DNA of 64,000 bases from Mesorhizobium sp. ES1-1 (GTDB taxonomy: Bacteria; Pseudomonadota; Alphaproteobacteria; Rhizobiales; Rhizobiaceae): NCBI RefSeq assembly GCF_020164785.1, contig NZ_JAIUGX010000004.1:1-64000 (forward strand), written 5' to 3'. The notes under the pieces are model-generated. The model searched no databases. It worked only from the letters and a program-made list of their open reading frames with translations, and was not told where the DNA came from. Every line of letters begins with the position of its first letter. Positions within the stretch are counted from its first letter, which is position 1. The position numbers and the translations under genes were made by a program. Shown piece after piece: positions 1 through 64,000 of this stretch.

Positions 1-10
1 ATGAAGGTCA

Positions 11-190
11 GCGCTCTACGGCGCCCCCCTCTGGCCTGCCGGCCATCTCCCCCACGGGTGGGGAGATTGGCAGCTCGGCCGCTGGCGCTTTTCTTGCGGC
101 AGTGAAAGTTTGGCGAAGACCGGCGATGAATGGCTAATCTCCCCCCATGTGGGGGAGATGTCCGGCAGGACAGAGGGGGGCGCTGGCCCG
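11..190. repeat. Paired intergenic inverted-repeat element (type A, copy 1)
   Basis: Two arms face each other. The left arm at about 11-66 carries GCGCCCCCCTCTGG followed by CATCTCCCCCAC and GTGGGGAGAT. The right arm at about 135-183 carries the reverse complement (GTGGGGGAGATGTCCGG, then CAGAGGGGGGCGC). The same pair recurs near 23.6-23.77 kb and 26.34-26.51 kb, with a degenerate form at 594-715. No protein is encoded in it. Repeats of this kind are common between genes of Mesorhizobium; a specific function is not known to me. Confidence 0.8.
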
Positions 191-195
191 CTGGC

Positions 196-566
196 CTAGC
201 CGTCCGGCCCCCCCAGACCCGCGACAATGACAATGTGCTGGCAGACATTTTCGATGTCGTGCAGAACATCGCCGTTCCAGAACCGGAGCACGGTCAGCCA
301 TCTCGTTCGAGGCGCATTGTCCTAGCGGTATCGGCGAGCTTGCTCTCTTCGGCGTGCTGCGAACCATCAACCTCAACGACGAGCTTTTTTGCCGGACACG
401 CAAAGTCGGCGATGTAGCCGGCGATCGGATATTGGCGGCGAAAGCCCAGACCCATCAGCCTATGCGCGCGAAGCTCGTTCCAGAGTTTCAGCTCGGCGTC
501 AGTCATGATCTTGCGCATCGACTTGGCGTTTGCGCGGTTTCGCGGATGCAATGGCGTGTGCGGCAT
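196..566 (-). pseudogene. Frameshifted DUF559 (endonuclease-like) gene
   Basis: From the Met at 566 the protein reads as a DUF559 domain of the restriction-endonuclease-like fold: an N-terminal RNRANAKSMRK segment, then KLWNELRAHRLMGLGFRRQ, YIADFACPAKKLVVEVDGSQH. The frame stops at 294 just after LERDG, where this family normally continues with a W-x-V-x-R-F-W motif. That motif is present in another frame immediately downstream (LTVLRFWNGDVLHDIENVC) and runs to a TAG at 196. A deletion of about 4 nt near 293-300 explains the break. The gene is therefore probably inactive, unless the deletion is a sequencing error. DUF559 proteins are small and often found alone in rhizobia. Confidence 0.8.
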
Positions 567-593
567 TGTCGATCGGTGTTGATGTAAGGTCAG

Positions 594-715
594 CGCTCTA
601 CGGCGCCCCTCTCTGGCCTGCCGGCCGTTCGTCATTTGGAAAGCCAAGCAATTGGCTTTCCATCCGCTTCGCGGACCATTCCTCAACCCCCCACGAGGGG
701 AGATCGGCAGCTTCG
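594..715. repeat. Degenerate type A repeat with an internal perfect palindrome
   Basis: The left part (ACGGCGCCCCTCTCTGGCC) matches the outer end of the type A repeat and the right part (CCCCCCACGAGGGGAGATCG) matches its inner end. Between them lies a perfect 11-bp inverted repeat, TGGAAAGCCAA at 637-647 and TTGGCTTTCCA at 652-662, with a 4-nt loop. Confidence 0.65.
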
Positions 716-725
716 CCCTTGGCGC

Positions 726-1031
726 TTAGATCCCCGAGCCGTCCAGTTGCAGCGCGTCCTCGCCCTCCCAGGGGGCTGGCATCGTGGCGCGGCTGGGGTT
801 GGCGGCGGGCAGGGGCATCCAGCATTTCAGTTCGGGGTCGGCATATTCGATGACGCGGCCGGGCGAGGAGTCCGAGGCGCGCCAGCCTTCGCCGGCGAAC
901 TGGTCGGCGCGCGCCCAGTAGGCGAGGTCGACCTCGGCCGGGCCCTGTTCGGATGGGCGCACGGTGACGAGGATGCGGCTGCCATCCTTGGGCGCGCTCG
1001 ACATGTGGCGCCATTGCTCGGGCTGGTCCAT
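726..1031 (-). CDS. Hypothetical protein, 101 aa
   Basis: The ATG at 1031 follows a strong ribosome binding site (GGAGGAGA) about 4 nt upstream. The sequence has an N-terminal WRHMSSAPKDGSRILVTVRPS stretch, which resembles the short phage- and rhizobia-associated proteins that begin with W-x-x-x-x-SAP-x-DG-x-x-I (DUF551-like in style). It also contains W-rich segments (YWARADQFAGEGWRAS, CWMPLP). No signal peptide or membrane segment is visible. It is convergent with nothing and stands alone between the repeat and the ATPase gene. The function is unknown. Confidence 0.7.
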   Translation of the reverse strand: MDQPEQWRHMSSAPKDGSRILVTVRPSEQGPAEVDLAYWARADQFAGEGWRASDSSPGRVIEYADPELKCWMPLPAANPSRATMPAPWEGEDALQLDGSGI

Positions 1032-1223
1032 CGTTCTCCTCCATGCGGCTATGACGGCGCTGGAGTGTCGCCTCGCGGTTCGAAGGGGTCAACCCAAAGT
1101 TTGCACCATGGCGCACTCGGACATGCGCCTTGGCTGTGCGCAACGGGCGCCCGCCGGCCATCGGTGCTCGACTGGCTCTGCCCGGGTTGATAAGCCCATC
1201 TGCGAAGGAGCGTTGAGTCTGAC

Positions 1224-2729
1224 ATGACGGTTGCGATCGAGATGGGACATACGTCGGCGGGCGCCCCGGCGACGCTGGATCTCGAGGAATTGCTGGCTAC
1301 GCGCCTTCTGGTGCAGGGCAATTCCGGCTCCGGCAAGTCGCATCTGCTGCGCCGGCTCCTGGAACAGAGCGCGCCCTGGGTGCAGCAGACCATCATCGAT
1401 CCCGAAGGCGACTTCGTGACGCTGGGCGAGCGCCACGGGCATCTGGTCATCGACGCCGAGGAACATACGGAGCGCGGCCTGCAGGCGGCGGGCGAGCGGG
1501 CGCGCATCCACCGCGTCTCCACCGTGCTCAACCTCGAAGGGCTCGACGCCGAGAACCAGATGCGGCGCGCCGCCGCCTTTCTTGGCGGCCTGTTCGAAGT
1601 CGCGCGCGACCATTGGTACCCAATGCTGGTGGTGGTGGACGAGGCGCAGCTCTTCGCGCCCGCGGTGGCCGGCGAGGTTTCGGACGAAGCGCGCAAACTC
1701 TCGCTCGGCGCCATGACCAATCTGATGTGCCGGGGCCGCAAGCGCGGGCTGGCCGGCATCATCGCCACGCAGCGGCTCGCCAAGCTCGCCAAGAATGTCG
1801 CGGCCGAGGCCTCCAATTTCCTCATGGGCCGCACCTTCCTCGACATCGACATGGCGCGCGCGGCAGACCTGCTTGGCATGGAGCGGCGGCAGGCGGAAGC
1901 GTTCCGCGACCTCGAGCGCGGGCAGTTCATGGCGCTTGGGCCGGCACTGTCGCGCCGCCCGCTCGGGCTTCGCATCGGCCCGACCGAAACCAGCCCGCGC
2001 AACGGCACGCCGCGGCTGCTGCCGCTGCCGGAGGCGGCGCTGGAAGACGCGCGCGCCATCATCCTGGCGGCGCCGCCGCCCGAGGCGGTGCGCGCGCCGC
2101 GCCGGACGGCCTCGCCGGACCTGCTCGACCAGCTGATGGCGTCGAAATCAGCGGCCCGGGAGATGCGGCCCGAACCGGCGCAGCCGCAGGCCAGCGCCGA
2201 GGATCTGGCGGACCGCAGGGAGCGTGTCGACCGTGTGCTGCGCGCCATACTGGCGCAGCCCGATGCCGGGTTCCGCGTCATCGGCGTGCTTTACCAGGAG
2301 TTCGTCGTGCGCTGCCGCATCGAAGGGCTGGCCTCGGTGGTGCCCGACCTGCCGGAGTTTCGCCGCATGCTGACACACGCCCGCGCCGGGCTCGGCTCCG
2401 ACATCGCGGCGGGCGACGACGTATGGCAGGACGTCTCGGTGCGCGCCTCCGTGCTGCCCGAGGACATGCAGGGCGTGTTCATGATGATCGCGCGCGCCGC
2501 CAAGGAGGGCTGGCCTTGCCCCAGCGACGCGGCGATCGCCCGCGCCTATGGCTCGCACTCGATGCGCCGGGCCCGGCGGCTTTTGACCTATATCGAGGAG
2601 CAGGGCCTGATCGTGTGCCAGCTCGACGGAACCGGGCGGCGCACGGTGACGCTGGTCGAACTCGCCTGGGCGACGGCGCCGGGGGACCCCAACGCCGGCG
2701 AGGTGGAGCAGGGGAGTTTGGCTCTCTGA
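1224..2729 (+). CDS. DUF87/HerA-type ATP-binding protein
   Basis: A 501-residue cytoplasmic P-loop ATPase. Walker A is GNSGSGKS at residues 32-39, and Walker B is LVVVDE at about residues 136-140, followed by AQLF. A further conserved block, CRGRKRGLAGIIATQR, follows at about residues 168-185, as in the HerA/DUF87 (FtsK-HerA) superfamily, whose members translocate DNA or act as helicases. The C-terminal 200 residues include a Pro/Ala-rich linker and a helical segment resembling a winged helix (PSDAAIARAYGSHSMRRARRLLTYIEEQGLI). No NurA-like nuclease partner is adjacent, so I would not call it HerA proper. The ATG at 1224 is preceded by a weak GAAGGAG-like site about 15 nt upstream. Confidence 0.8.
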   Translation: MTVAIEMGHTSAGAPATLDLEELLATRLLVQGNSGSGKSHLLRRLLEQSAPWVQQTIIDPEGDFVTLGERHGHLVIDAEEHTERGLQAAGERARIHRVSTVLNLEGLDAENQMRRAAAFLGGLFEVARDHWYPMLVVVDEAQLFAPAVAGEVSDEARKLSLGAMTNLMCRGRKRGLAGIIATQRLAKLAKNVAAEASNFLMGRTFLDIDMARAADLLGMERRQAEAFRDLERGQFMALGPALSRRPLGLRIGPTETSPRNGTPRLLPLPEAALEDARAIILAAPPPEAVRAPRRTASPDLLDQLMASKSAAREMRPEPAQPQASAEDLADRRERVDRVLRAILAQPDAGFRVIGVLYQEFVVRCRIEGLASVVPDLPEFRRMLTHARAGLGSDIAAGDDVWQDVSVRASVLPEDMQGVFMMIARAAKEGWPCPSDAAIARAYGSHSMRRARRLLTYIEEQGLIVCQLDGTGRRTVTLVELAWATAPGDPNAGEVEQGSLAL

Positions 2730-2753
2730 CCAAACTCCGGGCAAGCTCGCCGG

Positions 2754-3902
2754 TCAGCCCAGCAGGTTGCGCGCCGTGCGCATGAAGATCCGCGAGCCGA
2801 TCGGGATCAGATCGTCGGGAAAATCATAGTCGGGATTGTGCAGCGCCGGGTGCCGTTCGCCCGCGCCGAGGAAGAACATCGCCGACGGCGCGTTGTGGCC
2901 GAACAGGCCGAAATCCTCCGAGGCGCGCATCGGCAGGGCTTCCTCGCCATGCAAGACGCCTTCCTCGCGCAGCGCCTGGCGCAGATGCTCCACCGCTTCG
3001 GGCGCGTTGACGCTGGCGACGAAGACCTCGTGATAGGTCCAGGTCGGGGCAAGCCCATGCGCGGCGGCGGTCTTGGTGACCAGCGCCTCGGCGGCGGCGC
3101 ACAGATCGGCCATGCGCTCGTCCTGCCTGGTGCGCAGCGTCGCCCAGACCTCGGCATGGCCGGGGGCGATGCCGAACACGGCCTCGCCCATCTCCGCATG
3201 GGTGACGGTGACCATGGCGAAATCGTCATCGGCGAAGGTGGCGCGGCCGAGCGCCGGCAGGGCCGGCATCAGCTCACTGATCGCCGGCATCGGCGAGACG
3301 CCGGTTTCCGGCATGGAGGAATGCGCCGTCTTGCCTTCCAGCATGATGCGGATGCCGCGCGAGGCGCAGTTGACCACGCCAGGCTTCAGCCGCACCTCGC
3401 CCAACGGCACGCCGGGCAGATTGTGCACCGAGAAGGCGAAATCCGGAGCGATCTCGCCGAAGCGCGGATCGGCCACGACGCCGGCCGCGCCATTGCCAGT
3501 CTCCTCGGCCGGCTGGAACATCAGCACGACGCGGCCGCGCGCCGGCCGCTCCCGCCCCAGCTGGCGGCCCATCGACGCCACGATGGCCGTATGTCCGTCA
3601 TGGCCGCACATATGCGACTTGCCCGGCACTCGCGAGGCGTGCGGTAGGCCCGACAGTTCCTCGATCGGCAGCGCATCGATCTCCGAGCGGAACAAAAGCG
3701 TCGGCCCCGGCTTGCCGCTATCGTACACCGCGGCGACGCCATGCCCGCCCAGTCCGGTCAGCACTTTGTCCGGGCGCGTGTCGGCGAGGAAGTCGACGAC
3801 GGCCTGCGCCGTCTTCTCCTCTTCGTTGGAGATTTCCGGGTTCTGGTGCAGCCGGCGGCGCCATTCGGTTACTTCGATGATGTCTCGATTTGTCAGGGTC
3901 AC
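2754..3902 (-). CDS. M20-family amidohydrolase (N-acyl-amino-acid/hippurate hydrolase type)
   Basis: A metal-dependent amidohydrolase of peptidase family M20D, expected to cleave N-acyl or amide bonds of amino acids. Visible motifs, in order, are RRRLHQNPEISNEE near the N terminus, FRSEIDALPI, MCGHDGHTAIV (metal ligand Cys and His residues), FQPAEETGNGA (catalytic Glu pair) and, near the end, ASEDFGLFG. I chose the GTG at 3902 because GAGGAAACA sits 4-5 nt before it and the family normally begins just before the first helix; an upstream in-frame ATG at 3929 lacks such a site. The gene diverges from the glycosylase gene at 4013, so the roughly 110-bp gap must contain both promoters. Confidence 0.9.
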   Translation of the reverse strand: MTLTNRDIIEVTEWRRRLHQNPEISNEEEKTAQAVVDFLADTRPDKVLTGLGGHGVAAVYDSGKPGPTLLFRSEIDALPIEELSGLPHASRVPGKSHMCGHDGHTAIVASMGRQLGRERPARGRVVLMFQPAEETGNGAAGVVADPRFGEIAPDFAFSVHNLPGVPLGEVRLKPGVVNCASRGIRIMLEGKTAHSSMPETGVSPMPAISELMPALPALGRATFADDDFAMVTVTHAEMGEAVFGIAPGHAEVWATLRTRQDERMADLCAAAEALVTKTAAAHGLAPTWTYHEVFVASVNAPEAVEHLRQALREEGVLHGEEALPMRASEDFGLFGHNAPSAMFFLGAGERHPALHNPDYDFPDDLIPIGSRIFMRTARNLLG

Positions 3903-4012
3903 GCTGTTTCCTCCGTCTTCCCCACGCATTGTCCACAAAAGCAGCCATTGCTCCAGAGCCACGTTGCGCGAAATATGCATTGGCGCGACATCAATGATCG
4001 GGGAGTTGGGCT

Positions 4013-4639
4013 ATGGACGATAGGGAGGTTGTGAGCGGGGCCGACGCCTATCCGCCCATCGACCGCGCCGAGCTGCCGGACGACACGGTCGCGCTCGCCC
4101 GAGCACTGATCGGCAAGCTTGTGGTGCGGGCCCTGCCCGAAGGCATCGTCAGCGGCCGGATCGTCGAGACCGAGGCCTATATCGTCGGCGATGCCGCCGG
4201 GCATGGCTTCCGAGGCATGACGCCGCGCAACCGGTCGATGTTCCTGGAGCGCGGTCACGCCTATGTCTATCTCGCCTATGGCATCTCGATGATGCTGAAT
4301 GTCTCCAGCGAGGCGGCGGGCATCGGGACCGGCGTGCTGATCCGGGCGCTCGAGCCGCTCGACGGCATCGAGATCATGCGGGCCAATCGCGGTCTCGACC
4401 GGTTGCGCGACCTGACGCGCGGGCCGGGACGGCTGGCCCAGGCCTTGCGGATCGACCGTTCGCTGGACGGGCTCGACCTCTGCCGGCAGGGTCCGCTCTG
4501 GCTGGCGCATGGCGAAAGCGAGGCCGGCGAGATCGGCGCCAGCGTCAGGATCGGCATCACCAAGGATGCCGATCGGCCGCTGCGGTTTTACGTCAGGGGC
4601 AATCCGTTCGTCAGCGGGACGAAATTGCTGAATCGGTGA
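4013..4639 (+). CDS. DNA-3-methyladenine glycosylase (AAG/Mpg family)
   Basis: A 208-residue base-excision-repair enzyme that removes alkylated purines such as 3-methyladenine. Family motifs are ALARALIGKLVV near residue 30, GRIVETEAYIVGDAAGH (with the catalytic Glu), MTPRNRSMFLERGHAYVYLAYGISMMLNV (the DNA-intercalating Tyr and substrate-pocket strand) and a C-terminal RIGITKDADRPLRFYVRGNPFVSG. Length and motif order are normal for bacterial Mpg proteins. The ATG at 4013 follows GGGGAGTTGGGCT. It is transcribed away from the amidohydrolase. Confidence 0.93.
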   Translation: MDDREVVSGADAYPPIDRAELPDDTVALARALIGKLVVRALPEGIVSGRIVETEAYIVGDAAGHGFRGMTPRNRSMFLERGHAYVYLAYGISMMLNVSSEAAGIGTGVLIRALEPLDGIEIMRANRGLDRLRDLTRGPGRLAQALRIDRSLDGLDLCRQGPLWLAHGESEAGEIGASVRIGITKDADRPLRFYVRGNPFVSGTKLLNR

Positions 4640-4668
4640 TGGGTGGGGGTCCTCTTCGCAAGACTCCT

Positions 4669-5304
4669 TCATCGCAGGTATCCGACGCCGGCATGGTGGT
4701 TGCCGAGGTGCCACAGAGGTAGCGGGAAGCGTCCGTGCTGGCGGTCGACGAGGCGGAAGCCGGCGGCGCGGATCAGCGCCAGCGGATCGCGGTTGAGGTT
4801 GCAGCCGCCGGCGATCGACCCCCACAGCCCGTTGAGGCGGTGCTGCCAGCGGCGCCGCCTTGGCCCCGCGGCCTGGCCATGCTCTATGAAGATGAGCCGG
4901 CCGGCGGGCTTCAGCACGCGGCGGATCTCGGCAAGGGCTGCCTGCGGATCGGGGATGGTGCAGAAGGCATAGGTGACGACCACCGTGTCGGCAAAGCCAT
5001 CGGCCAGCGGCAGGCTCTCGCCGCCGGCGCGCAGGCATTCGACGGGGAAGGGCAGCGCGTGAGTTTTCGCTGCGGCGAGGCCGAGCATGGTGCCGTCGGG
5101 GTCGATGCCGACAAGCCGCGTCACGCGGGCGGGGTCGTAATAGGGCAGGTTGAGGCCGGAGCCGAAGCCGACCTCCACCACCGTGCCCTGCGCCAGCGGA
5201 ATGACGCGCTCGCGCATCCGCGCGAAGGCTCTGGCCGAGCAGCCGAAATGGACGAGATAGGGCGCGACGCAGCGCGCATACCAGGACAGGCAGGTCTGGC
5301 ACAT
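4669..5304 (-). CDS. Class I SAM-dependent methyltransferase (UbiE-like)
   Basis: A 211-residue methyltransferase. The SAM-binding motif I is VVEVGFGSGLNLPYY (about residues 41-55), the acidic motif II is VGIDPD, and the motif following strand 4 is VVVTYAFCTIPDPQAALAEIRRVLKPAGRLIFIEHG. The C terminus (WGSIAGGCNLNRDPLALIRAAGF) is typical of the small UbiE/COQ5-like group that methylates lipids or quinone precursors. The true substrate cannot be told from sequence. It faces the glycosylase gene tail to tail with only about 30 bp between stops. Confidence 0.88.
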   Translation of the reverse strand: MCQTCLSWYARCVAPYLVHFGCSARAFARMRERVIPLAQGTVVEVGFGSGLNLPYYDPARVTRLVGIDPDGTMLGLAAAKTHALPFPVECLRAGGESLPLADGFADTVVVTYAFCTIPDPQAALAEIRRVLKPAGRLIFIEHGQAAGPRRRRWQHRLNGLWGSIAGGCNLNRDPLALIRAAGFRLVDRQHGRFPLPLWHLGNHHAGVGYLR

Positions 5305-5507
5305 GGCTCAACCACCCTGCCTTGACGAGCCGCCAGCAGCGTCCGCGTAAGCTTCGACCAAGAGATGAGGGGAGGCATTGACCGACGGCATTTCTCGCTC
5401 CAAGGGTTCCTGACCGGGGCCTCAGCGGCCCGGCGTCGCGGGGATGGATAGACGGCCGGCGTCCCCTCGGCGTCCTCTTGAACTGCCGGGCGGCCGCGTG
5501 CGGATCG

Positions 5508-7052
5508 ATGGAGCGGTTGGAGCTGCGCCTTCTCGGCTTTCCCCAGTTCCGCCTGGACGGGCGGCGGGTGGAGCTTGCGCTGCGCAAGGCGGCGGCGCTG
5601 CTGATCCACCTGGCCGAGGCCGGCGGACCGATAGCGCGCGATGTCGCCGCCACGCTGCTGTGGCCAGAGGCCGACGCGGACGCCGCACGCGCTCGCCTGA
5701 GGCGCACGCTCTACAAAATCCGCATGGCTTTCGGTTGCGAAATCATCGCCGCCGGCGCGGCGTCGCTCGCCCTTGCCCCCTCGCTGTCCGTCGAGATCGA
5801 CGCAGGCGCCTTCGAGCGCGCCTGCGATGCCGGCCGGTTCGAGGCGGCCGCCGAACTCTACAAAGGCGACTATCTCGCCGGCTTCTCGCTGCCGGATTGC
5901 CCGGAATTCGAGGAATGGGTGTTCTTCCGCCGCGAGGCCTTGCGCAGCCGGCTGATGCAGGCGCTGGAGCGGCTGGTGGAAGCGCGGATCGCGACCGGCG
6001 ATGCCCACGCCGCCGTCCTCCATGCCACGCGGCTCACGGCGCTTGACGCGCTGAGCGAAAGCGCGCACCGCCATCTCATCCGCGCGCATCTGGCGGCGGG
6101 CGACAAGGCGGCGGCCGAGCGCCAGTTAGAAGCCTGCGCGCGGCTGCTGCGCGACGAACTGGGCGTCGCGCCCGACCCCGCGACGCTCGCTCTGCTGCGC
6201 GCGCCGGATGCCGAGGCGCCGAGGACGCGCTATGTCGAGGTCGACGGCATCCACATCGCCTGGCACGCCGTGGGCGACGGCCCGGCCGACATCGTGCTGG
6301 TGCCGGGCTTCATCTCGCATGTCGAGCGCATCTGGGAAGACCCGCACTGCCGCGCCTGGCTTGATGCCGTGTCGCGGCTCGGCCGGCTGATCCTGTTCGA
6401 CCGGCGCGGCATGGGCCTGTCCGACCGCGTCGGCGCCAGCCCGACCGTGGAGGCGACCGCGCGCGATATCATGGCGGTGATGAACGCCGCAGGCAGCCGC
6501 CGCGCCTTGCTGGTCGGCGCCTCCGAGGGGGGGCCGGGCTGCATCCGCTTCGCCGTCGACCACCCCGGCCGGCTGAGCGGCCTGGTGCTGTGGGGTTCGC
6601 TCGCCAAGGGCAGCCGCGCGCCCGACTATCCCCACGCGCTCACTCCGGCGCAATACGACCTCTGGCAGCGGCGCCTGCTGGCCGGCTGGGGCGGGCCGGC
6701 TGAAATCGAGACCTTTGCGCCAAGCGTCGCCAGCGACCGCCAGGCGCGCGTCTGGTGGGCCGGCCTGCTCAGGGCCGCCTCCAGCCCAGGCGCCCTGGCC
6801 GGCCTGCTGCGCGCCCTGCGCGACGCCGACGTGCGCCCGCTTCTGTCGAGGGTGAAAGCGCCGACCCTGGTCCTGCACCGCAGCGGCGACCGCGCCGTGC
6901 GCGTCGAGGCCGGCCGGGACCTGGCGGCGCGCATAGAAGGGGCGCGATTCGTCGAGGTAGCGGGGGAGGACCACTGGTTCTGGGTGGGCGAGCAGGCGAC
7001 GCTGCTGGAGGGGATTGGGGGGATGGTGCGGGGTGGCAAGAGCGCCCGCTAA
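5508..7052 (+). CDS. BTAD (SARP-like) domain fused to alpha/beta hydrolase
   Basis: A 514-residue two-part protein. Residues 1 to about 235 form a short wHTH-like start (LELRLLGFPQFRLDGRRVELALRKAAALLIHLAEAGGPI, with WPEADADAARARLRRTLYKIR) and a bacterial transcriptional activation (BTAD) helical repeat (ALERLVEARIATGDAHAAVLHATRLTALD). Residues about 240-514 are an alpha/beta hydrolase: VPGFISHVERIW, FDRRGMGLSDR, the nucleophile elbow VGASEGGPG, and HWFWVG with the likely catalytic His. Proteins of this architecture are annotated as adenylate-cyclase-like or SARP-family regulators; DNA binding and hydrolase activity are both inferred. The ATG at 5508 was chosen because the homologous reading begins MERLELRLLG. 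Confidence 0.85.
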   Translation: MERLELRLLGFPQFRLDGRRVELALRKAAALLIHLAEAGGPIARDVAATLLWPEADADAARARLRRTLYKIRMAFGCEIIAAGAASLALAPSLSVEIDAGAFERACDAGRFEAAAELYKGDYLAGFSLPDCPEFEEWVFFRREALRSRLMQALERLVEARIATGDAHAAVLHATRLTALDALSESAHRHLIRAHLAAGDKAAAERQLEACARLLRDELGVAPDPATLALLRAPDAEAPRTRYVEVDGIHIAWHAVGDGPADIVLVPGFISHVERIWEDPHCRAWLDAVSRLGRLILFDRRGMGLSDRVGASPTVEATARDIMAVMNAAGSRRALLVGASEGGPGCIRFAVDHPGRLSGLVLWGSLAKGSRAPDYPHALTPAQYDLWQRRLLAGWGGPAEIETFAPSVASDRQARVWWAGLLRAASSPGALAGLLRALRDADVRPLLSRVKAPTLVLHRSGDRAVRVEAGRDLAARIEGARFVEVAGEDHWFWVGEQATLLEGIGGMVRGGKSAR

Positions 7053-7274
7053 ACCTGGTCGTCAAAGCGGCGTTCGCCGAGCTGCTTTCCCCATCGCGCA
7101 GGCTCCGATTGCCGCGACGCACTCAACTCGTCTTACCATGCCGCTGGACCGGCGAAGCAATCCTGTCGTAAGCGGGGCGACATCGCAAGGAAATTGGCGC
7201 TCCTGCGCACAGGCTGCAAGCCGGCGTGAGATTTGCCGCCGACGCAGAGGTGCCAGTCGCGAGGACGCCGTGCG

Positions 7275-7706
7275 TCAGTTGATGATCTCGCCTCGCTTGT
7301 TCGTACGCAGGGCGGCCAGTCGCTCTCTCCACATCTGGAGCGCCTCCTGCGTCAACCGTGTCCACTGCGTGATCTCGCCGACGACCCTGAGTGGTGCGCT
7401 GCTGCGATAGGAGCGGGTGGGATTGCCGGGAAATTTCTTGTCCGTCACGTTCGGGTCGTCTTCGTACGGCCCGGTCGGCTCGACGACATAGACACGTGGG
7501 ACCGCGCCGCGCCCGGAAAGCTCCGCCGCGATCTCAGCAGCAAGCCCGGCACCGTCCACAAGAGCGGTGAAGTAAACATGGTTCATGATCACCTCGGGAC
7601 GATAGTTGGAGCGGTATCCTGCCGTGAGCAAGTCACCCACGCGTAGATCCGCGATCGTGCCGTGAAAGAACGGCCCTTGCTGCGGCGCTTTAGTCATCAC
7701 GCTCAT
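7275..7706 (-). CDS. arr: Rifampin ADP-ribosyltransferase (Arr family)
   Basis: A 143-residue protein with the full Arr signature: FFHGTIADLRVGDLLTAGYRSNY, NHVYFTAL, VYVVEPTGPYEDDPNVTDKKFPGNPTRSYRS and PLRVVGEI. Arr enzymes transfer ADP-ribose from NAD to a hydroxyl of rifamycins and so inactivate the drug in the cytoplasm. Length matches the family. The ATG overlaps the stop of the upstream VOC gene by 4 nt (ATGA), so the two are co-transcribed and translationally coupled. Chromosomal arr genes are widespread in soil bacteria and need not imply clinical resistance; activity here is inferred from conservation. Confidence 0.93.
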   Translation of the reverse strand: MSVMTKAPQQGPFFHGTIADLRVGDLLTAGYRSNYRPEVIMNHVYFTALVDGAGLAAEIAAELSGRGAVPRVYVVEPTGPYEDDPNVTDKKFPGNPTRSYRSSAPLRVVGEITQWTRLTQEALQMWRERLAALRTNKRGEIIN

Positions 7707-8086
7707 GCGCTGTTCAGATGGAGGATGTTGCCGTCGGGGTCCTTTAACCAGACCATCTTGAACCCGTTCGCATCGTGGACCCCGTCCTTGTAGGACACGC
7801 CTTCCATCTCATAGCGCTCGAAGGTCACGCCCTTGGCACGCAGGTCGGCGACGATGGCGTCGATATCTTGTCCGCAGTCCCACACCACGGCATTGGCCTT
7901 GTTGGTGCCCGCGGAGTCCGAAGGGTAGACGACGAGATGCGTCGCACCGGTCTTGTAGACCAGCACGCCTTCCATGGCTTCGTCGTTGAGTTCAAGTCCC
8001 AGCACATCGCTATAGAAGCGCCTTGCCCGATCGAGATCGCTGACCGCGACAATGGCCGAGGAAGATTTTGCGTTGAATGCGTTCAT
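7703..8086 (-). CDS. VOC-family protein (glyoxalase/bleomycin-resistance fold)
   Basis: A 127-residue protein with the VOC start SSSAIVAVSDLDRARRFYSDVLGLEL, a central HLVVYPS strand and the end GFKMVWLKDPDGNILHLN, which carries the usual metal-binding Glu position replaced in part by the HLN terminus. The ATG at 8086 follows an excellent AAGGAGGAAT site 5 nt upstream. The gene overlaps arr by 4 nt and is the first gene of that operon. VOC proteins bind or modify small molecules, including some antibiotics; here the substrate is not known, and only the coupling with arr hints at a role in drug tolerance. Confidence 0.85.
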   Translation of the reverse strand: MNAFNAKSSSAIVAVSDLDRARRFYSDVLGLELNDEAMEGVLVYKTGATHLVVYPSDSAGTNKANAVVWDCGQDIDAIVADLRAKGVTFERYEMEGVSYKDGVHDANGFKMVWLKDPDGNILHLNSA

Positions 8087-8167
8087 GGAATTCCTCCTTG
8101 ATTGACACCCAAAGGACGTATGGCCGGCTCCGGTTCCGACATTCGGGCGGACGGCAGAATGCAGAAA

Positions 8168-8197
8168 GTGAGACATCGAAGGAGGCCCCGGCGCGCC
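8168..8197 (+). repeat. 30-bp repeat, left copy
   Basis: The sequence GTGAGACATCGAAGG-AGGCCCCGGCGCGCC matches 15316-15345 at 28 of 30 positions in the same orientation. The two copies bracket the accessory segment that includes the graspetide-type genes. The matched sequence is not part of any gene I accept. It may be a mobile-island boundary or simply a dispersed intergenic motif. Confidence 0.6.
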
Positions 8198-8370
8198 CTG
8201 GGGGTGGTTTGATCCAAGCTTGGACTGCACGCGCCCCGCTGCCGGTCGAACGCTTCGCTTGGCGTCATATGCAAATCGATTGGCGGAAAGCGCCAATGAT
8301 CAAACGCGGCAGGTGGCATAGCGTGATCTTACCCGGCCAACATCGGTCCCGGCCAGATGGAGTAAGACAC

Positions 8371-9339
8371 ATGAACAATCTCATCAAGGATGCCCTGCTG
8401 ATCCCGGTCAGTGATCCGAGCCAGACGATCTCGATCAACCCCGTGGTCCTCCAGGTCGAAAACCGCCCGATCCCGCTCGAACTGCGCATCACGGCGCCTG
8501 TGATCGGCGACAAGCTGCCAGTGGTGCTGCTTTCGCATGGCCATGGGCCCTCGCTCTACCTTCCGTCGAAAGATGGCTATGGGCCGCTCGTCAATTTCTA
8601 CGCAGAGCATGGCTTCGTCGTGATCCAGCCAACCCACCTCAATTCGAAGGTCGCGGGCATGCCGGCCGATTCTGCGGGCGGCCCGCTCTTCTGGCGCTCG
8701 CGCGTCGAAGACATGACGGCCATTCTCGACCAGCTCGACACGATCGAGGCTGCCGTCCCGGCAATCGCGGGCCAAATCGATCGCAGCCGCGTCGCTGTCA
8801 TCGGCCACTCGATGGGCGGGCAGACCGCAGGCCTTCTGCTGGGCGCGCGGCTGACCGATCCGAACGATCCGGACGCGCAGAACATCGACATGCGTGAACC
8901 GCGCATCGCCGCGGGGATCATGCTGACGGCGCCCGGCAATGGCGGGGCTTCGCTGAGCGAGATGGCGGCGAGCCGCTACTCCTTCTTCAACCCCGACTTC
9001 TCCCATCTGACCACCAGGACCCTGGTGGTGATCGGCGATGAGGACGCCTCTGCGCATCTGACGGTCCGTGGTCCGGCCTGGCATGCCGACGCCTTCCATG
9101 ACAGCCGCGGCGCGGACGCCCTCATGACAATTATCGGCGGCAAGCACGGCCTCGGCGGCATAGCGGGCTATGATGCCAAGGAAACCGACGATGAGGACCC
9201 GGAGCGCCTGGAGATCGTCCTTCGAACGACATGGGCCTATCTGCGCTCGGCCTTGTACGAGGGCGACGACGCCTGGACGGTGGCAAGGCAGGCGCTCGTC
9301 GCGCATTGCGCCGACCATGCCCGGGTCGAGCTCAAGTGA
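8371..9339 (+). CDS. Alpha/beta hydrolase (chlorophyllase/dienelactone-hydrolase-like)
   Basis: A 322-residue hydrolase. Visible features are VVLLSHGHGPSLYLPSKDGYGPLVNFYAEHGFVVIQPTHLNS (oxyanion-hole HG region and strand), VAVIGHSMGGQTAGLLLGARL (nucleophile elbow G-H-S-M-G) and LVVIGDEDA with a late His (GGKHGLGG) completing a Ser-Asp-His triad. There is no signal peptide. The ATG at 8371 has GGAGT about 8 nt upstream; upstream in-frame starts extend through the repeat and were rejected. The AraC-type regulator follows on the same strand after 123 bp and probably controls it. Confidence 0.85.
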   Translation: MNNLIKDALLIPVSDPSQTISINPVVLQVENRPIPLELRITAPVIGDKLPVVLLSHGHGPSLYLPSKDGYGPLVNFYAEHGFVVIQPTHLNSKVAGMPADSAGGPLFWRSRVEDMTAILDQLDTIEAAVPAIAGQIDRSRVAVIGHSMGGQTAGLLLGARLTDPNDPDAQNIDMREPRIAAGIMLTAPGNGGASLSEMAASRYSFFNPDFSHLTTRTLVVIGDEDASAHLTVRGPAWHADAFHDSRGADALMTIIGGKHGLGGIAGYDAKETDDEDPERLEIVLRTTWAYLRSALYEGDDAWTVARQALVAHCADHARVELK

Positions 9340-9462
9340 CATGCGCAGGCCGGACCGGGCAACGTGATGGGCGCGCCCCGCTCACGCAACACCGGGCCGT
9401 GGCGCAGCACAATGCGTCACGGTCTTGACCGCCAAATCAAGCTGGGCTGATGATGTGCCGAG

Positions 9463-10482
9463 ATGACAAACAGCATTCCCGACAAATGCCGCCTGCAGCA
9501 GTCCTTCTGGTCGGCGATGCAGGCGACCGGCCTGAACCCGGTTGCGGTGCTGCGCCAGGCCCGCTTGCCGGTGACGCTGCACCTCGATATCAGGCGCTTC
9601 GTCAGCACCGCGCAACTGTTCTCCCTGTGGACCGCGATGTCGGACCTCGCGGGGGACCCGGACTATTGGCTCCGCTTTGTTCAGGCGACGGAATCGGTTG
9701 GCCACCAGCCCATGTTCGTGGCCGCATGCCACGCCTGCGATTTCCGCGACGGCATCAAGCGCGTCGCGCGGTTCAAGCAGTTCACGATGCCGGAGCGGAT
9801 CACGGTGGAGGAGCGCGGTTCGGAGGTCCATATCCACAAATATTGGTTTCACGCCGAAGCGTTGGAACCGGACCTCTCGGTCGATGTCAGCTTCGCGTTT
9901 CTGCTGTCGCTTGGCCGGCGCGGCACCGGCCAGCGACTGACCCCGCTGCGGCTGGAACTGACCCGCAGCGGTGCGCCGACCGCCGCACAGGACAGCTTCT
10001 TCGGTTGCCCCATCGTCCCAGGAAAAGCCAACGACACGCTCGTGTTCAAGGCGTCCGATCTCGATCGCCCGTTTCCCGGCTACAATGCCGAGCTGATCGA
10101 AATCATCACCCCCGCGCTGGAGGAAAGCCTTAGCCGGCTGAGGCCTCGCAGCTCGTTCTCGGAGCAGGTCAAGGCCGTGCTGAAGCGCGGCTTTGCCAGC
10201 GGGCGCCCCGAAATCTCCGCTGTGGCGCGCAACCTCGGGACGAGCGAGCGCACCTTGCAGCGGCGCATCACCGACGAGGGCGGCAGCTTTCGGGCGCTGG
10301 TGCAGGAGGCGCGAAAGGAGTTGGGTCACAAGCTGCTCTCGGACCCCGATGCCGATGTCGCGGAGGTCGCCTGCATCCTCGGGTTCCAGGACACCACCTC
10401 GTTCTACCGGGCATTCCGCAGCTGGGAGGGCCTCAGCCCCCAGGCCTGGCGCAGCCGCAACGCAATGATGCAGCCAGGCTGA
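9463..10482 (+). CDS. AraC-family transcriptional regulator
   Basis: A 339-residue regulator. Residues 1 to about 200 match the arabinose-binding-like sensor domain of the OruR/ArgR-type AraC subgroup (LDIRRFVSTAQLFSLWTAMSDLAGDPDYWLRF, HYW-like pocket segments). The C terminus carries the two AraC helix-turn-helices (ISAVARNLGTSERTLQRRITDEGGSFRALVQEARKELG and VAEVACILGFQDTTSFYRAFRSWEGLSPQAWR). It probably controls the hydrolase gene just upstream, in response to a small ligand that I cannot name. Confidence 0.9.
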   Translation: MTNSIPDKCRLQQSFWSAMQATGLNPVAVLRQARLPVTLHLDIRRFVSTAQLFSLWTAMSDLAGDPDYWLRFVQATESVGHQPMFVAACHACDFRDGIKRVARFKQFTMPERITVEERGSEVHIHKYWFHAEALEPDLSVDVSFAFLLSLGRRGTGQRLTPLRLELTRSGAPTAAQDSFFGCPIVPGKANDTLVFKASDLDRPFPGYNAELIEIITPALEESLSRLRPRSSFSEQVKAVLKRGFASGRPEISAVARNLGTSERTLQRRITDEGGSFRALVQEARKELGHKLLSDPDADVAEVACILGFQDTTSFYRAFRSWEGLSPQAWRSRNAMMQPG

Positions 10483-10535
10483 GGCACGCGCGCGCAGCCG
10501 CGCTGTGCGCAATCGGTCCGACACCTTCGCCTGCG

Positions 10536-10613
10536 GCGGGGGAAGGCCACTGAGTGGGCGAGCAGGCGGCGCTGCTGGTGGGGATTGCGGGGATAGTGGG
10601 GGTGGACGACTGA
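10536..10613 (+). pseudogene. Decayed copy of the 3' end of the BTAD-hydrolase gene
   Basis: Read in frame this short piece gives AGEGH, a stop, then VGEQAALLVGIAGIVGVDD and a stop. It corresponds to AGEDHWFWVGEQATLLEGIGGMV at about 6958-7030, the end of the gene at 5508. The nucleotide match covers most of the 78 bp, with a 6-nt loss at the W-F-W position. It is a remnant of a duplicated or paralogous hydrolase and is not expressed as a protein. Confidence 0.65.
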
Positions 10614-10953
10614 TTTGCGCCCCGCATCTCGGCCTTCAACTCCAACATCACAGCTTGAAAGCAGACGCTGCCGGAGCATGAACTGTAGGTGTAGTGCGCG
10701 TCCATTTTGGACAGCGGCCAACCCTGCTTTTTGCCTTGGACATCACCTTTGTCGCTAGCTCGGTCATCATTAAAATAGCACCCGCTTGCAAACGCGGATC
10801 AGTAGCGAAATAATATGGCTTCTAAGCAGAGCAAAGCGCTGCCATCATATTCAGAGGGCTGCGAATTGGGCGGAGTGAAAACAGGTAGCCCGCGCAGCGT
10901 TGCAGCCCGGTGGGATTAGACGAGCGTTATTCACACCAACATGGAGCGAGTCC
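10614..10953. other. Intergenic leader region of the graspetide-type locus
   Basis: No gene is recognised in these 340 bases. Base composition drops visibly relative to the left flank, with A/T-rich patches near 10760-10820. The stretch contains one plausible sigma-70 promoter, listed separately, and a long untranslated leader before the small peptide gene. Confidence 0.5.
10786..10814 (+). promoter_or_regulatory. Candidate sigma-70 promoter for the graspetide-type genes
   Basis: TTGCAA at 10786-10791 is followed after 17 nt by AATAAT at 10809-10814. Transcription would begin near 10821, leaving a leader of about 130 nt before the GTG at 10954. This is pattern matching only. Confidence 0.35.
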
Positions 10954-11196
10954 GTGAGCGACAAGAAGACCTATGTGCTAGGCGAAATCGAAGGCGGAAA
11001 AATCGATAAGCCGTTTATACTCAAGTGGGCTGTAAAACACGATGTTAAGTCGGCTGATGGTCATACGAGTGTCTTCTCGGACACAGCGATGACGAATGGT
11101 GACACCTTTTCGCAGGTCGTGCCATTCGGGGAAGGCGTAGGATCGACCGCGCCTGCCGGCGGAGGGCCGGGTGAGTTGGGTGATACCACCATCTAG
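10954..11196 (+). CDS. Candidate graspetide (RiPP) precursor peptide, 80 aa
   Basis: I start it at the GTG at 10954, because GGAG lies 7 nt upstream, giving MSDKKTYVLGEIEGGKIDKP as the N terminus; an in-frame ATG at 10900 has no such site. The first 34 residues are charged, with KPFILKWAVK at about residues 18-27. The last 46 residues contain no Lys but many Thr, Ser, Asp and Glu (SVFSDTAMTNGDTFSQ, GELGDTTI) and a Gly/Pro-rich segment. The gene lies 9 bp before an ATP-grasp ligase of the peptide-maturase type, the usual place of a precursor. PFILKW loosely recalls the PFFARFLE leader motif of microviridins, which binds the ligase; that link is an inference. I do not recognise a known precursor family. 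Confidence 0.65.
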   Translation: MSDKKTYVLGEIEGGKIDKPFILKWAVKHDVKSADGHTSVFSDTAMTNGDTFSQVVPFGEGVGSTAPAGGGPGELGDTTI

Positions 11197-11205
11197 ATAC
11201 TAGAG

Positions 11206-12243
11206 GTGACCGACGCTCGGGTTCTAATTTTTTCCTCACTTAATGAGGTTTGCACAGATCATGTAATCCACCATTTGAAGGATTTTGACGCCGAGGTGCT
11301 CCGCGTTGACTATGAATTCGCAGCTTCCTCGCATCTTTGGACGGCAAATATAGGGCAAGGCGGTCCATCGTTTCGGATCGAAAACAAGGAAATTGCCGAT
11401 TTTCAGCCGACTTCTGTATGGATGAGGCGTTGGGGCTTTCCCATCTATCCGTCAAGTTTTGACGAAGTTTCCACAATGCTCGCTTTCAGCGAGTTGTCCT
11501 CTTTACTTTCAGGATTGCCCCACCTTGATGATTGCTTTTGGCTCAATAGGCCAGATAGAGAAAAAATTGCGTCGAATAAAGTGCTGCAACTTACCACTGC
11601 TCAAAGCATTGGGTTCGTGGTGCCGCCAACGGTTATTACGAATAGCGCATTGGAGGCTTTAGCCTTCTCCAAGAACGTTGGACGCACGATTTTCAAAGCT
11701 GTCTCGGCCTCCCAAGTTCCCTTACGTAGATTTAACCAGGCCGCCTTCAATGCTCTATCTCCAACCGAGAGAAGTAAATTCGACTTTGGTTTTAAATACG
11801 AAACAGAGTATATGTATACGAGAGAATTAACGGAAGATATGACGGGTTCGCTCTATGAAACTCTACGATGGTCGCCGGCCATTTTTCAAAAACGTATAGA
11901 GAAAAGAAGCGATATCAGAGTCACAGTAGTGGGGAGAAAAATCTTCGCGTGTTCGATAGACTCACAGTCACGGGAAGATACCAAGACAGATTTCAGATTT
12001 ATGAATGTGTCAGGTCTTTTGCCGCACGTGGCCGTTGAGTTAGGTGACCGTGTTAATGACATGGTTTTTTCTTTAATGGATCGGCTGGGATTGCACTTCG
12101 GATGTATCGATTTTGTGGAAGACACCAAGGGAGATTTGGTGTTTTTGGAAATCAACCCGTCTGGTCAGTGGCTATGGATAGAGCAGCTTACTGGGATCGC
12201 CATCTCAAAGGCGATCGCCTTGGCCTTAGTCGAGGCAGACTAA
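11206..12243 (+). CDS. ATP-grasp peptide maturase (MvdC/MvdD-like, graspetide synthetase)
   Basis: A 345-residue ATP-grasp ligase. The N-terminal half has the peptide-maturase layout (ARVLIFSSLNEVCTDHVIHHL, then SVWMRRWGFP and the FWLNRPDREKIASNKVLQL block). The C-terminal half has the ATP-grasp core: FKAVSAS, FQKRIEKRSDIRVTVVGRKIFACSIDSQ, and the hallmark GCIDFVEDTKGDLVFLEINP followed by SGQWLWIEQLTGIAISKAIA. The phrase EINPSGQWLWIE is diagnostic for ligases that make ester or amide side-chain links in microviridin-type peptides. The start is GTG at 11206, 9 bp after the stop of the putative precursor; the ribosome site is weak, suggesting coupling. Base composition is near 45% GC by eye, far below the neighbours, indicating horizontal origin. 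No second ligase, acetyltransferase or exporter is adjacent. Confidence 0.88.
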   Translation: MTDARVLIFSSLNEVCTDHVIHHLKDFDAEVLRVDYEFAASSHLWTANIGQGGPSFRIENKEIADFQPTSVWMRRWGFPIYPSSFDEVSTMLAFSELSSLLSGLPHLDDCFWLNRPDREKIASNKVLQLTTAQSIGFVVPPTVITNSALEALAFSKNVGRTIFKAVSASQVPLRRFNQAAFNALSPTERSKFDFGFKYETEYMYTRELTEDMTGSLYETLRWSPAIFQKRIEKRSDIRVTVVGRKIFACSIDSQSREDTKTDFRFMNVSGLLPHVAVELGDRVNDMVFSLMDRLGLHFGCIDFVEDTKGDLVFLEINPSGQWLWIEQLTGIAISKAIALALVEAD

Positions 12244-12454
12244 GCCCGTCCAAGCACATTCCGGAGGGCTCCAGCAGAATGTCGGCTTTTGCCAATCACA
12301 TGCTGCCACCGGGTCTTCCGGAAATGGCCCCTTTATTCCGTGTTTCTGGCAGTCCCGTTTCTCCTTTGGCCGATGAAGCCCCAGGAGAGGGAATTGGGTC
12401 ACTCTCAATCCGCCAGCGCTGGCTGGCACCACGGAGCTGGAAGGCGGGCAGACG

Positions 12455-12478
12455 CGTGAGGGTAAGCACCCTCTCACG
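12455..12478 (+). other. Imperfect hairpin downstream of the ATP-grasp gene
   Basis: CGTGAGGGT at 12455-12463 can pair with ACCCTCTCACG at 12468-12478, leaving a 2-nt bulge and a short loop. There is no T-run after it, so it is a poor intrinsic terminator. The rest of the roughly 280-bp gap before the next gene shows nothing I recognise. Confidence 0.4.
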
Positions 12479-12523
12479 CAAAAGCAGACCGACGGTTTAG
12501 CACCGTATAGATCGATACCGGAG

Positions 12524-13129
12524 TTACGACGCTAAGCTGCTCCAATCGAAGGACGCCAACACTTGGCCGAACGTTATCGCGCTGGGAATAAGTAGCAACA
12601 AGATGCCGAGGCAATAAGCCACGAGCGCGGCCACTCTGCTTTTCGAACGCGAGACATTAAGGAGCCGATAAAGCTCTCCCATTGGATCTGCGAGGCAATT
12701 CGGATCGATGTCCCGTATTGCGCCCTTGTAGCTGAAATCCGGCGCGTCGTTAGCCAGCGGCTCTGTCTCTGTTCCCAATCTGATTAGCTTTAAGAGATAG
12801 TCGTGGTTTCGTGGTTGGCTGAAATAGGCTTTCTCGGCGTCGAAGAAGGCCGCGGCCGAGTCATATTTTTTGATGAGCGATGGGCATCTAATGCCGTACA
12901 GCGCTGCCCCTGTCGCGATCGAACAGGCGCCGAGATACAGCAACAGAAGCCGTACCGATGGGACACATTCGGTTTGCCCACAAAATTCGGTGTGTATGCT
13001 AAGATATTGTACGATTTGGGCGTTGAACAGCAGGAGATAACCTACGAGAGGTACCACAATGGTCGCCGAAGCAACGCGGGAGTTTCCCAAACGCCGGAGA
13101 ACACTCCATCTCGATCGATGATCTAACAT
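12524..13129 (-). CDS. Hypothetical membrane protein, 201 aa
   Basis: Three hydrophobic segments are visible: about residues 20-42 (ASATIVVPLVGYLLLFNAQIV), 60-80 (VRLLLLYLGACSIATGAALYG) and 166-190 (VAALVAYCLGILLLLIPSAI). Between the second and third lies a soluble loop of about 85 residues rich in Asp, Tyr and Leu. No family is recognised. It is transcribed toward the ATP-grasp gene and shares the lower GC of that stretch, so it may have arrived with it. A link to peptide export or immunity is possible but unsupported. Confidence 0.65.
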   Translation of the reverse strand: MLDHRSRWSVLRRLGNSRVASATIVVPLVGYLLLFNAQIVQYLSIHTEFCGQTECVPSVRLLLLYLGACSIATGAALYGIRCPSLIKKYDSAAAFFDAEKAYFSQPRNHDYLLKLIRLGTETEPLANDAPDFSYKGAIRDIDPNCLADPMGELYRLLNVSRSKSRVAALVAYCLGILLLLIPSAITFGQVLASFDWSSLAS

Positions 13130-13310
13130 TCGCCTGCCCTCATTCTGCGCGGGAAATTACTAGTCATGCTATGTCCTCCGCCCGTCTTCAGTCACCCCGA
13201 GAAGCTCTCGACAACCGCTATTGGGTGGAAAGAGACTGTAGGCTTTTGGTAGGCTAGCGGGAGACCTGGCTGTCGGATAGTCTGGGAGGTCGCCGGGGCG
13301 CGCCCGTCAA

Positions 13311-15006
13311 CTAGATCGCAATATTCGGATCAATCCACGCGGCCAAGTCGGCAAGAATCTTCTTGAAGTCTGGATGTGCGGTCTGCCACGCAGGATCACA
13401 AAGCTTGTTCAGCACCACTTCCGGCGTTGCCTTTCCCGTCATCACCCCAAAGCACCGTTCCAAATCACCCGGCCACATTAAAATCAGGTCGGTGGCACTC
13501 AAGTGCTTCTGGATTTTCTGCCGTGCCTTCGTTGTCATAGGCTTGACAGCTCCATCTGGCAGCAAGTCCTCGTCTGTCAGCGCGCACCATCGGATGCCTA
13601 GCTGCTTGGAGATGGAGGTAAAGGCAGGGATTGCCCCGATCACCACACTGCGTAATGCTTATCGATCGCCCGTCATAGTCGACGCCGGTCTTTTCGAAGC
13701 CCAGCCGCGTCGCGAAGCCGTCGTCCTTGCCCTCGCAGAAAATGGCGCCGTTGCTGAACAGGAAGTCATGCGCACCCCGCTCGTCGAGCTTGGACTGGAG
13801 CTTTGCTTCGGGATCGATCGAATCCGTGTGAACGGTCCCGCACAACACCTTGCCGCCGTGGCGAACTAGGCGGTGGATCACCTGCTTGGAATCGAAGGTG
13901 ACCAGTTCCGGCGAGTGCGTCGTTATGACGATCACCCAACCCTTGTCAGCAAGGCGAGCAAGAACCTTGCGGATTCGCCGGCGTAGGTGGGGATGCAGGT
14001 GGGTTTCTGGCTCCTCAAGCAGAAGCACTACCCGTTCCTTGATAAGGTCTTTGAACTCGGTAAGCGCCTCCAGTGCCGCCAGTCGGATCACTGCCTGCCA
14101 CCCATCACCCATACTACGGAGCGGAGTCGGTGCACTCTCCGGATCTGTCGCCAGCGAAATGGCAAGCTGCTGCGCCAGCCAGTCCTCAATGACTTGCGTG
14201 CTGGGCTTGAGGTCGATTTGGGCGGGCGCGCCCACGTAGCGTCCGAAGATTTCCTCAAGCTTGGGCTTCATTTCATTCTTCCAGAACGGGAAGTCATCGA
14301 CGGCTCTGCGAAAGAAACCGTATGCCGCGTGTAAGGCGTCGGGCATTTTGCGACTCCCGCCCGGTACTTCGAGCACCCAATCGTCAACGAGGAACCGCTG
14401 GGCCAGCAGCTTCGATAGCTTCTGGATCGGGCCCGTTCTCCAAACATACAAAGACGCCTCGATGTTCTGCGGCTTAAATAGCCAGACCTCGGGCATAAAG
14501 TCGTAAATGTCGTCGAGGCGAGCGTTCACGGGCCGGTAGTTCACGTCATGCTCCGCAAACCTCTGCTTGTCGCCAACGCTCAGCGGCGACCTGGTGGAGA
14601 TCGTGATGCTTTGCAGATTTGAGTCGAGCAATGTGCGGCTGCAACTGATCTTGCCGGCCTTCGTCCTCTTGCCCTTCATCTGAACGCCATAGACGACTTG
14701 TACCGCCCCCACGCCATGAACCGCCGGGTACCCTTCCTCACGATCGGCACTGAATAGCACTCGGATCACAAACTCGTTGACGCGGCTGCCATTGGTGTCG
14801 ACATAGAAGTCCATCTCTTCTGCAGTCCATTGGCTGAACGACGGGTTGTTCAGAGTCAGCGCGATTGCAGTTAGTACCGTGGATTTGCCAGCGTTATTCG
14901 AGCCAATGAGCAAGGTTGGAAACCCATCGCGAAGATCAAACTCCATGTTGTCCACGCCGCGAAATTTCCTGATAACAATCTTCGAAAGCTTGTAGTCGAT
15001 CGCCAT
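13311..15006 (-). pseudogene. OLD-family ATP-dependent nuclease, frameshifted
   Basis: The N-terminal part (from ATG 15006, preceded by GAAGGG) is an ABC-type ATPase of the OLD family: KFRGVDNMEFDL, Walker A GSNNAGKST, Walker B VVLLLEEPETHLHPHLRR and the H-loop VIVITTHSPELV. It then enters a TOPRIM nuclease domain (SNGAIFCEGKDDGFA). At about 13645-13660 the frame is lost: this reading continues as unrelated sequence to 13465. The expected continuation, IGAIPAFTSISKQLGIRWCALTDEDLLPDG with the TOPRIM D-x-D, is present in another frame and runs to the stop at 13311. Both parts together give about 564 residues, normal for a class 1 OLD protein. No UvrD-like partner (as in Gabija) is adjacent. It may be a dead defence gene or contain a sequencing error. 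Confidence 0.85.
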
Positions 15007-15315
15007 CTTCGAATCCCTTCAACAAGCGAAGTATTCGCACCTTTGCGGATTGGCCGGAAGACGACCTTTCGCGGCTAGGCGTTTAACGAATGCAGTCTCG
15101 TCCGGTTGCCGCTATAGCGATCAGGTCGCTCTTCGTTTGAGCCAAAATCGGATGTCTTTGAATGGCAAGTTTCGGTCGGCGTACGCAGCATTCCGAACGG
15201 TGACAAGGGGCTCGGGTGCCGAACGGCGGCTTTCTGCGTCGATTAATCAGAACCGGACAGCCCGCACTCGGTCCCAAACCGGTCGCTCAGACATGCGCCT
15301 TCTCTAACGCACAAG
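15007..15315. other. Intergenic region beside the OLD gene
   Basis: No gene is supported in this stretch. A short plus-strand reading frame at 15050-15307 has no ribosome site and an Arg/Ser-rich composition typical of a chance frame. Confidence 0.5.
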
Positions 15316-15345
15316 GTGAGACATCAAAGGAGGCTCCGGCGCGCC
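15316..15345 (+). repeat. 30-bp repeat, right copy
   Basis: Matches the copy at 8168-8197 in the same orientation (GTGAGACATCAAAGG then AGGCTCCGGCGCGCC), with two differences. It sits about 60 bp from the stop of the flavoprotein gene, where GC content returns to the chromosomal level. Confidence 0.6.
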
Positions 15346-15402
15346 AAGGCGCCTTCCGGGCCGCCGCCATCGAAGCCGCCCGATCAAGCTTCCCCCCGCC
15401 CG

Positions 15403-16695
15403 TCACCTCGCCACCGCGCGCAGGCGCACCGCACTCTCGGCCGTGCTGTCCAGATACGCCGCCAGATGCGCGGTCAGTTCGCGGGCGTCGTCTTCGGCGC
15501 CGTGGATGAAGCTGGATTTGCGGCGGCGCAGATAGGGCAGGCCGAGCACATAGAGGCCGGGCATGGCGACGATGCCGCGATCGTGCTTGAGCTGGCCCCT
15601 GGCGTCGAAGACCGGCAGGTCCAGCCAGGAAAAGTCCGGCTGGAACCCCGTGGCCCACAGCACGGTGCTTATGTCTTGGCCCAGTTGCAGCGCCAGCGGC
15701 AGCGCCTCGGGGATCTCGGTGGCGGCAAAGCGCTCGGCGGGGCCGATGCCTTCGGGCCTGCTGGCCTCGGCCCATTGGTCGATCGAGGCCAGCAGCCGGT
15801 TCATCTTCAAATCGGCCAGCGCGCAGACATTGCGCAGCGACCCGGAAAACTGCGCCGTCGCGCCGCGCATGCCGGCCAGGCGCCCGACGATCCGCACGCC
15901 CTGCCGCTGCAGCAGGTTGAGGTCGAGCGTGGCGCGCTCTTGCGTGCCGGCGAGCTGCGGCGAGGGCACCCTGCGGGCGCGGTCGGGGTCGTCCACCTCT
16001 TCGATGCGCTGGTCCAGCGCGCCGGTCGCCAGCATCCACCATTGGATGTCGCGCTGCCGATAAAGGCGCGGCAGCCGCACATGTTCGCCCACGGCAAGGG
16101 TGACTGGCCTTCCGCTGAGCTGGATCTCCTGCGCCAATTGCAGGCCGGTCGCGGAGGCGCCGACGACCAGCACACCGCCGGGGGCAAGCTGGCGCGGATT
16201 GCGGTAGGCCTGCGCAGGGAGCTGTTCGATGGCGGCGGGGATGGATTCAGCCAGGCGCGGCACGGACGGTTTGGAGAAGGCGCCGGACGCCAGCACGACG
16301 GCCCGGCACAGCCAGTCGCCGCGCGGCGTCTCCACCCGATAGCCACGGCTGCCGCGCGAGACCCTGCCGACAGGGGTGCGCGTCAGCACCGGCGCGGAAA
16401 ACGATTTGGCATAGGCGGCGATGAAATCGGCGAGCGCCCCGGCGCGCATATAGCCGTCCGGGTCATCGCCCCGGTAGGCATGGCCGGGCAGCCGCGCCAT
16501 CCAGTTCGGCGTCAGAAGGCGCATCGAGTCCCAGCGCTGCGTGCGCCAGCTGTTGGCGATCTCGCCCTGTTCCAGAACCACATGGCCGATCGAGCGCCGG
16601 CCAAGCAGGCAGCTCATCGCCAGGCCCGAATGGCCGGCGCCGATGACGACGACGTCAACGGTGCCGGCGATGGCGCGCTGTGCGCGTCTGCTCAT
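15403..16695 (-). CDS. Flavin-containing monooxygenase-type FAD/NAD(P) oxidoreductase
   Basis: A 430-residue flavoprotein. The FAD-binding motif is VVVIGAGHSGLAMSCLL at about residues 14-30, followed by WRTQRWDSMRLLTPNW, the substrate-side block of FMO/CzcO-like enzymes. The NAD(P) motif is VLVVGASATGLQLAQEI near residue 175, and the late motif is VLWATGFQPDFSWL, the usual ATG-x-x-P near the C terminus. The ATG at 16695 overlaps the OsmC stop by one base (TGATG), so the two genes form an operon. The substrate is not known; with OsmC next to it, a role in peroxide or sulfur-compound handling is possible. Confidence 0.88.
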   Translation of the reverse strand: MSRRAQRAIAGTVDVVVIGAGHSGLAMSCLLGRRSIGHVVLEQGEIANSWRTQRWDSMRLLTPNWMARLPGHAYRGDDPDGYMRAGALADFIAAYAKSFSAPVLTRTPVGRVSRGSRGYRVETPRGDWLCRAVVLASGAFSKPSVPRLAESIPAAIEQLPAQAYRNPRQLAPGGVLVVGASATGLQLAQEIQLSGRPVTLAVGEHVRLPRLYRQRDIQWWMLATGALDQRIEEVDDPDRARRVPSPQLAGTQERATLDLNLLQRQGVRIVGRLAGMRGATAQFSGSLRNVCALADLKMNRLLASIDQWAEASRPEGIGPAERFAATEIPEALPLALQLGQDISTVLWATGFQPDFSWLDLPVFDARGQLKHDRGIVAMPGLYVLGLPYLRRRKSSFIHGAEDDARELTAHLAAYLDSTAESAVRLRAVAR

Positions 16696-17261
16696 CAGGC
16701 CTTGCTCGTGGTGACCGTCACATCGGTCGGGTTGGTGATGATGTCGAACACGGCCGAGCGCTTCTGCGACTGCGCGACGAGTGCGGCTATGTCGTCGGCG
16801 CTGGCGTCGGCGTCGATGTCGTAATGCACCTTGATGCCGTCGAAGCCGTTGCGCACGTCCGGATCGGCGCCGAGAATGCCCTGGATGTTCATGCCGGCTT
16901 CCAGCGTCGCCTTGACCGAGTGGAGCTGGATGTTGCGGTTCTGCGCGACCGCCGCGATGCCGGCCGTCAGGCAGCCGGCAAGGCCAACCAGGATAAACTC
17001 CACCGGCGTCGCGCCATTGTCCTGCGAGGCGAAGATCTCGGGATGGTCGGATTCGAATGTGTAGGTCTGGCGGTGCTTCTGCTCCTCGCCGAGGCCGAAG
17101 AAGCCGTCGACGATGGCGCGGTTGTGGGTGCCCTTCACCCACTCGCTGGTCGCGCGCCACTTGAAGCGGGCGGCCTCGGGCGCGTCCTTCAGCGCCTCGC
17201 GAGCGCCGAGCAGGGCGGCTACATTGACGCCATTGGTCGCGATGTCTGTGTGTTCGGTCAT
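16695..17261 (-). CDS. OsmC-family protein
   Basis: A 188-residue OsmC/Ohr-fold protein. The redox-active Cys region is VEFILVGLAGCLTAGIAAVAQNRNI and the preceding Glu/Asp-rich strand is ESDHPEIFASQDNGATP; the second Cys of classical Ohr is not clearly visible, so it fits the broader OsmC group. Such proteins reduce hydroperoxides or act in sulfur metabolism in the cytoplasm. The ATG at 17261 follows AGGAGCAAGACC. It is the first gene of an operon with the flavoprotein monooxygenase. Confidence 0.87.
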   Translation of the reverse strand: MTEHTDIATNGVNVAALLGAREALKDAPEAARFKWRATSEWVKGTHNRAIVDGFFGLGEEQKHRQTYTFESDHPEIFASQDNGATPVEFILVGLAGCLTAGIAAVAQNRNIQLHSVKATLEAGMNIQGILGADPDVRNGFDGIKVHYDIDADASADDIAALVAQSQKRSAVFDIITNPTDVTVTTSKA

Positions 17262-17385
17262 GGTCTTGCTCCTGTTGGTTGCGGTTGAAATGGTTCTGCG
17301 GCCGGGCCCTTGTCTTCTCACGCGCCTGTGGGACACGGCATGGGAGCCGGCGTGGAATCGTATGCGCCCCGGCCCTGCGGCGCGG

Positions 17386-17562
17386 TCAGAGGATCCTGCC
17401 CCAGCTGTTCGACGAGAGCCGTTTGGGGTGGTGCGTGACCGGCCAGCCAATGTCCTTCTGGATGTCCGGCGGCAGGCTGTTCAGTATCCGTTCGCCCCTG
17501 CGCGCCTCGCGCGCATCCCTGTAGGCCGCCCGGTAGCGGGCCAGCGTTTCAAACATCGACAT
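17386..17562 (-). CDS. DUF1127 small protein, 58 aa
   Basis: A short basic protein: MSMFETLARYRAAYRDAREA, then RRGERILNSLPPDIQKDIGWP. The R-x-x-x-x-L-x-x-L-x-x-x-x-x-x-D-I-G-W spacing is the DUF1127 pattern. DUF1127 proteins of rhizobia bind RNA or phosphate-related regulators and affect stress and phosphate physiology. The ATG at 17562 follows GGAGAGG; a second Met two codons on is also possible. It is encoded 125 bp upstream of the OsmC gene on the same strand. Confidence 0.85.
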   Translation of the reverse strand: MSMFETLARYRAAYRDAREARRGERILNSLPPDIQKDIGWPVTHHPKRLSSNSWGRIL

Positions 17563-17848
17563 CGTCCTCTCCTGCCGGTCGAACGGCCGCCGCCTGGTTG
17601 CGGCGACCACACGAGGCGTGTTCAATGCTCCACATTTGTATCTGCAAGGTTGCACCAAAACGCCCGCTCCGTAACAACGTCGTGTGGGCGGGGAATAGTC
17701 CCGTCTTCGTGAACGCAGGCTGCTTCGCCCGGTTTTCATTGCAGGCCGCTCTCGCGCCGAACCATCGCCAAGACTGCAAAGGGCCATTGACGACGATGTG
17801 GCTGGTGCCACAGGATGGGGGGACAATGTCGAAACTCTCGGAGGGGCC

Positions 17849-18661
17849 ATGTCGACGAGCGACAAGCTGTTCACCGGTTCCATTCCCGAATTCTACGACC
17901 GGGCAATGGTGCCGCTCATCTTCGAGCCTTATGCGCGCGACCTGGCCGAGCGGGTGGCGAAGCTCGCGCCTTCTACATTGCTCGAGGTGGCGGCCGGCAC
18001 GGGCGTGGTTACGCGGGCGCTGGCGGCGACGCTGCCCGCGTCAGCGCGCATCGTTGCCACAGACCTCAACCAGCCCATGCTCGACCACGCGCAGACACGC
18101 ATGGCGCATGACGCGCGCATCAGCTGGCGGCAGGCCGATGCGCAGGCGCTGCCTTTCGAAGATGCAGGCTTTGACGCCGTGGTCTGCCAGTTCGGCGCGA
18201 TGTTCTTCCCCGACCGGGTGGGCGCCTATGGCGAGGCGCGGCGGGTGATGCGGCCCGGCGGCCATTTCCTGTTCAATGTCTGGAGCGCGATCGAAGAGAA
18301 CGAGTTCGCGGATGTGGTCACACAGGCGCTCGGCCGGCTCTTTCCCGGCGATCCGCCGCTCTTCCTGGCCAGGACGCCGCATGGCTATCACGATGCGGAC
18401 ACCATCCGCGCCGATCTGCATGCGGCCGGGTTCCACGATGTCGCCATCGACACGGTGGAAGCGGTGAGCTCGGCGTCGTCGCCTTATGAGGCAGCCGCCG
18501 CCTATTGCCAGGGCACGCCCTTGCGCGCCGAGATCGAGGCGCGTGGCGGCTCGCTGGAGGCGGCGACGCAGGTCGCGGCGGACGCCATTGCGCAACGGTT
18601 CGGGCAAGGCGAGGTGAGGGGACGCATCAGCGCGCTGGTGGTGGCGGCGCGCGCGCCCTGA
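17849..18661 (+). CDS. Class I SAM-dependent methyltransferase
   Basis: A 270-residue methyltransferase. Motif I is LLEVAAGTGVVTRALAATLP, motif II is IVATDLNQPMLDHA, and the later motif is DAVVCQFGAMFFPDRVGAYGEARRVMRPGGHFLFNVW. The N terminus FTGSIPEFYDRAMVPLIFEPYA is characteristic of a group that methylates small organic acids or quinone-like molecules. I start it at 17849, where GGAGGGGCC precedes the ATG; a Met 51 nt upstream lacks a site. Substrate unknown. Confidence 0.88.
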   Translation: MSTSDKLFTGSIPEFYDRAMVPLIFEPYARDLAERVAKLAPSTLLEVAAGTGVVTRALAATLPASARIVATDLNQPMLDHAQTRMAHDARISWRQADAQALPFEDAGFDAVVCQFGAMFFPDRVGAYGEARRVMRPGGHFLFNVWSAIEENEFADVVTQALGRLFPGDPPLFLARTPHGYHDADTIRADLHAAGFHDVAIDTVEAVSSASSPYEAAAAYCQGTPLRAEIEARGGSLEAATQVAADAIAQRFGQGEVRGRISALVVAARAP

Positions 18662-18712
18662 GCCTTGGCCTACAGGGCTGACAAGCGACGTGGATAGATC
18701 ACGCAGCCCGGC

Positions 18713-20836
18713 TCACGCGACGACGCGCAGCTTTCCCTTGCCGCGCGGCTGGCGGGCAATTTTCGAGGCGTCGGTTGCGGGCATCGGCTTGCCGAAATAA
18801 TTGCCCTGTCCGATCTCGCAGCCGGCGTCGCTGAGGCGCAGCAGTATATCGGCGTCGTCGATCCCCTCCGCTGTCGCCGGCAGGGCCAGGCTCTTTGCAA
18901 GGCCGAGTATGCCGTTCACGATCTTCGTGCTTTCGGCATTGTCCTTCATGGACTTGATGAAGCTGCGATCGATCTTGATCTTGTCGAGCTTGAGCTCGCG
19001 CAAATGGTACAGGCTGGAGTAGCCCGTGCCGAAATCGTCGAGCGCGATCTTGATGCCGGCATTCTGCAGCGCCTGGAGGATCGTCTTGGCCGTCGCAAGG
19101 TCGGCCACCAGGGCGTTCTCGGTAATTTCTATCTCCAGCCGGCTCGGCTTGAAGTCCTTTTCGGCAAGGACGGCAAGCAGGCGGACGGGGAAAAGAACAT
19201 CCGTCAGTTCGTGCGGCGACACGTTGAGCGACAGTTTGAGGTCGGCCGGCCATTCCTTCGCGTCGAGGCAGGCCCGCCGCAACATGGTCAGGGTGAACTC
19301 CGTCATCAGCCCAAGCCGTTCGATGACGGGGATGAACAGGTCGGGCGCGACCAGGCCCTTTTCCGGATGGCGCCAGCGCGCGAGGATTTCAAAGCCGAGC
19401 AGCCGCCCGCCGGAGAGCTCGATCAGCGCCTGGTAGTGCGGCTCGATCTCGCTGGCGGCCAGGCCGCGCTGGACGTCGGCTTCCATCGCCGCCTTCGCCT
19501 TCAGTTCCGTGTCCATGCTCTCTTCGTAGAAGCGGAACCGTCCCCGGCCCGCCTGCTTGGCGCGGTACATGGCGATGTCGGCGGCGCGCAGCAGCGCCTC
19601 CGCATTCACGCCGTCTGCGGGGCAGAGTGCTATGCCGATGCTGGCGCCGACCTCCACCATCCTCGTGCCGATGGCGACCGGCGCTGCGACCGCCGCGATG
19701 ATACGCTCCGCAAGGGCGATCGGCATGCTGGTGGAATCGCGACCCTCGTCGGCCAGGTCGCAGATGATGGCGAATTCATCGCCGCCGATGCGCGCCAGCG
19801 TGTCGTGCTTGCGCACGACCGCCCGCAGTCGCGCGGTGATTTCGCCCAGCACGAGATCGCCGGCGCTGTGGCCATGGATGTCGTTTACCGGCTTGAAGCG
19901 GTCGAGGTCGATCAGCAGCACCGCGAAGGGCGCCTCGCCGCGATCGACGCGGCTCAAGGCTTTCTCGAGCTCTTCGGCCAGGACGCGGCGGTTTGCCAGG
20001 CCGGTCAGCGTGTCGTAGCGGGCCAGCGCCTCGGCAAGGGCCTGCGACTCCTCCAGCTTGACGGCGTTGTTGCGGAACACTTCGAAGGCCGCGGCCATGC
20101 TGCCGATCTCGTCATGCCGGCCGACTTGGGGGATGACGATGCCGCGGTTTCCGGCGGCCAGTTCCGACAGGGCCTTGGTGATGGAGGCGAGCGGCTGCGA
20201 GATGCTGCTGTGGATGATCCATGTCACCCAGCTCGCCAGCAGCAATGCGAAGAAGACGACAATCCCGAAGATCGTCCCTGATGTGTCGACGATGTGGTCG
20301 GCCCGCGCGCCGGCCGCGGCCGCTCCCGCCGCGTTGACGTCGCCCAGCGCGTCGATGGCGTCGTCGGCGCTCTGGTAGAGCGCCTCGGCGCCGCTCTGGA
20401 AGGCCGGCGAGGTCGCCAGCCGTTGGTCCGGCGGCAGCGCCAGCCATGCGCGATGTTGCGCCACCCAGTTGTCCCAGGCGCTGTCGAAGGTCGCCAGCAG
20501 GCGTTGCTCTTCCTCGGTCTTGTGCAACAGCCCATAGGCGGCCCGCTGGTAACCGAGCGATGTGAGGAAGCCGTCAGCATCGGCGACCGCCTTGTCGGTC
20601 GTCTGCTGGTCCATCGCCAGGGCAAGCCGGGTTTCGGCCAGGCGTGTCTCGGAGAGCAGATCCGCCATCTCGCCCAGAACACGCGTGCCCACGATCCACC
20701 TGCGGTCGAGGGATTCCGTCAGTCTGTCGAGCGCCAGCATCTGGATCAGTGCATAGACACTGACGCCCACCAGCAACGCGACGGAGAGCAAATAGTAAGA
20801 AATCAAACGAGCGCGAACAGATGATAATTTGAACAT
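18713..20836 (-). CDS. Membrane-bound GGDEF-EAL cyclic-di-GMP protein
   Basis: A 707-residue inner-membrane signalling protein. A transmembrane segment (YYLLSVALLVGVSVYALIQM, about residues 15-34) is followed by a periplasmic four-helix-bundle sensor of about 150 residues, a second membrane segment (IFGIVVFFALLLASWVTWII) and a HAMP-like linker. The GGDEF domain has the intact active site RIGGDEFAI and an upstream RKHD that fits the inhibitory I-site. The EAL domain has EILARW in place of E-A-L, plus NVSP, EITE, DDFGTGYSS, KIDRSF and AEGI, so both activities may remain. The ATG at 20836 starts MFKLSSVRARL; an earlier ATG at 20914 would add a short polar tail. Confidence 0.9.
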   Translation of the reverse strand: MFKLSSVRARLISYYLLSVALLVGVSVYALIQMLALDRLTESLDRRWIVGTRVLGEMADLLSETRLAETRLALAMDQQTTDKAVADADGFLTSLGYQRAAYGLLHKTEEEQRLLATFDSAWDNWVAQHRAWLALPPDQRLATSPAFQSGAEALYQSADDAIDALGDVNAAGAAAAGARADHIVDTSGTIFGIVVFFALLLASWVTWIIHSSISQPLASITKALSELAAGNRGIVIPQVGRHDEIGSMAAAFEVFRNNAVKLEESQALAEALARYDTLTGLANRRVLAEELEKALSRVDRGEAPFAVLLIDLDRFKPVNDIHGHSAGDLVLGEITARLRAVVRKHDTLARIGGDEFAIICDLADEGRDSTSMPIALAERIIAAVAAPVAIGTRMVEVGASIGIALCPADGVNAEALLRAADIAMYRAKQAGRGRFRFYEESMDTELKAKAAMEADVQRGLAASEIEPHYQALIELSGGRLLGFEILARWRHPEKGLVAPDLFIPVIERLGLMTEFTLTMLRRACLDAKEWPADLKLSLNVSPHELTDVLFPVRLLAVLAEKDFKPSRLEIEITENALVADLATAKTILQALQNAGIKIALDDFGTGYSSLYHLRELKLDKIKIDRSFIKSMKDNAESTKIVNGILGLAKSLALPATAEGIDDADILLRLSDAGCEIGQGNYFGKPMPATDASKIARQPRGKGKLRVVA

Positions 20837-21140
20837 TGCGGGCCCGGTTTCTTCTTGTTTATTGGAACACCTTACCTGCAAATGGTTGACAAAGCGATTG
20901 CTTATGAATTGCACGCTGCCGTGGTTACGAAGCGGTTACTTGTGTCCGCAGGGGCGGGCCCCCGGGCCGCAATAGAGCAAGGCTGACGCGGCCCGGTTCC
21001 AAGCCTTCGGGCATGCAGCATGGAGCGTAGCCCGGCGCGTGCCACGGGCGATCTCAAGCAAGAGCGGAACTAAGCCAGCGGTCGGGGCGAGGCGGCCGTT
21101 ACGAACAGCATGATCGAACCGAACCGATGCACCAGCGTGT
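20837..21140. other. Intergenic region upstream of the GGDEF-EAL gene
   Basis: About 300 bp with no gene I can support. It must hold the promoter of the GGDEF-EAL gene; I found no clear EcfG or LexA motif in it. Confidence 0.4.
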
Positions 21141-22289
21141 TCAGGGCTGCTTGACCGAGCCGGGATCCGCGCCCTGCTCAGGCCCGATGCGCCACAGCCG
21201 CGTCTTGAGACGCGGACCGTTTTCGGGCTTGAACCAGCTCATGTCCTGGATGCGGGAGCTTGTGACATAGATGCTCCCGTCGGGGCCTTCCGAGAACGTG
21301 TCGGGCCAACGCAGCCGCTTGTCCTTCACGAGCGTGGTCGTGCGGTCCCCGTCGAGAACCTTCACCGCATCCTCCTCGATCGCGCTCAGGTAGAACCGGC
21401 CGCGCCGGTCGATCCAGAGCCCATCCGTGGGTTCGGTTTCGGCAACACGTTCCACCCGGGCTTCGAGGTCCTTCGCGGATAGACCCGGATCTTGCAACGC
21501 ATCCGTTGCGATTCGGTAGAGGGTCCGGCCGGTCAGCGCTTTCCAGTAAAGGGTACGGCCATCGGCGGAGAGCGCAATGCTGTCGGCAGCAAATTCCACG
21601 CCGCGCCCGTCGGGCCGGCGCAACTCCTTGCCGTCGGTCTTCACCACCACATCCTTTTCCGGCTGGGTGCTTGGGTGTCCGTCAAGCACGCGCCGGGCCT
21701 TGCCGTTCTTGAGATCCACCACGACAAGGGCACCCTTGGCGCCGGCGTCGGTCAGGAAGGCGAATTGCCCGTCCTGCGAGAACCGAACATCGTTGAGGTA
21801 GCTGCCTTGCGGCGCCACCCCCTCGTCGAAGTGGATCACCTGTGCAACCTTGTTCGTCTTCAGGTCGATCCTGACGAGCTTCGGCCCGCCTTGCACAACC
21901 GCCGCGGTGGCCGGCGCGGCCGGATCGACGACCCACAGATTGCCGTGGCCATCCGCCACGACACTCTGGACGCAGACGAAGTGATCGCCGGCCGACATCT
22001 TGTTTTTCTTGGCATTGCGCCAGGAATTCCACTCCTCGTCCGGATAGGGTTTGATCTGGCCGTCGCGGGACACCTCGGCAACCGAGATCGGCGCGTCCTC
22101 CGTCCAGCGAGGGAAGTTGACGAAGATCCGCCCATCTTCCGAAACGCTCACTCCGGTCACCTGGTGGTCGAAGCGGGCGACCTGCTGCAACTGCCCCGTA
22201 CCCTGAGAGGTCGATCCGCTCTGCTGCGCCATCGCAGTCGTGGCCAGGAGCGTTCCACAAAACAAGGTTGCCGTGATGAGCCTGAGCAT
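21141..22289 (-). CDS. Secreted major-royal-jelly/yellow-family protein
   Basis: A 382-residue protein with a signal peptide (MLRLITATLFCGTLLATTAM, cleavage after AMA). The mature part is a six-bladed propeller of the MRJP/yellow family: VTGVSVSEDGRIFVNFPRW, LWVVDP, YLNDVRFSQDGQFAFLTD, DSIALSADGRTLYWKAL and TDGLWIDRRGRFYLSAIEEDAV. Bacterial members bind small aromatic molecules in the periplasm and their function is poorly known. The ATG at 22289 follows GGAGGCAATC. It stands alone between two minus-strand units. Confidence 0.87.
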   Translation of the reverse strand: MLRLITATLFCGTLLATTAMAQQSGSTSQGTGQLQQVARFDHQVTGVSVSEDGRIFVNFPRWTEDAPISVAEVSRDGQIKPYPDEEWNSWRNAKKNKMSAGDHFVCVQSVVADGHGNLWVVDPAAPATAAVVQGGPKLVRIDLKTNKVAQVIHFDEGVAPQGSYLNDVRFSQDGQFAFLTDAGAKGALVVVDLKNGKARRVLDGHPSTQPEKDVVVKTDGKELRRPDGRGVEFAADSIALSADGRTLYWKALTGRTLYRIATDALQDPGLSAKDLEARVERVAETEPTDGLWIDRRGRFYLSAIEEDAVKVLDGDRTTTLVKDKRLRWPDTFSEGPDGSIYVTSSRIQDMSWFKPENGPRLKTRLWRIGPEQGADPGSVKQP

Positions 22290-22512
22290 GATTGCCTCCA
22301 TCGAGCCGCAGCTGGTTGTCGGTTGCGAGATCAGACAGAACCTAGCGCGCCGGATGATGTTCCATTTTTTATCAGGGACACTGCTCAGGGAAGCGTGTGG
22401 GCGCGTGCCTGCGTACGAACAGGCCTGCATGCGAACAGGCGGAGACAATCCTCGAGCCGGCGCTGCCGCCCCACAGCGGGTCGTCCGGTCTTGCTGCGCT
22501 GCTTCTATCCGT

Positions 22513-23565
22513 TCACCGTTCCTCGACAATCCGCAGATAGGCCGCCGTGACGAACAGCACGATCAGCCCGAACAGCATCCGCCGCGCGCCTTCGGGCATT
22601 TGCAGGATGGTCAGCAGCGTGGTCAGCACGGTGAGGATCAGCGCGCCGACGACGGTGCCGGTGTAGCCGCCGCGGCCGCCGAAGATGGAGGTGCCGCCGA
22701 TGACGGCGGCGGCCACCGAAGGCAGCACCAGCGGTTCGGCCAGCGACAGGGATGGCGCCTTGATCAGGCCGATATAAAGCAGGCCGGTAATGCCGGCGAG
22801 AACGCTGGAGGTGATGTAGAGCGCTGTGATGACCTGCCAGTAGCGCACGCCGGAGAGGCGCGTCGCGTGCTCATTGTCGCCGACGGCGTAGAGCAGGCGG
22901 CCGAAGCCGGTGCGGGCAAGCGTGAAGACGATCAGCGCGGCGACCGGCACATAGAGCAGCAGGGCGTTGGGGAAGGCGAAACCGATGCCGGTATCGGCCA
23001 GCCATTGGCGCGCCGGCTCCGAGGGCACCCATGCCTCGGGAAGGCGGGTGACGCCGGTGCCGAGCCAGGCGAGGAAGTCGGGGATCTTCGCGCCCGAGGC
23101 GATCACCGTGCGCTGGTAGACCTGCAGGCAGCCGGTGCCGATCAGGCTGGTGCCCAGCGTCATGATCAGCGGATGCACGCGGAAGACGCCGACGCCGATG
23201 CCGTTGACCAGCCCGATCAGCACCGCCGGCATCATCGCCAGCAGGAAGGCCACGGCCGGGTCCTGGTTGACGATCTGCGTCGCCATGATGAAGGCGCTCA
23301 TCGTCGCCACCGTGCCGACCGAAAGGTCGATGCCGCCGGTCAGCATGGTCATGGTCTGGCAGCCGGCTAGGATGGCCAGCGGAATGGCGAATTTGATGGT
23401 GTTGGCGATCCAGCGCTCGTTGACGATGCCGGGGCGCAGGATCTGCAGGATCACCACCAGGACGACCAGCAGGATGAGCAGCGGCACCAGCGGCCGATCG
23501 GCCATGAAGCGCTTGACGCGGCGGCCGAGCGGAACGGGCGGAGGCGTGATCGCTGATGTGCTCAT
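22513..23565 (-). CDS. Sugar ABC transporter permease (RbsC-like)
   Basis: A 350-residue inner-membrane permease of the ribose/xylose family. Hydrophobic segments run through the whole chain, e.g. LVPLLILLVVLVVILQIL and the conserved IDLSVGTVATMSAFIMA with the family's G-G-I-D-L-S-V-G box and, late, VVLPSVAAAVIGGTSIFGGRGG. It is the last gene of the transporter group; the other permease, the ATPase and the binding protein lie upstream on the same strand. The gap between the two permease genes (about 220 bp) contains a type A repeat. Confidence 0.9.
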   Translation of the reverse strand: MSTSAITPPPVPLGRRVKRFMADRPLVPLLILLVVLVVILQILRPGIVNERWIANTIKFAIPLAILAGCQTMTMLTGGIDLSVGTVATMSAFIMATQIVNQDPAVAFLLAMMPAVLIGLVNGIGVGVFRVHPLIMTLGTSLIGTGCLQVYQRTVIASGAKIPDFLAWLGTGVTRLPEAWVPSEPARQWLADTGIGFAFPNALLLYVPVAALIVFTLARTGFGRLLYAVGDNEHATRLSGVRYWQVITALYITSSVLAGITGLLYIGLIKAPSLSLAEPLVLPSVAAAVIGGTSIFGGRGGYTGTVVGALILTVLTTLLTILQMPEGARRMLFGLIVLFVTAAYLRIVEER

Positions 23566-23598
23566 GGGGTTGGTCCGATGTTCTGGATGGGCAGTGCC

Positions 23599-23770
23599 TT
23601 ACGGCGCCCCCCTCTGGCCTGCCGGCCATCTCCCCCACTTGTGGGGAGATTGGCTGTCTTCGCGGCTTTCGCCAATCTCCAATGCCGCAAGAAAGAGCGG
23701 GGCGCCAAAGCTGTTGATCTCTCCCCTCGTGGGGGAGATGTCCGGCAGGACAGAGGGGGGCGCGGTAGAG
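23599..23770. repeat. Paired type A inverted-repeat element (copy between permease genes)
   Basis: Left arm 23599-23656 (ACGGCGCCCCCCTCTGG, then CATCTCCCCCAC), right arm 23710-23765 (GTGGGGGAGATGTCCGG, then GACAGAGGGGGGCGC). The element lies inside the transporter operon, so it would be transcribed and could form a long hairpin between two open reading frames. Confidence 0.8.
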
Positions 23771-23782
23771 CGCTGCTCCCGC

Positions 23783-24754
23783 TCACTGCCGCCCCCGCAT
23801 GGTGATGAAGGCGCCGAACATCACCACGGCCACCATGATCAGGCCTTCGATGATGGCGGTGACGTTGGGATCGATGGCGAGCAGGGTGAGATCCGTGCGC
23901 ACCAGGCGCAGCACGAAGACGGCGATGATGGGGCCGAGCAGGCCGCCCTTGCCGCCGCCCAGGGCGACGCCGCCCAGCACTACCGCGGCGACGCTGGCGA
24001 GCAGGTAGGGGCCGGGGATTGGGGCGCCGATGCCGGTGCTCATGGTCAGCGCCAGCCCGCCCATGGCGGCGAACAGGCCCGACAGCGCATAGGCGATGAT
24101 GCGCGTGCGCTTGACCGGAACGCCGGAGCGGAACGCCGCCAGCTCGCTCGAACCGATGGCGTAGATGGATAGGCCGAGCCGCGAGCGGCGCAGCGGGATC
24201 CAGACGATGCACAGGCAGACGGCCAGCACCAGGAGCGCCTTGGGCAGCCAGGCGTCGATGGCATCGGGCAGGCCGGGTATCGGCACGGTGCCGGAGATCA
24301 GCGCCTTCAGCCATTCGGCGGCCGCACCGCCGGGCGCGTCGAGCACCAGAAGGGCGGCGCCCTGCAGCACGAACAAAGTGGCGAGCGTGACGACGATGTC
24401 GGGCACGCGGGTGACGACGATGAGCAGCCCGTTGAGCGCTCCGAGCACCAGGCCCATGGCGAGCACGAAGGGGACCACGAAGAGCGCGTATTCTTCGGAG
24501 GCGCCGGCCATCATCGAGGCCGCCGTGACGCTGGTCAGTGCCATCATGGCGGCGACCGACAGATCGATGCCGCCAGCAATGACGACTACGGTCTGCGCCG
24601 CGACGGCGAAGGCGTAAGGCAGCACGGCGCGCACCAGCGAGCCGAAATCATTGCTGCCATAGGCCGGCTGGATCAGCCTTGTGACGATGAACAGGACGAC
24701 GAAGAGGGCGAACAGGCCGAGCACCCAGCCCTGGCGACGCAACAGATGGCTCAT
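23783..24754 (-). CDS. Sugar ABC transporter permease (RbsC-like), second copy
   Basis: A 323-residue permease paired with the one at 22513. It has GLFALFVVLFIVTRLIQP as the first membrane segment, VVIAGGIDLSVAAMMALTSV as the family box and SVAAVVLGGVALGGGKGGLLG near the end. The ATG at 24754 overlaps the stop of the ATPase by 4 nt (ATGA). The two permeases probably form a heterodimer, as is common in rhizobial sugar importers. Confidence 0.9.
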   Translation of the reverse strand: MSHLLRRQGWVLGLFALFVVLFIVTRLIQPAYGSNDFGSLVRAVLPYAFAVAAQTVVVIAGGIDLSVAAMMALTSVTAASMMAGASEEYALFVVPFVLAMGLVLGALNGLLIVVTRVPDIVVTLATLFVLQGAALLVLDAPGGAAAEWLKALISGTVPIPGLPDAIDAWLPKALLVLAVCLCIVWIPLRRSRLGLSIYAIGSSELAAFRSGVPVKRTRIIAYALSGLFAAMGGLALTMSTGIGAPIPGPYLLASVAAVVLGGVALGGGKGGLLGPIIAVFVLRLVRTDLTLLAIDPNVTAIIEGLIMVAVVMFGAFITMRGRQ

Positions 24755-26301
24755 GGCGTCGGCTCCGGCGCCGTCGCCGAAGGCGATGACGGGTCGGCCA
24801 GGATGCCGATATCGGCCTCGGCGCCGCGCGGCAGGCCGTAGGCGGCGCGCATCAGCGCCGGCTCGTCGGCCTCCTCGACGGTGAAGATGTCGACGACGCG
24901 GCCGCCGAAGATGACGATGACGCGGTCGCAGACGCGCTGCACCTCTTCGAGCTCGGACGTGTAGAACAGGACCGACTTGCCGTTGCCGGCGAGTTCGCGC
25001 AGCAGCTTGTAGATTTCCTGCTTGGTGCCGACATCGATGCCGCGCGTCGGGTCGAAGCACAGGATGGTGCGGGCATCCGCCGCGATCCAGCGGGCGATGG
25101 TGACCTTTTGCTGATTGCCGCCCGACAGGCGCTGCACCTCGCCCTGGGCGCGGGTGTCGATCTGCAGCCGCTCGATGGCGCTGAGCACCTTGGCCCGCTC
25201 GCGGCGTATCGGAATTGGCCCCCAATTGCGCAGCGCGGCACTGAAGGGCAGGGCGATGTTCTCGCGCACCGAGCGCTGCATGGCCAGCGCCTCGGAGCGG
25301 TCGCCCGGCACATAGGCGATGCCGGCCCGGATGGCGTCGATCGGGTGGGAGAATTTCACCGGCTGCCCGTCGACCTCGATGGTGCCGCCGGACGGACGGA
25401 TCGAGCCGGCGAGGGCTGCGAACAATTCATCCTGGCCCTGGCCTTCTAGCGCGACGACGCCGGCGACCTCGCCGTCGGCGAGATCGAAGGAGACATCGGC
25501 GAGCTTGGTGCCGACGCGCAGGTCGCGCACGGCGATGCGGGGCCGGGCAGGGGCGGGGGCCGCCTTCTGCTCGGCGGTGCGGGCGGCGATGTGCGTCTTG
25601 ACGATGCGTGTGCCGAGCATCAGCTCGACGATCTTCTCCTCGACGCCGGGCACGATGTCGACGACGCCGACGGTTTCGCCGTCGCGCAGCACTGTGGCGC
25701 GGTCGCACAGTGCGGCGATCTCGACGAAGCGGTGCGAGATGAAGATCACCGCGCGGCCGCTGTCGCCCTGGCGGCGAACCACCTCCAGCACTTTTTCGGC
25801 GAGGTTGGCGGGCAGCGCCGCGGTCATCTCGTCGAGCAGCAGCACGTCGGGCTCTACGGCGAGCGCGCGGGCAAGGTCGAGCACGCGCAGCACGGCCAGC
25901 GGAATGTCGCGCGCCGTGTCGCGGATATCGAGGTCGGGAATGCCAAGTTCGCGCACCCACGCACGGAAGGGCTCAACCGGCGTGCCGGTGAGCCTGAGGT
26001 TGGACAGGACGTCCAGATCGGGGATCAGCGAGGGCTCCTGGTAGACGGGCAGCAGGCCGGCGCGGCGCGCCGCGGCGGGCGAGCGGATGTCGCGCGCCTC
26101 GCCCTTGATCAGGATGCGCCCGGCATTGGCCGAGATCGCCCCGGTCAGGATCTTCACCAGCGTCGACTTGCCGGCGCCATTAGCGCCCATCAGCGCATGC
26201 ACCTCGCCGGGCAGCACCGACAGCGACGCGTTGCGAAGTGCCGCGACCGCGCCGTAATTCTTGGCGACGCCCGTGGCGTCGAGGAGGGGGCTGGTGGTCA
26301 A
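24751..26301 (-). CDS. Sugar ABC transporter ATP-binding protein (RbsA/MglA-like)
   Basis: A 516-residue double-NBD ATPase. The first NBD has Walker A GANGAGKST and Walker B VLLLDEMTAAL, but where the LSGGQ signature should stand it reads IPLAVLRVLDLARAL. The second NBD has the signature LSGGNQQKVTIAR and DPTRGID, but its Walker A position is VVALEGQGQDE, the usual degenerate form. So the canonical signature is seen only in the second half. The protein powers import through the two downstream permeases. The ATG at 26301 is 270 bp from the binding-protein gene, with a repeat between. Confidence 0.9.
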   Translation of the reverse strand: MTTSPLLDATGVAKNYGAVAALRNASLSVLPGEVHALMGANGAGKSTLVKILTGAISANAGRILIKGEARDIRSPAAARRAGLLPVYQEPSLIPDLDVLSNLRLTGTPVEPFRAWVRELGIPDLDIRDTARDIPLAVLRVLDLARALAVEPDVLLLDEMTAALPANLAEKVLEVVRRQGDSGRAVIFISHRFVEIAALCDRATVLRDGETVGVVDIVPGVEEKIVELMLGTRIVKTHIAARTAEQKAAPAPARPRIAVRDLRVGTKLADVSFDLADGEVAGVVALEGQGQDELFAALAGSIRPSGGTIEVDGQPVKFSHPIDAIRAGIAYVPGDRSEALAMQRSVRENIALPFSAALRNWGPIPIRRERAKVLSAIERLQIDTRAQGEVQRLSGGNQQKVTIARWIAADARTILCFDPTRGIDVGTKQEIYKLLRELAGNGKSVLFYTSELEEVQRVCDRVIVIFGGRVVDIFTVEEADEPALMRAAYGLPRGAEADIGILADPSSPSATAPEPTP

Positions 26302-26334
26302 ATTGCTGTCCGCATCAGAAACTTTTCTGCTGGC

Positions 26335-26515
26335 ACTCTACGGCGCCCCCCTCTGTCCTGCCGGACATCTCCCCCACGGGTGGGGAGATCGGCCGTCACC
26401 TTTGCTTTCGCCAATTTTCAGCGTCGAAAGAAGAGGGGCCGGCGTCGGGACTGCCAATCTCCCCCCTTGTGGGGGAGATGTCCGGCAGGACAGAGGGGGG
26501 CGCCGTAGAGCGCAA
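26335..26515. repeat. Paired type A inverted-repeat element (between ATPase and binding protein)
   Basis: Left arm 26338-26395 (ACGGCGCCCCCCTCTGTCC, then CATCTCCCCCACGGGTG), right arm 26457-26512 (TGTGGGGGAGATGTCCGG, then AGAGGGGGGCGCCG). Both arms are near-perfect reverse complements, forming the best-preserved copy in the window. Confidence 0.82.
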
Positions 26516-26568
26516 TTTCAGTAACGAGAACGGCAGTTCGCCGTCCTCGTTACGCCATCAACCAAGCC

Positions 26569-27603
26569 TTACTCGCCCGGGCCCTTGCAGGCGACGATCT
26601 GCTCCTTGGTGTAGGTCGTCCAGTCCGGGATCGAGATGGAGACCGGCCATTCGGGGCTGAGCGACGGGTCGGCCGCGCCCTTCAGCTTGGCCTTGCCTTC
26701 CTCGGTGGCGTTCTCCCACAGCTGCGGATCGACCAGCACGGTCTGCTGGGCCGGCTTCTTGCCATCGAGGATTTGCAGGGCGAGCGTCACGCCGGCGCCG
26801 CCGATTGAGCCGGGATTGGTGACGGCCGCGCCGACGAGCCCCTTGACCGAGCTCAGTTGGCCGACGAAGCCGGCATTGTCAGCGCCGACCACCGGCACCA
26901 GCGGCGCCTGCGATTCGACCATCGCGTCGACGATGACGTTGTCGATGCCGGAGGTCCAGACGCCGTTGAATGGCGTGCCGGTGGCGAGGAACGACAGCAT
27001 CTGCTGCTTGGCCTGGTCCTGCTGCCAGCCGGTGAAGACTTCCTGCGCGACCTTCACGTCGGGGAATTCGGCCAGCGCCTTCTTGAAGCCTTTGTCGCGA
27101 TCGCTGTCGGCGGAAGCGCCGGCGGCGCCGCGCATGTAGAACACCTCGCCCTTGCCGCCCATCTGCTGGAACAGCCATTTGGCGCCGAGATAGGCGTATT
27201 GTTCCTGGTTGTTGGAGATGATGTAGGCCGACGGTTCGGTGACCGCCTGGTCGACGGCGACGACGACAATGCCGGCCTTGGTGGCTTCTTCCAGGCCCGC
27301 CTTGATGCCGGCCGGATCGGCCGGGTTGACGACGATGGCGTCGACCTTGGCGCTGATCAAATTGCGGATGTCCTCCAGCTGGCCGGCGGCATCCGTGTTG
27401 CGGTGGGCGATGTTGAGCTTGGTGACCTCGCCGGAGGCGAGCGCCTGCGCCTTCATCGCGCAGACCATCTCCTCGCGCCAGCCATTGCCCTGCACGGTGT
27501 TGGAGATGCCGATCGTGTATTTGCCGGCGGCGGACGAGACGCCTACTGAGGCCAGCAAGGCCGCGCTCGCAAGGAGCGGGACCATGGTCACATATTTCTT
27601 CAT
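26569..27603 (-). CDS. Periplasmic sugar-binding protein of an ABC importer
   Basis: A 344-residue periplasmic-binding protein (peripla_BP_4 type). The signal peptide is MKKYVTMVPLLASAALLASV with cleavage after SSAA. The mature protein begins KYTIGISNTVQGNGWREEMVC and contains DAIVVNPADPAGIKAGLEEATKAGIVVVAVDQ, the hinge region shared with ribose and xylose binders, and VPVVGADNAGFVGQL. It delivers substrate to the RbsA/RbsC-like proteins encoded downstream. The sugar cannot be deduced; polyol or pentose compounds fit the neighbouring dehydrogenases. Confidence 0.9.
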   Translation of the reverse strand: MKKYVTMVPLLASAALLASVGVSSAAGKYTIGISNTVQGNGWREEMVCAMKAQALASGEVTKLNIAHRNTDAAGQLEDIRNLISAKVDAIVVNPADPAGIKAGLEEATKAGIVVVAVDQAVTEPSAYIISNNQEQYAYLGAKWLFQQMGGKGEVFYMRGAAGASADSDRDKGFKKALAEFPDVKVAQEVFTGWQQDQAKQQMLSFLATGTPFNGVWTSGIDNVIVDAMVESQAPLVPVVGADNAGFVGQLSSVKGLVGAAVTNPGSIGGAGVTLALQILDGKKPAQQTVLVDPQLWENATEEGKAKLKGAADPSLSPEWPVSISIPDWTTYTKEQIVACKGPGE

Positions 27604-27689
27604 CTAGACTTCCTCCACTTTGTTTTCAGTTTCAGTTCAACTCGTTAGGGCGCGGCGCTGACAATCCGATTCAAACGGCGCGCCTTCAT

Positions 27690-28604
27690 TCACTTGACGA
27701 ACGGGCGCAGCACGTCGCGGGCGAGCAGGAAACCACGCTTCACCTTGTCGTCGCTGCCCTCGAACCGCCTGTCCTCATGTTCGATGATGACGGATCCGTC
27801 ATAGCCGGCGCGGTAGAGGCCGGAGAAGAAGCCGCTCCAGTCGACATCGCCCAGCCCCGGCATGCGCGGCACCTGCCAGCCTATGCCGGATGAAAGAATT
27901 CCGCGCTCGTACAATCCATCATGATCAATCATCAGGTCCTTGGCGTGGACATGCAGCATGTAGGGGCCGAATTCCCTGATGAAGCGGCCCTGGTCGATCA
28001 TCTGCCAGACCAGATGCGACGGGTCGAAATTCATGCCGACATCACCGCCCCAGGCTTCGAGGATGCGGCGCCAGACCTGCGGCGAATAGGCGATGTTGTG
28101 CCCGCCCGGCCATTCGTCATAGCTGAAGATCATCGGGCAGTTCTCGAAGGCGAGCTTGACGCCATGATCGCGCGCGAAGGCGACGATTTCGGGCCAGACC
28201 TTGAGCGCGTCCTGCCAGTTGACGTCGACGGTCTTCGAGGCGTCGCCGCCGCAGAAGGTGTTGACGACGGGCACACCCATATTGGCGGCCAGCACGATGA
28301 CCTTCTTGAGGTGGCCGATGACAGCCTCGCGATGCGCCGCGTCCGGGTGGAGCGGGTTGGGGTAGTAGCCGAGGCCGGAGACGGAGATGTCCTTCTCCGC
28401 CAACGAGGCGACGATCTCCTTGGCCTGGGCAGGCGAAGTGCTGTCCGCGTCGATGTGGCTGGTCCCGGCATAGCGGCGCGTGGCGCCGGAGGTTTTCGGC
28501 CAGCAGGCGATTTCCAGCGCCTCGAAGCCGGCGGAGCTTGCCCAGGCGGCGACGTCGCCAAGCGGCGTCTCCGCGAATGGTGCGGTGAGCACTCCAAGTT
28601 TCAT
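27690..28604 (-). CDS. Sugar phosphate isomerase/epimerase (xylose-isomerase-like TIM barrel)
   Basis: A 304-residue TIM-barrel enzyme of the AP_endonuc_2 family. Metal-binding features include HIDADS, FENCPMIFSYDEWPGG, MNFDPSHLVWQ, MLHVHAKD and VIIEHEDRRFEGSDDK, giving the usual Glu, Asp, His and Glu ligands. These enzymes isomerise or epimerise ketoses and inositol-type compounds. I choose the ATG at 28604, 4 nt after GGGGAGG; a GTG one codon earlier is possible. It is 33 bp from the mannitol-dehydrogenase-family gene upstream and belongs to the same operon. Confidence 0.9.
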   Translation of the reverse strand: MKLGVLTAPFAETPLGDVAAWASSAGFEALEIACWPKTSGATRRYAGTSHIDADSTSPAQAKEIVASLAEKDISVSGLGYYPNPLHPDAAHREAVIGHLKKVIVLAANMGVPVVNTFCGGDASKTVDVNWQDALKVWPEIVAFARDHGVKLAFENCPMIFSYDEWPGGHNIAYSPQVWRRILEAWGGDVGMNFDPSHLVWQMIDQGRFIREFGPYMLHVHAKDLMIDHDGLYERGILSSGIGWQVPRMPGLGDVDWSGFFSGLYRAGYDGSVIIEHEDRRFEGSDDKVKRGFLLARDVLRPFVK

Positions 28605-28636
28605 CACGCCTCCCCTGGTCTCACGACCGATGCCTA

Positions 28637-30172
28637 CTATGCCGATTGCGCTGTCCGCTTCAACCGTGCGGCCTCGCTTTGTCCCAGACTGTCCCTGACG
28701 GCCGCCATCGGGTCGTCCGAGAGCATGGCGCCGAGCGCCGATGTCACGGCGGCGCGGAACGTCTCGTTCGCGGCGAGGCCGGGGTCGAAGATCGTGTCGA
28801 TGGCGATGATCGCGGCGGCCAGCGCGCGCGGATCGTGGCCGGTTTCGTCGGCGATGGCGGCGACCCTGCCGGCATAGGGGTCCGACACCGGCCAGCGCTT
28901 GCCGAAGCGGTCCGAGGCCTGGATCAGATAGGCCATCCAGCCGGCAACGGGTACTGACAGCAGCCCGATGCCGGCGCCCTGGCGCAGCCGGTCGCGGATC
29001 GGGTTGAGCAGGCGCTGGACGATCTTCTGCGACCCATCGGTGGCGATCTGGTGGTTGCGGTGGCGGATCGCCGTGTTGCGCAACCGGCCAAGGCTCTGCT
29101 CGACATAGGCCGACGGGTCCATGCCCGGCACCGGCGTCAGCGTCGGCAGCGTCTCCTCGACCAGCATGCGGTGAACGAAGGTCGAGAGAAGCGGGTCGGC
29201 GATGGCGTCCAATGTGTGCTCGAGGCCGGCCAGCACGCCGAGCGTGGCGAGCGTCGTCTGGGCCCCGTTGAGCACCCGCATCTTGAGATGCTCGAATGGC
29301 GTGACGTCATCGACCAGAGTGGCGCCGACCAGATCCCAGCGCGGCACGCGGCCAGCGAATTTCTGCTCGATCACCCATTGCCGGAACGGCTCGCCGACGA
29401 CGACGGCGGCATCGCGATAGCCGAAATGGCGTTCGACGCTGTCGAGATCGGCCTGGGTGGTGGCCGGCACGATACGGTCGACCATCGCCGAAGGGAAGGC
29501 GACATTGGCGGCGATCCAGTCGTCGAGGCCGGTGCCGCGCCTCTGCGCGAAGGCGCGCACGACATTGGCCAGGATCACGCCGTTGGTCTGGATGTTGTCG
29601 CAGGACAGAAGCGTCACCGGCCGGCCATGCGTGGCCCGACGCAACTCGAGCGCCCTGACCAGGATGCCGGGGACGCTGCGCGGCGTTTCCGGATTGGCAA
29701 GGTCGTGGACGATGTCGGGATGATCGAGGTCCAGTTCGCCGCTGGAGGGGCGGTGGCAGTAACCTTTCTCGGTCACCGTCATCGTCACCAGGTCGATTTC
29801 AGGCGCGGCCAGGACATCGAGCGCGGGTGCGGCACTCTCCTGGCTGTCGACCACCTTGACGATGCTGCCGACGATGCGCGCCTCGATGCGCTGGCTGTCC
29901 CGGATGAGCCTGGTGTAGAGGCCGCCTTGCCGGCCAAGCGTATCGGCCAGCAGAGGCGGGCGGATGTTGATGCCAACCACGCCCCAGCGGTCGAAGCGCA
30001 GCGACAGCAGATCGTCGGTATATTCGGCCTGGTGGCCGCGATGGAAGGCGCCAACGCCGAGATGCGCCATACCCGGCGCCAGGGCCGCGCGGTCATAGGC
30101 GGGCTTCTGCACCGACACGGGCAGGCGCTCGAGCAGGGATGGTCCAAGAGTCTGGCGGGCCGCGTCGCTCAC
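28637..30172 (-). CDS. Mannitol dehydrogenase/fructuronate reductase family protein
   Basis: A 511-residue NAD-dependent polyol or uronate dehydrogenase. Motifs: GMAHLGVGAFHRGHQAEYTDDLL near the start (nucleotide binding), LVTMTVTEKGYC, TLLSCDNIQTNG, and the catalytic region LKMRVLNGAQTTLATLG. In the family the catalytic helix reads K-x4-N-x2-H (Lys295, Asn300, His303 in the Pseudomonas fluorescens enzyme); here the His is Gln. The start is GTG at 30172, overlapping the SDR stop by 4 nt (GTGA). Together with the SDR and the isomerase it forms the catabolic part of the operon. Confidence 0.9.
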   Translation of the reverse strand: MSDAARQTLGPSLLERLPVSVQKPAYDRAALAPGMAHLGVGAFHRGHQAEYTDDLLSLRFDRWGVVGINIRPPLLADTLGRQGGLYTRLIRDSQRIEARIVGSIVKVVDSQESAAPALDVLAAPEIDLVTMTVTEKGYCHRPSSGELDLDHPDIVHDLANPETPRSVPGILVRALELRRATHGRPVTLLSCDNIQTNGVILANVVRAFAQRRGTGLDDWIAANVAFPSAMVDRIVPATTQADLDSVERHFGYRDAAVVVGEPFRQWVIEQKFAGRVPRWDLVGATLVDDVTPFEHLKMRVLNGAQTTLATLGVLAGLEHTLDAIADPLLSTFVHRMLVEETLPTLTPVPGMDPSAYVEQSLGRLRNTAIRHRNHQIATDGSQKIVQRLLNPIRDRLRQGAGIGLLSVPVAGWMAYLIQASDRFGKRWPVSDPYAGRVAAIADETGHDPRALAAAIIAIDTIFDPGLAANETFRAAVTSALGAMLSDDPMAAVRDSLGQSEAARLKRTAQSA

Positions 30173-30951
30173 CGGTTGGCTCCGACGACCCATTGTTCCT
30201 GGTCGACCAGCGTGCCGGTCATCGGCCCGGCGGCATCCGAAAGCAGGAAGACGGCAAGCTGCGCCACGTCCTGAGCGGAAAACAGGCGGCCGAAGGGCAC
30301 CGACGCGTTGGCGGCATCGAGCCAGCCCGGGCCATGGCCGAGCGTGTCGGCCTGCATGGCGCGTTCGGCCGGCGTGTCGGTCCAGCCGACATTGATGCCG
30401 TTGACGCGAATGCGGTCGGAGCGATGGGCGTTGGCGGCGTTCTTGGTCAGCGTTGCCAGCGCGCCCTTGGTGGCGGAATAGACGGCAAGGTCCGGCGCGC
30501 CGCAATGGGCGTTGATCGACAGGATGTTGACGATCGCGCCAGGCTCCCCACGCTTCTTCATATCGGCGATCGCGCCCTGCATCAGGAAGAACGGCGCCCG
30601 CGCGTTGACGGCAAACAGCGATGCCCAATCGTCGAGGCCTGCATCGAGGAAGGAGGCGCGGTCGGTCAGGCCGGCGGCGTTGACGAGCGCGTCGATGCGG
30701 CCGAAGCGCTCGATGCAGGCCTGCGCCAGCAAAGCGGGGGCGGCAGCGTCGGAGAGATCGGCGGCGACGAATATGGTCGGGGTGCCCAACTGCGAAAGCT
30801 CGGCGGCTACGGCTTCTCCGCGGGTCTTCTCGCGACCGGTGACCAGCAGCCCGGCGGCGCCGGAACGGGCCAGCGTCTCGGCGATCGCCCGGCCGATGCC
30901 CTGCGTCGATCCGGTGACCAACGCCACCTTGCCTTCCAGCCTGATCTCCAC
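30169..30951 (-). CDS. SDR-family oxidoreductase
   Basis: A 260-residue short-chain dehydrogenase. The cofactor motif is TGSTQGIG at residues 13-20, followed by ADLSD, NAAG, NILSINAHCG (catalytic Ser) and Y-S-A-T-K (catalytic Tyr and Lys), and the end is GTLVDQEQWV. I choose the GTG at 30951 because GGGAGGAACC precedes it directly; an upstream ATG at 30969 is less well placed. It is the first gene of the catabolic operon and overlaps the next by 4 nt. Its likely substrate is a sugar or polyol, by context only. Confidence 0.9.
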   Translation of the reverse strand: MEIRLEGKVALVTGSTQGIGRAIAETLARSGAAGLLVTGREKTRGEAVAAELSQLGTPTIFVAADLSDAAAPALLAQACIERFGRIDALVNAAGLTDRASFLDAGLDDWASLFAVNARAPFFLMQGAIADMKKRGEPGAIVNILSINAHCGAPDLAVYSATKGALATLTKNAANAHRSDRIRVNGINVGWTDTPAERAMQADTLGHGPGWLDAANASVPFGRLFSAQDVAQLAVFLLSDAAGPMTGTLVDQEQWVVGANR

Positions 30952-30972
30952 GGTTCCTCCCTGGAACACAGT

Positions 30973-30987
30973 TTCTATTTTTTAGAA
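30973..30987 (-). promoter_or_regulatory. Inverted repeat, candidate operator of the sugar operon
   Basis: TTCTA at 30973-30977 and TAGAA at 30983-30987 form a perfect inverted repeat with a T5 spacer, about 20-35 bp upstream of the SDR start codon. A second partial palindrome, GGAATGAAAATTC, lies next to it at 30991-31003. The position suits an operator for the RpiR-type regulator encoded nearby. This is pattern and context, not a recognised consensus. Confidence 0.4.
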
Positions 30988-31068
30988 CATGGAATGAAAA
31001 TTCTGGATAGTCAATCGGTGCGCCCTGCTTTGATGGCTATCGATTGGCAAAGCCGGCGCTGCCCCTCA

Positions 31069-31235
31069 TCGCCCTGCCGGGCACTTCTCCCCGTGTGTAA
31101 CGGGGAGAAGGGGCTGGCCGCGACGCTGGCGCCTTTCTTGCAACGGTAGTGATTGGCGAAATCGCAGGTGGCAGCGCCCCTCTCCCCGTCCCTATACGGG
31201 GAGAGGATGCCGGCAGGCAGGTGAGGGGCGGCGCC
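31069..31235. repeat. Paired type B inverted-repeat element
   Basis: Left arm CCCTGCCGGGCACTTCTCCCC with CGGGGAGAAG, right arm CTCTCCCCGTC, TATACGGGGAGAGG, GCCGGCAGG and GAGGGGCGGCGCC. A related pair occurs at 46505-46680. It fills most of the gap between the sugar operon and the RpiR-type regulator. Confidence 0.75.
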
Positions 31236-31262
31236 GACTTTGGCGATAGCTGCGCAACCACC

Positions 31263-32201
31263 TCACGTGCCCCGCTTCGCCACGACGCCATGGACAAGCG
31301 CCATGCCGACCGCTAGCGACGCCGCCAGAGAGCGAAAGCCGGCAAAGTCGGACTCCACGACCTCAAGCCAACTGTCCGACAGCCCGATCAGCGGGCTGAA
31401 CGTGCTGTCGGTGATGGTGACGATGCGGGCCTGGCGCTCATGCGCCACGGCGACGAGGTCGGGCGTGATCGAATTGTAGGGGCTGAAGGAGACGGCCAGC
31501 ACGGCATCGCGGCTGCCGATGCAGCCGACCTGGTCGAGCGCGGTCGAGCCGACATTGTCGACCAGCACATTGCGCACGCCCTGTTGGGACAGCGTCAGCG
31601 ACAGATAGGTGGTGACGGGAAAAGCGCGCTTGGAGCCGATGACGTAGACCAGGTCCGCGGCAGCCAGCAGCGCCACCATCTTCTCGAAGCTTTCGAGGTC
31701 GAAGCCCGCCTCGATGCGTCCGAGCGAGGCCTGCGAGGCGCCGACCATGCCGTGCAGGAAATGAAGCTCCGCATTGGGTTCGGCCTCTGCGCGCTCGACG
31801 CCGCGTCCTTCGGGCCACGATCCCTTGACGTGATCCTTGAACAGGCCCTGGAAATCGGAAAAGCCGGAATAGCCGAAGATTTGCGCGAAGCGCACCAATG
31901 TCGATGGCTGCACGCCGGCCTGGGCCGCCACCTGCGCGATGGTGCCGAGCGCGACGTCGCTCGGGTGCTGCCACAGGAAGATCGCGACCTGGCGCAGCCG
32001 CTTGGGAAAATGCACTGTGCCCGAAGAGAGCACGGCGCGCAGCTCCTCGTAGGTGCGCGGCTGAATATAGCCGAGGGCGGCGAGCGAGCGTCCGCGCTTG
32101 CGGGTCCCCGCCTCGTCGGCGATCGATCGCGCCGATGGCTTGCGCGCCCCGCTCACGCAGAACGCCGACGGCAGCGCGCGGCGACCCGGGCCGCTTTGCA
32201 T
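31263..32201 (-). CDS. MurR/RpiR-family transcriptional regulator
   Basis: A 312-residue regulator. The N-terminal RpiR helix-turn-helix is at about residues 75-125 (VALGTIAQVAAQAGVQPSTLVRFAQIFGYSGFSDFQGLFKDH). The C-terminal SIS sugar-isomerase-like domain, which senses a phosphorylated sugar, begins near VYVIGSKRAFPVTTYLSLTLSQQG and ends with SDSWLEVVESDFAGF. The gene lies upstream of the sugar operon on the same strand and is divergent from the Gfo/Idh/MocA gene, so it is the natural candidate to control both. The N-terminal 40 residues are Arg/Ala-rich and a later start is possible. Confidence 0.9.
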   Translation of the reverse strand: MQSGPGRRALPSAFCVSGARKPSARSIADEAGTRKRGRSLAALGYIQPRTYEELRAVLSSGTVHFPKRLRQVAIFLWQHPSDVALGTIAQVAAQAGVQPSTLVRFAQIFGYSGFSDFQGLFKDHVKGSWPEGRGVERAEAEPNAELHFLHGMVGASQASLGRIEAGFDLESFEKMVALLAAADLVYVIGSKRAFPVTTYLSLTLSQQGVRNVLVDNVGSTALDQVGCIGSRDAVLAVSFSPYNSITPDLVAVAHERQARIVTITDSTFSPLIGLSDSWLEVVESDFAGFRSLAASLAVGMALVHGVVAKRGT

Positions 32202-32396
32202 TGGAACGTTCGTCGACTGGAATCACGGCAGCTTCCCCGCGCCGCCAAACGCTTCGTCATCCGGACCCTCCCAAGCCTGAACGATCAGGTTAGCCCGGCA
32301 TGTTCGTTTTACAAAATGGAAATTGGAAATCCTGTTCGAAAATGCTAGCGGCATCCGGAGGGCATCCATGCCGATCGCATCCGGGAGGAGTTCGAG

Positions 32397-33581
32397 ATGG
32401 TCTATGCAACATCAGATGGTTCGACGCGCCAACGCTTACGGGTCGGGATGGTCGGCGGGGGCCGCAACGCCTTCATCGGCGCCGTGCACCGTCTGGCCAT
32501 GCGCCTCGACGACCAGATCGAACTGGTGGCAGGTGCCCTGTCGTCGGATCCCGAGAACGCCGCCGCCTCGGCCGCCGAGATCGGCATCGCGCGCGAGCGC
32601 AGCTATGGCGATTACCACGACATGGCCAAGGCCGAGGCCGCGCGGCCGGACGGGATCGAGGCGGTCGTCATCGTCACGCCCAATCATCTGCACGCGCCGA
32701 TCGCCACGGCTTTCCTGGAAGCCGGCATAGACGTGATCTGCGACAAGCCGCTGTCGACGACGCTGGGCGAGGCGCAGGCGCTGGTGGCGCTGGCGAAGGC
32801 GAGAAAGCGGCGCTTCGTGGTCACGCTCAACAATACCGGCTACGCCATGGTCCGGCAGGCGCGCGAGATGGTGGCCGCCGGCGAACTCGGCCGCATCGTT
32901 TCGGTGCACGGCGCCTATATCCAGGACTGGCTGACCAAGCCCATCGACGCCGAGGGCCAGAAGCAGGCGCAATGGCGCACCGATCCGGCGCGCGCCGGCC
33001 AGTCGGCCGTGCTGGCAGATATAGGCGTGCACGCCTTCAACCTGGCAAGCTTCATCTCGGGCAGCGAGGCAGAGGAGGTTTCGGCCGATCTGTTCACCGC
33101 CGTGCCGGGCCGCCGGCTCGACGACAATGCGCATGTGCTGGTGCGCTGGACGGGCGGCGCGCGCGGCACGATCCTGGCCAGCCAGACATCGCCCGGCCAT
33201 TACAATGATCTTTCGGTACGCATCTATGGCGACAAGGCCGGGCTCGAATGGTCGGGCGGCCGGCCGGAGGAGTTGCGCTTCTCGCCCTATGGCGAGGAGA
33301 CCCGCACGCTGGTGCGCGGCGGCCACGGCTCGACCGCCGAAGCCCGGCGCCTCTCGCGCATGCCGGCCGCGCACCCGGAGGGCTATATCGAGGCCTTCGC
33401 CAATTTCTACCGCGACGCCGCCGACATCATCCGCGCGCATCGCTCGGGCGGCACGGTCGATCCGGCCCGCGCCGCGCAGGTGCCCGACGTGGTCGACGGC
33501 GCGCGCGGCGTGAAGTTTGTCGCGGCGGCGGTGGAATCCAACGCGGCCGGCGGGGCGTGGACGGCGGCACGGTTCGCCTGA
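32397..33581 (+). CDS. Gfo/Idh/MocA-family oxidoreductase
   Basis: A 394-residue NAD(P)-dependent sugar dehydrogenase. The N-terminal Rossmann motif is VGMVGGGRNAFIGAVH, followed by EAVVIVTPNHLHAPIATAFLEAGIDVICDKPLSTT (the E/D-K-P motif reads DKP) and the substrate-domain motif AVLADIGVHAFNLASFISG. The ATG at 32397 follows GGGAGGAGTTCGAG. It is divergent from the RpiR gene and probably acts on the same sugar or inositol-like compound as the minus-strand operon. Confidence 0.92.
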   Translation: MVYATSDGSTRQRLRVGMVGGGRNAFIGAVHRLAMRLDDQIELVAGALSSDPENAAASAAEIGIARERSYGDYHDMAKAEAARPDGIEAVVIVTPNHLHAPIATAFLEAGIDVICDKPLSTTLGEAQALVALAKARKRRFVVTLNNTGYAMVRQAREMVAAGELGRIVSVHGAYIQDWLTKPIDAEGQKQAQWRTDPARAGQSAVLADIGVHAFNLASFISGSEAEEVSADLFTAVPGRRLDDNAHVLVRWTGGARGTILASQTSPGHYNDLSVRIYGDKAGLEWSGGRPEELRFSPYGEETRTLVRGGHGSTAEARRLSRMPAAHPEGYIEAFANFYRDAADIIRAHRSGGTVDPARAAQVPDVVDGARGVKFVAAAVESNAAGGAWTAARFA

Positions 33582-33685
33582 CTGCGCCGGCAATGACCAA
33601 TTCCCATGCGGCGTGAGCGGCGTTACAGTTGGTTGCCGGCACTGGAAATCACTCCGCGCCTGCTTGAAACGGGGAGGCCGCTGTC

Positions 33686-34066
33686 ATGTCGATCGAAATC
33701 ATCCGGGCGGCCGATGCTCCGAAGCCGCCACCTGCCTACAGCCAGGCGGTCAAGGCAGCCGGGCTGGTGTTTGTTTCCGGCACAGGTCCTTATGACGCCG
33801 TGACAGGCGCGATCGTCGGCGCCTCTATCCAGGAACAGACGGGCCAGTGCCTGAGAAACATCTCCGCCATCCTCGCCGCCACGGGCTCGTCGCTTGCGCA
33901 AATCGTCAGTGCGACCGTCATCCTGCTCGAAGAGGACGATTTCGCAGGCATGAACGAAGAATGGATCCGATGGTTTCCGCAGGACCCGCCGGCACGCCAG
34001 GGCGCCAAGCTGCCGGTTCGCGTTCCCGGATTGCGGATTTCCATTGCGGTGATCGCCGAGGCTTAG
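33686..34066 (+). CDS. RidA family protein
   Basis: A 126-residue RidA/YjgF protein. Members form trimers and hydrolyse reactive enamine/imine intermediates such as 2-aminoacrylate. The pattern PPPAYSQAVKAAGLVFVSGTGPYD, EEQTGQCLRNISAILAATGSSLAQIVSATVILLEEDDFAGMNEEW and the end LPVRVPGLRISIAVIAEA follow the family, although the C-terminal R-x-x-V-x-V-x-x-L-P block is replaced by a variant. The ATG follows GGGGAGGCCGCTGTC. It sits 100 bp downstream of the Gfo/Idh/MocA gene. Confidence 0.88.
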   Translation: MSIEIIRAADAPKPPPAYSQAVKAAGLVFVSGTGPYDAVTGAIVGASIQEQTGQCLRNISAILAATGSSLAQIVSATVILLEEDDFAGMNEEWIRWFPQDPPARQGAKLPVRVPGLRISIAVIAEA

Positions 34067-34139
34067 AGGTCGCGGCTAGCCGATCTCTCCAACGAGGGCA
34101 GAGCAATCGGATATGAATTTCCCGATGGCTTTCGCCCTA

Positions 34140-34290
34140 CGAATACCCCTACCCCTAACCCCTCCCCACAAGGGGGAGGGAGACTTGGTGCTGATTTTGC
34201 AATCTACCGAGGTTTCCCCCAGATCAGCAGATAGGTAGGGCGCGCGGCAGCGTTCCCTCCCCCTTGTGGGGAGGGTTAGGGTGGGGGTCG
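34140..34290. repeat. Paired type D inverted-repeat element
   Basis: CCCCTAACCCCTCCCC with AAGGGGGAGGG at about 34149-34181 faces CCCTCCCCCTTG and GGGGAGGGTTAGGG at about 34254-34281. The arms are reverse complements. The rest of the 270-bp gap before the NUDIX gene shows no gene. Confidence 0.75.
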
Positions 34291-34337
34291 CTCTTCGATG
34301 GAATCCTTATGCGATGGCTCTGCCCACGAGGGAGAGA

Positions 34338-34808
34338 TCACTCACTTCCCAGTTGCTTCGCAAAATCCGACAGCATCGGGCGCTGGCCCTGGAGGATCTT
34401 GACCTCGGCCTCGGTCAGGCTGAACCAGCCGGCCCGGTCGACTTCGGGAAACGCCTTCATCGAGCCCGATCGCGGCGGCCATTCCATGGTGAAGCTGTTG
34501 CTTTTGATGGCGGCGACATCGATCGGCGTCAGCGCTTCCACCGCCCACGCGATGACGATCTTGCCGCCGGGCTGCCTGTATTCGCCGAGGCGCGTGAGCG
34601 GGCCATCGACCCTGACGCCGAGTTCTTCCTCGGTCTCGCGTTGCGCCGCCGACAACTCGTCCTCGTCGCCGTCAACGAGGCCCTTGGGGATCGACCATGC
34701 GCCATCATCCTTCTTCGCCCAGAACGGGCCGCCCGGATGAACCAGCAAGACCCTGGTCTCGCCATGCTCTCGACGATGGATCAGCAAGCCGGCGCTGCGT
34801 TTGGCCAC
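34338..34808 (-). CDS. NUDIX hydrolase
   Basis: A 156-residue NUDIX protein. The NUDIX box is present in full at about residues 43-65 (GLVDGDEDELSAAQRETEEELG), so nucleoside-diphosphate-X hydrolysis is likely. The N terminus AGLLIHRREHGETRVLLVHPGGPFWAKKDDGAWSIPKG is typical of the subgroup that acts on small nucleotide-sugar or diadenosine compounds. The start is GTG at 34808 with GGAGGAAACA before it. Substrate unknown. Confidence 0.9.
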   Translation of the reverse strand: MAKRSAGLLIHRREHGETRVLLVHPGGPFWAKKDDGAWSIPKGLVDGDEDELSAAQRETEEELGVRVDGPLTRLGEYRQPGGKIVIAWAVEALTPIDVAAIKSNSFTMEWPPRSGSMKAFPEVDRAGWFSLTEAEVKILQGQRPMLSDFAKQLGSE

Positions 34809-34971
34809 TGTTTCCTCCGGTGCCGGGATCGGCTATCCGCCATCCTGCTCAAATCGTCGAGCGTTTGTCCATTGCGACGCTATGTCAGCCGCATCCCCAT
34901 TGATCACCGGACGCGAGGTCGGCAATATGGGGTGGTCGCTGCACGGCGGCATCGAAGGCTAGGTGGGCTGA

Positions 34972-35505
34972 ATGCAACTCGGTCTTATCGGTTACTATAG
35001 CGACTTCGTGGTGTATCCGCTGGTGATCGTCATACTCGCGGTGGCGGGATTGGCAGAGGCGGGAGAGCATGATGCGCCGGGCTGGATAGGCACGGTCGTC
35101 GCCTGCCTCGTTCTGTGGACGCTGACCGAGTATCTGCTGCATCGGTTCGTGCTCCACCATATCCCCTACATCAAGGATCTGCACGACCGTCACCATGTCG
35201 AGGAACGGAGTCCGGTCGGCACGCCGACCTGGCTAAGCCTTGGCGTACACGGGCTTGTCGTGTTTCTCCCGGTATGGCTGCTTGCGGATTTCGCGACCGC
35301 CAGCGCGGTGAGCTGCGGGCTGATGCTGGGTTACCTCTGGTACATCACCATCCACCACCTGATCCATCACCGGCACCCCGCCCATTCGAGCTATCTCTAC
35401 ACGCTGAAGCGCCGGCATGCGGTGCATCACCATGTCGACGACAACGCCAATTTCGGCGTGACCTCGATCTTCTGGGACAGGGTGTTCGGCACGGCGCGGC
35501 TGTAG
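34972..35505 (+). CDS. Sterol desaturase/fatty acid hydroxylase family protein
   Basis: A 177-residue membrane di-iron enzyme. The histidine clusters are HRFVLHH, HDRHH, HHLIHHRH and HAVHHH, the eight-plus His pattern of the family. Hydrophobic segments lie around residues 10-28, 38-55 and 80-120. It probably hydroxylates or desaturates a membrane lipid. The ATG at 34972 follows AGGTGGGCTGA. It is convergent with the RsgA gene, with stops 24 bp apart. Confidence 0.9.
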   Translation: MQLGLIGYYSDFVVYPLVIVILAVAGLAEAGEHDAPGWIGTVVACLVLWTLTEYLLHRFVLHHIPYIKDLHDRHHVEERSPVGTPTWLSLGVHGLVVFLPVWLLADFATASAVSCGLMLGYLWYITIHHLIHHRHPAHSSYLYTLKRRHAVHHHVDDNANFGVTSIFWDRVFGTARL

Positions 35506-35528
35506 GCAGTAGGCAGTAGGCCGGCGGC

Positions 35529-36572
35529 TCAGCGTCGCTTGCCGCGGGCGCCGGAAGATTTGACGGCGGGCGACTTGCCGCCGCGCGGACCGCTCTGGAC
35601 CGGCGTGTTGTGCTGGTTTTCGTGCGACAGCTTGCGCCAGCGGGCGAGCCGCTCGGGATCGAGCGTGCCTGCCTTTATCGCGGCCTGGACCGCGCAGCCC
35701 GGTTCATGGACATGGGTGCAGTCGCGGAATTTGCACAGCGGCGCCAGTTCAGTGATTTCGGCGAACAGCGTGTCGATGCCCGAAGCGACGTCGCTGACCT
35801 GCAATGTGCGCATGCCCGGCGTGTCGATCACCCAGCCGCCGCCGGCAATGGCGTGCAGCGACCGCGCCGTGGTGGTGTGTCGCCCCTTGGCGTCATGTTC
35901 TCGGATCGCTCCGGTCTGTTGCGGCGATTGCTGCGCCGATCCGGCCAAACTGTTGACCAGCGTCGATTTGCCGACGCCGGAGGAGCCGATCAGTGCCACC
36001 GTCTGGCCCGGACCGCACCATGGGGCGAGCGCGTCCGCCGCGTCGGCGGCGCGCGGGTTCAGCATCACCACGGGCAGTCCGCGCTGCAGTGCGGCGGCCT
36101 GTGTCCGATAGGTCTCGGCGTCTTCGGCCGTGTCGGCCTTGGTCAGCAGAATAACAGGCGTCGTTCCGGCCTCATTGGCCAGCGCCAGATAGCGCTCGAG
36201 CCGGGCAATGTTGAAGTCGGCGTTGCAGGAGGTGACGATGAACAGCGTATCGACATTGGCTGCGGCCAGTTGCGGGACCCTGCCACCCTGGGTGCGCCGC
36301 TCCAGCACCGTCTTGCGGGTCAGGCGGCGCTTCAGCAGATGACTGGCAGGTTCGACCAGCACCCAGTCGCCGACGGCATAGTCGCCGGTGCTGTCCTGCG
36401 GCGCAAGGGTGAGATCGGTTTGGCCTGCGTGGGAAAGGCCGGCGATGCGGTCGCGATGCACCATGGCGATGCGCGTCGGGATGAGGCCGGATTCGTCAGC
36501 GTCGAGCTGGTCGCCGAAGAAGTCCGACCAGCCAAGGCCGGCGAGCGTATTGGCCTGGTCTGCGACCGTCAC
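35529..36572 (-). CDS. rsgA: Ribosome small-subunit-dependent GTPase A
   Basis: A 347-residue circularly permuted GTPase that aids late 30S assembly. G4 (TKAD) precedes G1 (GSSGVGKST) and G3 (DTPGM), as in RsgA; an OB fold comes first, with VGDWVLVEP. The C-terminal zinc site is present: CKFRDCTHVHEPGCAVQAAI. The last 40 residues are basic and Gly/Ser-rich. The start is uncertain: there is no ATG in a suitable place. I use the GTG at 36572. A tiny upstream frame (11 codons, ATG 36604, after AGGAAA) ends in TGA that overlaps this GTG, so the start may be reached by translational coupling. Confidence 0.88.
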   Translation of the reverse strand: MTVADQANTLAGLGWSDFFGDQLDADESGLIPTRIAMVHRDRIAGLSHAGQTDLTLAPQDSTGDYAVGDWVLVEPASHLLKRRLTRKTVLERRTQGGRVPQLAAANVDTLFIVTSCNADFNIARLERYLALANEAGTTPVILLTKADTAEDAETYRTQAAALQRGLPVVMLNPRAADAADALAPWCGPGQTVALIGSSGVGKSTLVNSLAGSAQQSPQQTGAIREHDAKGRHTTTARSLHAIAGGGWVIDTPGMRTLQVSDVASGIDTLFAEITELAPLCKFRDCTHVHEPGCAVQAAIKAGTLDPERLARWRKLSHENQHNTPVQSGPRGGKSPAVKSSGARGKRR

Positions 36573-36744
36573 GGCTTCAACCAACGGTACGATGTCGCGG
36601 GCATTGGCAGATTTCCTGGCAGGACGATGTCGGACGCCGAGCGTGTTGCAGGGCAACGCGCTTGATTGCTGTATGGGCGGCACGGCGGGATTTGGCAAGC
36701 AGGTCGGCGCCAAGGCCGATCCGTGCCGCCGCAGGGCCGTCGCC

Positions 36745-37992
36745 TCACAATTCCTTCTGCGCCAGCTCCCGGAATTCGTCTGGCACCGAGCGCGCCGCCT
36801 CCAGCGCCACGCTGCCATAGCCCACCGCCTGCTTGCCGAAGCGTTCGCGGATCTTGTCTATGGCGCGATCGGCGCCCAGGCGCGCCAGGCCTTTGCTGCT
36901 GCCGGGCCGGCGCTTCTCGTCAGCCAGGCCGAGCGGCAGGTCGAACTGCAGCTCGGTGCTTTCTTCCAGCTGCGAGACCGAGATTGCCAGCAGCGAGATC
37001 GTCGTCTCCGCGCGGTGGTCGGCCAGCACGCCGCGCACAAGGTCGCCGGCGATCTCGGCCAGCGTCGCCGTCGCTGACACCGGCTGGTCGAGCGTGATCG
37101 AGCGGGTGACGGCGCTGAGATCGGCGAAGCGCACGCGCACCGTCACGGTCCGGCCGGGGCGTCCCTTGGCGCGCAGCCGGCTGGCGACGCGGTCGGCCAG
37201 ATGCAGCAGGGTGGGAACGATCACATCGGCCACAGCCGGCTTGCGCCCCAGCGCCGATTGCGCGCCGGCCGAGTGCGCCCGGCGCCTGGTCTCCAGTTTG
37301 CGCGGGTCGCGATTCCACGACAGCGCCGCCAGCTTTTCGCCGGCGGCGGGGCCGAGCAGCCGGCTCAAGGCGCCGCTGTGGGTCCTCGCCAGCTGGCCGA
37401 TGGTCTCGACGCCGATCTCGGCAAGCCGCGCCCTGGTCACCGGGCCCACGCCCCACATCAATCCGACCGGCAGGTCGTGCAGGAAGGCAAGCTCGGTGCC
37501 GGGCTCAACCACAACCAGCCCGTCGGGCTTGGCGACCTGCGATGCGATCTTGGCCAGATGCTTGGTGCGGGCAACGCCGATCGAGATCGGCAGGCCAAGC
37601 TCCGCCCGGACGCGGCGGCGTATGGAAGTGGCGATCTCGTGCGGCTGGCCGAACAGATGCGTGCAGCCGGCGACGTCGGCGAAGGCCTCGTCGATGGAGA
37701 TGCGCTCGACCACCGGCGTGAAATCGTCGAGCACTTTGATCGCGGCGTCGCCCAGCCGCTGGTAATGGGTGAAATTGCCGCTGACGAAGATCAATGGCGG
37801 GCAGAGCTCGCGCGCCTTTCGCCCCGGCATGCCGCCGCGCACGCCGAAGGCACGCGCTTCGTAGGACGCTGCGAGCACAACGCCGCCGCCGACCGCGATA
37901 GGCTTGCCGCGCAGCGAAGGGTCGAGCAGTTGCTCCACCGAGGCATAGAAGGCGTCGAGATCGGCATGCAGGATGGTGGCTGTCGTCTCCAT
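36745..37992 (-). CDS. dinB: DNA polymerase IV (Y family)
   Basis: A 415-residue Y-family translesion polymerase. Motifs: ILHADLDAFYASVEQLLDPSLRGKPIAVGG with the first catalytic Asp pair, YEARAFGVRGGMPGRKA, SIDEAFADV (the S-I-D-E-A catalytic motif), ISIGVARTKHLAKIASQVAKPDG, and the helix-hairpin-helix-like region WGVGPVTRARLAEIGVETIGQL. The little-finger domain follows to the end. I start it at ATG 37992 (METTATILHADLDAF); an ATG at 38001 is also possible. A perfect LexA-type box lies upstream, so the gene belongs to the SOS regulon. Confidence 0.92.
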   Translation of the reverse strand: METTATILHADLDAFYASVEQLLDPSLRGKPIAVGGGVVLAASYEARAFGVRGGMPGRKARELCPPLIFVSGNFTHYQRLGDAAIKVLDDFTPVVERISIDEAFADVAGCTHLFGQPHEIATSIRRRVRAELGLPISIGVARTKHLAKIASQVAKPDGLVVVEPGTELAFLHDLPVGLMWGVGPVTRARLAEIGVETIGQLARTHSGALSRLLGPAAGEKLAALSWNRDPRKLETRRRAHSAGAQSALGRKPAVADVIVPTLLHLADRVASRLRAKGRPGRTVTVRVRFADLSAVTRSITLDQPVSATATLAEIAGDLVRGVLADHRAETTISLLAISVSQLEESTELQFDLPLGLADEKRRPGSSKGLARLGADRAIDKIRERFGKQAVGYGSVALEAARSVPDEFRELAQKEL

Positions 37993-38415
37993 GCCGTGCA
38001 TTTCCGAAACTGCTGATGGATGCGAACAAATAGAGAACAAATGGCGGCGATTGTCAAGTTGACGCGGGCGCGCGACGCCAAGCCTCTGTTCCCAAAATGG
38101 AAGGACTTTTGGGCCAAACACAATTAGGCCGAAGCTACTTTGACGGCTTGGTACGTGACTGTCAGGCGCATAGGTTTCTGATCCCTTTCGAGATTTCCTA
38201 AGTCGCCGCCTGGGTTCGATCGCAAATCCAGCCACTTACATCCGCATCCGATTGCCCATCGCCATGGTCGATGAGGCCGACCGCAAGTTCTGCGGCACAG
38301 GCTGCCGATAAACCGGCTGCCTGGGATCGCTATTCTTGGTACGAATCCGGCGGTAACTGTTTCTTCTTTGGTTTTGCCTCAGATTGCGTCGGGCGGGCAA
38401 CAAGCGAAACAGAAG
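37993..38415. other. Divergent intergenic region between dinB and the PAS-GGDEF-EAL gene
   Basis: About 420 bp with the LexA box near the dinB side (listed separately). Nothing else recognised; no reading frame here has a good ribosome site. Confidence 0.5.
38024..38038 (-). promoter_or_regulatory. LexA (SOS) box of dinB
   Basis: The plus strand reads GAACAAATAGAGAAC, which on the dinB strand is GTTC-N7-GTTC, the consensus established for LexA of alphaproteobacteria. It lies 32 bp upstream of the dinB start codon, a normal operator position, so dinB is probably repressed by LexA and induced by DNA damage. Confidence 0.85.
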
Positions 38416-40521
38416 ATGGCGGGCCAGGACAATAAAAATCGGACGGAAACGTTGTGGGCGAAGGCACTGGAACGTGCCGAGCTTGGCGTCTGGGACTTGG
38501 ATCTTCGCTCCGGCGACTGCTTCTACTCGGCAACTTGGGCTCGAATGCTGGGCTATGGTGACAATGAGCTTCCCAATGCCAGCGACCTTTGGCTGCAACT
38601 GATCCATCCCGACGATCGCGAGCACGCCCTGGCCAATGGCGCACGCCACATTGCCGGCGAGACCGACAGGATCGATACCGAGTTGCGGCTCCGGCACAAG
38701 CAGGGCCACTGGGTCTGGGTGCTCGACCGCGGTGGCATCGTCGAGCGCGACAAGGACGGCAAGCCCATTCGCCTTGTCGGCGTGCAAACCGATATCTCCA
38801 GGCAGAAGGCCGTCGAAGCCGAACTCGAGCGGGTCAATGTGCGCTTCCGCCTCGCGCTGGCCGCGAGCGGGACCGGCATCTGGCATCATGATGCCGCCAC
38901 CCGGAAAAGCTACTGGGACCAGCGCACACGTGATATTTTCGGGTTGGTCGCTGACACTGACGAGGTGCCCGACGACCTCTGGCACAGCTATCTGCACCCC
39001 GAGGACAGGGACGCGGCCGTGCAGGCGCATCTGGCGCCGTCCGGCACGCCGGACGTCGTGGCCGTCCAGTACCGCATCATAAGGCGCGATGGCGAGGTCC
39101 GGCACGTGGAATCGCTGCTGCGTTTCATCCCAGAACCGCTATCGGCCGGACAGACCCTCGGCTCGGTGCGCGACATCACCGAGGAGAAGCTTCGCGAGCG
39201 GGAACTTGCCCATGCGGCCCAGCATGACGCGCTGACGGGTCTGTGGAACCGCCCGGCCTTCGACCGGCTGCTGTTCGATCACATCGCGGCCGGAGTGCCG
39301 CTTGCGGTGTTCTATGTCGACCTCGATTACTTCAAGGCGCTGAACGATTTTGCCGGCCATGCGGCCGGAGACGTGGCGCTGAAGAGCGTTGCAAACGGCA
39401 TCCGTTCCTGCCTGCCGCCAGGGGCGGACGCAGCGCGGCTGGGCGGCGACGAATTCGCGCTGCTGGTGCCGCATTGCGACGCGGCCCGGGCGGAGCGCCT
39501 CGCCACGGCCGTGCTCGGCGCGGTGCGCGAGGCCGATCTCGGCACGACATCGCCGTCGCGCAAGCTTGCGGCCTCGATCGGCATCGCCTTCATCGCGGAT
39601 GGCGACACCACGGTGGCGGACGCGCTGGCCTGCGCGGACGATGCCTGCTACGCGGCCAAGGCCGCCGGCCGCAACCGTTACGCCATGTTCTCGGCGACGG
39701 CCAAGCCCGGTTCGGGCGGGCTCAACGCGGCCCGCATTGCCGCCGACACGGTCGATGCCATGGAGGACGGACGGCTGAAGCTGTTCGGCCAGGAAATCCA
39801 TCTGCTCGACAGGCCATGGCATGAAAGCCGCCATGTCGAAGTGCTGGCAAGGCTGGTCGGCCGCAATGGCGGGATGGTGCCGCCGGGCGAGTTCATACCG
39901 GTGGCCGAGCGCTTCGGCTTCGCCTCGCGGCTCGACCGCTGGATCATACGCGCCGCGCTGTCGCGGCACGGCGAGACTCTGCGCGCTGGAGCGGTGACGC
40001 TCGGCTTCAACCTCTCGGCGCAGACTTTGAGCGACCCGCAGCTGTGGGAATTCGTCGACAGCGTCATCGAGGAGACCGGAGCGACCCATTCGGGGATCGG
40101 CTTCGAAATCACAGAGACAGCCGCCGTCACCAATTTCGACGCCGCCGAACGGTTCGTGCGCAAGGCGCGGCAGCGGCACTGCAGGGTCAGCCTCGACGAT
40201 TTCGGCACCGGCATGAGTTCCTTCGAATATCTCCGGCGCTTTGCGGTCGACGCGATCAAGATCGACGGCTCCTTCATCGAGCACATCACGGAAAGCCGCT
40301 TCGACCGCGAGATCGTGCTGGCCATCACCAGCATTGCCCGCAGCGCCGGCTGCGTCGTCGTCGCCGAGAAGATCGAACGGCAGGACACGGTGACGATGCT
40401 CAGCGACATGGGCGTCGCATTCGGCCAGGGCTTCCTCCTGCACCGGCCCGAGCCGCTGGAGGCGATCATCGGCCGAGCGACGGCCGGGGCCGCGACGCCG
40501 CCGATCCGCAGGATATCCTGA
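38416..40521 (+). CDS. PAS-PAS-GGDEF-EAL cyclic-di-GMP protein
   Basis: A 701-residue cytoplasmic signalling protein. Two PAS/PAC units come first (ALERAELGVWDLDLRSGDCFYSATWARMLGYG, ending RLVGVQTDISRQK; and ALAASGTGIWHHDAATRKSYWDQRTRDIFGL, ending GSVRDITEEK). The GGDEF domain has an intact RLGGDEFALLV. The EAL domain has VEVLARL, GFNLSAQ, EITE, DDFGTGMSSFEYLRRF, KIDGSFIEH and, in place of the usual A-E-G, AEKIE. The catalytic acids appear present. The start is uncertain: I use ATG 38416, with a TTG at 38368 as alternative. Confidence 0.9.
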   Translation: MAGQDNKNRTETLWAKALERAELGVWDLDLRSGDCFYSATWARMLGYGDNELPNASDLWLQLIHPDDREHALANGARHIAGETDRIDTELRLRHKQGHWVWVLDRGGIVERDKDGKPIRLVGVQTDISRQKAVEAELERVNVRFRLALAASGTGIWHHDAATRKSYWDQRTRDIFGLVADTDEVPDDLWHSYLHPEDRDAAVQAHLAPSGTPDVVAVQYRIIRRDGEVRHVESLLRFIPEPLSAGQTLGSVRDITEEKLRERELAHAAQHDALTGLWNRPAFDRLLFDHIAAGVPLAVFYVDLDYFKALNDFAGHAAGDVALKSVANGIRSCLPPGADAARLGGDEFALLVPHCDAARAERLATAVLGAVREADLGTTSPSRKLAASIGIAFIADGDTTVADALACADDACYAAKAAGRNRYAMFSATAKPGSGGLNAARIAADTVDAMEDGRLKLFGQEIHLLDRPWHESRHVEVLARLVGRNGGMVPPGEFIPVAERFGFASRLDRWIIRAALSRHGETLRAGAVTLGFNLSAQTLSDPQLWEFVDSVIEETGATHSGIGFEITETAAVTNFDAAERFVRKARQRHCRVSLDDFGTGMSSFEYLRRFAVDAIKIDGSFIEHITESRFDREIVLAITSIARSAGCVVVAEKIERQDTVTMLSDMGVAFGQGFLLHRPEPLEAIIGRATAGAATPPIRRIS

Positions 40522-40558
40522 TTAGCGCTCCGCTGCTGGAGACCACGCGCGACGAGCC

Positions 40559-40756
40559 TCACCGCGCCGCCTGGTGCGGAAACTCCACGACCTCCGTCGA
40601 TGGCCGCCTGTGCTGCGCCTCCACAACCGCTTCGATCACAAGGTCCAGCGTGTCACGCAGCGAACGGCTCGTTTCGTCATTGCCGCGTAGATAGTAACAG
40701 GCGCGTTCGAGGTGGACATGGGCGGCTGTAAAATCGCTGGTCAAGGTTCCCTCCAT
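40559..40756 (-). CDS. Hypothetical protein, 65 aa
   Basis: A short, largely helical and acidic protein (FTAAHVHLERACYYLRGNDE, then TSRSLRDTLDLVIEAVVEAQH). The ATG at 40756 follows GGGCGGGATA. It lies convergent with the PAS-GGDEF-EAL gene. No family recognised; the helical charge pattern suggests a coiled or bundle-forming peptide. Confidence 0.6.
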   Translation of the reverse strand: MEGTLTSDFTAAHVHLERACYYLRGNDETSRSLRDTLDLVIEAVVEAQHRRPSTEVVEFPHQAAR

Positions 40757-40918
40757 TATCCCGCCCTAATTGACCTTGTCGGCTCTGGCGAAATGCCGGG
40801 TAAATATCCACAGCCCGGTTTTAATCAAATGCCACGCTTCAAGGCGGCCATGTCGGTCGCGCATTGCGTAGCCCTGCCATGCGGCTAGACTGGGGGCTTG
40901 CTTGCCCGAGGTAAGAGC

Positions 40919-41656
40919 ATGATCGTCCAGGCCTGCATCAACGGTGCGCGTGCGCGCGATTTTCATCCAAGGCTGCCGCTCGACGCGCAAGCCATGGCCG
41001 GGGACGCCGCGGCCTGCATCGCCGCCGGCGCGGCCGAACTTCACATCCATCCGCGCGGCGCCGAGTGGCGCGAAAGCCTGTCGGCGGTCGACGAGACCGT
41101 GCTGGCGGTTCGCCGGGCATGCCCGGGCACGCTGGTCGGCGTCTCGACCGGCGCCTGGATCGAGAACGATGCGGAGCGGACCCGCGATGCGATCGCCGCC
41201 TGGAGCGAGCCGCCCGACTACGCCTCGGTCAATCTGTCGGAAGCCGATGCGCCCGCGGTGATGGAGCTTCTGCGCCTGCGCACCATCGGCATCGAGGCGG
41301 GGCTGGCCAGCGTCGCAGATGCCGAGCGCTTCGTGGCGCTGGCCGGGCACGGGAGGGTGCTGCGCATCCTGATAGAGATCGACATCCAGGACTTCTCTGC
41401 GGCTCTCGACGAGGCGCAGGGCATCGCCGCCGTGCTCGAACGCGCCGAAGTGCGGCGGCCGATCCTGCTGCACGGCTCCGACGCCACGGTCTGGCCGTTT
41501 GTCGAACTTGCGCATCGAAAGCGCTGGTCGACGCGGGTCGGGCTGGAGGACGGCAGGACGCTGCCCGACGGGACGGTGGCTAAGGACAATGCGGCCATCG
41601 TCGCAGCAGCCGTGGCGGTGTTTCGCGCCACGCCCGGTCCCGCTCCCTCGGCTTAA
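40919..41656 (+). CDS. BKACE (3-keto-5-aminohexanoate cleavage, DUF849) family protein
   Basis: A 245-residue TIM-barrel enzyme of the beta-keto acid cleavage (BKACE) family, which condenses a beta-keto acid with acetyl-CoA. It has the opening IVQACINGARARDFHPRLPLDAQAMAGDAAACIAAGAAELHIHPRG with the His-x-His metal site, VNLSEADAPAVMELL and the late HGSDATVWPFVELAHRKRWSTRVGLED. The ATG at 40919 follows GAGGTAAGAG. It is shorter than the roughly 270-300 residues of characterised members. Actual substrate unknown. Confidence 0.88.
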   Translation: MIVQACINGARARDFHPRLPLDAQAMAGDAAACIAAGAAELHIHPRGAEWRESLSAVDETVLAVRRACPGTLVGVSTGAWIENDAERTRDAIAAWSEPPDYASVNLSEADAPAVMELLRLRTIGIEAGLASVADAERFVALAGHGRVLRILIEIDIQDFSAALDEAQGIAAVLERAEVRRPILLHGSDATVWPFVELAHRKRWSTRVGLEDGRTLPDGTVAKDNAAIVAAAVAVFRATPGPAPSA

Positions 41657-41674
41657 CCTCCTACAGGCCGGAGA

Positions 41675-42778
41675 TCACCGGTCGCCCAGAATGATCCCGA
41701 TCGCTTTGTCCACCACCGGGTGCAGCCCGCTGGCCTGGAAGGACAGCCGGTTGCCGGAGCCGACATTGCTGGTCATGGCGATGGTCAGGCCCGAAGCCGG
41801 ATCGTGCTGCATGACCGCGACATAGCCGGGAATGCTGCCCTGATGGCCGTAGAAGGCGCGGCCGCCATAAAGGCTGTTGAACATGCCGGCGCCTGTTTCA
41901 CGCATGCGCGTGCCGGGGAAGCTGACCGGCACGCGACCGTCGAACATCTCGGCGAAGAAGGGCGGCGACAACACTTGGCCGGAAAACAATCCGCGCATGA
42001 AGATCACCATGTCGGATGGCGTCGACACCATGTCGCCGCAGCCATAGGCGCCGCTATAGGGAAACAGGTCGGAGGAATCCTGCAGATCGTCGGAATAGGG
42101 CAGGACGCCTTCCATGCGCCACATCTCGCCGCCGGAGGCGAGGTCGGTGGGGGCGTTTTCCGCGGGTGGCGGCCGGTGATAATAGCCGCGCACCATCGCG
42201 CTCTGCGGAAACGCTTCGGTTGCCGGCGACCAAGTGTTTTCCAGCCCCAGCGGCTCGAGGATGGCGCTGCGGACATAACCGCCCAGCGACTGGCCGGAGA
42301 CGGACTCGATGACCATGCCGGCCAGCACATAGCCTGTGTTGTTGTAGACGGCGGGCCCGCCGGGCGCCTTCTGCTTGTCTGAGGCGAAGGCGATATCGAC
42401 CAGTTGCTGCGGCGTCCACTGCCGGCCGGCATCCATCGGAATGTAATATTCGAATTCCGGCAGGCCGTTGCGATGGTTGATCAGCTGGCGTACCGAAATG
42501 CCCCCGGCGCCCGGCAGGTCCGCAAACCACGAGGAGATCGGCGCGCCGAGGTCAAGCTTGCCGCTCTCGGCGAGCTTGACCAGGGCTGCGGCGACGAAGG
42601 TCTTGGTACAGCTGCCGATCTTGAACAGCCGGTCGGGCGTCACCGGGACGCCATCGTCACGGTCTGCGAGGCCGGCGGCAATGGCGGTGGGCGTCGCCCC
42701 TGTCGAATAGGCGAGCGATGCGCCGACCGCGCCATCGGCGATGTAGGCGTCGAGCAGGGAAGTGAGGTCTTTTGGCAT
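41675..42778 (-). CDS. Serine hydrolase (beta-lactamase class C / EstB-like)
   Basis: A 367-residue serine hydrolase. The S-x-x-K motif is SCTK at about residues 55-58, the Y-x-N motif is YNN in GPAVYNNTGYVLAG, and the third motif is HQGS (replacing K-T-G) in FYGHQGSIPGY. There is no signal peptide, so it is probably a cytoplasmic esterase or D-amino-acid peptidase rather than a drug-resistance enzyme. The gene is downstream of the peptide-binding protein gene on the same strand, separated by a type C repeat. Confidence 0.87.
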   Translation of the reverse strand: MPKDLTSLLDAYIADGAVGASLAYSTGATPTAIAAGLADRDDGVPVTPDRLFKIGSCTKTFVAAALVKLAESGKLDLGAPISSWFADLPGAGGISVRQLINHRNGLPEFEYYIPMDAGRQWTPQQLVDIAFASDKQKAPGGPAVYNNTGYVLAGMVIESVSGQSLGGYVRSAILEPLGLENTWSPATEAFPQSAMVRGYYHRPPPAENAPTDLASGGEMWRMEGVLPYSDDLQDSSDLFPYSGAYGCGDMVSTPSDMVIFMRGLFSGQVLSPPFFAEMFDGRVPVSFPGTRMRETGAGMFNSLYGGRAFYGHQGSIPGYVAVMQHDPASGLTIAMTSNVGSGNRLSFQASGLHPVVDKAIGIILGDR

Positions 42779-42785
42779 GGTTCAC

Positions 42786-42945
42786 CTTTCTTCCTTCTCC
42801 CCCTGTGGGAGAAGGTGGATCGGCGCGCAGCGCCGAGACAAATGAGGGGTGTTGGCCGGAATGCAGTCGGTGCCAAGCTGGAACACCCCTCATCCGACCA
42901 AGCTTCGCTCGGCCACCTTCTCCCGCAAGGGGAGAAGGGGAAGCG
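42786..42945. repeat. Paired type C inverted-repeat element
   Basis: CTTCTCCCCCTGTGGGAGAAGG at the left and CACCTTCTCCCGCAAGGGGA at the right, with GAGGGGTGTT and AACACCCCTC facing each other between them. A close relative lies at 49093-49247. Confidence 0.78.
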
Positions 42946-42950
42946 GCGTC

Positions 42951-44549
42951 CTACTCTGCCATGTCGACGGCAGAAAAGTTCTGCCGGCCGAACGGGTCGA
43001 GGACATAGTTCAGCACGCTCTTGCGGATCGGGATCGCCACCACCGAATGGGCGATCGGCGCCACCGGAACCTCGACTTTCAGGATCGCCTGCGCCTTAGC
43101 ATAGATGTCGGCGCGCTGCTTGAGGTCGGCGGTGACGCGGCCTTGCTGGAGCAGCTTCTCGAAATCCTGGTTGCACCAGCGCGAGCGGTTGGAGCCGCCC
43201 TTCACGCCGTCGCAGGACAGGAGATAGCTCAGCATATTGTCGGGGTCGCCATTGTCGCTGCTGCCGCCGAGCAGATAGGCGTCCTGTTCGCCCGCCGCCG
43301 TACGCTTGAGATATTCGCCCCATTCGAAGCTGACGATCTCCGCCTTGACGCCGATCTTGGCCCAGTCGGCCTGGATCATCTCGGCCATGCGCTTGGCGTT
43401 GGGATTATAGGGGCGCGAAACCGGCATCGCCCACAGGCTGATCTTGAGATCGCTTTCATGGCCGGCCTCCTTCAGCAGTTTCTTCGCGCCGTCGGGATCG
43501 AAGTCGATGCCCGCATCGGTGACGGCGCCGAGTTGCACCGGCGGCACCACGCTGCCGGCAATTGTGCCGGCGCCGGCGTAGACGGCATCGACGATCGCCT
43601 TGCGGTCAACCGCCTTGGCCAGCGCCATACGCACGCGCACGTCGTCCAGCGGCTTGTGCTCGACATTGAAGCCCAGCACGCCGATGTTCTGGCCCTTGAG
43701 GTCCAGCACGGTGATGTCGGGGTCAGTCTTGAGTTCGGCGACGGCGCTGGGCGGCGGCGGCGCGGCGACCTGGCACTCATTGGCCTTGAGGCGCTCGACG
43801 CGAGCGGTCGGCTCCGGCGTGACGGCGAAGACAAGCGTGTCGATCTTGGGGGCGCCGCGCCAATAATCCTTGTTCGCGGCGTAGCGGACCTGGCTGTCGG
43901 GCACATAGGCCTGCAGGATGAACGGTCCCGTTCCGACCGGAGCGGAATCGATCAGTTCCGGCGTTCCGGCCGCGACCATCTTCTCGGTCTGCTCGAGCGA
44001 CAGGATGGAGAGATAGTCGAGCGCGATGCCGGGCAGGAAGGTGACGTTGGCAGCGGTCAGCGTGAAGCGCACGGTGTAGTCGTCGACCTTGTCGATCTTG
44101 TCGATCAGCGTGCCCATGCCGAGCGCATTGAAGTACTCGTAATTGCCGCCGCCCAGCTTGTGATACGGGTTGTTGGCATCGCGCTGGCGGTTGAAGGTGT
44201 AGAGCACGTCGTCGGCATTGAACTCGCGCGACGGCGTGAAGTGCTCGTTCGTCTGGAACTTGACGCCGTGCCTGAGATGGAACGTGTAGGTCTTGCCGTC
44301 GGGCGAGACATCCCAGCTTTCGGCCAGTGCGGGGCCGACTTCCGTCGTGCCCGGCTTGAACTCGACCAGCCGGTTGAAGATCGTCTTGGCGGCGGCGTCC
44401 ATGGTGGAATCGGCAATGCCGATGGCCGGGTTGAAGGTTTCGGGATTGGCTTCCGAGCAATAGACCAGCGTCTTGGCGGAAACCTGGCCGGCCAGAAGCA
44501 GGGACGAGGCCAGAAGGGACGAGGCGAGCAATGCGCGCATGGGTTTCAT
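42951..44549 (-). CDS. Peptide ABC transporter substrate-binding protein (SBP_bac_5)
   Basis: A 532-residue DppA/OppA-type periplasmic protein. The signal peptide is MKPMRALLASSLLASSLLLA with cleavage after VSA. The mature part opens KTLVYCSEANPETFNPAIG and has GPALAESWDVSPDGKTYTFHLRHGVKF, the family consensus for dipeptide binders. The ATG at 44549 follows CAGGAATCTGCC. The gene follows the FAD oxidoreductase gene by about 43 bp. No permease or ATPase gene is near, so it must serve a transporter encoded elsewhere. Confidence 0.92.
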   Translation of the reverse strand: MKPMRALLASSLLASSLLLAGQVSAKTLVYCSEANPETFNPAIGIADSTMDAAAKTIFNRLVEFKPGTTEVGPALAESWDVSPDGKTYTFHLRHGVKFQTNEHFTPSREFNADDVLYTFNRQRDANNPYHKLGGGNYEYFNALGMGTLIDKIDKVDDYTVRFTLTAANVTFLPGIALDYLSILSLEQTEKMVAAGTPELIDSAPVGTGPFILQAYVPDSQVRYAANKDYWRGAPKIDTLVFAVTPEPTARVERLKANECQVAAPPPPSAVAELKTDPDITVLDLKGQNIGVLGFNVEHKPLDDVRVRMALAKAVDRKAIVDAVYAGAGTIAGSVVPPVQLGAVTDAGIDFDPDGAKKLLKEAGHESDLKISLWAMPVSRPYNPNAKRMAEMIQADWAKIGVKAEIVSFEWGEYLKRTAAGEQDAYLLGGSSDNGDPDNMLSYLLSCDGVKGGSNRSRWCNQDFEKLLQQGRVTADLKQRADIYAKAQAILKVEVPVAPIAHSVVAIPIRKSVLNYVLDPFGRQNFSAVDMAE

Positions 44550-44592
44550 GGCAGATTCCTGTGAGGTTGGAGGACGGCGGGGCGGGTGACGT

Positions 44593-45726
44593 TCATGGCG
44601 TTGCCCTTGGAGCGATGAGCCGGTCGGGAGCGAGTGCCGCGGCGGTGATGCCAAGCGCGGCGATGTCGTCGGGCAGGGGCTCGCCGCGCATCAGGGCCGA
44701 GCCGATCCGCGCCAGCGTCAGCGACACCTGGAAGCCGTAGCCGCCCTGGCCGCCGAGCCAGAAGAAGCCGGGCAGGCGCGGATCGAAGCCGATCACCGGT
44801 GTGCGGTCGGGAGCGAAGGTGCGAAGGCCCGCCCAGGGGGTCGACGGACGGCCGATGCGCAGCGACGTCGCCTGTTCGATGCGGTCGACCGCGATGGCGA
44901 CGTCGATGTCCTCGGGATAGGCGTCGCACGGTTCGGAGTCGGTCTCGTCGGCCAGCGAGCCGATCAGCCTGCCGGCGTCGGGCTTGAAGTAGAACTGTTC
45001 GTGCAGGTCGACCACCAGCGGCCATTCGCGGACGTCCATCCCCACGGGCGGGTCGAACAGGAAGGCGGTTCGCCGTTTGGGCCGGAAGCCCAAGCCGGGC
45101 AACCCCGCCAGGCCGGCCACGACGTCCACCCAGGCGCCGGCGGCATTGACGACGATGTCGGCATGGAGGGTGCCGGCACTGCTGGTGACCTCGAAGGCTC
45201 GCTCGGTCCGGGAAACGGCATGCACCTCCGCTCCGGTGCGGATGCTGCCGCCAGCGGCCTTCAGCGCCGCGGCCGAGGCGGCGAGCATGCTGGCCGTGTC
45301 GATATCAAGTGCGCCAGGTTCATGTACGCCGCCGCAGGTCGTTTCGGCGGCGATGACCGGGACCAGAGCGTTGACCTCCGCCGCCGACACGCGGCGTACG
45401 CTGGGCAGGAGAGCCTGCATCTCGGCGGCCATACGGTCGACGGCGTCGCCGTCCGCGACGCCGCCGACATGCAGCGCGCCGCGCCGGTGCGAGGCGAAAC
45501 CGCCGTCGAGGATCGCCGGCCGGCTGGCCAGCGACAGGGCGCGGACGGGCGCGTTGCCATAGGTTTCCGAAAACAGAGCCGCCGAGCGGCCGCTGGCGTG
45601 GTAGCCGAGATGCGGCTCGCGCTCCAGAACCGTGACGTCGGCCCATTGCTGCGCGGCGGCCGCCAGCGAGAGGCCGGCAATGCCGCCGCCAATGACGATG
45701 ATTTTCTGGGAGGTGTGCGACGGCAT
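44593..45726 (-). CDS. FAD-dependent oxidoreductase, D-arginine-dehydrogenase-like
   Basis: A 377-residue flavoprotein of the DAO family. The FAD motif is IIVIGGGIAGLSLAAAAQQ at residues 9-27. GYHASGRSAALFSETYGN is the block seen in D-arginine dehydrogenase of Pseudomonas. The C-terminal block is PDRTPVIGFDPRLPGFFWLGGQGGYGFQVS. It should oxidise D-amino acids or related amines, feeding electrons to the respiratory chain. It is the first gene of an operon with the peptide-binding protein and is divergent from the XRE-cupin regulator, which probably controls it. Confidence 0.88.
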   Translation of the reverse strand: MPSHTSQKIIVIGGGIAGLSLAAAAQQWADVTVLEREPHLGYHASGRSAALFSETYGNAPVRALSLASRPAILDGGFASHRRGALHVGGVADGDAVDRMAAEMQALLPSVRRVSAAEVNALVPVIAAETTCGGVHEPGALDIDTASMLAASAAALKAAGGSIRTGAEVHAVSRTERAFEVTSSAGTLHADIVVNAAGAWVDVVAGLAGLPGLGFRPKRRTAFLFDPPVGMDVREWPLVVDLHEQFYFKPDAGRLIGSLADETDSEPCDAYPEDIDVAIAVDRIEQATSLRIGRPSTPWAGLRTFAPDRTPVIGFDPRLPGFFWLGGQGGYGFQVSLTLARIGSALMRGEPLPDDIAALGITAAALAPDRLIAPRATP

Positions 45727-45859
45727 GCGAAAGTAGTAAAAATAATTTCCTATCCAGTCAACGTTTCGCGTATAAGAAAACCGTTGGTATTGTTGATAGC
45801 GGGCTGGAGTTCGACTACCTAGAAGGCCGGTGTACGGATCGCCGTGCCAGGAGCTGACG

Positions 45860-46477
45860 ATGTCGGAGCAACCGAACCTCGGAGACTGTTTGCGGGGCCT
45901 CAGGAAGACGCATGGCTGGACCCTGCAGGAAGTCAGCACGCTGACTGGCGTCGCGGTCTCGACACTGTCCAAGGTCGAGAACGACCAGATGTCGCTGGGC
46001 TATGACAAGCTGCTGCAGATCTGCGAGGGCCTCGGCATCCATGTGACCGAGCTGCTCAGCGGGTCCAGCAAGCAGCCGGCTGCGCGCACACGGCGCTCGG
46101 TCACGTCCCCCTCGACCACGCTGCGCCAGCTGACCCGCAACTATGACTACCGCTATCTGGCCACAGACCTGGTGCGCAAGCGCATGGTGCCGATCCATGC
46201 CTATGCGCGTGCGCGCACGCCGGAGGAATTCGGGCCGCTGACCAAACACGCCGGCGAGGAATTCCTGATCGTGCTCAAGGGCGAGATCGAACTCCACACC
46301 GACCAGTATGCGCCGGTGCGGCTGAAACAGGGCGAGAGCGTCTACATCGATTCGACCATGGGCCACGCCTATCTCTCGGTTGGCGCGGAGGATGCCGAGA
46401 TGCTGTGCGTCTGCTCGGGCGAGGAGCCCGATATGGAGGGCACGCTGCTCAGCGAGCTGGAGACCGTGGAGGGGTAA
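45860..46477 (+). CDS. XRE-family regulator with C-terminal cupin domain
   Basis: A 205-residue regulator. The XRE helix-turn-helix is at about residues 8-62 (LRGLRKTHGWTLQEVSTLTG, then VSTLSKVENDQMSLGYDKL). The cupin domain starts near residue 105 (HAGEEFLIVLKGEIELHTDQ, then LKQGESVYIDSTMGHAYLSV). Such proteins regulate amino-acid or amine catabolism by ligand binding to the cupin. The ATG at 45860 follows CAGGAGCTGACG. It is divergent from the flavoprotein operon across about 130 bp. Confidence 0.92.
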   Translation: MSEQPNLGDCLRGLRKTHGWTLQEVSTLTGVAVSTLSKVENDQMSLGYDKLLQICEGLGIHVTELLSGSSKQPAARTRRSVTSPSTTLRQLTRNYDYRYLATDLVRKRMVPIHAYARARTPEEFGPLTKHAGEEFLIVLKGEIELHTDQYAPVRLKQGESVYIDSTMGHAYLSVGAEDAEMLCVCSGEEPDMEGTLLSELETVEG

Positions 46478-46504
46478 GGCCACTCCGCGTAAAGCCAACG
46501 AAGG

Positions 46505-46680
46505 TCCGCGCCGCCCCTCACCTGCCTGCCGGCATCCTCTCGCCGTAATGACGGGGAGAGGGAGGCTGTCGCGGCCAATGACCAGCGATTCAGAAAGAGC
46601 GCCGAGGGTGCGGCCAGCTTCTTTCTCCCCGTCTCTATACGGGGAGAAATGCCCGGCAGGGCAATGAGGGGCAGCGCGAC
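46505..46680. repeat. Paired type B inverted-repeat element (copy 2)
   Basis: GCCGCCCCTCACCTGCC with GCCGGCATCCTCTC and ACGGGGAGAGG at the left; TCTCCCCGTC, TATACGGGGAGAAATGCC and GCAATGAGGGGCAGCGC at the right. Related to the copy at 31069-31235. Confidence 0.75.
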
Positions 46681-46783
46681 CTGACCAAGTTTTCTACCGG
46701 TCGATTCAGCCTTTCTCATTCGAATTCATCGGCGAAACCGGCTATACCGGCGCTGAAATCGCCAACCCGACGAGGAAAAACCG

Positions 46784-47488
46784 ATGAGCACAGAAAAGAC
46801 AGCCGTTATCGTGGCCGGCGGCAGCGGCATGGGCGCGGCGGCGGCCAAGCGGCTCGCGGCCGACGGATTCAAGGTCGCCATCCTGTCCTCTTCGGGCAAG
46901 GGGGAGGCGCTGGCCAAGGAATTGGGCGGGCTCGGCGTCACCGGCTCCAACCAGTCCAACGACGACCTGCAGCGCCTGGTCGACCTGACGCTGGAGCGCT
47001 TCGGCCGCATCGACGTGCTGGTCAACAGCGGCGGCCACGGGCCGCGCGCGCCGATCCTGGAGATCACGGACGAGCAGTGGCATACCGGCATGGATGTCTA
47101 CCTGCTCAACGTCGTCAGGCCGGTGCGTATCGTGGCGCCGCAGATGGTCAAGCAGAAGGGCGGCGCCATCATCAACATCTCGACCGCCTGGGTGGCCGAG
47201 CCGAGCGCGATGTTCCCGACTTCGGCCGTGTTCCGCGCCGGGCTCGCCGCCTACACCAAGATCTTCGCCAACACCTATGCGGCCGACAATGTGCGGATGA
47301 ACAATGTGCTGCCGGGCTGGATCGACAGCCTGCCGGCCACCGAGGAGCGCCGCGAAAACGTGCCGATGCAGCGCTACGGCACCAGCGAGGAAATCGCCGC
47401 GACCATCGCCTTCCTGGCTTCGGATGGAGCGGGGTATATCACCGGGCAGAACATCCGGGTGGATGGGGGCGTTATCCGCGCGTTGTGA
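46784..47488 (+). CDS. SDR-family protein lacking the YxxxK pair
   Basis: A 234-residue short-chain dehydrogenase fold. The cofactor motif is VAGGSGMG near residue 10, then FGRIDVLVNSGGHGPRAPILEITDEQW and INISTAWVAEPSAMF. Where SDR enzymes have Y-x-x-x-K the sequence here reads SAVFR (in FPTSAVFRAGLAAYTK), so Tyr is Ser and Lys is Arg. The C terminus YGTSEEIAATIAFLASDGAGYITGQNIRVDGG is normal. It may be a binding-only protein or use another mechanism. The ATG follows CGAGGAAAAACC. Confidence 0.85.
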   Translation: MSTEKTAVIVAGGSGMGAAAAKRLAADGFKVAILSSSGKGEALAKELGGLGVTGSNQSNDDLQRLVDLTLERFGRIDVLVNSGGHGPRAPILEITDEQWHTGMDVYLLNVVRPVRIVAPQMVKQKGGAIINISTAWVAEPSAMFPTSAVFRAGLAAYTKIFANTYAADNVRMNNVLPGWIDSLPATEERRENVPMQRYGTSEEIAATIAFLASDGAGYITGQNIRVDGGVIRAL

Positions 47489-47511
47489 GGGGGCGGCGGG
47501 CTTTCGCTTTG

Positions 47512-47730
47512 CCGCGCTGGTCGACCCCCACTCCGTCGAGCTTCGCTCGACACCTTGCCGGGGTGAGCCACGGGTCCCGCCCGTCCTTCGGACCCCCCGA
47601 TCGACGGGGTAGAGGAAGGCGCCAGGCTTTTTGCCGTCAGCGCTTGTCCAGTTACGCTCCCTTCCTTTCCCTCCGGAGGGGGAAAGGTGGCGCGGCGCAG
47701 CAGCGACGGATTGGGGGAACCACCTGCCAG
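47512..47730. repeat. Composite repeat region with short inverted repeats
   Basis: CTCCGTCGAGCTTCGCTCGACAC at about 47530-47552 folds on itself (GTCGAG/CTCGAC, loop CTTCG). Further right, CCTTTCCCTCCGGAGGGGGAAAGG at about 47664-47687 is another perfect-looking hairpin. The 370-bp gap between the SDR gene and the DUF922 gene contains no gene. Confidence 0.6.
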
Positions 47731-47858
47731 TTCCCTGGGGCTGATCAGCCCCGCCAGTCAGCCATTCTCGGCCCGTCGCGTGACTTCTTGAACGGCACAA
47801 TCCGATTCAAACCCGCCCCGTAAGCCTTTGGAAAATCGTCATATTGGCGGCGCCCCCG

Positions 47859-48467
47859 TCAGGGCCCGGTCACCAGGGCAAAGGCGAGCTTGATGAGATT
47901 GCCGTCCTGGCCGAATTCGACGCGGTCGAAATCCCGGCTGGCGAGCACCCGCGCCTTCGATATGGCGTCAAGGCGCGTGACCACCTCGGCTCTGGCCCTG
48001 GTACATCTGCTGTCGTCGGCGATCGTCAGGCCGTCGATCGCCGCCTCGACGTCGTGGACCATCTGGATCATGGTGGCGCCGTGCACCTTCTCATGCGCCG
48101 TGACGCCTGCGATGAAGCTGTCCCAGCTCTTCTGAACCGCGGCCGGCAACGGACCCGACGGCTTGGGCAAAGTGTAGGTGATGACGAGCTTCGGCTTGCC
48201 CGACGCCACAACGCAGTCCTTGCCCCTTGGCTTGTAGTCCCGCCCGCTCCAGGTCAGCTTGAAATTGGTGTAGGCAATGGTGCGCGTCTTGGCGCCGCGG
48301 ATCAGCGGGCCGTTTTCGCCGATCGAGCGATAGAGCTCTTGCCCGGTCCGGCCGGAAATGGCGTAGGGCTCGATCCGCTCGACTGGCTTCCATTCGGCAT
48401 GCGCAGCAAGCGGCAAGGCCAGCAAGGCCGCCACCAGGAGATACAGGCGCACGCAGTGTCTCAACAC
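47859..48467 (-). CDS. DUF922-family secreted protein (putative zinc protease)
   Basis: A 202-residue protein. The start is GTG at 48467, preceded by GCGGAGAGA; the chain then has a signal peptide (LRHCVRLYLLVAALLALPLA, cleavage after AHA). Mature features are YRSIGENGPLIRGAKTRTIAYTNFKLTW, a short strand-rich region with KPKLVITYTLP, and the metal-binding helix GVTAHEKVHGATM (H-E-x-x-H). The family is predicted to be a secreted zinc-dependent protease. Another in-frame ATG at 48551 would destroy the signal peptide. Confidence 0.88.
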   Translation of the reverse strand: MLRHCVRLYLLVAALLALPLAAHAEWKPVERIEPYAISGRTGQELYRSIGENGPLIRGAKTRTIAYTNFKLTWSGRDYKPRGKDCVVASGKPKLVITYTLPKPSGPLPAAVQKSWDSFIAGVTAHEKVHGATMIQMVHDVEAAIDGLTIADDSRCTRARAEVVTRLDAISKARVLASRDFDRVEFGQDGNLIKLAFALVTGP

Positions 48468-48568
48468 TCTCTCCGCGAAACAGGGCGATCTTGGCCGACA
48501 GGGCCATGCCACAGGGCCGATTTTCCTATAGGCTGCCGCCGGGTTCTGCAAATGTGGGAGGGGAAGTC

Positions 48569-49063
48569 ATGAGAATAAACCACCTTGCTATCGCCGGTGC
48601 GATGGCGGTGTTACTGGCGGCGTCGCCGTCTTTTGCCGCGTCGTGCAGCGGCTGGAGCGCCAAGATGGAGGATGACGAGGGCGGCAAGGTGCTGACCGCC
48701 TCGGTCTGCGGCGGGCCCAAAGGCGATGCGTATCTGATGCTGACCTGCTTCGACAATCCGGTGTTGAGCTATGACCTTGGGGCGGCCGGCGGGCAAGGGG
48801 AGCCCGACGCCAGCGGCTCCTTCGACTTCAAGGCGGATGGCAAGACTGTCAGCAAGACGCTGCGGCTGGAGGAGATGTACAATTACTATGTGGCCGATCT
48901 GGCCAAGGCCGATCCGCTGCTCGACCTGCTGCGCGGGAAAGGCGATGTGTCGGTCGGCTCGGCCAAATATGGGCAGGCCAGATTCCCCTTGAAGGGCTCG
49001 AGAGGGGCGATCGGCAAGGTGCTGGCGCAGTGCGGCAAGGCCAGGCCGGCGGATGGCGATTGA
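48569..49063 (+). CDS. Hypothetical secreted protein, 164 aa
   Basis: A signal peptide is clear (MRINHLAIAGAMAVLLAASP, cleavage after SFA). The mature part begins ASCSGWSAKMEDDEGGKVLTA, contains four Cys (SCSGW, SVCGG, LTCFD, AQCGK) and ends in a region with KYGQARFPLKGSRGAIGKVL. I see no known fold. The ATG at 48569 follows GGGAGGGGAAGTC. It is divergent from the DUF922 gene across about 100 bp; both products enter the periplasm. Confidence 0.75.
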   Translation: MRINHLAIAGAMAVLLAASPSFAASCSGWSAKMEDDEGGKVLTASVCGGPKGDAYLMLTCFDNPVLSYDLGAAGGQGEPDASGSFDFKADGKTVSKTLRLEEMYNYYVADLAKADPLLDLLRGKGDVSVGSAKYGQARFPLKGSRGAIGKVLAQCGKARPADGD

Positions 49064-49092
49064 GAGACGAACTGGAGTTGGCAGTAGCGCGC

Positions 49093-49247
49093 CTTCCCTT
49101 CTCCCCTTGCGGGAGAAGGTGGCCTCGCGAAGCGAGGTCGGATGACGGGTGTTCCACGGAATGCCGACGCCTCACTCCGCTGGAACACCCCTCAACCGTC
49201 TCGGCGCTGCGCGCCGATCCACCTTCTCCCGCAAGGGGAGAAGGGAA
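49093..49247. repeat. Paired type C inverted-repeat element (copy 2)
   Basis: CCCTTCTCCCCTTGCGGGAG at the left, CCACCTTCTCCCGCAAGGGG at the right, with GGGTGTTCCA and TGGAACACCCC facing each other. Related to the copy at 42786-42945. The remaining bases up to 49409 show no gene. Confidence 0.75.
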
Positions 49248-49409
49248 GGCGCCCCTTGTTGCCACCGCCCCCGTTGCCAAGAACTTGTAGCCGTTCCGCC
49301 CGGCGGCGACTGGCGTATACCGCAACACCCTCAGGCCCTATTCAAATCGCCAGGCAAAGCGGATATAGGTCAGCTAGGTTGACCTATATCAACGTCCGGG
49401 GAGGCGTGC

Positions 49410-50618
49410 GTGACCCTTATGAACCTGCTGGCTTCGCGCTCGTCGCGCATGAAAGCCTCCGAAATCCGCGAACTCCTGAAGCTGCTCGACAAGCCGGACA
49501 TCATCTCGTTCGCCGGCGGCATCCCCGACCAGGCGCTGTTTCCGGCGGAAGCTATCCGGGATGCCTATGCCGATGTGCTGGGCGGCGGCGGAGCCGGCGC
49601 AGCGCTGCAATATCAGGTTTCGGAAGGGTTCCTGCCGTTGCGGCGCTGGCTCGCCGGCCAGATGGGCAAGCTCGGCGTCGCATGCGACGAGGCCAATATC
49701 TTCATCACCTCAGGGTCGCAGCAGGCTCTGGATTATCTCGGCAAGCTGTTCCTGTCGCCGGGCGACACGGCGCTGGTGACCTGGCCGACCTATCTCGGCG
49801 CATTGCAGGCTTTCAATGCCTATGAGCCGCGCTACGACCGGCTGCGGCCGGAAGGCGGCAACATGACCCCCGACGCCTATCGCGCCGCCGCGGCTTCCAA
49901 GGGCGGAAAGGTCAAGTTCGCCTATCTGGTGCCGGATTTCGCCAATCCGACCGGGGAGACGCTGAACCGCGAGCAGCGCGAACAGGTGCTCGACCTTGCC
50001 GGCGAACTCGACATCGCAATCATCGAGGATGCCGCCTACCGCGCTCTTCGCTATGACGGCCAGGGCGAGCCGCCGATCCTGGCCCTCGACTGTGCCCGTT
50101 CCGGCGGCATCGACAAAGCGCGCACGCTCTATTCCGGCTCGTTCTCGAAGATCGTTTCGCCGGGCATGCGCGTCGGCTGGGTCTGCGCGCCGCGCCATAT
50201 CGTGGAAAAGCTGGTGCTGATGAAACAGGCGTCCGACCTGCACAGCCCGTCGATCAACCAGGTGGTGATGCACCGCGTGGCCGAATCCGTATTCGACGCC
50301 CAGGTGGACAAGCTGATCGACGCCTATCGCCAGCGCCGCGACGGTCTGCTCGCCGCGCTCGAGGCCAACATGCCAGAGGGTGTGACCTGGAGCCGCCCCG
50401 ACGGCGGCATGTTCGTCTGGGTCACGCTGCCGGACGGGACCGATGCCACCGAATTGCTGGCACGCTCGGTGAAGGAAGCACGCGTTGCCTTCGTGCCCGG
50501 CAACGCGTTTTACGCCGATGGAACCGGGCGCAATACGCTGCGGCTGTCCTTCACACTTGCCGACCGTCGGGCCGTCACCGAGGGCATACCGCGGCTGGCG
50601 GCGCTGCTGAAGGGGTGA
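49410..50618 (+). CDS. PLP-dependent aminotransferase (class I/II, 2-aminoadipate-type)
   Basis: A 402-residue fold-type I aminotransferase. It opens SRSSRMKASEIRELLKLLDKPDIISFAGGIPD, has GSQQALDYLGKLFL, the PLP-Asp region NPTGETLNREQREQVLDLAGELDIAIIEDAAY, the PLP lysine in YSGSFSKIVSPGMRVGW, and the end NTLRLSFTLADRRAV. The GGIPD start and overall length match the 2-aminoadipate/kynurenine-type subgroup. The GTG at 49410 is chosen because GGGGAGG lies 5 nt before it; an ATG at 49419 is possible. Substrate uncertain. Confidence 0.9.
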   Translation: MTLMNLLASRSSRMKASEIRELLKLLDKPDIISFAGGIPDQALFPAEAIRDAYADVLGGGGAGAALQYQVSEGFLPLRRWLAGQMGKLGVACDEANIFITSGSQQALDYLGKLFLSPGDTALVTWPTYLGALQAFNAYEPRYDRLRPEGGNMTPDAYRAAAASKGGKVKFAYLVPDFANPTGETLNREQREQVLDLAGELDIAIIEDAAYRALRYDGQGEPPILALDCARSGGIDKARTLYSGSFSKIVSPGMRVGWVCAPRHIVEKLVLMKQASDLHSPSINQVVMHRVAESVFDAQVDKLIDAYRQRRDGLLAALEANMPEGVTWSRPDGGMFVWVTLPDGTDATELLARSVKEARVAFVPGNAFYADGTGRNTLRLSFTLADRRAVTEGIPRLAALLKG

Positions 50619-50635
50619 GGGGTTGGGGGGCGTGC

Positions 50636-50890
50636 CTACGCCTCGACACCCATCAGCTGCTGCAGACTGGCAAGCCTGGCTCGCGCCAGCTTGCGCGCCG
50701 TTCGCGCGTGCCCGTCTTCGCCGCTTTCAACGACGAAGACAAGCGTGCGAAAGTCCAGCATGAAGTCGTCGATGGCGGCCTGGATCGGTTCCGACGCGCC
50801 CTTCAGCTTGCGCGTCAAGGCCGACGCGGCTTCCACATCGTCTGCGCCGGCGCTGTCGACCAGGCTTTCGAGCTTCTGAAAAACGTCCAA
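50636..50890 (-). CDS. Hypothetical protein, 84 aa
   Basis: A small helical protein (MDVFQKLESLVDSAGADDVE, then AASALTRKLKGASEPIQAAI). The ATG at 50890 follows GGGAGAT. It is convergent with the aminotransferase gene, with only 17 bp between stops. An EcfG-like promoter match (GGAAC-N16-GGTT) lies just upstream on the same strand, so it may belong to the general stress response. No family recognised. Confidence 0.6.
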   Translation of the reverse strand: MDVFQKLESLVDSAGADDVEAASALTRKLKGASEPIQAAIDDFMLDFRTLVFVVESGEDGHARTARKLARARLASLQQLMGVEA

Positions 50891-50914
50891 TCCATATCTC
50901 CCGTCCGGCCACGA

Positions 50915-50939
50915 AACCTGTCTTGGCGCGGAAAGTTCC
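50915..50939 (-). promoter_or_regulatory. Weak EcfG-type promoter of the 84-aa gene
   Basis: On the minus strand: GGAAC (50939-50935), 16 nt, GGTT (50918-50915). The -35 element is perfect and the -10 differs from CGTT at one base. Expected transcription start is near 50908, about 18 nt before the ATG. Confidence 0.45.
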
Positions 50940-50948
50940 AGAAACGCT

Positions 50949-50973
50949 GGAACCAGTTGGTCGGATCTGCGTT
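50949..50973 (+). promoter_or_regulatory. EcfG-type promoter of the candidate sRNA
   Basis: GGAAC at 50949-50953, 16 nt, CGTT at 50970-50973: a perfect match to the GGAAC-N16/17-CGTT consensus of alphaproteobacterial EcfG sigma factors. It is back to back with the weak promoter at 50915-50939. Confidence 0.75.
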
Positions 50974-50979
50974 CTTGCC

Positions 50980-51060
50980 CCGTCTGACCCCCCGCAGACA
51001 GCCGAAAGCCCCAGCTTGGCTTTCCAAAGGCCCGCCGGCCCCCTCCGGCGGGCTCTTTGT
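50980..51060 (+). ncRNA. Candidate EcfG-dependent small RNA with C-rich loop
   Basis: The predicted transcript begins about 7 nt after CGTT and ends at a strong terminator, giving about 80 nt. It folds into three stem-loops. Stem 1 is GTCTG (50982-50986) and CAGAC (50995-50999), with loop ACCCCCCG, which can pair with Shine-Dalgarno sequences. Stem 2 is GAAAGCC (51004-51010) and GGCTTTC (51018-51024). Stem 3 is the terminator. Architecture and promoter resemble GsrN of Caulobacter, an EcfG-controlled RNA that acts through a C-rich loop, but I claim no sequence homology. There is no open reading frame. Confidence 0.65.
51030..51060 (+). terminator. Strong intrinsic terminator
   Basis: GCCCGCCGG at 51030-51038 pairs with CCGGCGGGC at 51045-51053, loop of six bases, followed by TCTTTGTT. 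It ends the candidate small RNA. Confidence 0.85.
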
Positions 51061-51206
51061 TATGCGGCCGGCGGACAGCTGCGACGGGTGATCTCCGCGT
51101 CGCGGCGCGAGACAGGGTCTGTCAGCAGCCTCAAGCCTTGGCCATCCGCTGGCATTGACGGCTCCCCATCGATGCGTAGATTTGCCGCCTGCTTGGAGGA
51201 ACGCGC

Positions 51207-51635
51207 ATGGAAGCCCAGGAATTGTATCGCGGCCGGCTCATCGACCACATCCATTTGGTTGTAAAGGACCTGCGGGCCAGCCGGCGTTTCTACGAGGCGG
51301 TGTTGGGCGCGCTCGACGTGCCGATCGGTGGCGAGGGGGATGATTACTTCTGGTGCGACGAACTCTTCGTCTCCAGCGCCGACAGCCAGGCGGCGCTCGG
51401 CAAGCTCACCGGCCGACATCATCTTGCCTTCCAGGCCAGGGACCACGCCATGGTCGAAGCCTTCTACAAGGCGGGGCTGGCCGGCGGCGGCAAGGACAAT
51501 GGCGCGCCGGGCGAGCGCTCCTATCATCCCGGCTATTACGCGGCCTTCCTGCTCGATCCCGACGGCAACAATATCGAGGCCGTCCATCACGGTCCCCACA
51601 CGCGCAGCGCCGCTTCGGTGAAGATCACGTTCTAA
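51207..51635 (+). CDS. VOC-family protein (glyoxalase-like)
   Basis: A 142-residue VOC protein. It opens LIDHIHLVVKDLRASRRFYEAVLGAL (first metal His), has FWCDELFVSSADSQ and GRHHLAFQARDHAMVEAFYKAGLAGG (second His), and ends YYAAFLLDPDGNNIEAVHHG (Glu ligand). All the classical metal ligands are therefore visible. The ATG at 51207 follows GGAGGAACGCGC. It may be a lactoylglutathione-lyase-like enzyme; the substrate is unknown. Confidence 0.88.
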   Translation: MEAQELYRGRLIDHIHLVVKDLRASRRFYEAVLGALDVPIGGEGDDYFWCDELFVSSADSQAALGKLTGRHHLAFQARDHAMVEAFYKAGLAGGGKDNGAPGERSYHPGYYAAFLLDPDGNNIEAVHHGPHTRSAASVKITF

Positions 51636-51702
51636 ACTAACCGGCTTCCCATCGCCGCCTGTCCGCGTATACGGGACCGGATCAAGTCGCCCGAGGAGTC
51701 GG

Positions 51703-52317
51703 ATGGGATCCTTGCCCGAAGCGGTGCCGTTTTTCAGCCAGTGGGAAACGCCCGGCATGACCATGGACGTGCTCGCCGAAGGCGCTGAGGCGCTCAGGCG
51801 GGATCCGCTATGGCAGGGGTCCGGCGCCCGGACGCTGGACGAATATGCGCTCTGGGCCGGCAACATCTGCGGCATGGCTTGCCTGAAGATGATCCTGGCG
51901 ACGCGCGGCGAGATCGTGCCGACGATCGAACTGGCCAGGCGATGCACGGGATATGGCGGCTACGTGGTCAATGATGGCGCGATCAAGGGACTGATCTACG
52001 CGCCTTTCGTCAGCTTCGTGCGGGAGGCCTTCGGGCTGCGGGCTGAGGTGATGACCAATGTCGCGACGGCGGAGATACCGGCGATCCTGGGGCGCTCGCG
52101 CTTCTTCATCGCTTCGGTCAGCAGCTGGATCCGCTGGCCGGACCGCGAGCCGCCCGCCAAGGGCGGCCATCTGGTGCTGGTGACGGCGGCGTCCGAACAG
52201 GATTTCCGCTTCCACAATCCGTCCGGCCATACCAGCGCCACACAGGCAAACGCACAGTTGGCGCCATCCGATTTCGATCGTTTCTTTGCCAATCGCGGCA
52301 TTGCCGTCAGCATTTGA
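51703..52317 (+). CDS. C39-like cysteine peptidase family protein
   Basis: A 204-residue protein of the peptidase C39-like fold. It has PEAVPFFSQWETPGM, then the putative nucleophile in WAGNICGMACLKMIL (Cys56), GGYVVNDGAIKGLIYAPFVSFVREAFGL, and the His-Asn part KGGHLVLVTAASEQDFRFHNPSGHTS. The Cys-His-Asn set suggests real protease or transglutaminase-like activity. There is no signal peptide. It lies 15 bp before the D-Ala-D-Ala ligase gene, so the two form an operon, and a role in peptidoglycan or D-Ala peptide metabolism is plausible but unproved. Confidence 0.82.
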   Translation: MGSLPEAVPFFSQWETPGMTMDVLAEGAEALRRDPLWQGSGARTLDEYALWAGNICGMACLKMILATRGEIVPTIELARRCTGYGGYVVNDGAIKGLIYAPFVSFVREAFGLRAEVMTNVATAEIPAILGRSRFFIASVSSWIRWPDREPPAKGGHLVLVTAASEQDFRFHNPSGHTSATQANAQLAPSDFDRFFANRGIAVSI

Positions 52318-52332
52318 TCTTGAGGGGTTTTC

Positions 52333-53406
52333 ATGAAGAGCAGGGTTGCCATTCTCTATGGTGGGCGTTCGGCCGAGCATGACGTGTCGCGCCTGTCTGC
52401 GGCCAATGTGCTGACGGCTATCGACCGGGCGCGCTACGACATCGTGCCGATCGCGATTTCGCGGACCGGCAGATGGTTGCTGCAGGACCAGCCCATGGCC
52501 GCCGGCGACGGGGCAGGGGCTTCGGTTTCCGAGAATGGCATCGAGGTCGCCCTGCTGCCCGGCGGCAGGGGCAGACTGGTGGCGGTCACAAATGGCGGCG
52601 GCCGGCCCGACCTGCCGCCGGTCGATGTCGTGTTCCCGGTTCTGCATGGCCCGTTCGGCGAGGACGGATCGGTGCAGGGCTACGCGGAAGTCGCCGATGT
52701 CGCCTATGTCGGATGCGGCATCCTGGCCTCGGCTGCGGCCATGGACAAGGACGTCGCCAAGCGGCTGCTGCGCGAGGCAGGGATTCCCGTCGCCCGCTCC
52801 ATCACCTTGCTGCGAGGCGATGCCGGTTCCTTCCAGGAGATCGCCGGCGCGCTCGGCCTGCCCTTCTTCGCCAAGCCGGCGCGCCAGGGCTCGTCTTTCG
52901 GGGTCAGCAAGGTGAATGACCGCGACGGTTTCGATGAGGCCGTCGCCACAGCGTTCCGCTATGACGGCAAGGTTTTGATCGAGGAGTTCGTCGAAGGCCG
53001 CGAAATCGAATGTTCGGTGCTGCAGCGCGCCGACGGGTCGATGACCGTGTCGCCGCCCGGCGAGATCATCCCGGCCGGCAAGCATGGCTTCTATACGTAC
53101 GAGGCCAAATATCTCGATGCCGAGGGCGCCATGGTCAAGGTGCCGGCCGACATTCCGGCCGAGGTCGCCGACAGGGCCAGGGAGATGGCGGGCCAGGCCT
53201 TCCAGGCGCTGGGCTGCGAGGCGATGGCGCGCGTCGACTTCTTCCTGCGCCCGGATGGCGGCCTGCTGCTCAACGAGGTGAACACGCTTCCCGGCTTCAC
53301 CGACATTTCGATGTATGCCAAGGCGCTGGCGGCGATCGGCATCGGCTATGGCGAGATCATCGACGCCCTTATAGAACATGCGCTGGCCAGGCACGCGGCG
53401 CGCTGA
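52333..53406 (+). CDS. ddl: D-alanine--D-alanine ligase family protein
   Basis: A 357-residue ATP-grasp ligase. Motifs: VAILYGGRSAEHDVSRLSAANVL, FPVLHGPFGEDGSVQGYAEVADVAYVGCGILASAAAMDKDVAKRLL, FFAKPARQGSSFGVSKV (ATP grasp), LIEEFVEGREIECSVL, and LLLNEVNTLPGFTDISMYAKAL. The order and length match Ddl, which joins two D-Ala for peptidoglycan. It is not next to the mur cluster, so it may be a second ligase. The ATG at 52333 follows TTGAGGGG. It is co-transcribed with the C39-like gene. The 3' end is part of a 35-bp tandem repeat. Confidence 0.9.
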   Translation: MKSRVAILYGGRSAEHDVSRLSAANVLTAIDRARYDIVPIAISRTGRWLLQDQPMAAGDGAGASVSENGIEVALLPGGRGRLVAVTNGGGRPDLPPVDVVFPVLHGPFGEDGSVQGYAEVADVAYVGCGILASAAAMDKDVAKRLLREAGIPVARSITLLRGDAGSFQEIAGALGLPFFAKPARQGSSFGVSKVNDRDGFDEAVATAFRYDGKVLIEEFVEGREIECSVLQRADGSMTVSPPGEIIPAGKHGFYTYEAKYLDAEGAMVKVPADIPAEVADRAREMAGQAFQALGCEAMARVDFFLRPDGGLLLNEVNTLPGFTDISMYAKALAAIGIGYGEIIDALIEHALARHAAR

Positions 53407-53487
53407 TCGAGCGCCCTCTGGCCATCAACGCGGCGCGCTGATCGAGGGCCCACTGGCCGGCAACGCGGCGCGCTGATCGAGCGCGCC
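53398..53487 (+). repeat. 35-bp tandem repeat across the ddl stop codon
   Basis: GCGGCGCGCTGATCGAG recurs with a period of 35 bp (GCTGATCGA at 53402, 53437 and 53472), with ACTGGCCGGCAAC and TCTGGCCATCAAC between copies. About 2.6 units are present. Each unit repeats the codons that end ddl (Ala-Ala-Arg-stop), so the repeat grew by tandem duplication of the 3' end. Confidence 0.8.
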
Positions 53488-53600
53488 GGGGAACATTATC
53501 GCATGCCTGGACTTGATGGTGGCCAGCGGGTCACTGCCGGCATAGGATGGATGCCGGCTCATTATATCCGATCATGGCGCCTGGCAGGGGGAGACACCAC

Positions 53601-55580
53601 ATGGCGGCCAATCGCCGAAACGGCACGGCAGCGCCGGCTCTGGAGGACATGCTGTCCTCCGCTTCCCATCCGCGGACAACCCTGCCCAATGTGGCAACCA
53701 TCGTCACGACCGTGGCGGCGCTCTATTTCGGGCGCGAGGTGTTCCTGCCGATCGCCATCGCGCTGCTGCTGACATTCGCGCTGGCACCGCTTGTGTCGGG
53801 GCTCAAGCGCATCGGCATCCCCCGGATCGCCGCTGTCATTGCCAGCGTGGTGGGCGCTTTCGCGGCGCTCGCCCTGTTCAGCTTCGTCGTCGCCACGCAG
53901 GTCAGCGAACTGGCGCAGAACATCCCCATCTATCAGACCAACATCCTGACCAAGATTCGCTCGCTCAAGGAAACCGGCGTCGGGGGCGGCATCGTCTCAA
54001 GGCTGAGCGCCGTGATCGAGCGTGTCGGCCAGGAGATCGACCGGCAGGACGCTTCGCTGCCGGCCGCCACGCCGGACAAGCCGCCGCGCGATCCGGTGCC
54101 AGTCGAGATCGTCGCGCGTGAAAAACCGCTCGAAGTCCTGCAGAACATAGTCGGCCCGCTGATCAGCCCGCTGGGATCGGCGGGCCTGATCATCGTCGTC
54201 GTCATCTTCATGCTGCTCGAGCGGGAGGATCTGCGCGACCGCTTCATCCGGCTGGTCGGCTATGGCGACCTGCACCGCACCACGGAGGCGCTCCGGGATG
54301 CCGGCAAGCGCGTCGGCCGCTACCTGCTGATGCAGCTGGTGGTCAACATCGTCTATGCCATCCCCATCGCTGCCGGACTTTGGATCCTCGGCATCCCCAA
54401 TGCGCTGCTGTGGGGGTTGCTGGCGCTGGCGCTGCGTTTCGTTCCCTATATCGGCCCGGCCATCGGCATGCTGTTGCCGCTGTTCCTGGCCTTGGCAGTG
54501 GCGCCCGGCTGGTCGCTGCTTCTGTGGACCGCGGCGCTGTTCGTGATGATGGAACTGATCACCGGCAATGTCATCGAACCCTGGCTCTATGGTTCGCGCA
54601 CCGGCCTGTCGCCCCTGGCGATCATCGTCGCGGCCATCTTCTGGACCTGGCTGTGGGGGCCGCTCGGGCTAATCCTGTCGACGCCGCTCACCGTGTGCCT
54701 TGTGGTGCTGGGCAGGCATGTGCCGCAGTTTGAATTCCTCGACGTGTTGTTCGGCAACGAGCCCGTACTTGAACCCCATGCGCGGCTCTACCAACGGCTA
54801 CTGGCCGGGGATCCCGACGAGGCGACCGACCACGCCGAGGAGATACTGGAGGAAAAATACCTGGTCGAATTCTACCACAAGGTGGCCATTCCCGCGCTGT
54901 TGCTGGGCGAACGCGATCGGGCGCGCGGCGTGATGGGCGACGTGCAAAGACGACAGGTGGCGGCGAGCGCGCTGACGCTCGTGGCCAATCTCGACGAGGA
55001 TGCCAGGGAGGAAGCGGACGATGAGGAGGATACGGTGGTCACCAGCGAGGCCGACGCGGATGACGATGGCGCCGCCGAGGAACAGGTGGACCTGCCTGAC
55101 GGCGCCGGCCTGTCGGTGCTTTGCGCCGGCGGGCGTGGGGAACTCGACGACGCCGCCGCCGCGATGCTGGCCCAGGTGCTGCAGGTCCAGGGGGCGACGG
55201 CGGCGACAGCCGGTTTCGCCGACATGGAACCTTCGAGCATCCGCAACCTCGACTTGGCGGGCATCGACACAGTCGTTGTCGGCTTCCTCAACCGCGATTC
55301 CGTCAAGCATGCACGGTTTCTGGTTCGCCGGCTCAAGAGAGCGAAGCCCTCACTGCGCGTCGGGATCGTGTTCTGGTCGGAGGACGGCACCGGCGACAAG
55401 GAAGCAGCGGTAAAGCTGGAGGAGGACCTCAACGCGGATTTCGTCGCGCACGGCATGGTGGACGCGGCCGTCGGCGCGCTGTCGCAGGAGCCGGCCGTGG
55501 TGCTGAAATTGGCCAAGCGCCGGACACGGCGGCCTCGGGCAGCCGCGCGGAAGGCCTCGGCCGCGGCAGCCACGAGTTAG
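53601..55580 (+). CDS. AI-2E family membrane protein with C-terminal extension
   Basis: A 659-residue inner-membrane protein. Residues about 30-400 match the AI-2E (TqsA/YdiK) family with about eight membrane segments, e.g. VFLPIAIALLLTFALAPLVSGL, ALWGLLALALRFVPYIGPAIGMLLPLF and WTWLWGPLGLILSTPLTVCLVVLGRH. The last 250 residues are soluble: a helical acidic linker (LDEDAREEADDEEDTVVTSEADADDD) and an alpha/beta stretch (GLSVLCAGGRGELDDAAAAML, ITVVVGFLNRD-like strands), ending in a basic Arg/Ala tail. I start it at ATG 53601 after GGGGGAGACACCAC. Confidence 0.87.
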   Translation: MAANRRNGTAAPALEDMLSSASHPRTTLPNVATIVTTVAALYFGREVFLPIAIALLLTFALAPLVSGLKRIGIPRIAAVIASVVGAFAALALFSFVVATQVSELAQNIPIYQTNILTKIRSLKETGVGGGIVSRLSAVIERVGQEIDRQDASLPAATPDKPPRDPVPVEIVAREKPLEVLQNIVGPLISPLGSAGLIIVVVIFMLLEREDLRDRFIRLVGYGDLHRTTEALRDAGKRVGRYLLMQLVVNIVYAIPIAAGLWILGIPNALLWGLLALALRFVPYIGPAIGMLLPLFLALAVAPGWSLLLWTAALFVMMELITGNVIEPWLYGSRTGLSPLAIIVAAIFWTWLWGPLGLILSTPLTVCLVVLGRHVPQFEFLDVLFGNEPVLEPHARLYQRLLAGDPDEATDHAEEILEEKYLVEFYHKVAIPALLLGERDRARGVMGDVQRRQVAASALTLVANLDEDAREEADDEEDTVVTSEADADDDGAAEEQVDLPDGAGLSVLCAGGRGELDDAAAAMLAQVLQVQGATAATAGFADMEPSSIRNLDLAGIDTVVVGFLNRDSVKHARFLVRRLKRAKPSLRVGIVFWSEDGTGDKEAAVKLEEDLNADFVAHGMVDAAVGALSQEPAVVLKLAKRRTRRPRAAARKASAAAATS

Positions 55581-55679
55581 GACTGTCCTGCGATGGTTCG
55601 TGCGGCTCATCCAGGCATCGGGCTCTAAGGATCGGGCGAGTATCGGCGAGCCGACCAATGGGATCGGACGCGCCGAGCT

Positions 55680-55877
55680 TCACATGTTGGAAGCGACGTC
55701 CCGGGTCGAGATCGGCTTGGGCTTGTGCGCCGGCCGTGGCCTTGGCTTGTGCTCGGCATAGGGCTGCTTGACCGCGGAAGCCGCCTTCACGGAATCCGCT
55801 TTGCGAGGCGCTTGCGTCTTGCGGCGCTTGAGCCAGTTGGAAGACAGTTCGGCTAGGAGACCGCGCAGTTCTTTCAC
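55680..55877 (-). CDS. Small basic protein, 65 aa
   Basis: The GTG at 55877 is 5 nt after GAGG. The product is KELRGLLAELSSNWLKRRKT followed by a Pro/Lys-rich tail (AEHKPRPRPAHKPKPIST). The calculated character is strongly basic, like nucleic-acid-binding peptides, but no family is recognised. A longer frame with ATG at 55922 lacks a ribosome site. Confidence 0.55.
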   Translation of the reverse strand: MKELRGLLAELSSNWLKRRKTQAPRKADSVKAASAVKQPYAEHKPRPRPAHKPKPISTRDVASNM

Positions 55878-55978
55878 AGCATCCTCCTCTGGTGGGCGAC
55901 GGTATAATTCGCAAGGGCGCAACTTGTTCCAGACGTCGCAGCGAGACGTCCCAACGCAGTTCGAGCGATCGTTTTCCG

Positions 55979-56269
55979 CTACTGGACCGAAGTCGAGTAG
56001 GGAGGGTCGGACGGCTTTCTGCCGTCACCGTTGAGCGGGGAATGGTCATGCCCCTCCGGCAGCACATCGAATTCTATGGCGGCGCCTAGAAGCTGCGCTG
56101 CCTGCAAAACAAGATGTTCGACGTCCTCGAGAGCGACGTTCTCCGCCAGGTTTCTCAGCCTGATCTGCTCAGCCACAACCGAGATGTTGACGATGCCGGC
56201 TGAAGTGAAGGCTGCCTTGACTGACGAACTCACATCCTCGAGCAGCGTCCTGGAATAGTTGTAGCGCAT
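55979..56269 (-). CDS. Hypothetical protein, 96 aa
   Basis: A mainly helical protein (MRYNYSRTLLEDVSSSVKAA, then EQIRLRNLAENVALEDVEHL). The ATG at 56269 follows GGGGAGGTTTCCAA. It has an acidic, His-containing C terminus. No family recognised. The 270-bp stretch that follows to 56540 is A/T-rich and holds no gene I can support; it probably carries promoters for this gene and for the gene at 56541. Confidence 0.6.
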   Translation of the reverse strand: MRYNYSRTLLEDVSSSVKAAFTSAGIVNISVVAEQIRLRNLAENVALEDVEHLVLQAAQLLGAAIEFDVLPEGHDHSPLNGDGRKPSDPPYSTSVQ

Positions 56270-56540
56270 TTGGAAACCTCCCCGTGGGAACGGTTCTTGT
56301 CAGGCTGCACCATGCGCCGATCAAACAGCCACAGCAAGTAACTTCCGATTAAATGCGTATATAAATCAATTAGTTAGTATAGTTATCCAAATAAGGCAGA
56401 GACGATCGATCAGCTATATGGGGGTGACGCTCAAAGGATGCTTTCGCCGCTCTTGACGTTTTTTGCGCGCCATCCTACCTGTGGGTAGAGTTAGTCAAGT
56501 ACTCACTCGATCTGTCGAACATTGAGCGAGGAGGCGCGTC

Positions 56541-56780
56541 TTGGCAGAACTTGAGCGTCCGGAACGATTGCAGATCATGCTGACCGCCGATGAACTGGCG
56601 GCACTTGAGAACTGGCGTTTCGACAATCGCATGCCAAGCCGCTCGGCCGCAGTCAGGGAGCTGCTGCGGCGCGGTCTCGCGTCCGAGGGATTCCTGCGAG
56701 CCGATCTTGGCGTCAAGTCGCAGGATTATGGAATCCTGCCCCCCGGCCGTACCGACGGCCCCGCCGACGGCGAGGATTGA
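56541..56780 (+). CDS. Small ribbon-helix-helix-like protein, 79 aa
   Basis: The start is TTG at 56541 with AGGAGG 7 nt upstream. The chain begins MAELERPERLQIMLTADELAALENWRFDNRMPSRSAAVRELLRRGL, a classic ribbon-helix-helix pattern (basic strand, then helix with P-S-R-S-A-A-V-R-E-L-L). It is probably a DNA-binding regulator or antitoxin, but no toxin gene follows; the next gene is on the opposite strand. The last 25 residues are acidic and unstructured. Confidence 0.68.
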   Translation: MAELERPERLQIMLTADELAALENWRFDNRMPSRSAAVRELLRRGLASEGFLRADLGVKSQDYGILPPGRTDGPADGED

Positions 56781-56840
56781 CGTTCATCTCGACATCCATC
56801 GACGGAGCTGGTGATATTGAAGCCCAGAAATGGGCTGTCG

Positions 56841-57047
56841 CTAAAGTATGTTCGACGTCACCTCGACGATGATCGAGGCGCCTTCGGGCGAACTGTTGGT
56901 GACATGGACCACCCGCGACACCCGAAGCTCCTGCGTATTCCCGTCGATGGACAGGGCGACGCTCTCGCCAATGCGGGGGACCGCCTGGAAAAGGGCGTCG
57001 GCCGCTTCCGGCCGGTTATCGATGGAAATACGGCAGCTGACGGTCAT
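56841..57047 (-). CDS. Hypothetical protein, 68 aa
   Basis: A compact beta-rich protein (MTVSCRISIDNRPEAADALF, then VPRIGESVALSIDGNTQELR). The ATG at 57047 follows AGGAGACCACTT. An alternating hydrophobic pattern suggests a small barrel. No family is recognised. Just past its stop, AGCCCAGAAATGGGCT (56821-56836) is a perfect hairpin. Confidence 0.65.
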   Translation of the reverse strand: MTVSCRISIDNRPEAADALFQAVPRIGESVALSIDGNTQELRVSRVVHVTNSSPEGASIIVEVTSNIL

Positions 57048-57147
57048 AAGTGGTCTCCTGTGTCTGACGCTCGACAACGCAGGCTGCGGGAAATGGTTTC
57101 AGGCGGTGACGGTGCAAAACCGGCGTATCGGCCAACAGCTCCAAGGC

Positions 57148-57221
57148 TGGTTCCCGCTCAAGGGCTCGAACCTCGATTCACGCCTTCAAAGGGCGCTGTC
57201 CTACCATTAGACGAAGCGGGA
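57148..57221 (-). tRNA. tRNA-Gln (anticodon UUG), CCA encoded
   Basis: On the minus strand: acceptor TCCCGCT (57221-57215) pairs with AGCGGGA (57158-57152); D arm GTCT/GGAC with loop AATGGTA; anticodon stem GCGCC/GGCGT with loop CTTTGAA, giving anticodon UUG (Gln); T arm CGAGG/CCTTG with loop TTCGAGC. Discriminator A73 and CCA follow at 57151-57148. All stems form with one or two G-U pairs. The acceptor TCCCGCT differs from the usual bacterial tRNA-Gln beginning (U-G-G-G), so this is a divergent copy. Confidence 0.9.
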
Positions 57222-57310
57222 ATGCTTGCCAGACGAACACCCCTAGCTGGTTCGCGCGGCGGGATCAACGCGGGTCCGCATAAAGAGGTCGTCTCGTCGC
57301 GTGTCCGCGC

Positions 57311-57604
57311 TCAGTTGGGGAAGTTGTTGACGGGCTCCTGGCAACGGTAGACCGGGCAGCTCCCGTCACGCGTCGGGACGTAGGCCGACATCGGCACTTC
57401 CGGCCAATCGCATTCATTGCCGAACTGACGGACATACCGGTCGTAAGTGTTAGGGCCGGTGGTCACCACCACGGCACGGTGCCTTCGGATCAGGTCGCGA
57501 AGCTGCTCGCAGCTCATCTTGCGCGTGTCCGGGCGCGCATCGGCGAGACCGGTCGCGGCAAGCAGGACCGCTGCAGTCGTCAGCACTATCCGGCGGAAGG
57601 ACAT
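57311..57604 (-). CDS. Hypothetical secreted protein, 97 aa
   Basis: A signal peptide is clear (MSFRRIVLTTAAVLLAATGL, cleavage after ADA). The mature part has MSCEQLRDLIRRHRAVVVTTGPNTYDRYV, then CDWPEVPMSAYVPTRDGSCPVYRC, with four Cys. The ATG at 57604 follows GAGGTGCCAT. A match GGAAC-N16-AGTT at 57673-57649 on this strand is close to the EcfG consensus. Similar small secreted proteins are common in rhizobia; function unknown. Confidence 0.72.
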   Translation of the reverse strand: MSFRRIVLTTAAVLLAATGLADARPDTRKMSCEQLRDLIRRHRAVVVTTGPNTYDRYVRQFGNECDWPEVPMSAYVPTRDGSCPVYRCQEPVNNFPN

Positions 57605-57725
57605 ATGGCACCTCAAGCGGTTTGTTCACCCGTAGGGTCTGCGTCGGAAACTCGGATCCCGTCCGGCGGTTCCCTCTGAGCAGGGTGCGGCGCGCAACCA
57701 ATCTTCGAGTAGCGCATTTCCGGGT

Positions 57726-57995
57726 ATGGACAGCAGCAACTCATACGAGACCACACGCCCGTGGCCGGGAAGCGAACCGGGATGGACCAGGTGCTGTTCG
57801 TCTTGCGGCAGCCGCGACCATGGCTATGAGGACTGCCCGCAAAGAGCTCCCGTCGACAGTCTGCCGTTCGAGTCTGATGAAGAAACCTCGGACCCGAGCC
57901 TTTTCGTACATGGCGGCAATCTTCCCTCTACAGGGATTTCGCGCGTGACCAGCCTTCACAGAACGGACGCTTTGCAACTGGCGACCATCGCTTGA
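57726..57995 (+). CDS. Small protein with a CCHC zinc-knuckle pattern, 89 aa
   Basis: The product has the exact spacing C-x2-C-x4-H-x4-C at about residues 25-38 (CSSCGSRDHGYEDC), the pattern of retroviral-type zinc knuckles, otherwise rare in bacteria. The rest is Ser/Thr/Pro-rich with an acidic patch (FESDEETSDPS). The ATG at 57726 has only a weak GGGT before it. It could be a nucleic-acid-binding peptide or a chance frame. Confidence 0.45.
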   Translation: MDSSNSYETTRPWPGSEPGWTRCCSSCGSRDHGYEDCPQRAPVDSLPFESDEETSDPSLFVHGGNLPSTGISRVTSLHRTDALQLATIA

Positions 57996-58153
57996 TAGGT
58001 CCGTGGCCTTGGCGGAATGTGGCGCGGTGATTGCAACCCAATCATAGATCAGGCATTGCTGGGCGCGGCCCGGACTCGTGGTGACGAAGCGGCCGAGCCA
58101 GAGTGAAGCGTTGCGAGCCGAGAGGGTTGATGCCGACCCGAGGAAAGCTGGGC

Positions 58154-59221
58154 ATGACCGAAGTCAAGGGCAGCGACGGTCTGACTGAGATCACCGCCGA
58201 GACTAGGCTGGCGGCCATTGTCGATTCCTCCTTCGACGCCATCATCAGCAAGGACCTCAACAGCATCATAACCAGCTGGAACGGCGCGGCCGAGCAGATG
58301 TTCGGCCACACCGCGCAAGAGGCGATAGGCCAGTCTGTGCTGATGCTAATTCCGGATCATCTGCGGGACGAGGAGGCCGATATTATCGGCCGGGTTCGCA
58401 AGGGCCAGGTCGTGGCCAGCTATGAAACCGTGCGGCGCCGCAAGGATGGCAGCATAATCGCCGTGTCGCTGACGGTTTCGCCGATCAGGAACAGGGCGGG
58501 CGAGATCATCGGCGCTTCCAAGATCGCGCGCGACATCACCTCGACCAAGGAAAGCGAGCGCCGGATCAGGATCTTGCTGCGAGAGGTGAACCATCGTGTC
58601 AAGAACCAGTTCGCCGTGATCCTTTCGATGATCAGGGAGACGAGCAAACGCTCGACCGATCCGCGCGAGTTCGAAGGGCTTGTCCGCTCCCGCATCATGG
58701 CGCTGTCGCGGTCGCATGACCTGCTGGTGAATTCGGAATGGGCGGGCGCCAGCCTCTTCGACCTTATCCAGGAGCAGTTGCAGTCGTTCGGCCATGAGGA
58801 GCAGGTCTCGCTGTCCGGGCCGCTGCTGACCCTGCAGCCCAACGCGGTGCATAATCTAGGCATGGCCTTCCATGAACTGGGAACGAACTCGTCCAAATAT
58901 GGCGCGCTGGGCGGCGAAGACGGGCGCATCGAAATCACCTGGCAGATCATCCCGGGCGCTGACGGCCAGCGGGAACTGAATCTCGTCTGGGACGAGACCT
59001 CGCCGGCTCAGGCTGAAAGCGCCGAGGACAACACGCGCAAGGGGTTCGGCACGGTCGTCCTGGAACGGGTCGCGCCGCAATCGCTGAACGGCGCGGCTAC
59101 CATGGAGCGCGGCCCCGGCCATGTTCGCTGGGCGCTGACGGCGCCGCTCGACTCCATCATCGTTCCGCAGATCGGCGTGGAGATCGCGGTGGCGGACGTC
59201 AGTCGAGCGTTCAACCCCTGA
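58154..59221 (+). CDS. PAS-domain HWE-family histidine kinase
   Basis: A 355-residue sensor kinase. A PAS domain lies at about residues 15-130 (IVDSSFDAIISKDLNSIITSWNGAAEQMFGH, ending GASKIARDITSTKESE). The HWE kinase part has the phospho-His in EVNHRVKNQFAVILSMIRET, the N-box in HELGTNSSKYGAL and the W-x-E in LVWDETS. There is no transmembrane segment. HWE kinases often feed the PhyR-NepR-EcfG stress pathway in alphaproteobacteria. I start it at ATG 58154 (AGGA 9 nt upstream); ATGs at 58103 and 58130 are possible. Confidence 0.9.
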   Translation: MTEVKGSDGLTEITAETRLAAIVDSSFDAIISKDLNSIITSWNGAAEQMFGHTAQEAIGQSVLMLIPDHLRDEEADIIGRVRKGQVVASYETVRRRKDGSIIAVSLTVSPIRNRAGEIIGASKIARDITSTKESERRIRILLREVNHRVKNQFAVILSMIRETSKRSTDPREFEGLVRSRIMALSRSHDLLVNSEWAGASLFDLIQEQLQSFGHEEQVSLSGPLLTLQPNAVHNLGMAFHELGTNSSKYGALGGEDGRIEITWQIIPGADGQRELNLVWDETSPAQAESAEDNTRKGFGTVVLERVAPQSLNGAATMERGPGHVRWALTAPLDSIIVPQIGVEIAVADVSRAFNP

Positions 59222-59284
59222 CACCAGCGGCTCGCCTGCGGCGGGCCGATTGTTCCAAGTTGCATCCGCAGCCTCTCTCCTCCA

Positions 59285-59309
59285 GGAACCGCTCCCCTGT
59301 CACCACGTT
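59285..59309 (+). promoter_or_regulatory. EcfG-type promoter of the mgtC-like gene
   Basis: GGAAC at 59285-59289, 16 nt, CGTT at 59306-59309, a perfect consensus match. Transcription would begin near 59316, about 20 nt before the ATG, with GGAGG in the leader. Confidence 0.75.
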
Positions 59310-59336
59310 GTCACAGTCTGGCTTTGGAGGGACATG

Positions 59337-59867
59337 ATGGAACAACTCGTCGAGGAATTCGGCCACCCGACCTACACCTCGTTCCCGGTGATCGCGGCGC
59401 GGCTGCTGCTGGCCACGCTCTTTGGCGCGATCATCGGGTTCGAGCGTGAATGGCGCGAACGGCCGGCGGGGCTGCGCACGCATATTCTCGTCTGCGTCGC
59501 CGCGGCCACTTTCGGCATCCTGACGATCGAGATCATTCATGCGCCGATGTTTGCGGGCGAATCGATCAGCGTCGACCCGATCCGCGTGGTCGAGGCGGTG
59601 ACCGCAGGCGTCGCCTTCCTCGCCGCCGGCTCGATCATGTTCTCGCGCGGCGAGGTACATGGGCTGACCACCGGCGCCGGCATGTGGCTGGCCGGTGCCA
59701 TTGGCGTTGCCTGCGGATTGGGCCTGTGGCAGGTCGCCGGCTTCGGCACGCTGATCGTGCTGATCGTGGCCGGGCTTCTGCATCGGCTCCAGCCCCGGCG
59801 CAAAGGTGGCGTGGCGGGCCCAGACGAGGGCGCAAGTCCGGAAACGGCCACCACTCAGGCGGATTAG
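59337..59867 (+). CDS. MgtC/SapB family membrane protein
   Basis: A 176-residue inner-membrane protein. The family start MEQLVEEFGHPTYTSFPVIAARLLLATLFGAIIGFEREWRERPAGLRTHILVCVAAATFGIL has the conserved Arg and G-x-E-R-E motif. Four to five membrane segments follow, ending in LIVLIVAGLLHRLQP and a polar tail. MgtC proteins help adaptation to low magnesium and to stress. I start it at ATG 59337, 6 nt after GGAGG; ATG 59334 is also usable. An EcfG-type promoter lies directly upstream. Confidence 0.9.
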   Translation: MEQLVEEFGHPTYTSFPVIAARLLLATLFGAIIGFEREWRERPAGLRTHILVCVAAATFGILTIEIIHAPMFAGESISVDPIRVVEAVTAGVAFLAAGSIMFSRGEVHGLTTGAGMWLAGAIGVACGLGLWQVAGFGTLIVLIVAGLLHRLQPRRKGGVAGPDEGASPETATTQAD

Positions 59868-60002
59868 CGCCCACTCCAGACAAACCTGAAAACCTTTCGC
59901 GCCGGCACGCGTTGTGTCTTCAGAGACGCATCTGTCTGGGCTCGTCGTGATGCCACGCTTAGTGGCTCAAGCGGTCGGGCCGGTAAAACGAAAGGAAAGT
60001 CG

Positions 60003-60305
60003 ATGAACACGCGCATCATCTTATCCAGCGTTCTGTTGCTGGCGGCGGCGCCTGCAATGGCGCAGACCCAGCCCGACCAGACCCTGCCGCCCTCGCAAAG
60101 CACCAACTGCCAAGCGAAGACGGACAGTGAGGGCCAGCAGAAGCCGGCGACCGGCGACAATCTCAGCCAGACGCTGGGCGATTGCGGCGGGGTGCTGAAG
60201 CCGCCGGCAACCGGCGATCACGACATGACGGCGCCGGCTCCCGACCAGGGCAAGACGCCGGTGATTAAGCCGGGCGAGGTGCCGCCACAGCCGCCGGCAC
60301 AATAG
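60003..60305 (+). CDS. Small secreted Pro/Gln-rich protein, 100 aa
   Basis: The signal peptide is MNTRIILSSVLLLAAAPAMA. The mature part is Pro-, Gln- and Thr-rich (TQPDQTLPPSQSTNCQAKTD, PPATGDHDMTAPAPDQGKT) with two Cys and the doubled motif KPATGDNLS and KPPATGDHD. The composition suggests an extended periplasmic peptide. The ATG follows GAAAGGAAAGTCG. No family known. Confidence 0.7.
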   Translation: MNTRIILSSVLLLAAAPAMAQTQPDQTLPPSQSTNCQAKTDSEGQQKPATGDNLSQTLGDCGGVLKPPATGDHDMTAPAPDQGKTPVIKPGEVPPQPPAQ

Positions 60306-60335
60306 TTAATTTTCTGTCCCGGCGCCGCCGGGACC

Positions 60336-60360
60336 GGAACCTCGCTCCCGGCGAAACGTT
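60336..60360 (+). promoter_or_regulatory. EcfG-type promoter of the 44-aa membrane peptide
   Basis: GGAAC at 60336-60340, 16 nt, CGTT at 60357-60360, a perfect consensus match. Transcription would begin near 60367, about 26 nt before the GTG. Confidence 0.75.
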
Positions 60361-60392
60361 TTTGTCAAAACCGATTTCGAAAGGACAGGACC

Positions 60393-60527
60393 GTGAGAGA
60401 CATCGCCAGCACCGCCACTTTTGTTGCCTCGATCGCGATCGTCATTGCCTTGATGCTGATGGCGCCGAAGAGCTTTGGATTTGAATCGTCGCACCCCATC
60501 GTGCAAGGCGAGGTTTCGGCTCCCTGA
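60393..60527 (+). CDS. Small single-pass membrane protein, 44 aa
   Basis: The start is GTG at 60393 with AGGACAGG just before it. The product has one membrane helix (STATFVASIAIVIALMLMAP) and a short polar tail ending VQGEVSAP. It has its own EcfG-type promoter and its own terminator, which argues that it is a real gene. No family recognised. Confidence 0.65.
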   Translation: MRDIASTATFVASIAIVIALMLMAPKSFGFESSHPIVQGEVSAP

Positions 60528-60546
60528 CCATTGCGAACTTCCAACG

Positions 60547-60580
60547 AAAAACGGGCGAGGTCTGGACCTCGCCCGTTTTT
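60547..60580. terminator. Bidirectional intrinsic terminator
   Basis: ACGGGCGAGGT (60551-60561) pairs perfectly with ACCTCGCCCGT (60566-60576), loop CTGG, flanked by A-run on the left and T-run on the right. It serves the 44-aa gene on the plus strand and the DUF982 pair on the minus strand. Confidence 0.92.
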
Positions 60581-60603
60581 CTTTGGAGCTTAGCGTCCGA
60601 GGA

Positions 60604-60849
60604 TTAGCGGACCAGGATGCCCGCGTGATCGCACAGGGCGGCAAACGCTTCCTGCGCCTGCGCGGCGGTGGCCTTGCCATCGAGGGCGGCCTGCACCTGT
60701 TCGCGCGCGGCCTGGTAGAACGGCCCACGCCTGGCTTGCGGCCAGTCGATCAGGATCTCGTTAGCATCATGTATTGTCACGACATCGCGGATCGTGTCCG
60801 AGCCGGCCGGCTTGATCCGTATCGGCGCCGTGAGCATCAGAGCGGCCAT
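60604..60849 (-). CDS. DUF982 family protein, 81 aa
   Basis: A DUF982 domain protein: IRIKPAGSDTIRDVVTIHDANEILIDWPQARRGPFYQAAREQVQAALDGKATAAQAQEAF, with the family W-P-x-x-R-x-x-x-Y block near residue 37. The domain is confined to rhizobia and relatives; its role is unknown. It lies 12 bp after the second DUF982 gene and ends at the strong bidirectional terminator. Confidence 0.87.
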   Translation of the reverse strand: MAALMLTAPIRIKPAGSDTIRDVVTIHDANEILIDWPQARRGPFYQAAREQVQAALDGKATAAQAQEAFAALCDHAGILVR

Positions 60850-60861
60850 TGGATTACTCGG

Positions 60862-61113
60862 TTACTGGAGGAAGTGAGCTTCGCGTGCGGCATCGATCAT
60901 GGCCCGCATCGCCTTCTCGGGCGGCGTCCAGCCATCCAGCGCGTCGCGGCAGCTGCGGAGCGCCGCACGGTAGCGTCTGCCCTGGCCCGCAGGCCAGTCG
61001 CCCAGACATTCAAGGCCTTCCCAGGCACTGCGCACGATGCGCTCGCGCTCCGGAGCGAATTTCAGCCTGATCGGTCGAGGAAACATCTTGTCGTTCAAAG
61101 CTAACGTCTCCAT
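60862..61113 (-). CDS. DUF982 family protein, 83 aa
   Basis: A second DUF982 protein: PIRLKFAPERERIVRSAWEGLECLGDWPAGQGRRYRAALRSCRDALDGWTPPEKAM. It is paralogous to the gene at 60604 (both have the D-W-P and R-x-Y-x-x-A motifs). The start is uncertain: ATG 61113 (METLALND) lacks a clear ribosome site, ATG 61086 is the alternative. An EcfG-type promoter lies just upstream, so the pair is probably a stress operon. Confidence 0.82.
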   Translation of the reverse strand: METLALNDKMFPRPIRLKFAPERERIVRSAWEGLECLGDWPAGQGRRYRAALRSCRDALDGWTPPEKAMRAMIDAAREAHFLQ

Positions 61114-61132
61114 CCACTGCGAAGCGTCTGGT

Positions 61133-61158
61133 AACGTCAGTCGGCATGAAGCGGTTCC
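61133..61158 (-). promoter_or_regulatory. EcfG-type promoter of the DUF982 operon
   Basis: On the minus strand: GGAAC (61158-61154), 17 nt, CGTT (61136-61133). The elements match the consensus exactly. It lies inside the short gap before the GFA-family gene. Confidence 0.72.
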
Positions 61159-61177
61159 AGCAGCGAGGAGCCAAATT

Positions 61178-61621
61178 TCAGTCGATCGCGACGGCGCCCG
61201 GCGGAGGGGTAACGGCAGCCGAATCGCCATCGTCCGGGGCGTCCCGGTCATGCGCGAACTGCTTCGTGCCGGGCAAGGCGTGCAACCAGGTTTCGCGCCG
61301 GCCGATCCACAATTCATATTGGGGCGCAAGGTCGCTCGGCGCGATGTCGAGGCTGCCGATCATCACCTCGGCCTCCTTGTCATCAACCCAGGCGACGCGG
61401 CCGCCGCAGGTTGGACAGAAGCTTCGCGTGCCATAGGAGCTGACGATGCCGGTCATTTCGAAGGCCCGGCGCGGCCAGATGGCAAAGGCGGAGAAGACCG
61501 AGCCGCCGGCCTTGCGGCAATCCTTGCAGTGGCAGAGGCCGACCCTGACCGGCTCGCCGGTGACCGCGAAGGTCACGCCGCCGCAGAGGCAGCCGCCGGT
61601 CCTGCGTATGGTGTCGGACAT
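61178..61621 (-). CDS. GFA (glutathione-dependent formaldehyde-activating) family protein
   Basis: A 147-residue zinc protein of the GFA/CENP-V fold. Zinc ligands are visible: GGCLCGGVTF, CHCKDCRKAGGSVFSAF and FCPTCGGRVAW. The S-A-F-A-I-W and VMIGSLD blocks follow. The tail of about 30 residues is Asp/Ala-rich. The ATG at 61621 starts MSDTIRRTGG. Members are often annotated as GFA, although only some activate formaldehyde. Confidence 0.9.
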   Translation of the reverse strand: MSDTIRRTGGCLCGGVTFAVTGEPVRVGLCHCKDCRKAGGSVFSAFAIWPRRAFEMTGIVSSYGTRSFCPTCGGRVAWVDDKEAEVMIGSLDIAPSDLAPQYELWIGRRETWLHALPGTKQFAHDRDAPDDGDSAAVTPPPGAVAID

Positions 61622-61728
61622 GGTCGCGGCTCTCCCTGATCCCGGTTGCGCCAAGGACCGGCTCGGCGTCGGCCTTAACGGTGGGCGCGCCGATCTGTTT
61701 CTGCCGGAAGCCTTCTGGCCCGCGCCTG

Positions 61729-61908
61729 TCAGCCGCGCGCGGCCATATAGGCGTCAAGCTTCTTCCTGGACGGGCCATAGCGCTTGATGATGGTCTGCGC
61801 CTCGCTGGGCGGAATTCCGTATTTCTTGGCGAAGGCGGCAACCTCATAGGGCTCTTCGCCCGAGACAAGCTTGCGGTCCTGTTTGGTCTTGGATTTGTCG
61901 TCAGCCAT
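61729..61908 (-). CDS. DUF3606 family protein, 59 aa
   Basis: A short protein read from ATG 61908 to TGA 61729: MADDKSKTKQDRKLVSGEEP then YEVAAFAKKYGIPPSEAQTI and a C-terminal RYGPSRKKLDAYM. The D-x-x-K-x-x-x-D-R-K-x-V-x-x-x-E-x-Y-E-V-x-x-F-A-x-K-Y-G pattern is DUF3606, frequent in rhizobia and often stress-induced. It is followed 108 bp on by the GFA gene, on the same strand. Confidence 0.87.
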   Translation of the reverse strand: MADDKSKTKQDRKLVSGEEPYEVAAFAKKYGIPPSEAQTIIKRYGPSRKKLDAYMAARG

Positions 61909-62078
61909 GTCGCATCTCGCTTCTGCTTTGGGTGGAAGCCCATTGGCGCGGCTTCCGGGCGCGATCCCGTGATCAACAGGTCATAACACGGATCGCGGCG
62001 CTGTGTTCCACCGGCATTGACAATAAGCGGCGCCGGTTTGCCCGTTCCGATCCGCAGCCAGCAGCGCGCTGCGATGTC

Positions 62079-62270
62079 TCAGGCCGGCTTCAGGCGCATG
62101 GCCGCGAGATACATCAGCGCCGAGGCGGCCTGCCGGCGGTCCCAGCCGGCGGCCTCGACCTTGTCGAGCAGCGCGTCGAGATGGCGACCGAGCGCCTCCC
62201 GACAATCCTGTTCATAGGCGGCGCCCGTCGCCGGATGTCGCGGCACACCGATGGTCAATGCCTTGGCCAT
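62079..62270 (-). CDS. Hypothetical protein, 63 aa
   Basis: A short helical protein (MAKALTIGVPRHPATGAAYE, then QDCREALGRHLDALLDKVEA). The ATG at 62270 has a moderate site (GGGGGAATC). Its regular helices suggest a small bundle. No family recognised. Confidence 0.6.
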   Translation of the reverse strand: MAKALTIGVPRHPATGAAYEQDCREALGRHLDALLDKVEAAGWDRRQAASALMYLAAMRLKPA

Positions 62271-62448
62271 GTCCGATTCCCCCATTGAACGGAAGCACCA
62301 TACCATAGCCGACAAAGCGGACTCGAGATTGGCAGACGGCGGCGCTCACCGCGATTGCCTCAGAAAAACTTCGCCGGGATGTCGGGCCGGGGGGCGCCCG
62401 CGCGTCCTGTGAGCGAAAATTCCGCATCGCTGCACATTGGAGAACCAG

Positions 62449-62877
62449 ATGTCGCCCGAAATCGCCCAAACGCCCCTGTGGACCGCCGCGCTGCTCATCG
62501 CCCGGCTGATCTTCGCCGCGGTCTTCCTGATGGCGGTGAGCTTCAAAATCATGGATATGCCTGGCACCGCCGGCTACATCGCCGCCGCCGGCTTTCCATT
62601 CCCGCTGTTCCTGGCCTGGTGCGCGGCGATCCTGGAGGTCGCGCTGGTGCTGTGCTTCCTGACCGGCGCCTTCTTTTCGCAGGCAGCCCTGGTTGCCGGC
62701 GCCTATGTGCTGTTCCTCGGCTTCGCCTTCCACGGCCCCAGCCACTGGGCCGCCAACCAGGCGGAGTTCGGCTTCTTCATCGACCATTTCACCTTCCTGG
62801 CCGGCCTGCTGTTCGCCGCCGTGCATGGCCCGGGCCGGGTGCTTGCGGTGAAGGCCGGATGGCCGGGACGGGCGTGA
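62449..62877 (+). CDS. DoxX family membrane protein
   Basis: A 142-residue protein with four membrane segments: ALLIARLIFAAVFLMAVSFKIM, LFLAWCAAILEVALVLCFLTGAFF, AALVAGAYVLFLGFAFHG and FFIDHFTFLAGLLFAAVHG. The G-K/F-x-x-G and His pattern match DoxX/YphA proteins, which act near respiratory or thiosulfate metabolism. The ATG at 62449 follows GGAGAACCAG. Confidence 0.85.
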   Translation: MSPEIAQTPLWTAALLIARLIFAAVFLMAVSFKIMDMPGTAGYIAAAGFPFPLFLAWCAAILEVALVLCFLTGAFFSQAALVAGAYVLFLGFAFHGPSHWAANQAEFGFFIDHFTFLAGLLFAAVHGPGRVLAVKAGWPGRA

Positions 62878-62941
62878 AGGGCGCGCCAGCCGCAGGCTAC
62901 TATGTGGCCCTCCTGCCGCTAGGAATATTGTCCTTTCGACC

Positions 62942-62970
62942 TTGACCAGATGAGGGCGGCCATGCTACAT
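62942..62970 (+). promoter_or_regulatory. Strong rhizobial sigma-70 promoter for a very short transcript
   Basis: TTGACC at 62942-62947, 17 nt, CTACAT at 62965-62970, close to the rhizobial CTTGAC-N17-CTATAT consensus (the base before TTGACC is C). The predicted start near 62977 lies only about 45 nt before an intrinsic terminator at 63002-63023, so the product would be a tiny RNA. The only frame within it is a leaderless-type ATG at 62980 without a stop before the terminator. Confidence 0.5.
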
Positions 62971-63001
62971 ATCTGCCCATGGTGCTGATTTGGGCCGACG
63001 A

Positions 63002-63023
63002 CCCGCCGCCCAGGCGGGTTTTT
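63002..63023 (+). terminator. Intrinsic terminator
   Basis: CCCGCC (63002-63007) pairs with GGCGGG (63013-63018), loop GCCCA, followed by TTTTTG. It would also end readthrough from the DoxX gene. Confidence 0.85.
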
Positions 63024-63050
63024 GCTTTTTCCCGCAAGCCCGTGCTGGGC

Positions 63051-63866
63051 TCAGCCCGTCTTCGAGGCGATGATTGCCAGCGAGGCCAGTTTGCCGTCGC
63101 TGAGACTGCCTATGTAGTTCTTGCGCCGCTGCACGAACTCGGCGCCGAGCACGATCTCGTTGGCCTGCTGCTGCGCCGGGGAAGGCACGATGCCGGAACT
63201 GGCCCTCTTGCGCGCCAGTTCGACATGGTCGCCGGTTTCGTCGATGATTTCGTCGATCCGGAAGCCGGCATCGGTGAACAGGGCTTGCAGCGCGGCCCGG
63301 TCGACCAGATGGCTCGCGGCCGGGGCGATCGCCCAGGGCAGGGGGTAATAGGGCTCGCCACCGGCCAACACCGCTTCGGTCCAGATCAGCCGGCCCGCAG
63401 GCTTCAGCACCCGGAAGGCCTCGCCGATCACGGCAGGCTTGTCGGCGATGTTCATGCCGACATAAAAGCAGATGGCCGCTTCGAAGGTCGCGTCGGCAAA
63501 CGGCAGTTTCGCTGCGTCAGCCTGTTGGAACCGGACCTTTTCGCCCAGGCCGCAGAGCTCGGTCAGCCGGTTGGACGCCTCGACAAAAGCCGGCGTCAGG
63601 TCGACCCCCTCGACGTCGCAGCCATAGGTCGCGGCCAGGAAGCGAGCCGGGCCGCCAATGCCGCTGCCGATATCGAGGATCCGGTCGCCAGGCGAGGGCG
63701 CGAGACGGGCGGCGTGGTCCTGCGTGGCGATCAGTTCACGGCCATGCAGCTGGTCGAACGGATAGAGCTGCTCGGCGCTGAGGCTGCCTATCGTGGCATC
63801 GGGAATGGCGGCGAGGATGCGCTCCACAATGCCGTCGCTGCCGTAATGCGTGGTGACGTTGCTCAT
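63051..63866 (-). CDS. Class I SAM-dependent methyltransferase (sarcosine/dimethylglycine-type)
   Basis: A 271-residue methyltransferase. Motif I is ILDIGSGIGGPARFLAATYG, motif II is VEGVDLTPAFVEASN, and later YVGMNIADKPAVIGEAFRVLKPAGRLIWTEAV. The G-S-G-I-G-G-P-A-R-F-L-A block is typical of the group containing sarcosine/dimethylglycine and phosphoethanolamine methyltransferases. The ATG at 63866 follows GGGAGGACGGC. The last 134 bases of the window hold no gene I can support. Confidence 0.88.
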   Translation of the reverse strand: MSNVTTHYGSDGIVERILAAIPDATIGSLSAEQLYPFDQLHGRELIATQDHAARLAPSPGDRILDIGSGIGGPARFLAATYGCDVEGVDLTPAFVEASNRLTELCGLGEKVRFQQADAAKLPFADATFEAAICFYVGMNIADKPAVIGEAFRVLKPAGRLIWTEAVLAGGEPYYPLPWAIAPAASHLVDRAALQALFTDAGFRIDEIIDETGDHVELARKRASSGIVPSPAQQQANEIVLGAEFVQRRKNYIGSLSDGKLASLAIIASKTG

Positions 63867-64000
63867 GCCGTCCTCCCATCGAGGCGGCAGTTTCCCACCG
63901 ATGGGGGTTTTAAGCAATGTGGGGGGGACGGGTGCCACCCAAGGCTCAACGTTATAGGAATCTTTTCTTACATGTGTTGACCGGGTGAAGGCAGCCATGC

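Follow-up and report, generated by a model that had tools for sequence, protein, structure and literature searches.

A probable minimal graspetide-type gene pair shared by a Mesorhizobium island and a P2-like prophage

Two adjoining genes of Mesorhizobium sp. ES1-1 very probably form a minimal RiPP unit that, judging from their sequences and the modelled enzyme, would make an ester-ringed peptide and travel as mobile cargo to the benefit of the cell that carries it. The pair lies in the window, by which we mean the whole stretch of 64,000 nucleotides analysed here. Most likely it represents a graspetide-type precursor family, new as far as the few core patterns compared show, that has been moved as mobile cargo. 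A precursor with a graspetide-type synthetase is what the preliminary description of this DNA had proposed, and that proposal is now backed by profile matches, a predicted fold, a leader motif and the joint conservation of the two genes. A matching two-gene unit is found in a bacterium and in a prophage of a quite different bacterium, there at a spot for optional cargo. The features of the pair are as follows.

10943..10946, forward strand: GGAG resembling a ribosome-binding site, 7 bases 5' of the GTG start
10954..11196, forward strand: precursor peptide gene, 80 aa, GTG start (list of open reading frames and homology)
11011..11028, forward strand: PFILKW (residues 20-25, in the leader), which fits the Phhx(1,2)h motif
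11074..11193, forward strand: predicted core half, residues 41-80, with a putative boundary
11206..12243, forward strand: graspetide-type ATP-grasp synthetase gene, 345 aa (profiles, PDB match, predicted fold)
12148..12183, forward strand: EINPSGQWLWIE block of the synthetase, residues 315-326, with E315 and N317 (alignment)

The arrangement first described, an 80-aa frame and an ATP-grasp frame on the same strand with 9 bp between them, is borne out by the coordinates of the reading frames. The GGAG supports the start at 10954, and so does the alignment, in which it coincides with the ATG where a prophage homologue begins. A second ligase, an acetyltransferase or a transporter had been said to be lacking next to the pair, and none was found among the eight neighbouring reading frames scanned (7.7-20.9 kb). 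The set had also been called the smallest possible; it does consist of two genes, but it is not unusual, since three of the published graspetide groups (groups 27, 28 and 35, among 24 earlier and 19 new ones) hold only a precursor and a synthetase, and minimal gene content is therefore already known (PMC13097080). Likewise, the sharp fall in GC content claimed for both ends is seen on the left only (about 0.66 to 0.44). To the right the value climbs merely to 0.52-0.60 and regains the host level near 15.3 kb, and this late recovery extends the low-GC stretch to about 10.6-15.3 kb, more than had been thought. The composition of the window synthetase is foreign, with a GC3 of 0.49 against 0.75-0.89 in five other window genes, a set that leaves out the glyoxalase. 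Promoter scans came out at or near chance level, and seven terminator-like sites surround the pair where 2.2 are expected.

The ligase had been placed in the peptide-maturase branch of the ATP-grasp enzymes, and there it stays, as graspetide synthetases outscore RimK in profile and in fold. Pfam returns only sub-threshold matches, to RimK (the best, just under its cut-off) and to MvdD, which together with the appearance of RimK at rank 33 of the fold search would suit a RimK-like enzyme that decorates the peptide with free amino acids or a tag and forms no side-chain rings. We regard such an activity as very improbable, because RimK falls far behind the graspetide synthetases in both profile and fold scores and the peptide has the leader motif; as a first choice, a RimK-type tagging enzyme is ruled out by the profile and fold scores. 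Among the NCBIfam models, TIGR04187 matches the window synthetase at E=1.5e-58, MvdC at 6.7e-47 and MvdD at 2.8e-41, followed by the grasp-with-spasm ligase profiles and, far behind, RimK at 4.6e-13. All of these matches fall below their curated cut-offs (198.5 of 350 bits for TIGR04187, 160.2 of 425 for TIGR04185 and 141.7 of 475 for TIGR04184), and the TIGR04187, MvdC and MvdD models match 12/12 aligned sequences, window included, at 1e-10. PDB sequences that match at E<=0.01 are CdnC (E=6.2e-29), 5ig8 (MdnB), AMdnB, 9bou (PruB), 5ig9 (MdnC) and 7drm (PsnB); PruB, entitled ATP-grasp ligase in the PDB, we take to be a graspetide synthetase. An AlphaFold2 model built on 12 aligned sequences has a mean pLDDT of 82.9 and a pTM of 0.81, and in a Foldseek comparison with the PDB its first 32 ranks are chains from nine entries of AMdnB (7.7e-26), CdnC, PruB, MdnC, PsnB and MdnB, with RimK first met at E=1.3e-14.

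Across the 12 aligned synthetases, the window among them, D302, E315, N317 and R238 are invariant and K164 is nearly so; we take these five to be ATP-grasp core residues, and E315 and N317 are presumed metal ligands. GQWLWIEQ is likewise invariant in 12/12 sequences, a count that is biased because GQWLWIEQ was one of the patterns used to find relatives. The EINPSGQWLWIE block, which had been called diagnostic, is not so for MvdC/MvdD-type ligases, for the three solved synthetases in the alignment differ there, CdnC reading GEFFWLD and both MdnB and AMdnB reading GEWGMLE. By profile and modelled fold, the window ligase belongs with the graspetide-type synthetases, though it falls beyond the bounds of every named subfamily.

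One close and one distant relative were found. The close one is on an IMG/VR contig of prophage origin (IMGVR_UViG_2927256687_000002; loci L020 and L022), whose ligase is 45% identical over nearly its whole length and is preceded, 8 bp 5', by the gene of a 78-aa peptide. The distant one is in Salinarimonas rosea (L001), with a ligase of 35% identity and a 78-aa peptide that has PFVLAF in its leader and IDTTFSF at its end. In a tree of 34 ligases the window groups with the prophage at 100/99, and Salinarimonas joins them at 100/98; the tree leaves out L011 and L014 (partial matches), L028 (the same gene as L018), loci copying the window, the prophage contig or other genes, and L063-L069. Homologues without a neighbouring short gene had been named as the observation that would speak against the pairing. 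Within the clade there are none, a short precursor gene standing next to the ligase in 3/3 members; further away there are some, as no precursor-like frame lies 5' of the ligase in L008, L009 or L035 and only an ambiguous one in L007.

The 80-aa frame is, on the evidence of its sequence relationships, a real gene. The window peptide is 54% identical to the prophage peptide (L020 4753-4989; E=3e-26), with a local score of 199 where the maximum of 2000 shuffles is 53. Common to the two are MS-KKTYV-GE and ID-PF-L-W-VK-D in the leader, and DTA, S, P-GE-VG-T and GGPGEL-DT in the C-terminal half. Third codon positions differ at a frequency of 0.671 and second positions at 0.237, and the precursor dN is 0.37 (NG86) or 0.40 (YN00). 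The precursor evolves more slowly than its ligase (dN 0.37 versus 0.57, NG86), a comparison that goes no further because synonymous sites are saturated. Prophage homology, shuffle scores and codon constraint together rule out a chance reading frame. A weak Pfam match to a transposase (E=0.18) was taken as noise. The Salinarimonas peptide and the prophage peptide are weakly alike, scoring 45 where shuffled sequences give 24.7 +/- 4.6 and 2/2000 shuffles do as well; its likeness to the window peptide is not significant (119/2000 shuffles as good).

A leader motif Phhx(1,2)h has been described in graspetide precursors and is held likely to activate the ligase (PMC8939145). The three peptides of the clade have instances of it, PFILKW in the window, PFVLNW in the prophage and PFVLAF in Salinarimonas, starting at residues 20, 20 and 24. 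On its own the motif proves little, because its loose form arises in 22-31% of shuffled peptides (5-8% for the form with an aromatic end), and in these sequences its fixed place counts for more than its mere presence. In the predicted core half, window and prophage share D43, T44, S53, E60, T65, E74, D77 and T78, of which E60, D77 and T78 recur in Salinarimonas and are candidate link residues. Since the window and prophage cores have no lysine (the Salinarimonas core has one), amide links to lysine are unlikely and ester links between Thr/Ser and Asp/Glu are to be expected. The window peptide lacks the literature patterns TxxxTxxDxxxxDD, TxxxTx(6-10)Dx(1-4)D and KxxxD, the last of which occurs once in the Salinarimonas peptide, in the leader half. 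It also lacks the graspetide core patterns TxKYPSD and TTxxxxEE. The prophage peptide fits a loose core pattern of our own making, as do 533/2000 shuffles. This comparison covers a few testable patterns, where the published lists run to 43 groups and 174 families, and from the regular expressions tested the ring pattern of these peptides is not predictable. In fuscimiditide, Thr donors precede Asp acceptors (PMC12291112), unlike the window peptide, in which the conserved D77 comes directly before the conserved T78.

The window type of precursor is confined to its own small clade, because more distant ligases follow quite different precursors. Sorted by eye, these are TKT..ESDD repeat precursors (L017, L018, L025, L026, L033, L034, L059, L064, L065, L066, L069), Bacteroides-type precursors (L003, L004, L005) and a type of about 125 aa (L024, L027, L029, L030, L031). 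In the last five loci, the ligases of which belong to another clade within the same order, the precursor-like protein has at least about 125 aa and, where whole, ends in ...QDSHPDGFKPGE. Scans of viral contig collections gave a close relative on one contig only, and a scan of one collection of genome contigs gave 14 loci, of which only Salinarimonas joins the clade and L011 and L014 are unplaced. In samples from the family, order, phylum and class, a match was found in 5/394, 10/397, 6/398 and 3/289 genomes (limits 1e-15, 1e-20, 1e-20 and 1e-25; the window's own genome counted in each), and no ligase found there joins the window clade. The prophage cassette has no match in 5,426 E. coli genomes and the prophage precursor none in the plasmid collection. 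Such collection scans find close relatives only, because they require short exact peptide matches.

The IMG/VR contig is, from its gene content, a P2-like prophage: PHROGs and Pfam matches in L022 comprise terminase, portal, gpA, CII, Cox, the CI repressor and integrase. Phages of Klebsiella, Salmonella and Escherichia match about half the length of the record's other half at 83-85% identity (best 10 of 65 phage records), and the integrase is 90-92% identical to Klebsiella phage integrases (best 10 of 422), a resemblance from which we infer an enterobacterial host. The pair lies between the CI repressor and the integrase, a place next to the repressor that points to a product serving the lysogen. 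Its ligase gene has a very low GC content (0.345), and between synthetase and integrase there is a terminator-like stem (L022 11349-11368; 0.9 expected by chance). The CI-integrase interval was compared in eight hand-picked relatives. Four of them have a gene there (L060, L061, L062, L070), encoding a protein without Pfam family in L061 and a DUF4041/T5orf172 protein in the other three:

L060 3618-5315: DUF4041/T5orf172 gene, CI-integrase interval, candidate cargo
L062 3286-4962: DUF4041/T5orf172 gene, CI-integrase interval, candidate cargo
L070 5118-6794: DUF4041/T5orf172 gene, CI-integrase interval, candidate cargo

The remaining four (L071-L074) have none, their CI and integrase genes being 2-77 bp apart, and all ten E. 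coli records listed, of 1918 matches, have a DUF4041 gene in the interval. The variability of the site rests on a small and uneven sample, because the cargo-free relatives are more distant by CI (40-44%) than the cargo-bearing L062 and L070 (about 80%) or L060 (84.7% at the DNA level).

This position is the first of several observations that fit an anti-phage role, in which the ring peptide would be kept in the lysogen and block superinfecting phages, by analogy with the lanthipeptides of Streptomyces. In P2-related phages of Vibrionaceae the interval between CI and integrase is described as an antiviral hotspot, and in P2-like phages that between gpA and gpQ as a second one (PMC9122126); lanthipeptide clusters in defence islands show anti-phage activity (PMC12360287); and the same prophage has at the second site, in its portal-gpA interval, a KAP NTPase gene (L022 2646-4490, reverse strand) that matches the PADLOC candidate PDC-S49 at E=2.6e-24. 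The hotspots are not reserved for defence, however, as such intervals, including that between gpA and gpQ in P2-like phages, also house non-defence genes (PMC9122126); a PADLOC scan of the synthetase gave no match at E<=0.01; and the Salinarimonas pair is outside such sites, with an EamA-type transporter gene following it. We consider an anti-phage function possible, if some way short of probable.

The window copy has a setting of its own, in which the relevant features are these.

10606..15415, no strand: low-GC segment of ~4.8 kb that harbours the pair together with a gene for a 201-aa protein and a disrupted OLD-family gene (GC and comparison with G1158)
12524..13129, reverse strand: gene of a 201-aa protein without Pfam or PADLOC family, a neighbour outside the claimed system
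13311..15006, reverse strand: OLD/GajA-family gene with interrupted frame (reading frames 13465-15006 and 13311-13646), a neighbour outside the claimed system

Colinearity with a genome of the same genus (G1158) holds up to about 7.03 kb of the window and resumes at 15.4 kb. Seven window proteins in between, synthetase and precursor included, have no match in 19.9 kb of that genome, which has about 175 bp in place of window positions 10606..15415. The stretch without counterpart runs in all from about 7,035 to 15,415, as 7.0-10.5 kb differs too; the insertion that brought the pair probably spans 10,606-15,415, because a gene-end remnant at 10536-10605 matches a copy about 175 bp before the right junction in G1158. 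Within the genus, repeated copies of the 3' end of a gene (window 6980-7032 and 10550-10602; L054 14824-15150) mark insertion borders at this locus. Direct repeats of 40 bp (8158-8197 and 15306-15345, 87.5%) were dropped as the ends of the island, the gene-end remnant favouring 10,606-15,415; they may instead bound a larger insertion. A prophage remnant was dropped as well, no phage gene having been recognised among the reading frames scanned around the pair.

The neighbours bear on function in both directions. The OLD gene (PADLOC Old, E=1.5e-34; AAA_15 and a sub-threshold TOPRIM match) would favour the anti-phage role, as would the 201-aa protein, which is 69% identical to rhizobial plasmid proteins (three of the five records with a match) and whose homologue on pRL11 of Rhizobium johnstonii adjoins a GmrSD-type gene near restriction-modification genes. 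On a Sinorhizobium plasmid, by contrast, the homologue follows a protein without Pfam family, and the OLD gene of the window is broken. The longest open frame of that gene has no match in the plasmid collection, common though the family is. The 201-aa protein (compare L083 5983-6603 and L084 5983-6603) looks membrane-like by eye and follows different large genes, of the OLD family, of GmrSD type or encoding a 607-aa protein without Pfam family; it may be a small protein that partners with defence genes of several kinds.

The interrupted OLD gene may mean that the island is in decay, and the pair could then be a relic, a passenger whose expression has been lost. It would fit this that the eight other genomes of the genus listed have no such ligase. 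Both frames are open, though; the start, the conserved residues and the sequence resembling a ribosome site are all undamaged, and the substitutions bear the mark of codon constraint, which with synonymous sites saturated speaks for the lineage and not for the recent past. A relic is in our judgement unlikely.

The same functional ground is contested by a released product, a ring peptide that would harm competitors as a bacteriocin or block proteases in the manner of the microviridins, which are described as serine protease inhibitors. Phages with bacteriocin gene clusters are known, and some papers use the words "phages carry interbacterial weapons". In Salinarimonas the genes around the pair encode RlmN, MnmE, gamma-glutamyltranspeptidase and murein endopeptidase, which is no mobile site and tells against the cargo reading. 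An EamA-type transporter gene follows the Salinarimonas ligase by 73 bp on the same strand (L001 7105-8031, forward), a possible exporter that speaks for export in this organism. Neither beside the window pair nor beside the prophage pair, however, was an exporter, a leader protease or an immunity gene recognised. This reading, too, is possible but short of probable, and about as likely as the anti-phage role.

The minimal ring-peptide unit that we prefer would work as follows. The PFILKW stretch of the N-terminal leader would dock on the synthetase, to judge from the published motif, and the enzyme, with ATP and magnesium, would activate Asp and Glu side chains of the C-terminal half. As in the family at large, Thr and Ser hydroxyls would then attack the activated carboxylates and close one or more ester rings, after which leader removal and export would be left to proteins encoded elsewhere in the cell. 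The function that would best suit both sites is one that helps the carrier, whether against phages or in competition with other bacteria. The bolder proposal of a two-gene ring-peptide antiviral cassette conferred by prophages, moved between enterobacterial P2-like prophages and islands of other Pseudomonadota and endowed with a core chemistry beyond the published groups, strikes us as doubtful.

To our knowledge, few graspetides have a known biological role, and a graspetide pair in the CI-integrase interval of a prophage offers a direct and cheap way into that question. If the product stops phages, RiPP antiviral immunity widens from lanthipeptides to graspetides; if phages are unaffected, a new family of precursors remains, with compact cores and a ring pattern unreadable from the patterns tested. 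Phage-borne graspetides are named in no title among the literature matches listed, a set in which subscription papers were mostly outside scope, and the accessible part of an article on RiPPs and phages makes no mention of them (PMC11118758). The main text of PMC13097080 has no words beginning with phage, antiviral, prophage or mobile, and that of PMC8939145 none beginning with phage, prophage or mobile.

Set beside known systems, the prophage pair shares the CI-integrase position with the antiviral hotspots of P2-like prophages (Rousset et al. 2022, PMC9122126), whose description in the sections available mentions no RiPP cargo, and the window copy differs in lying outside a recognisable prophage. 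The TIGR04187 GRASP_SAV_5884 maturases resemble the window ligase in their whole-length profile match and upstream precursor, and differ in that the window scores 198.5 where 350 is the limit and its precursor has no family match. With MdnB/MdnC and CdnC the likeness is one of fold (Foldseek E 1.6e-16 to 2e-25) and of a leader motif in which proline is followed by two hydrophobic residues, PFFARFL in microviridins (PMC8939145); structural alignments to these enzymes have 21-25% identity, the window has one ligase gene and not two, and it reads GQWLWIE where they read GEFFWLD or GEWGMLE. The window core also lacks the microviridin core motif. Closest in habit are the TKT..ESDD graspetides, plesiocin-like by eye, of other Alphaproteobacteria and of Leptospira phage vB_LalZ_80412-LE1, which like the window clade have a precursor directly 5' of the ligase and records in phages. 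Seven ligases of this type form a separate clade (100/100) in the 34-row tree, the phage ligases lying outside that tree. Because repeat-type graspetide-like pairs are found in the Leptospira phage (L064 2679-3960) and in an unverified faecal phage contig (L065 2428-3957), phage carriage reaches beyond the window clade, in company with precursors of a different make, mostly about 100-185 aa long and built of repeated acidic cores.
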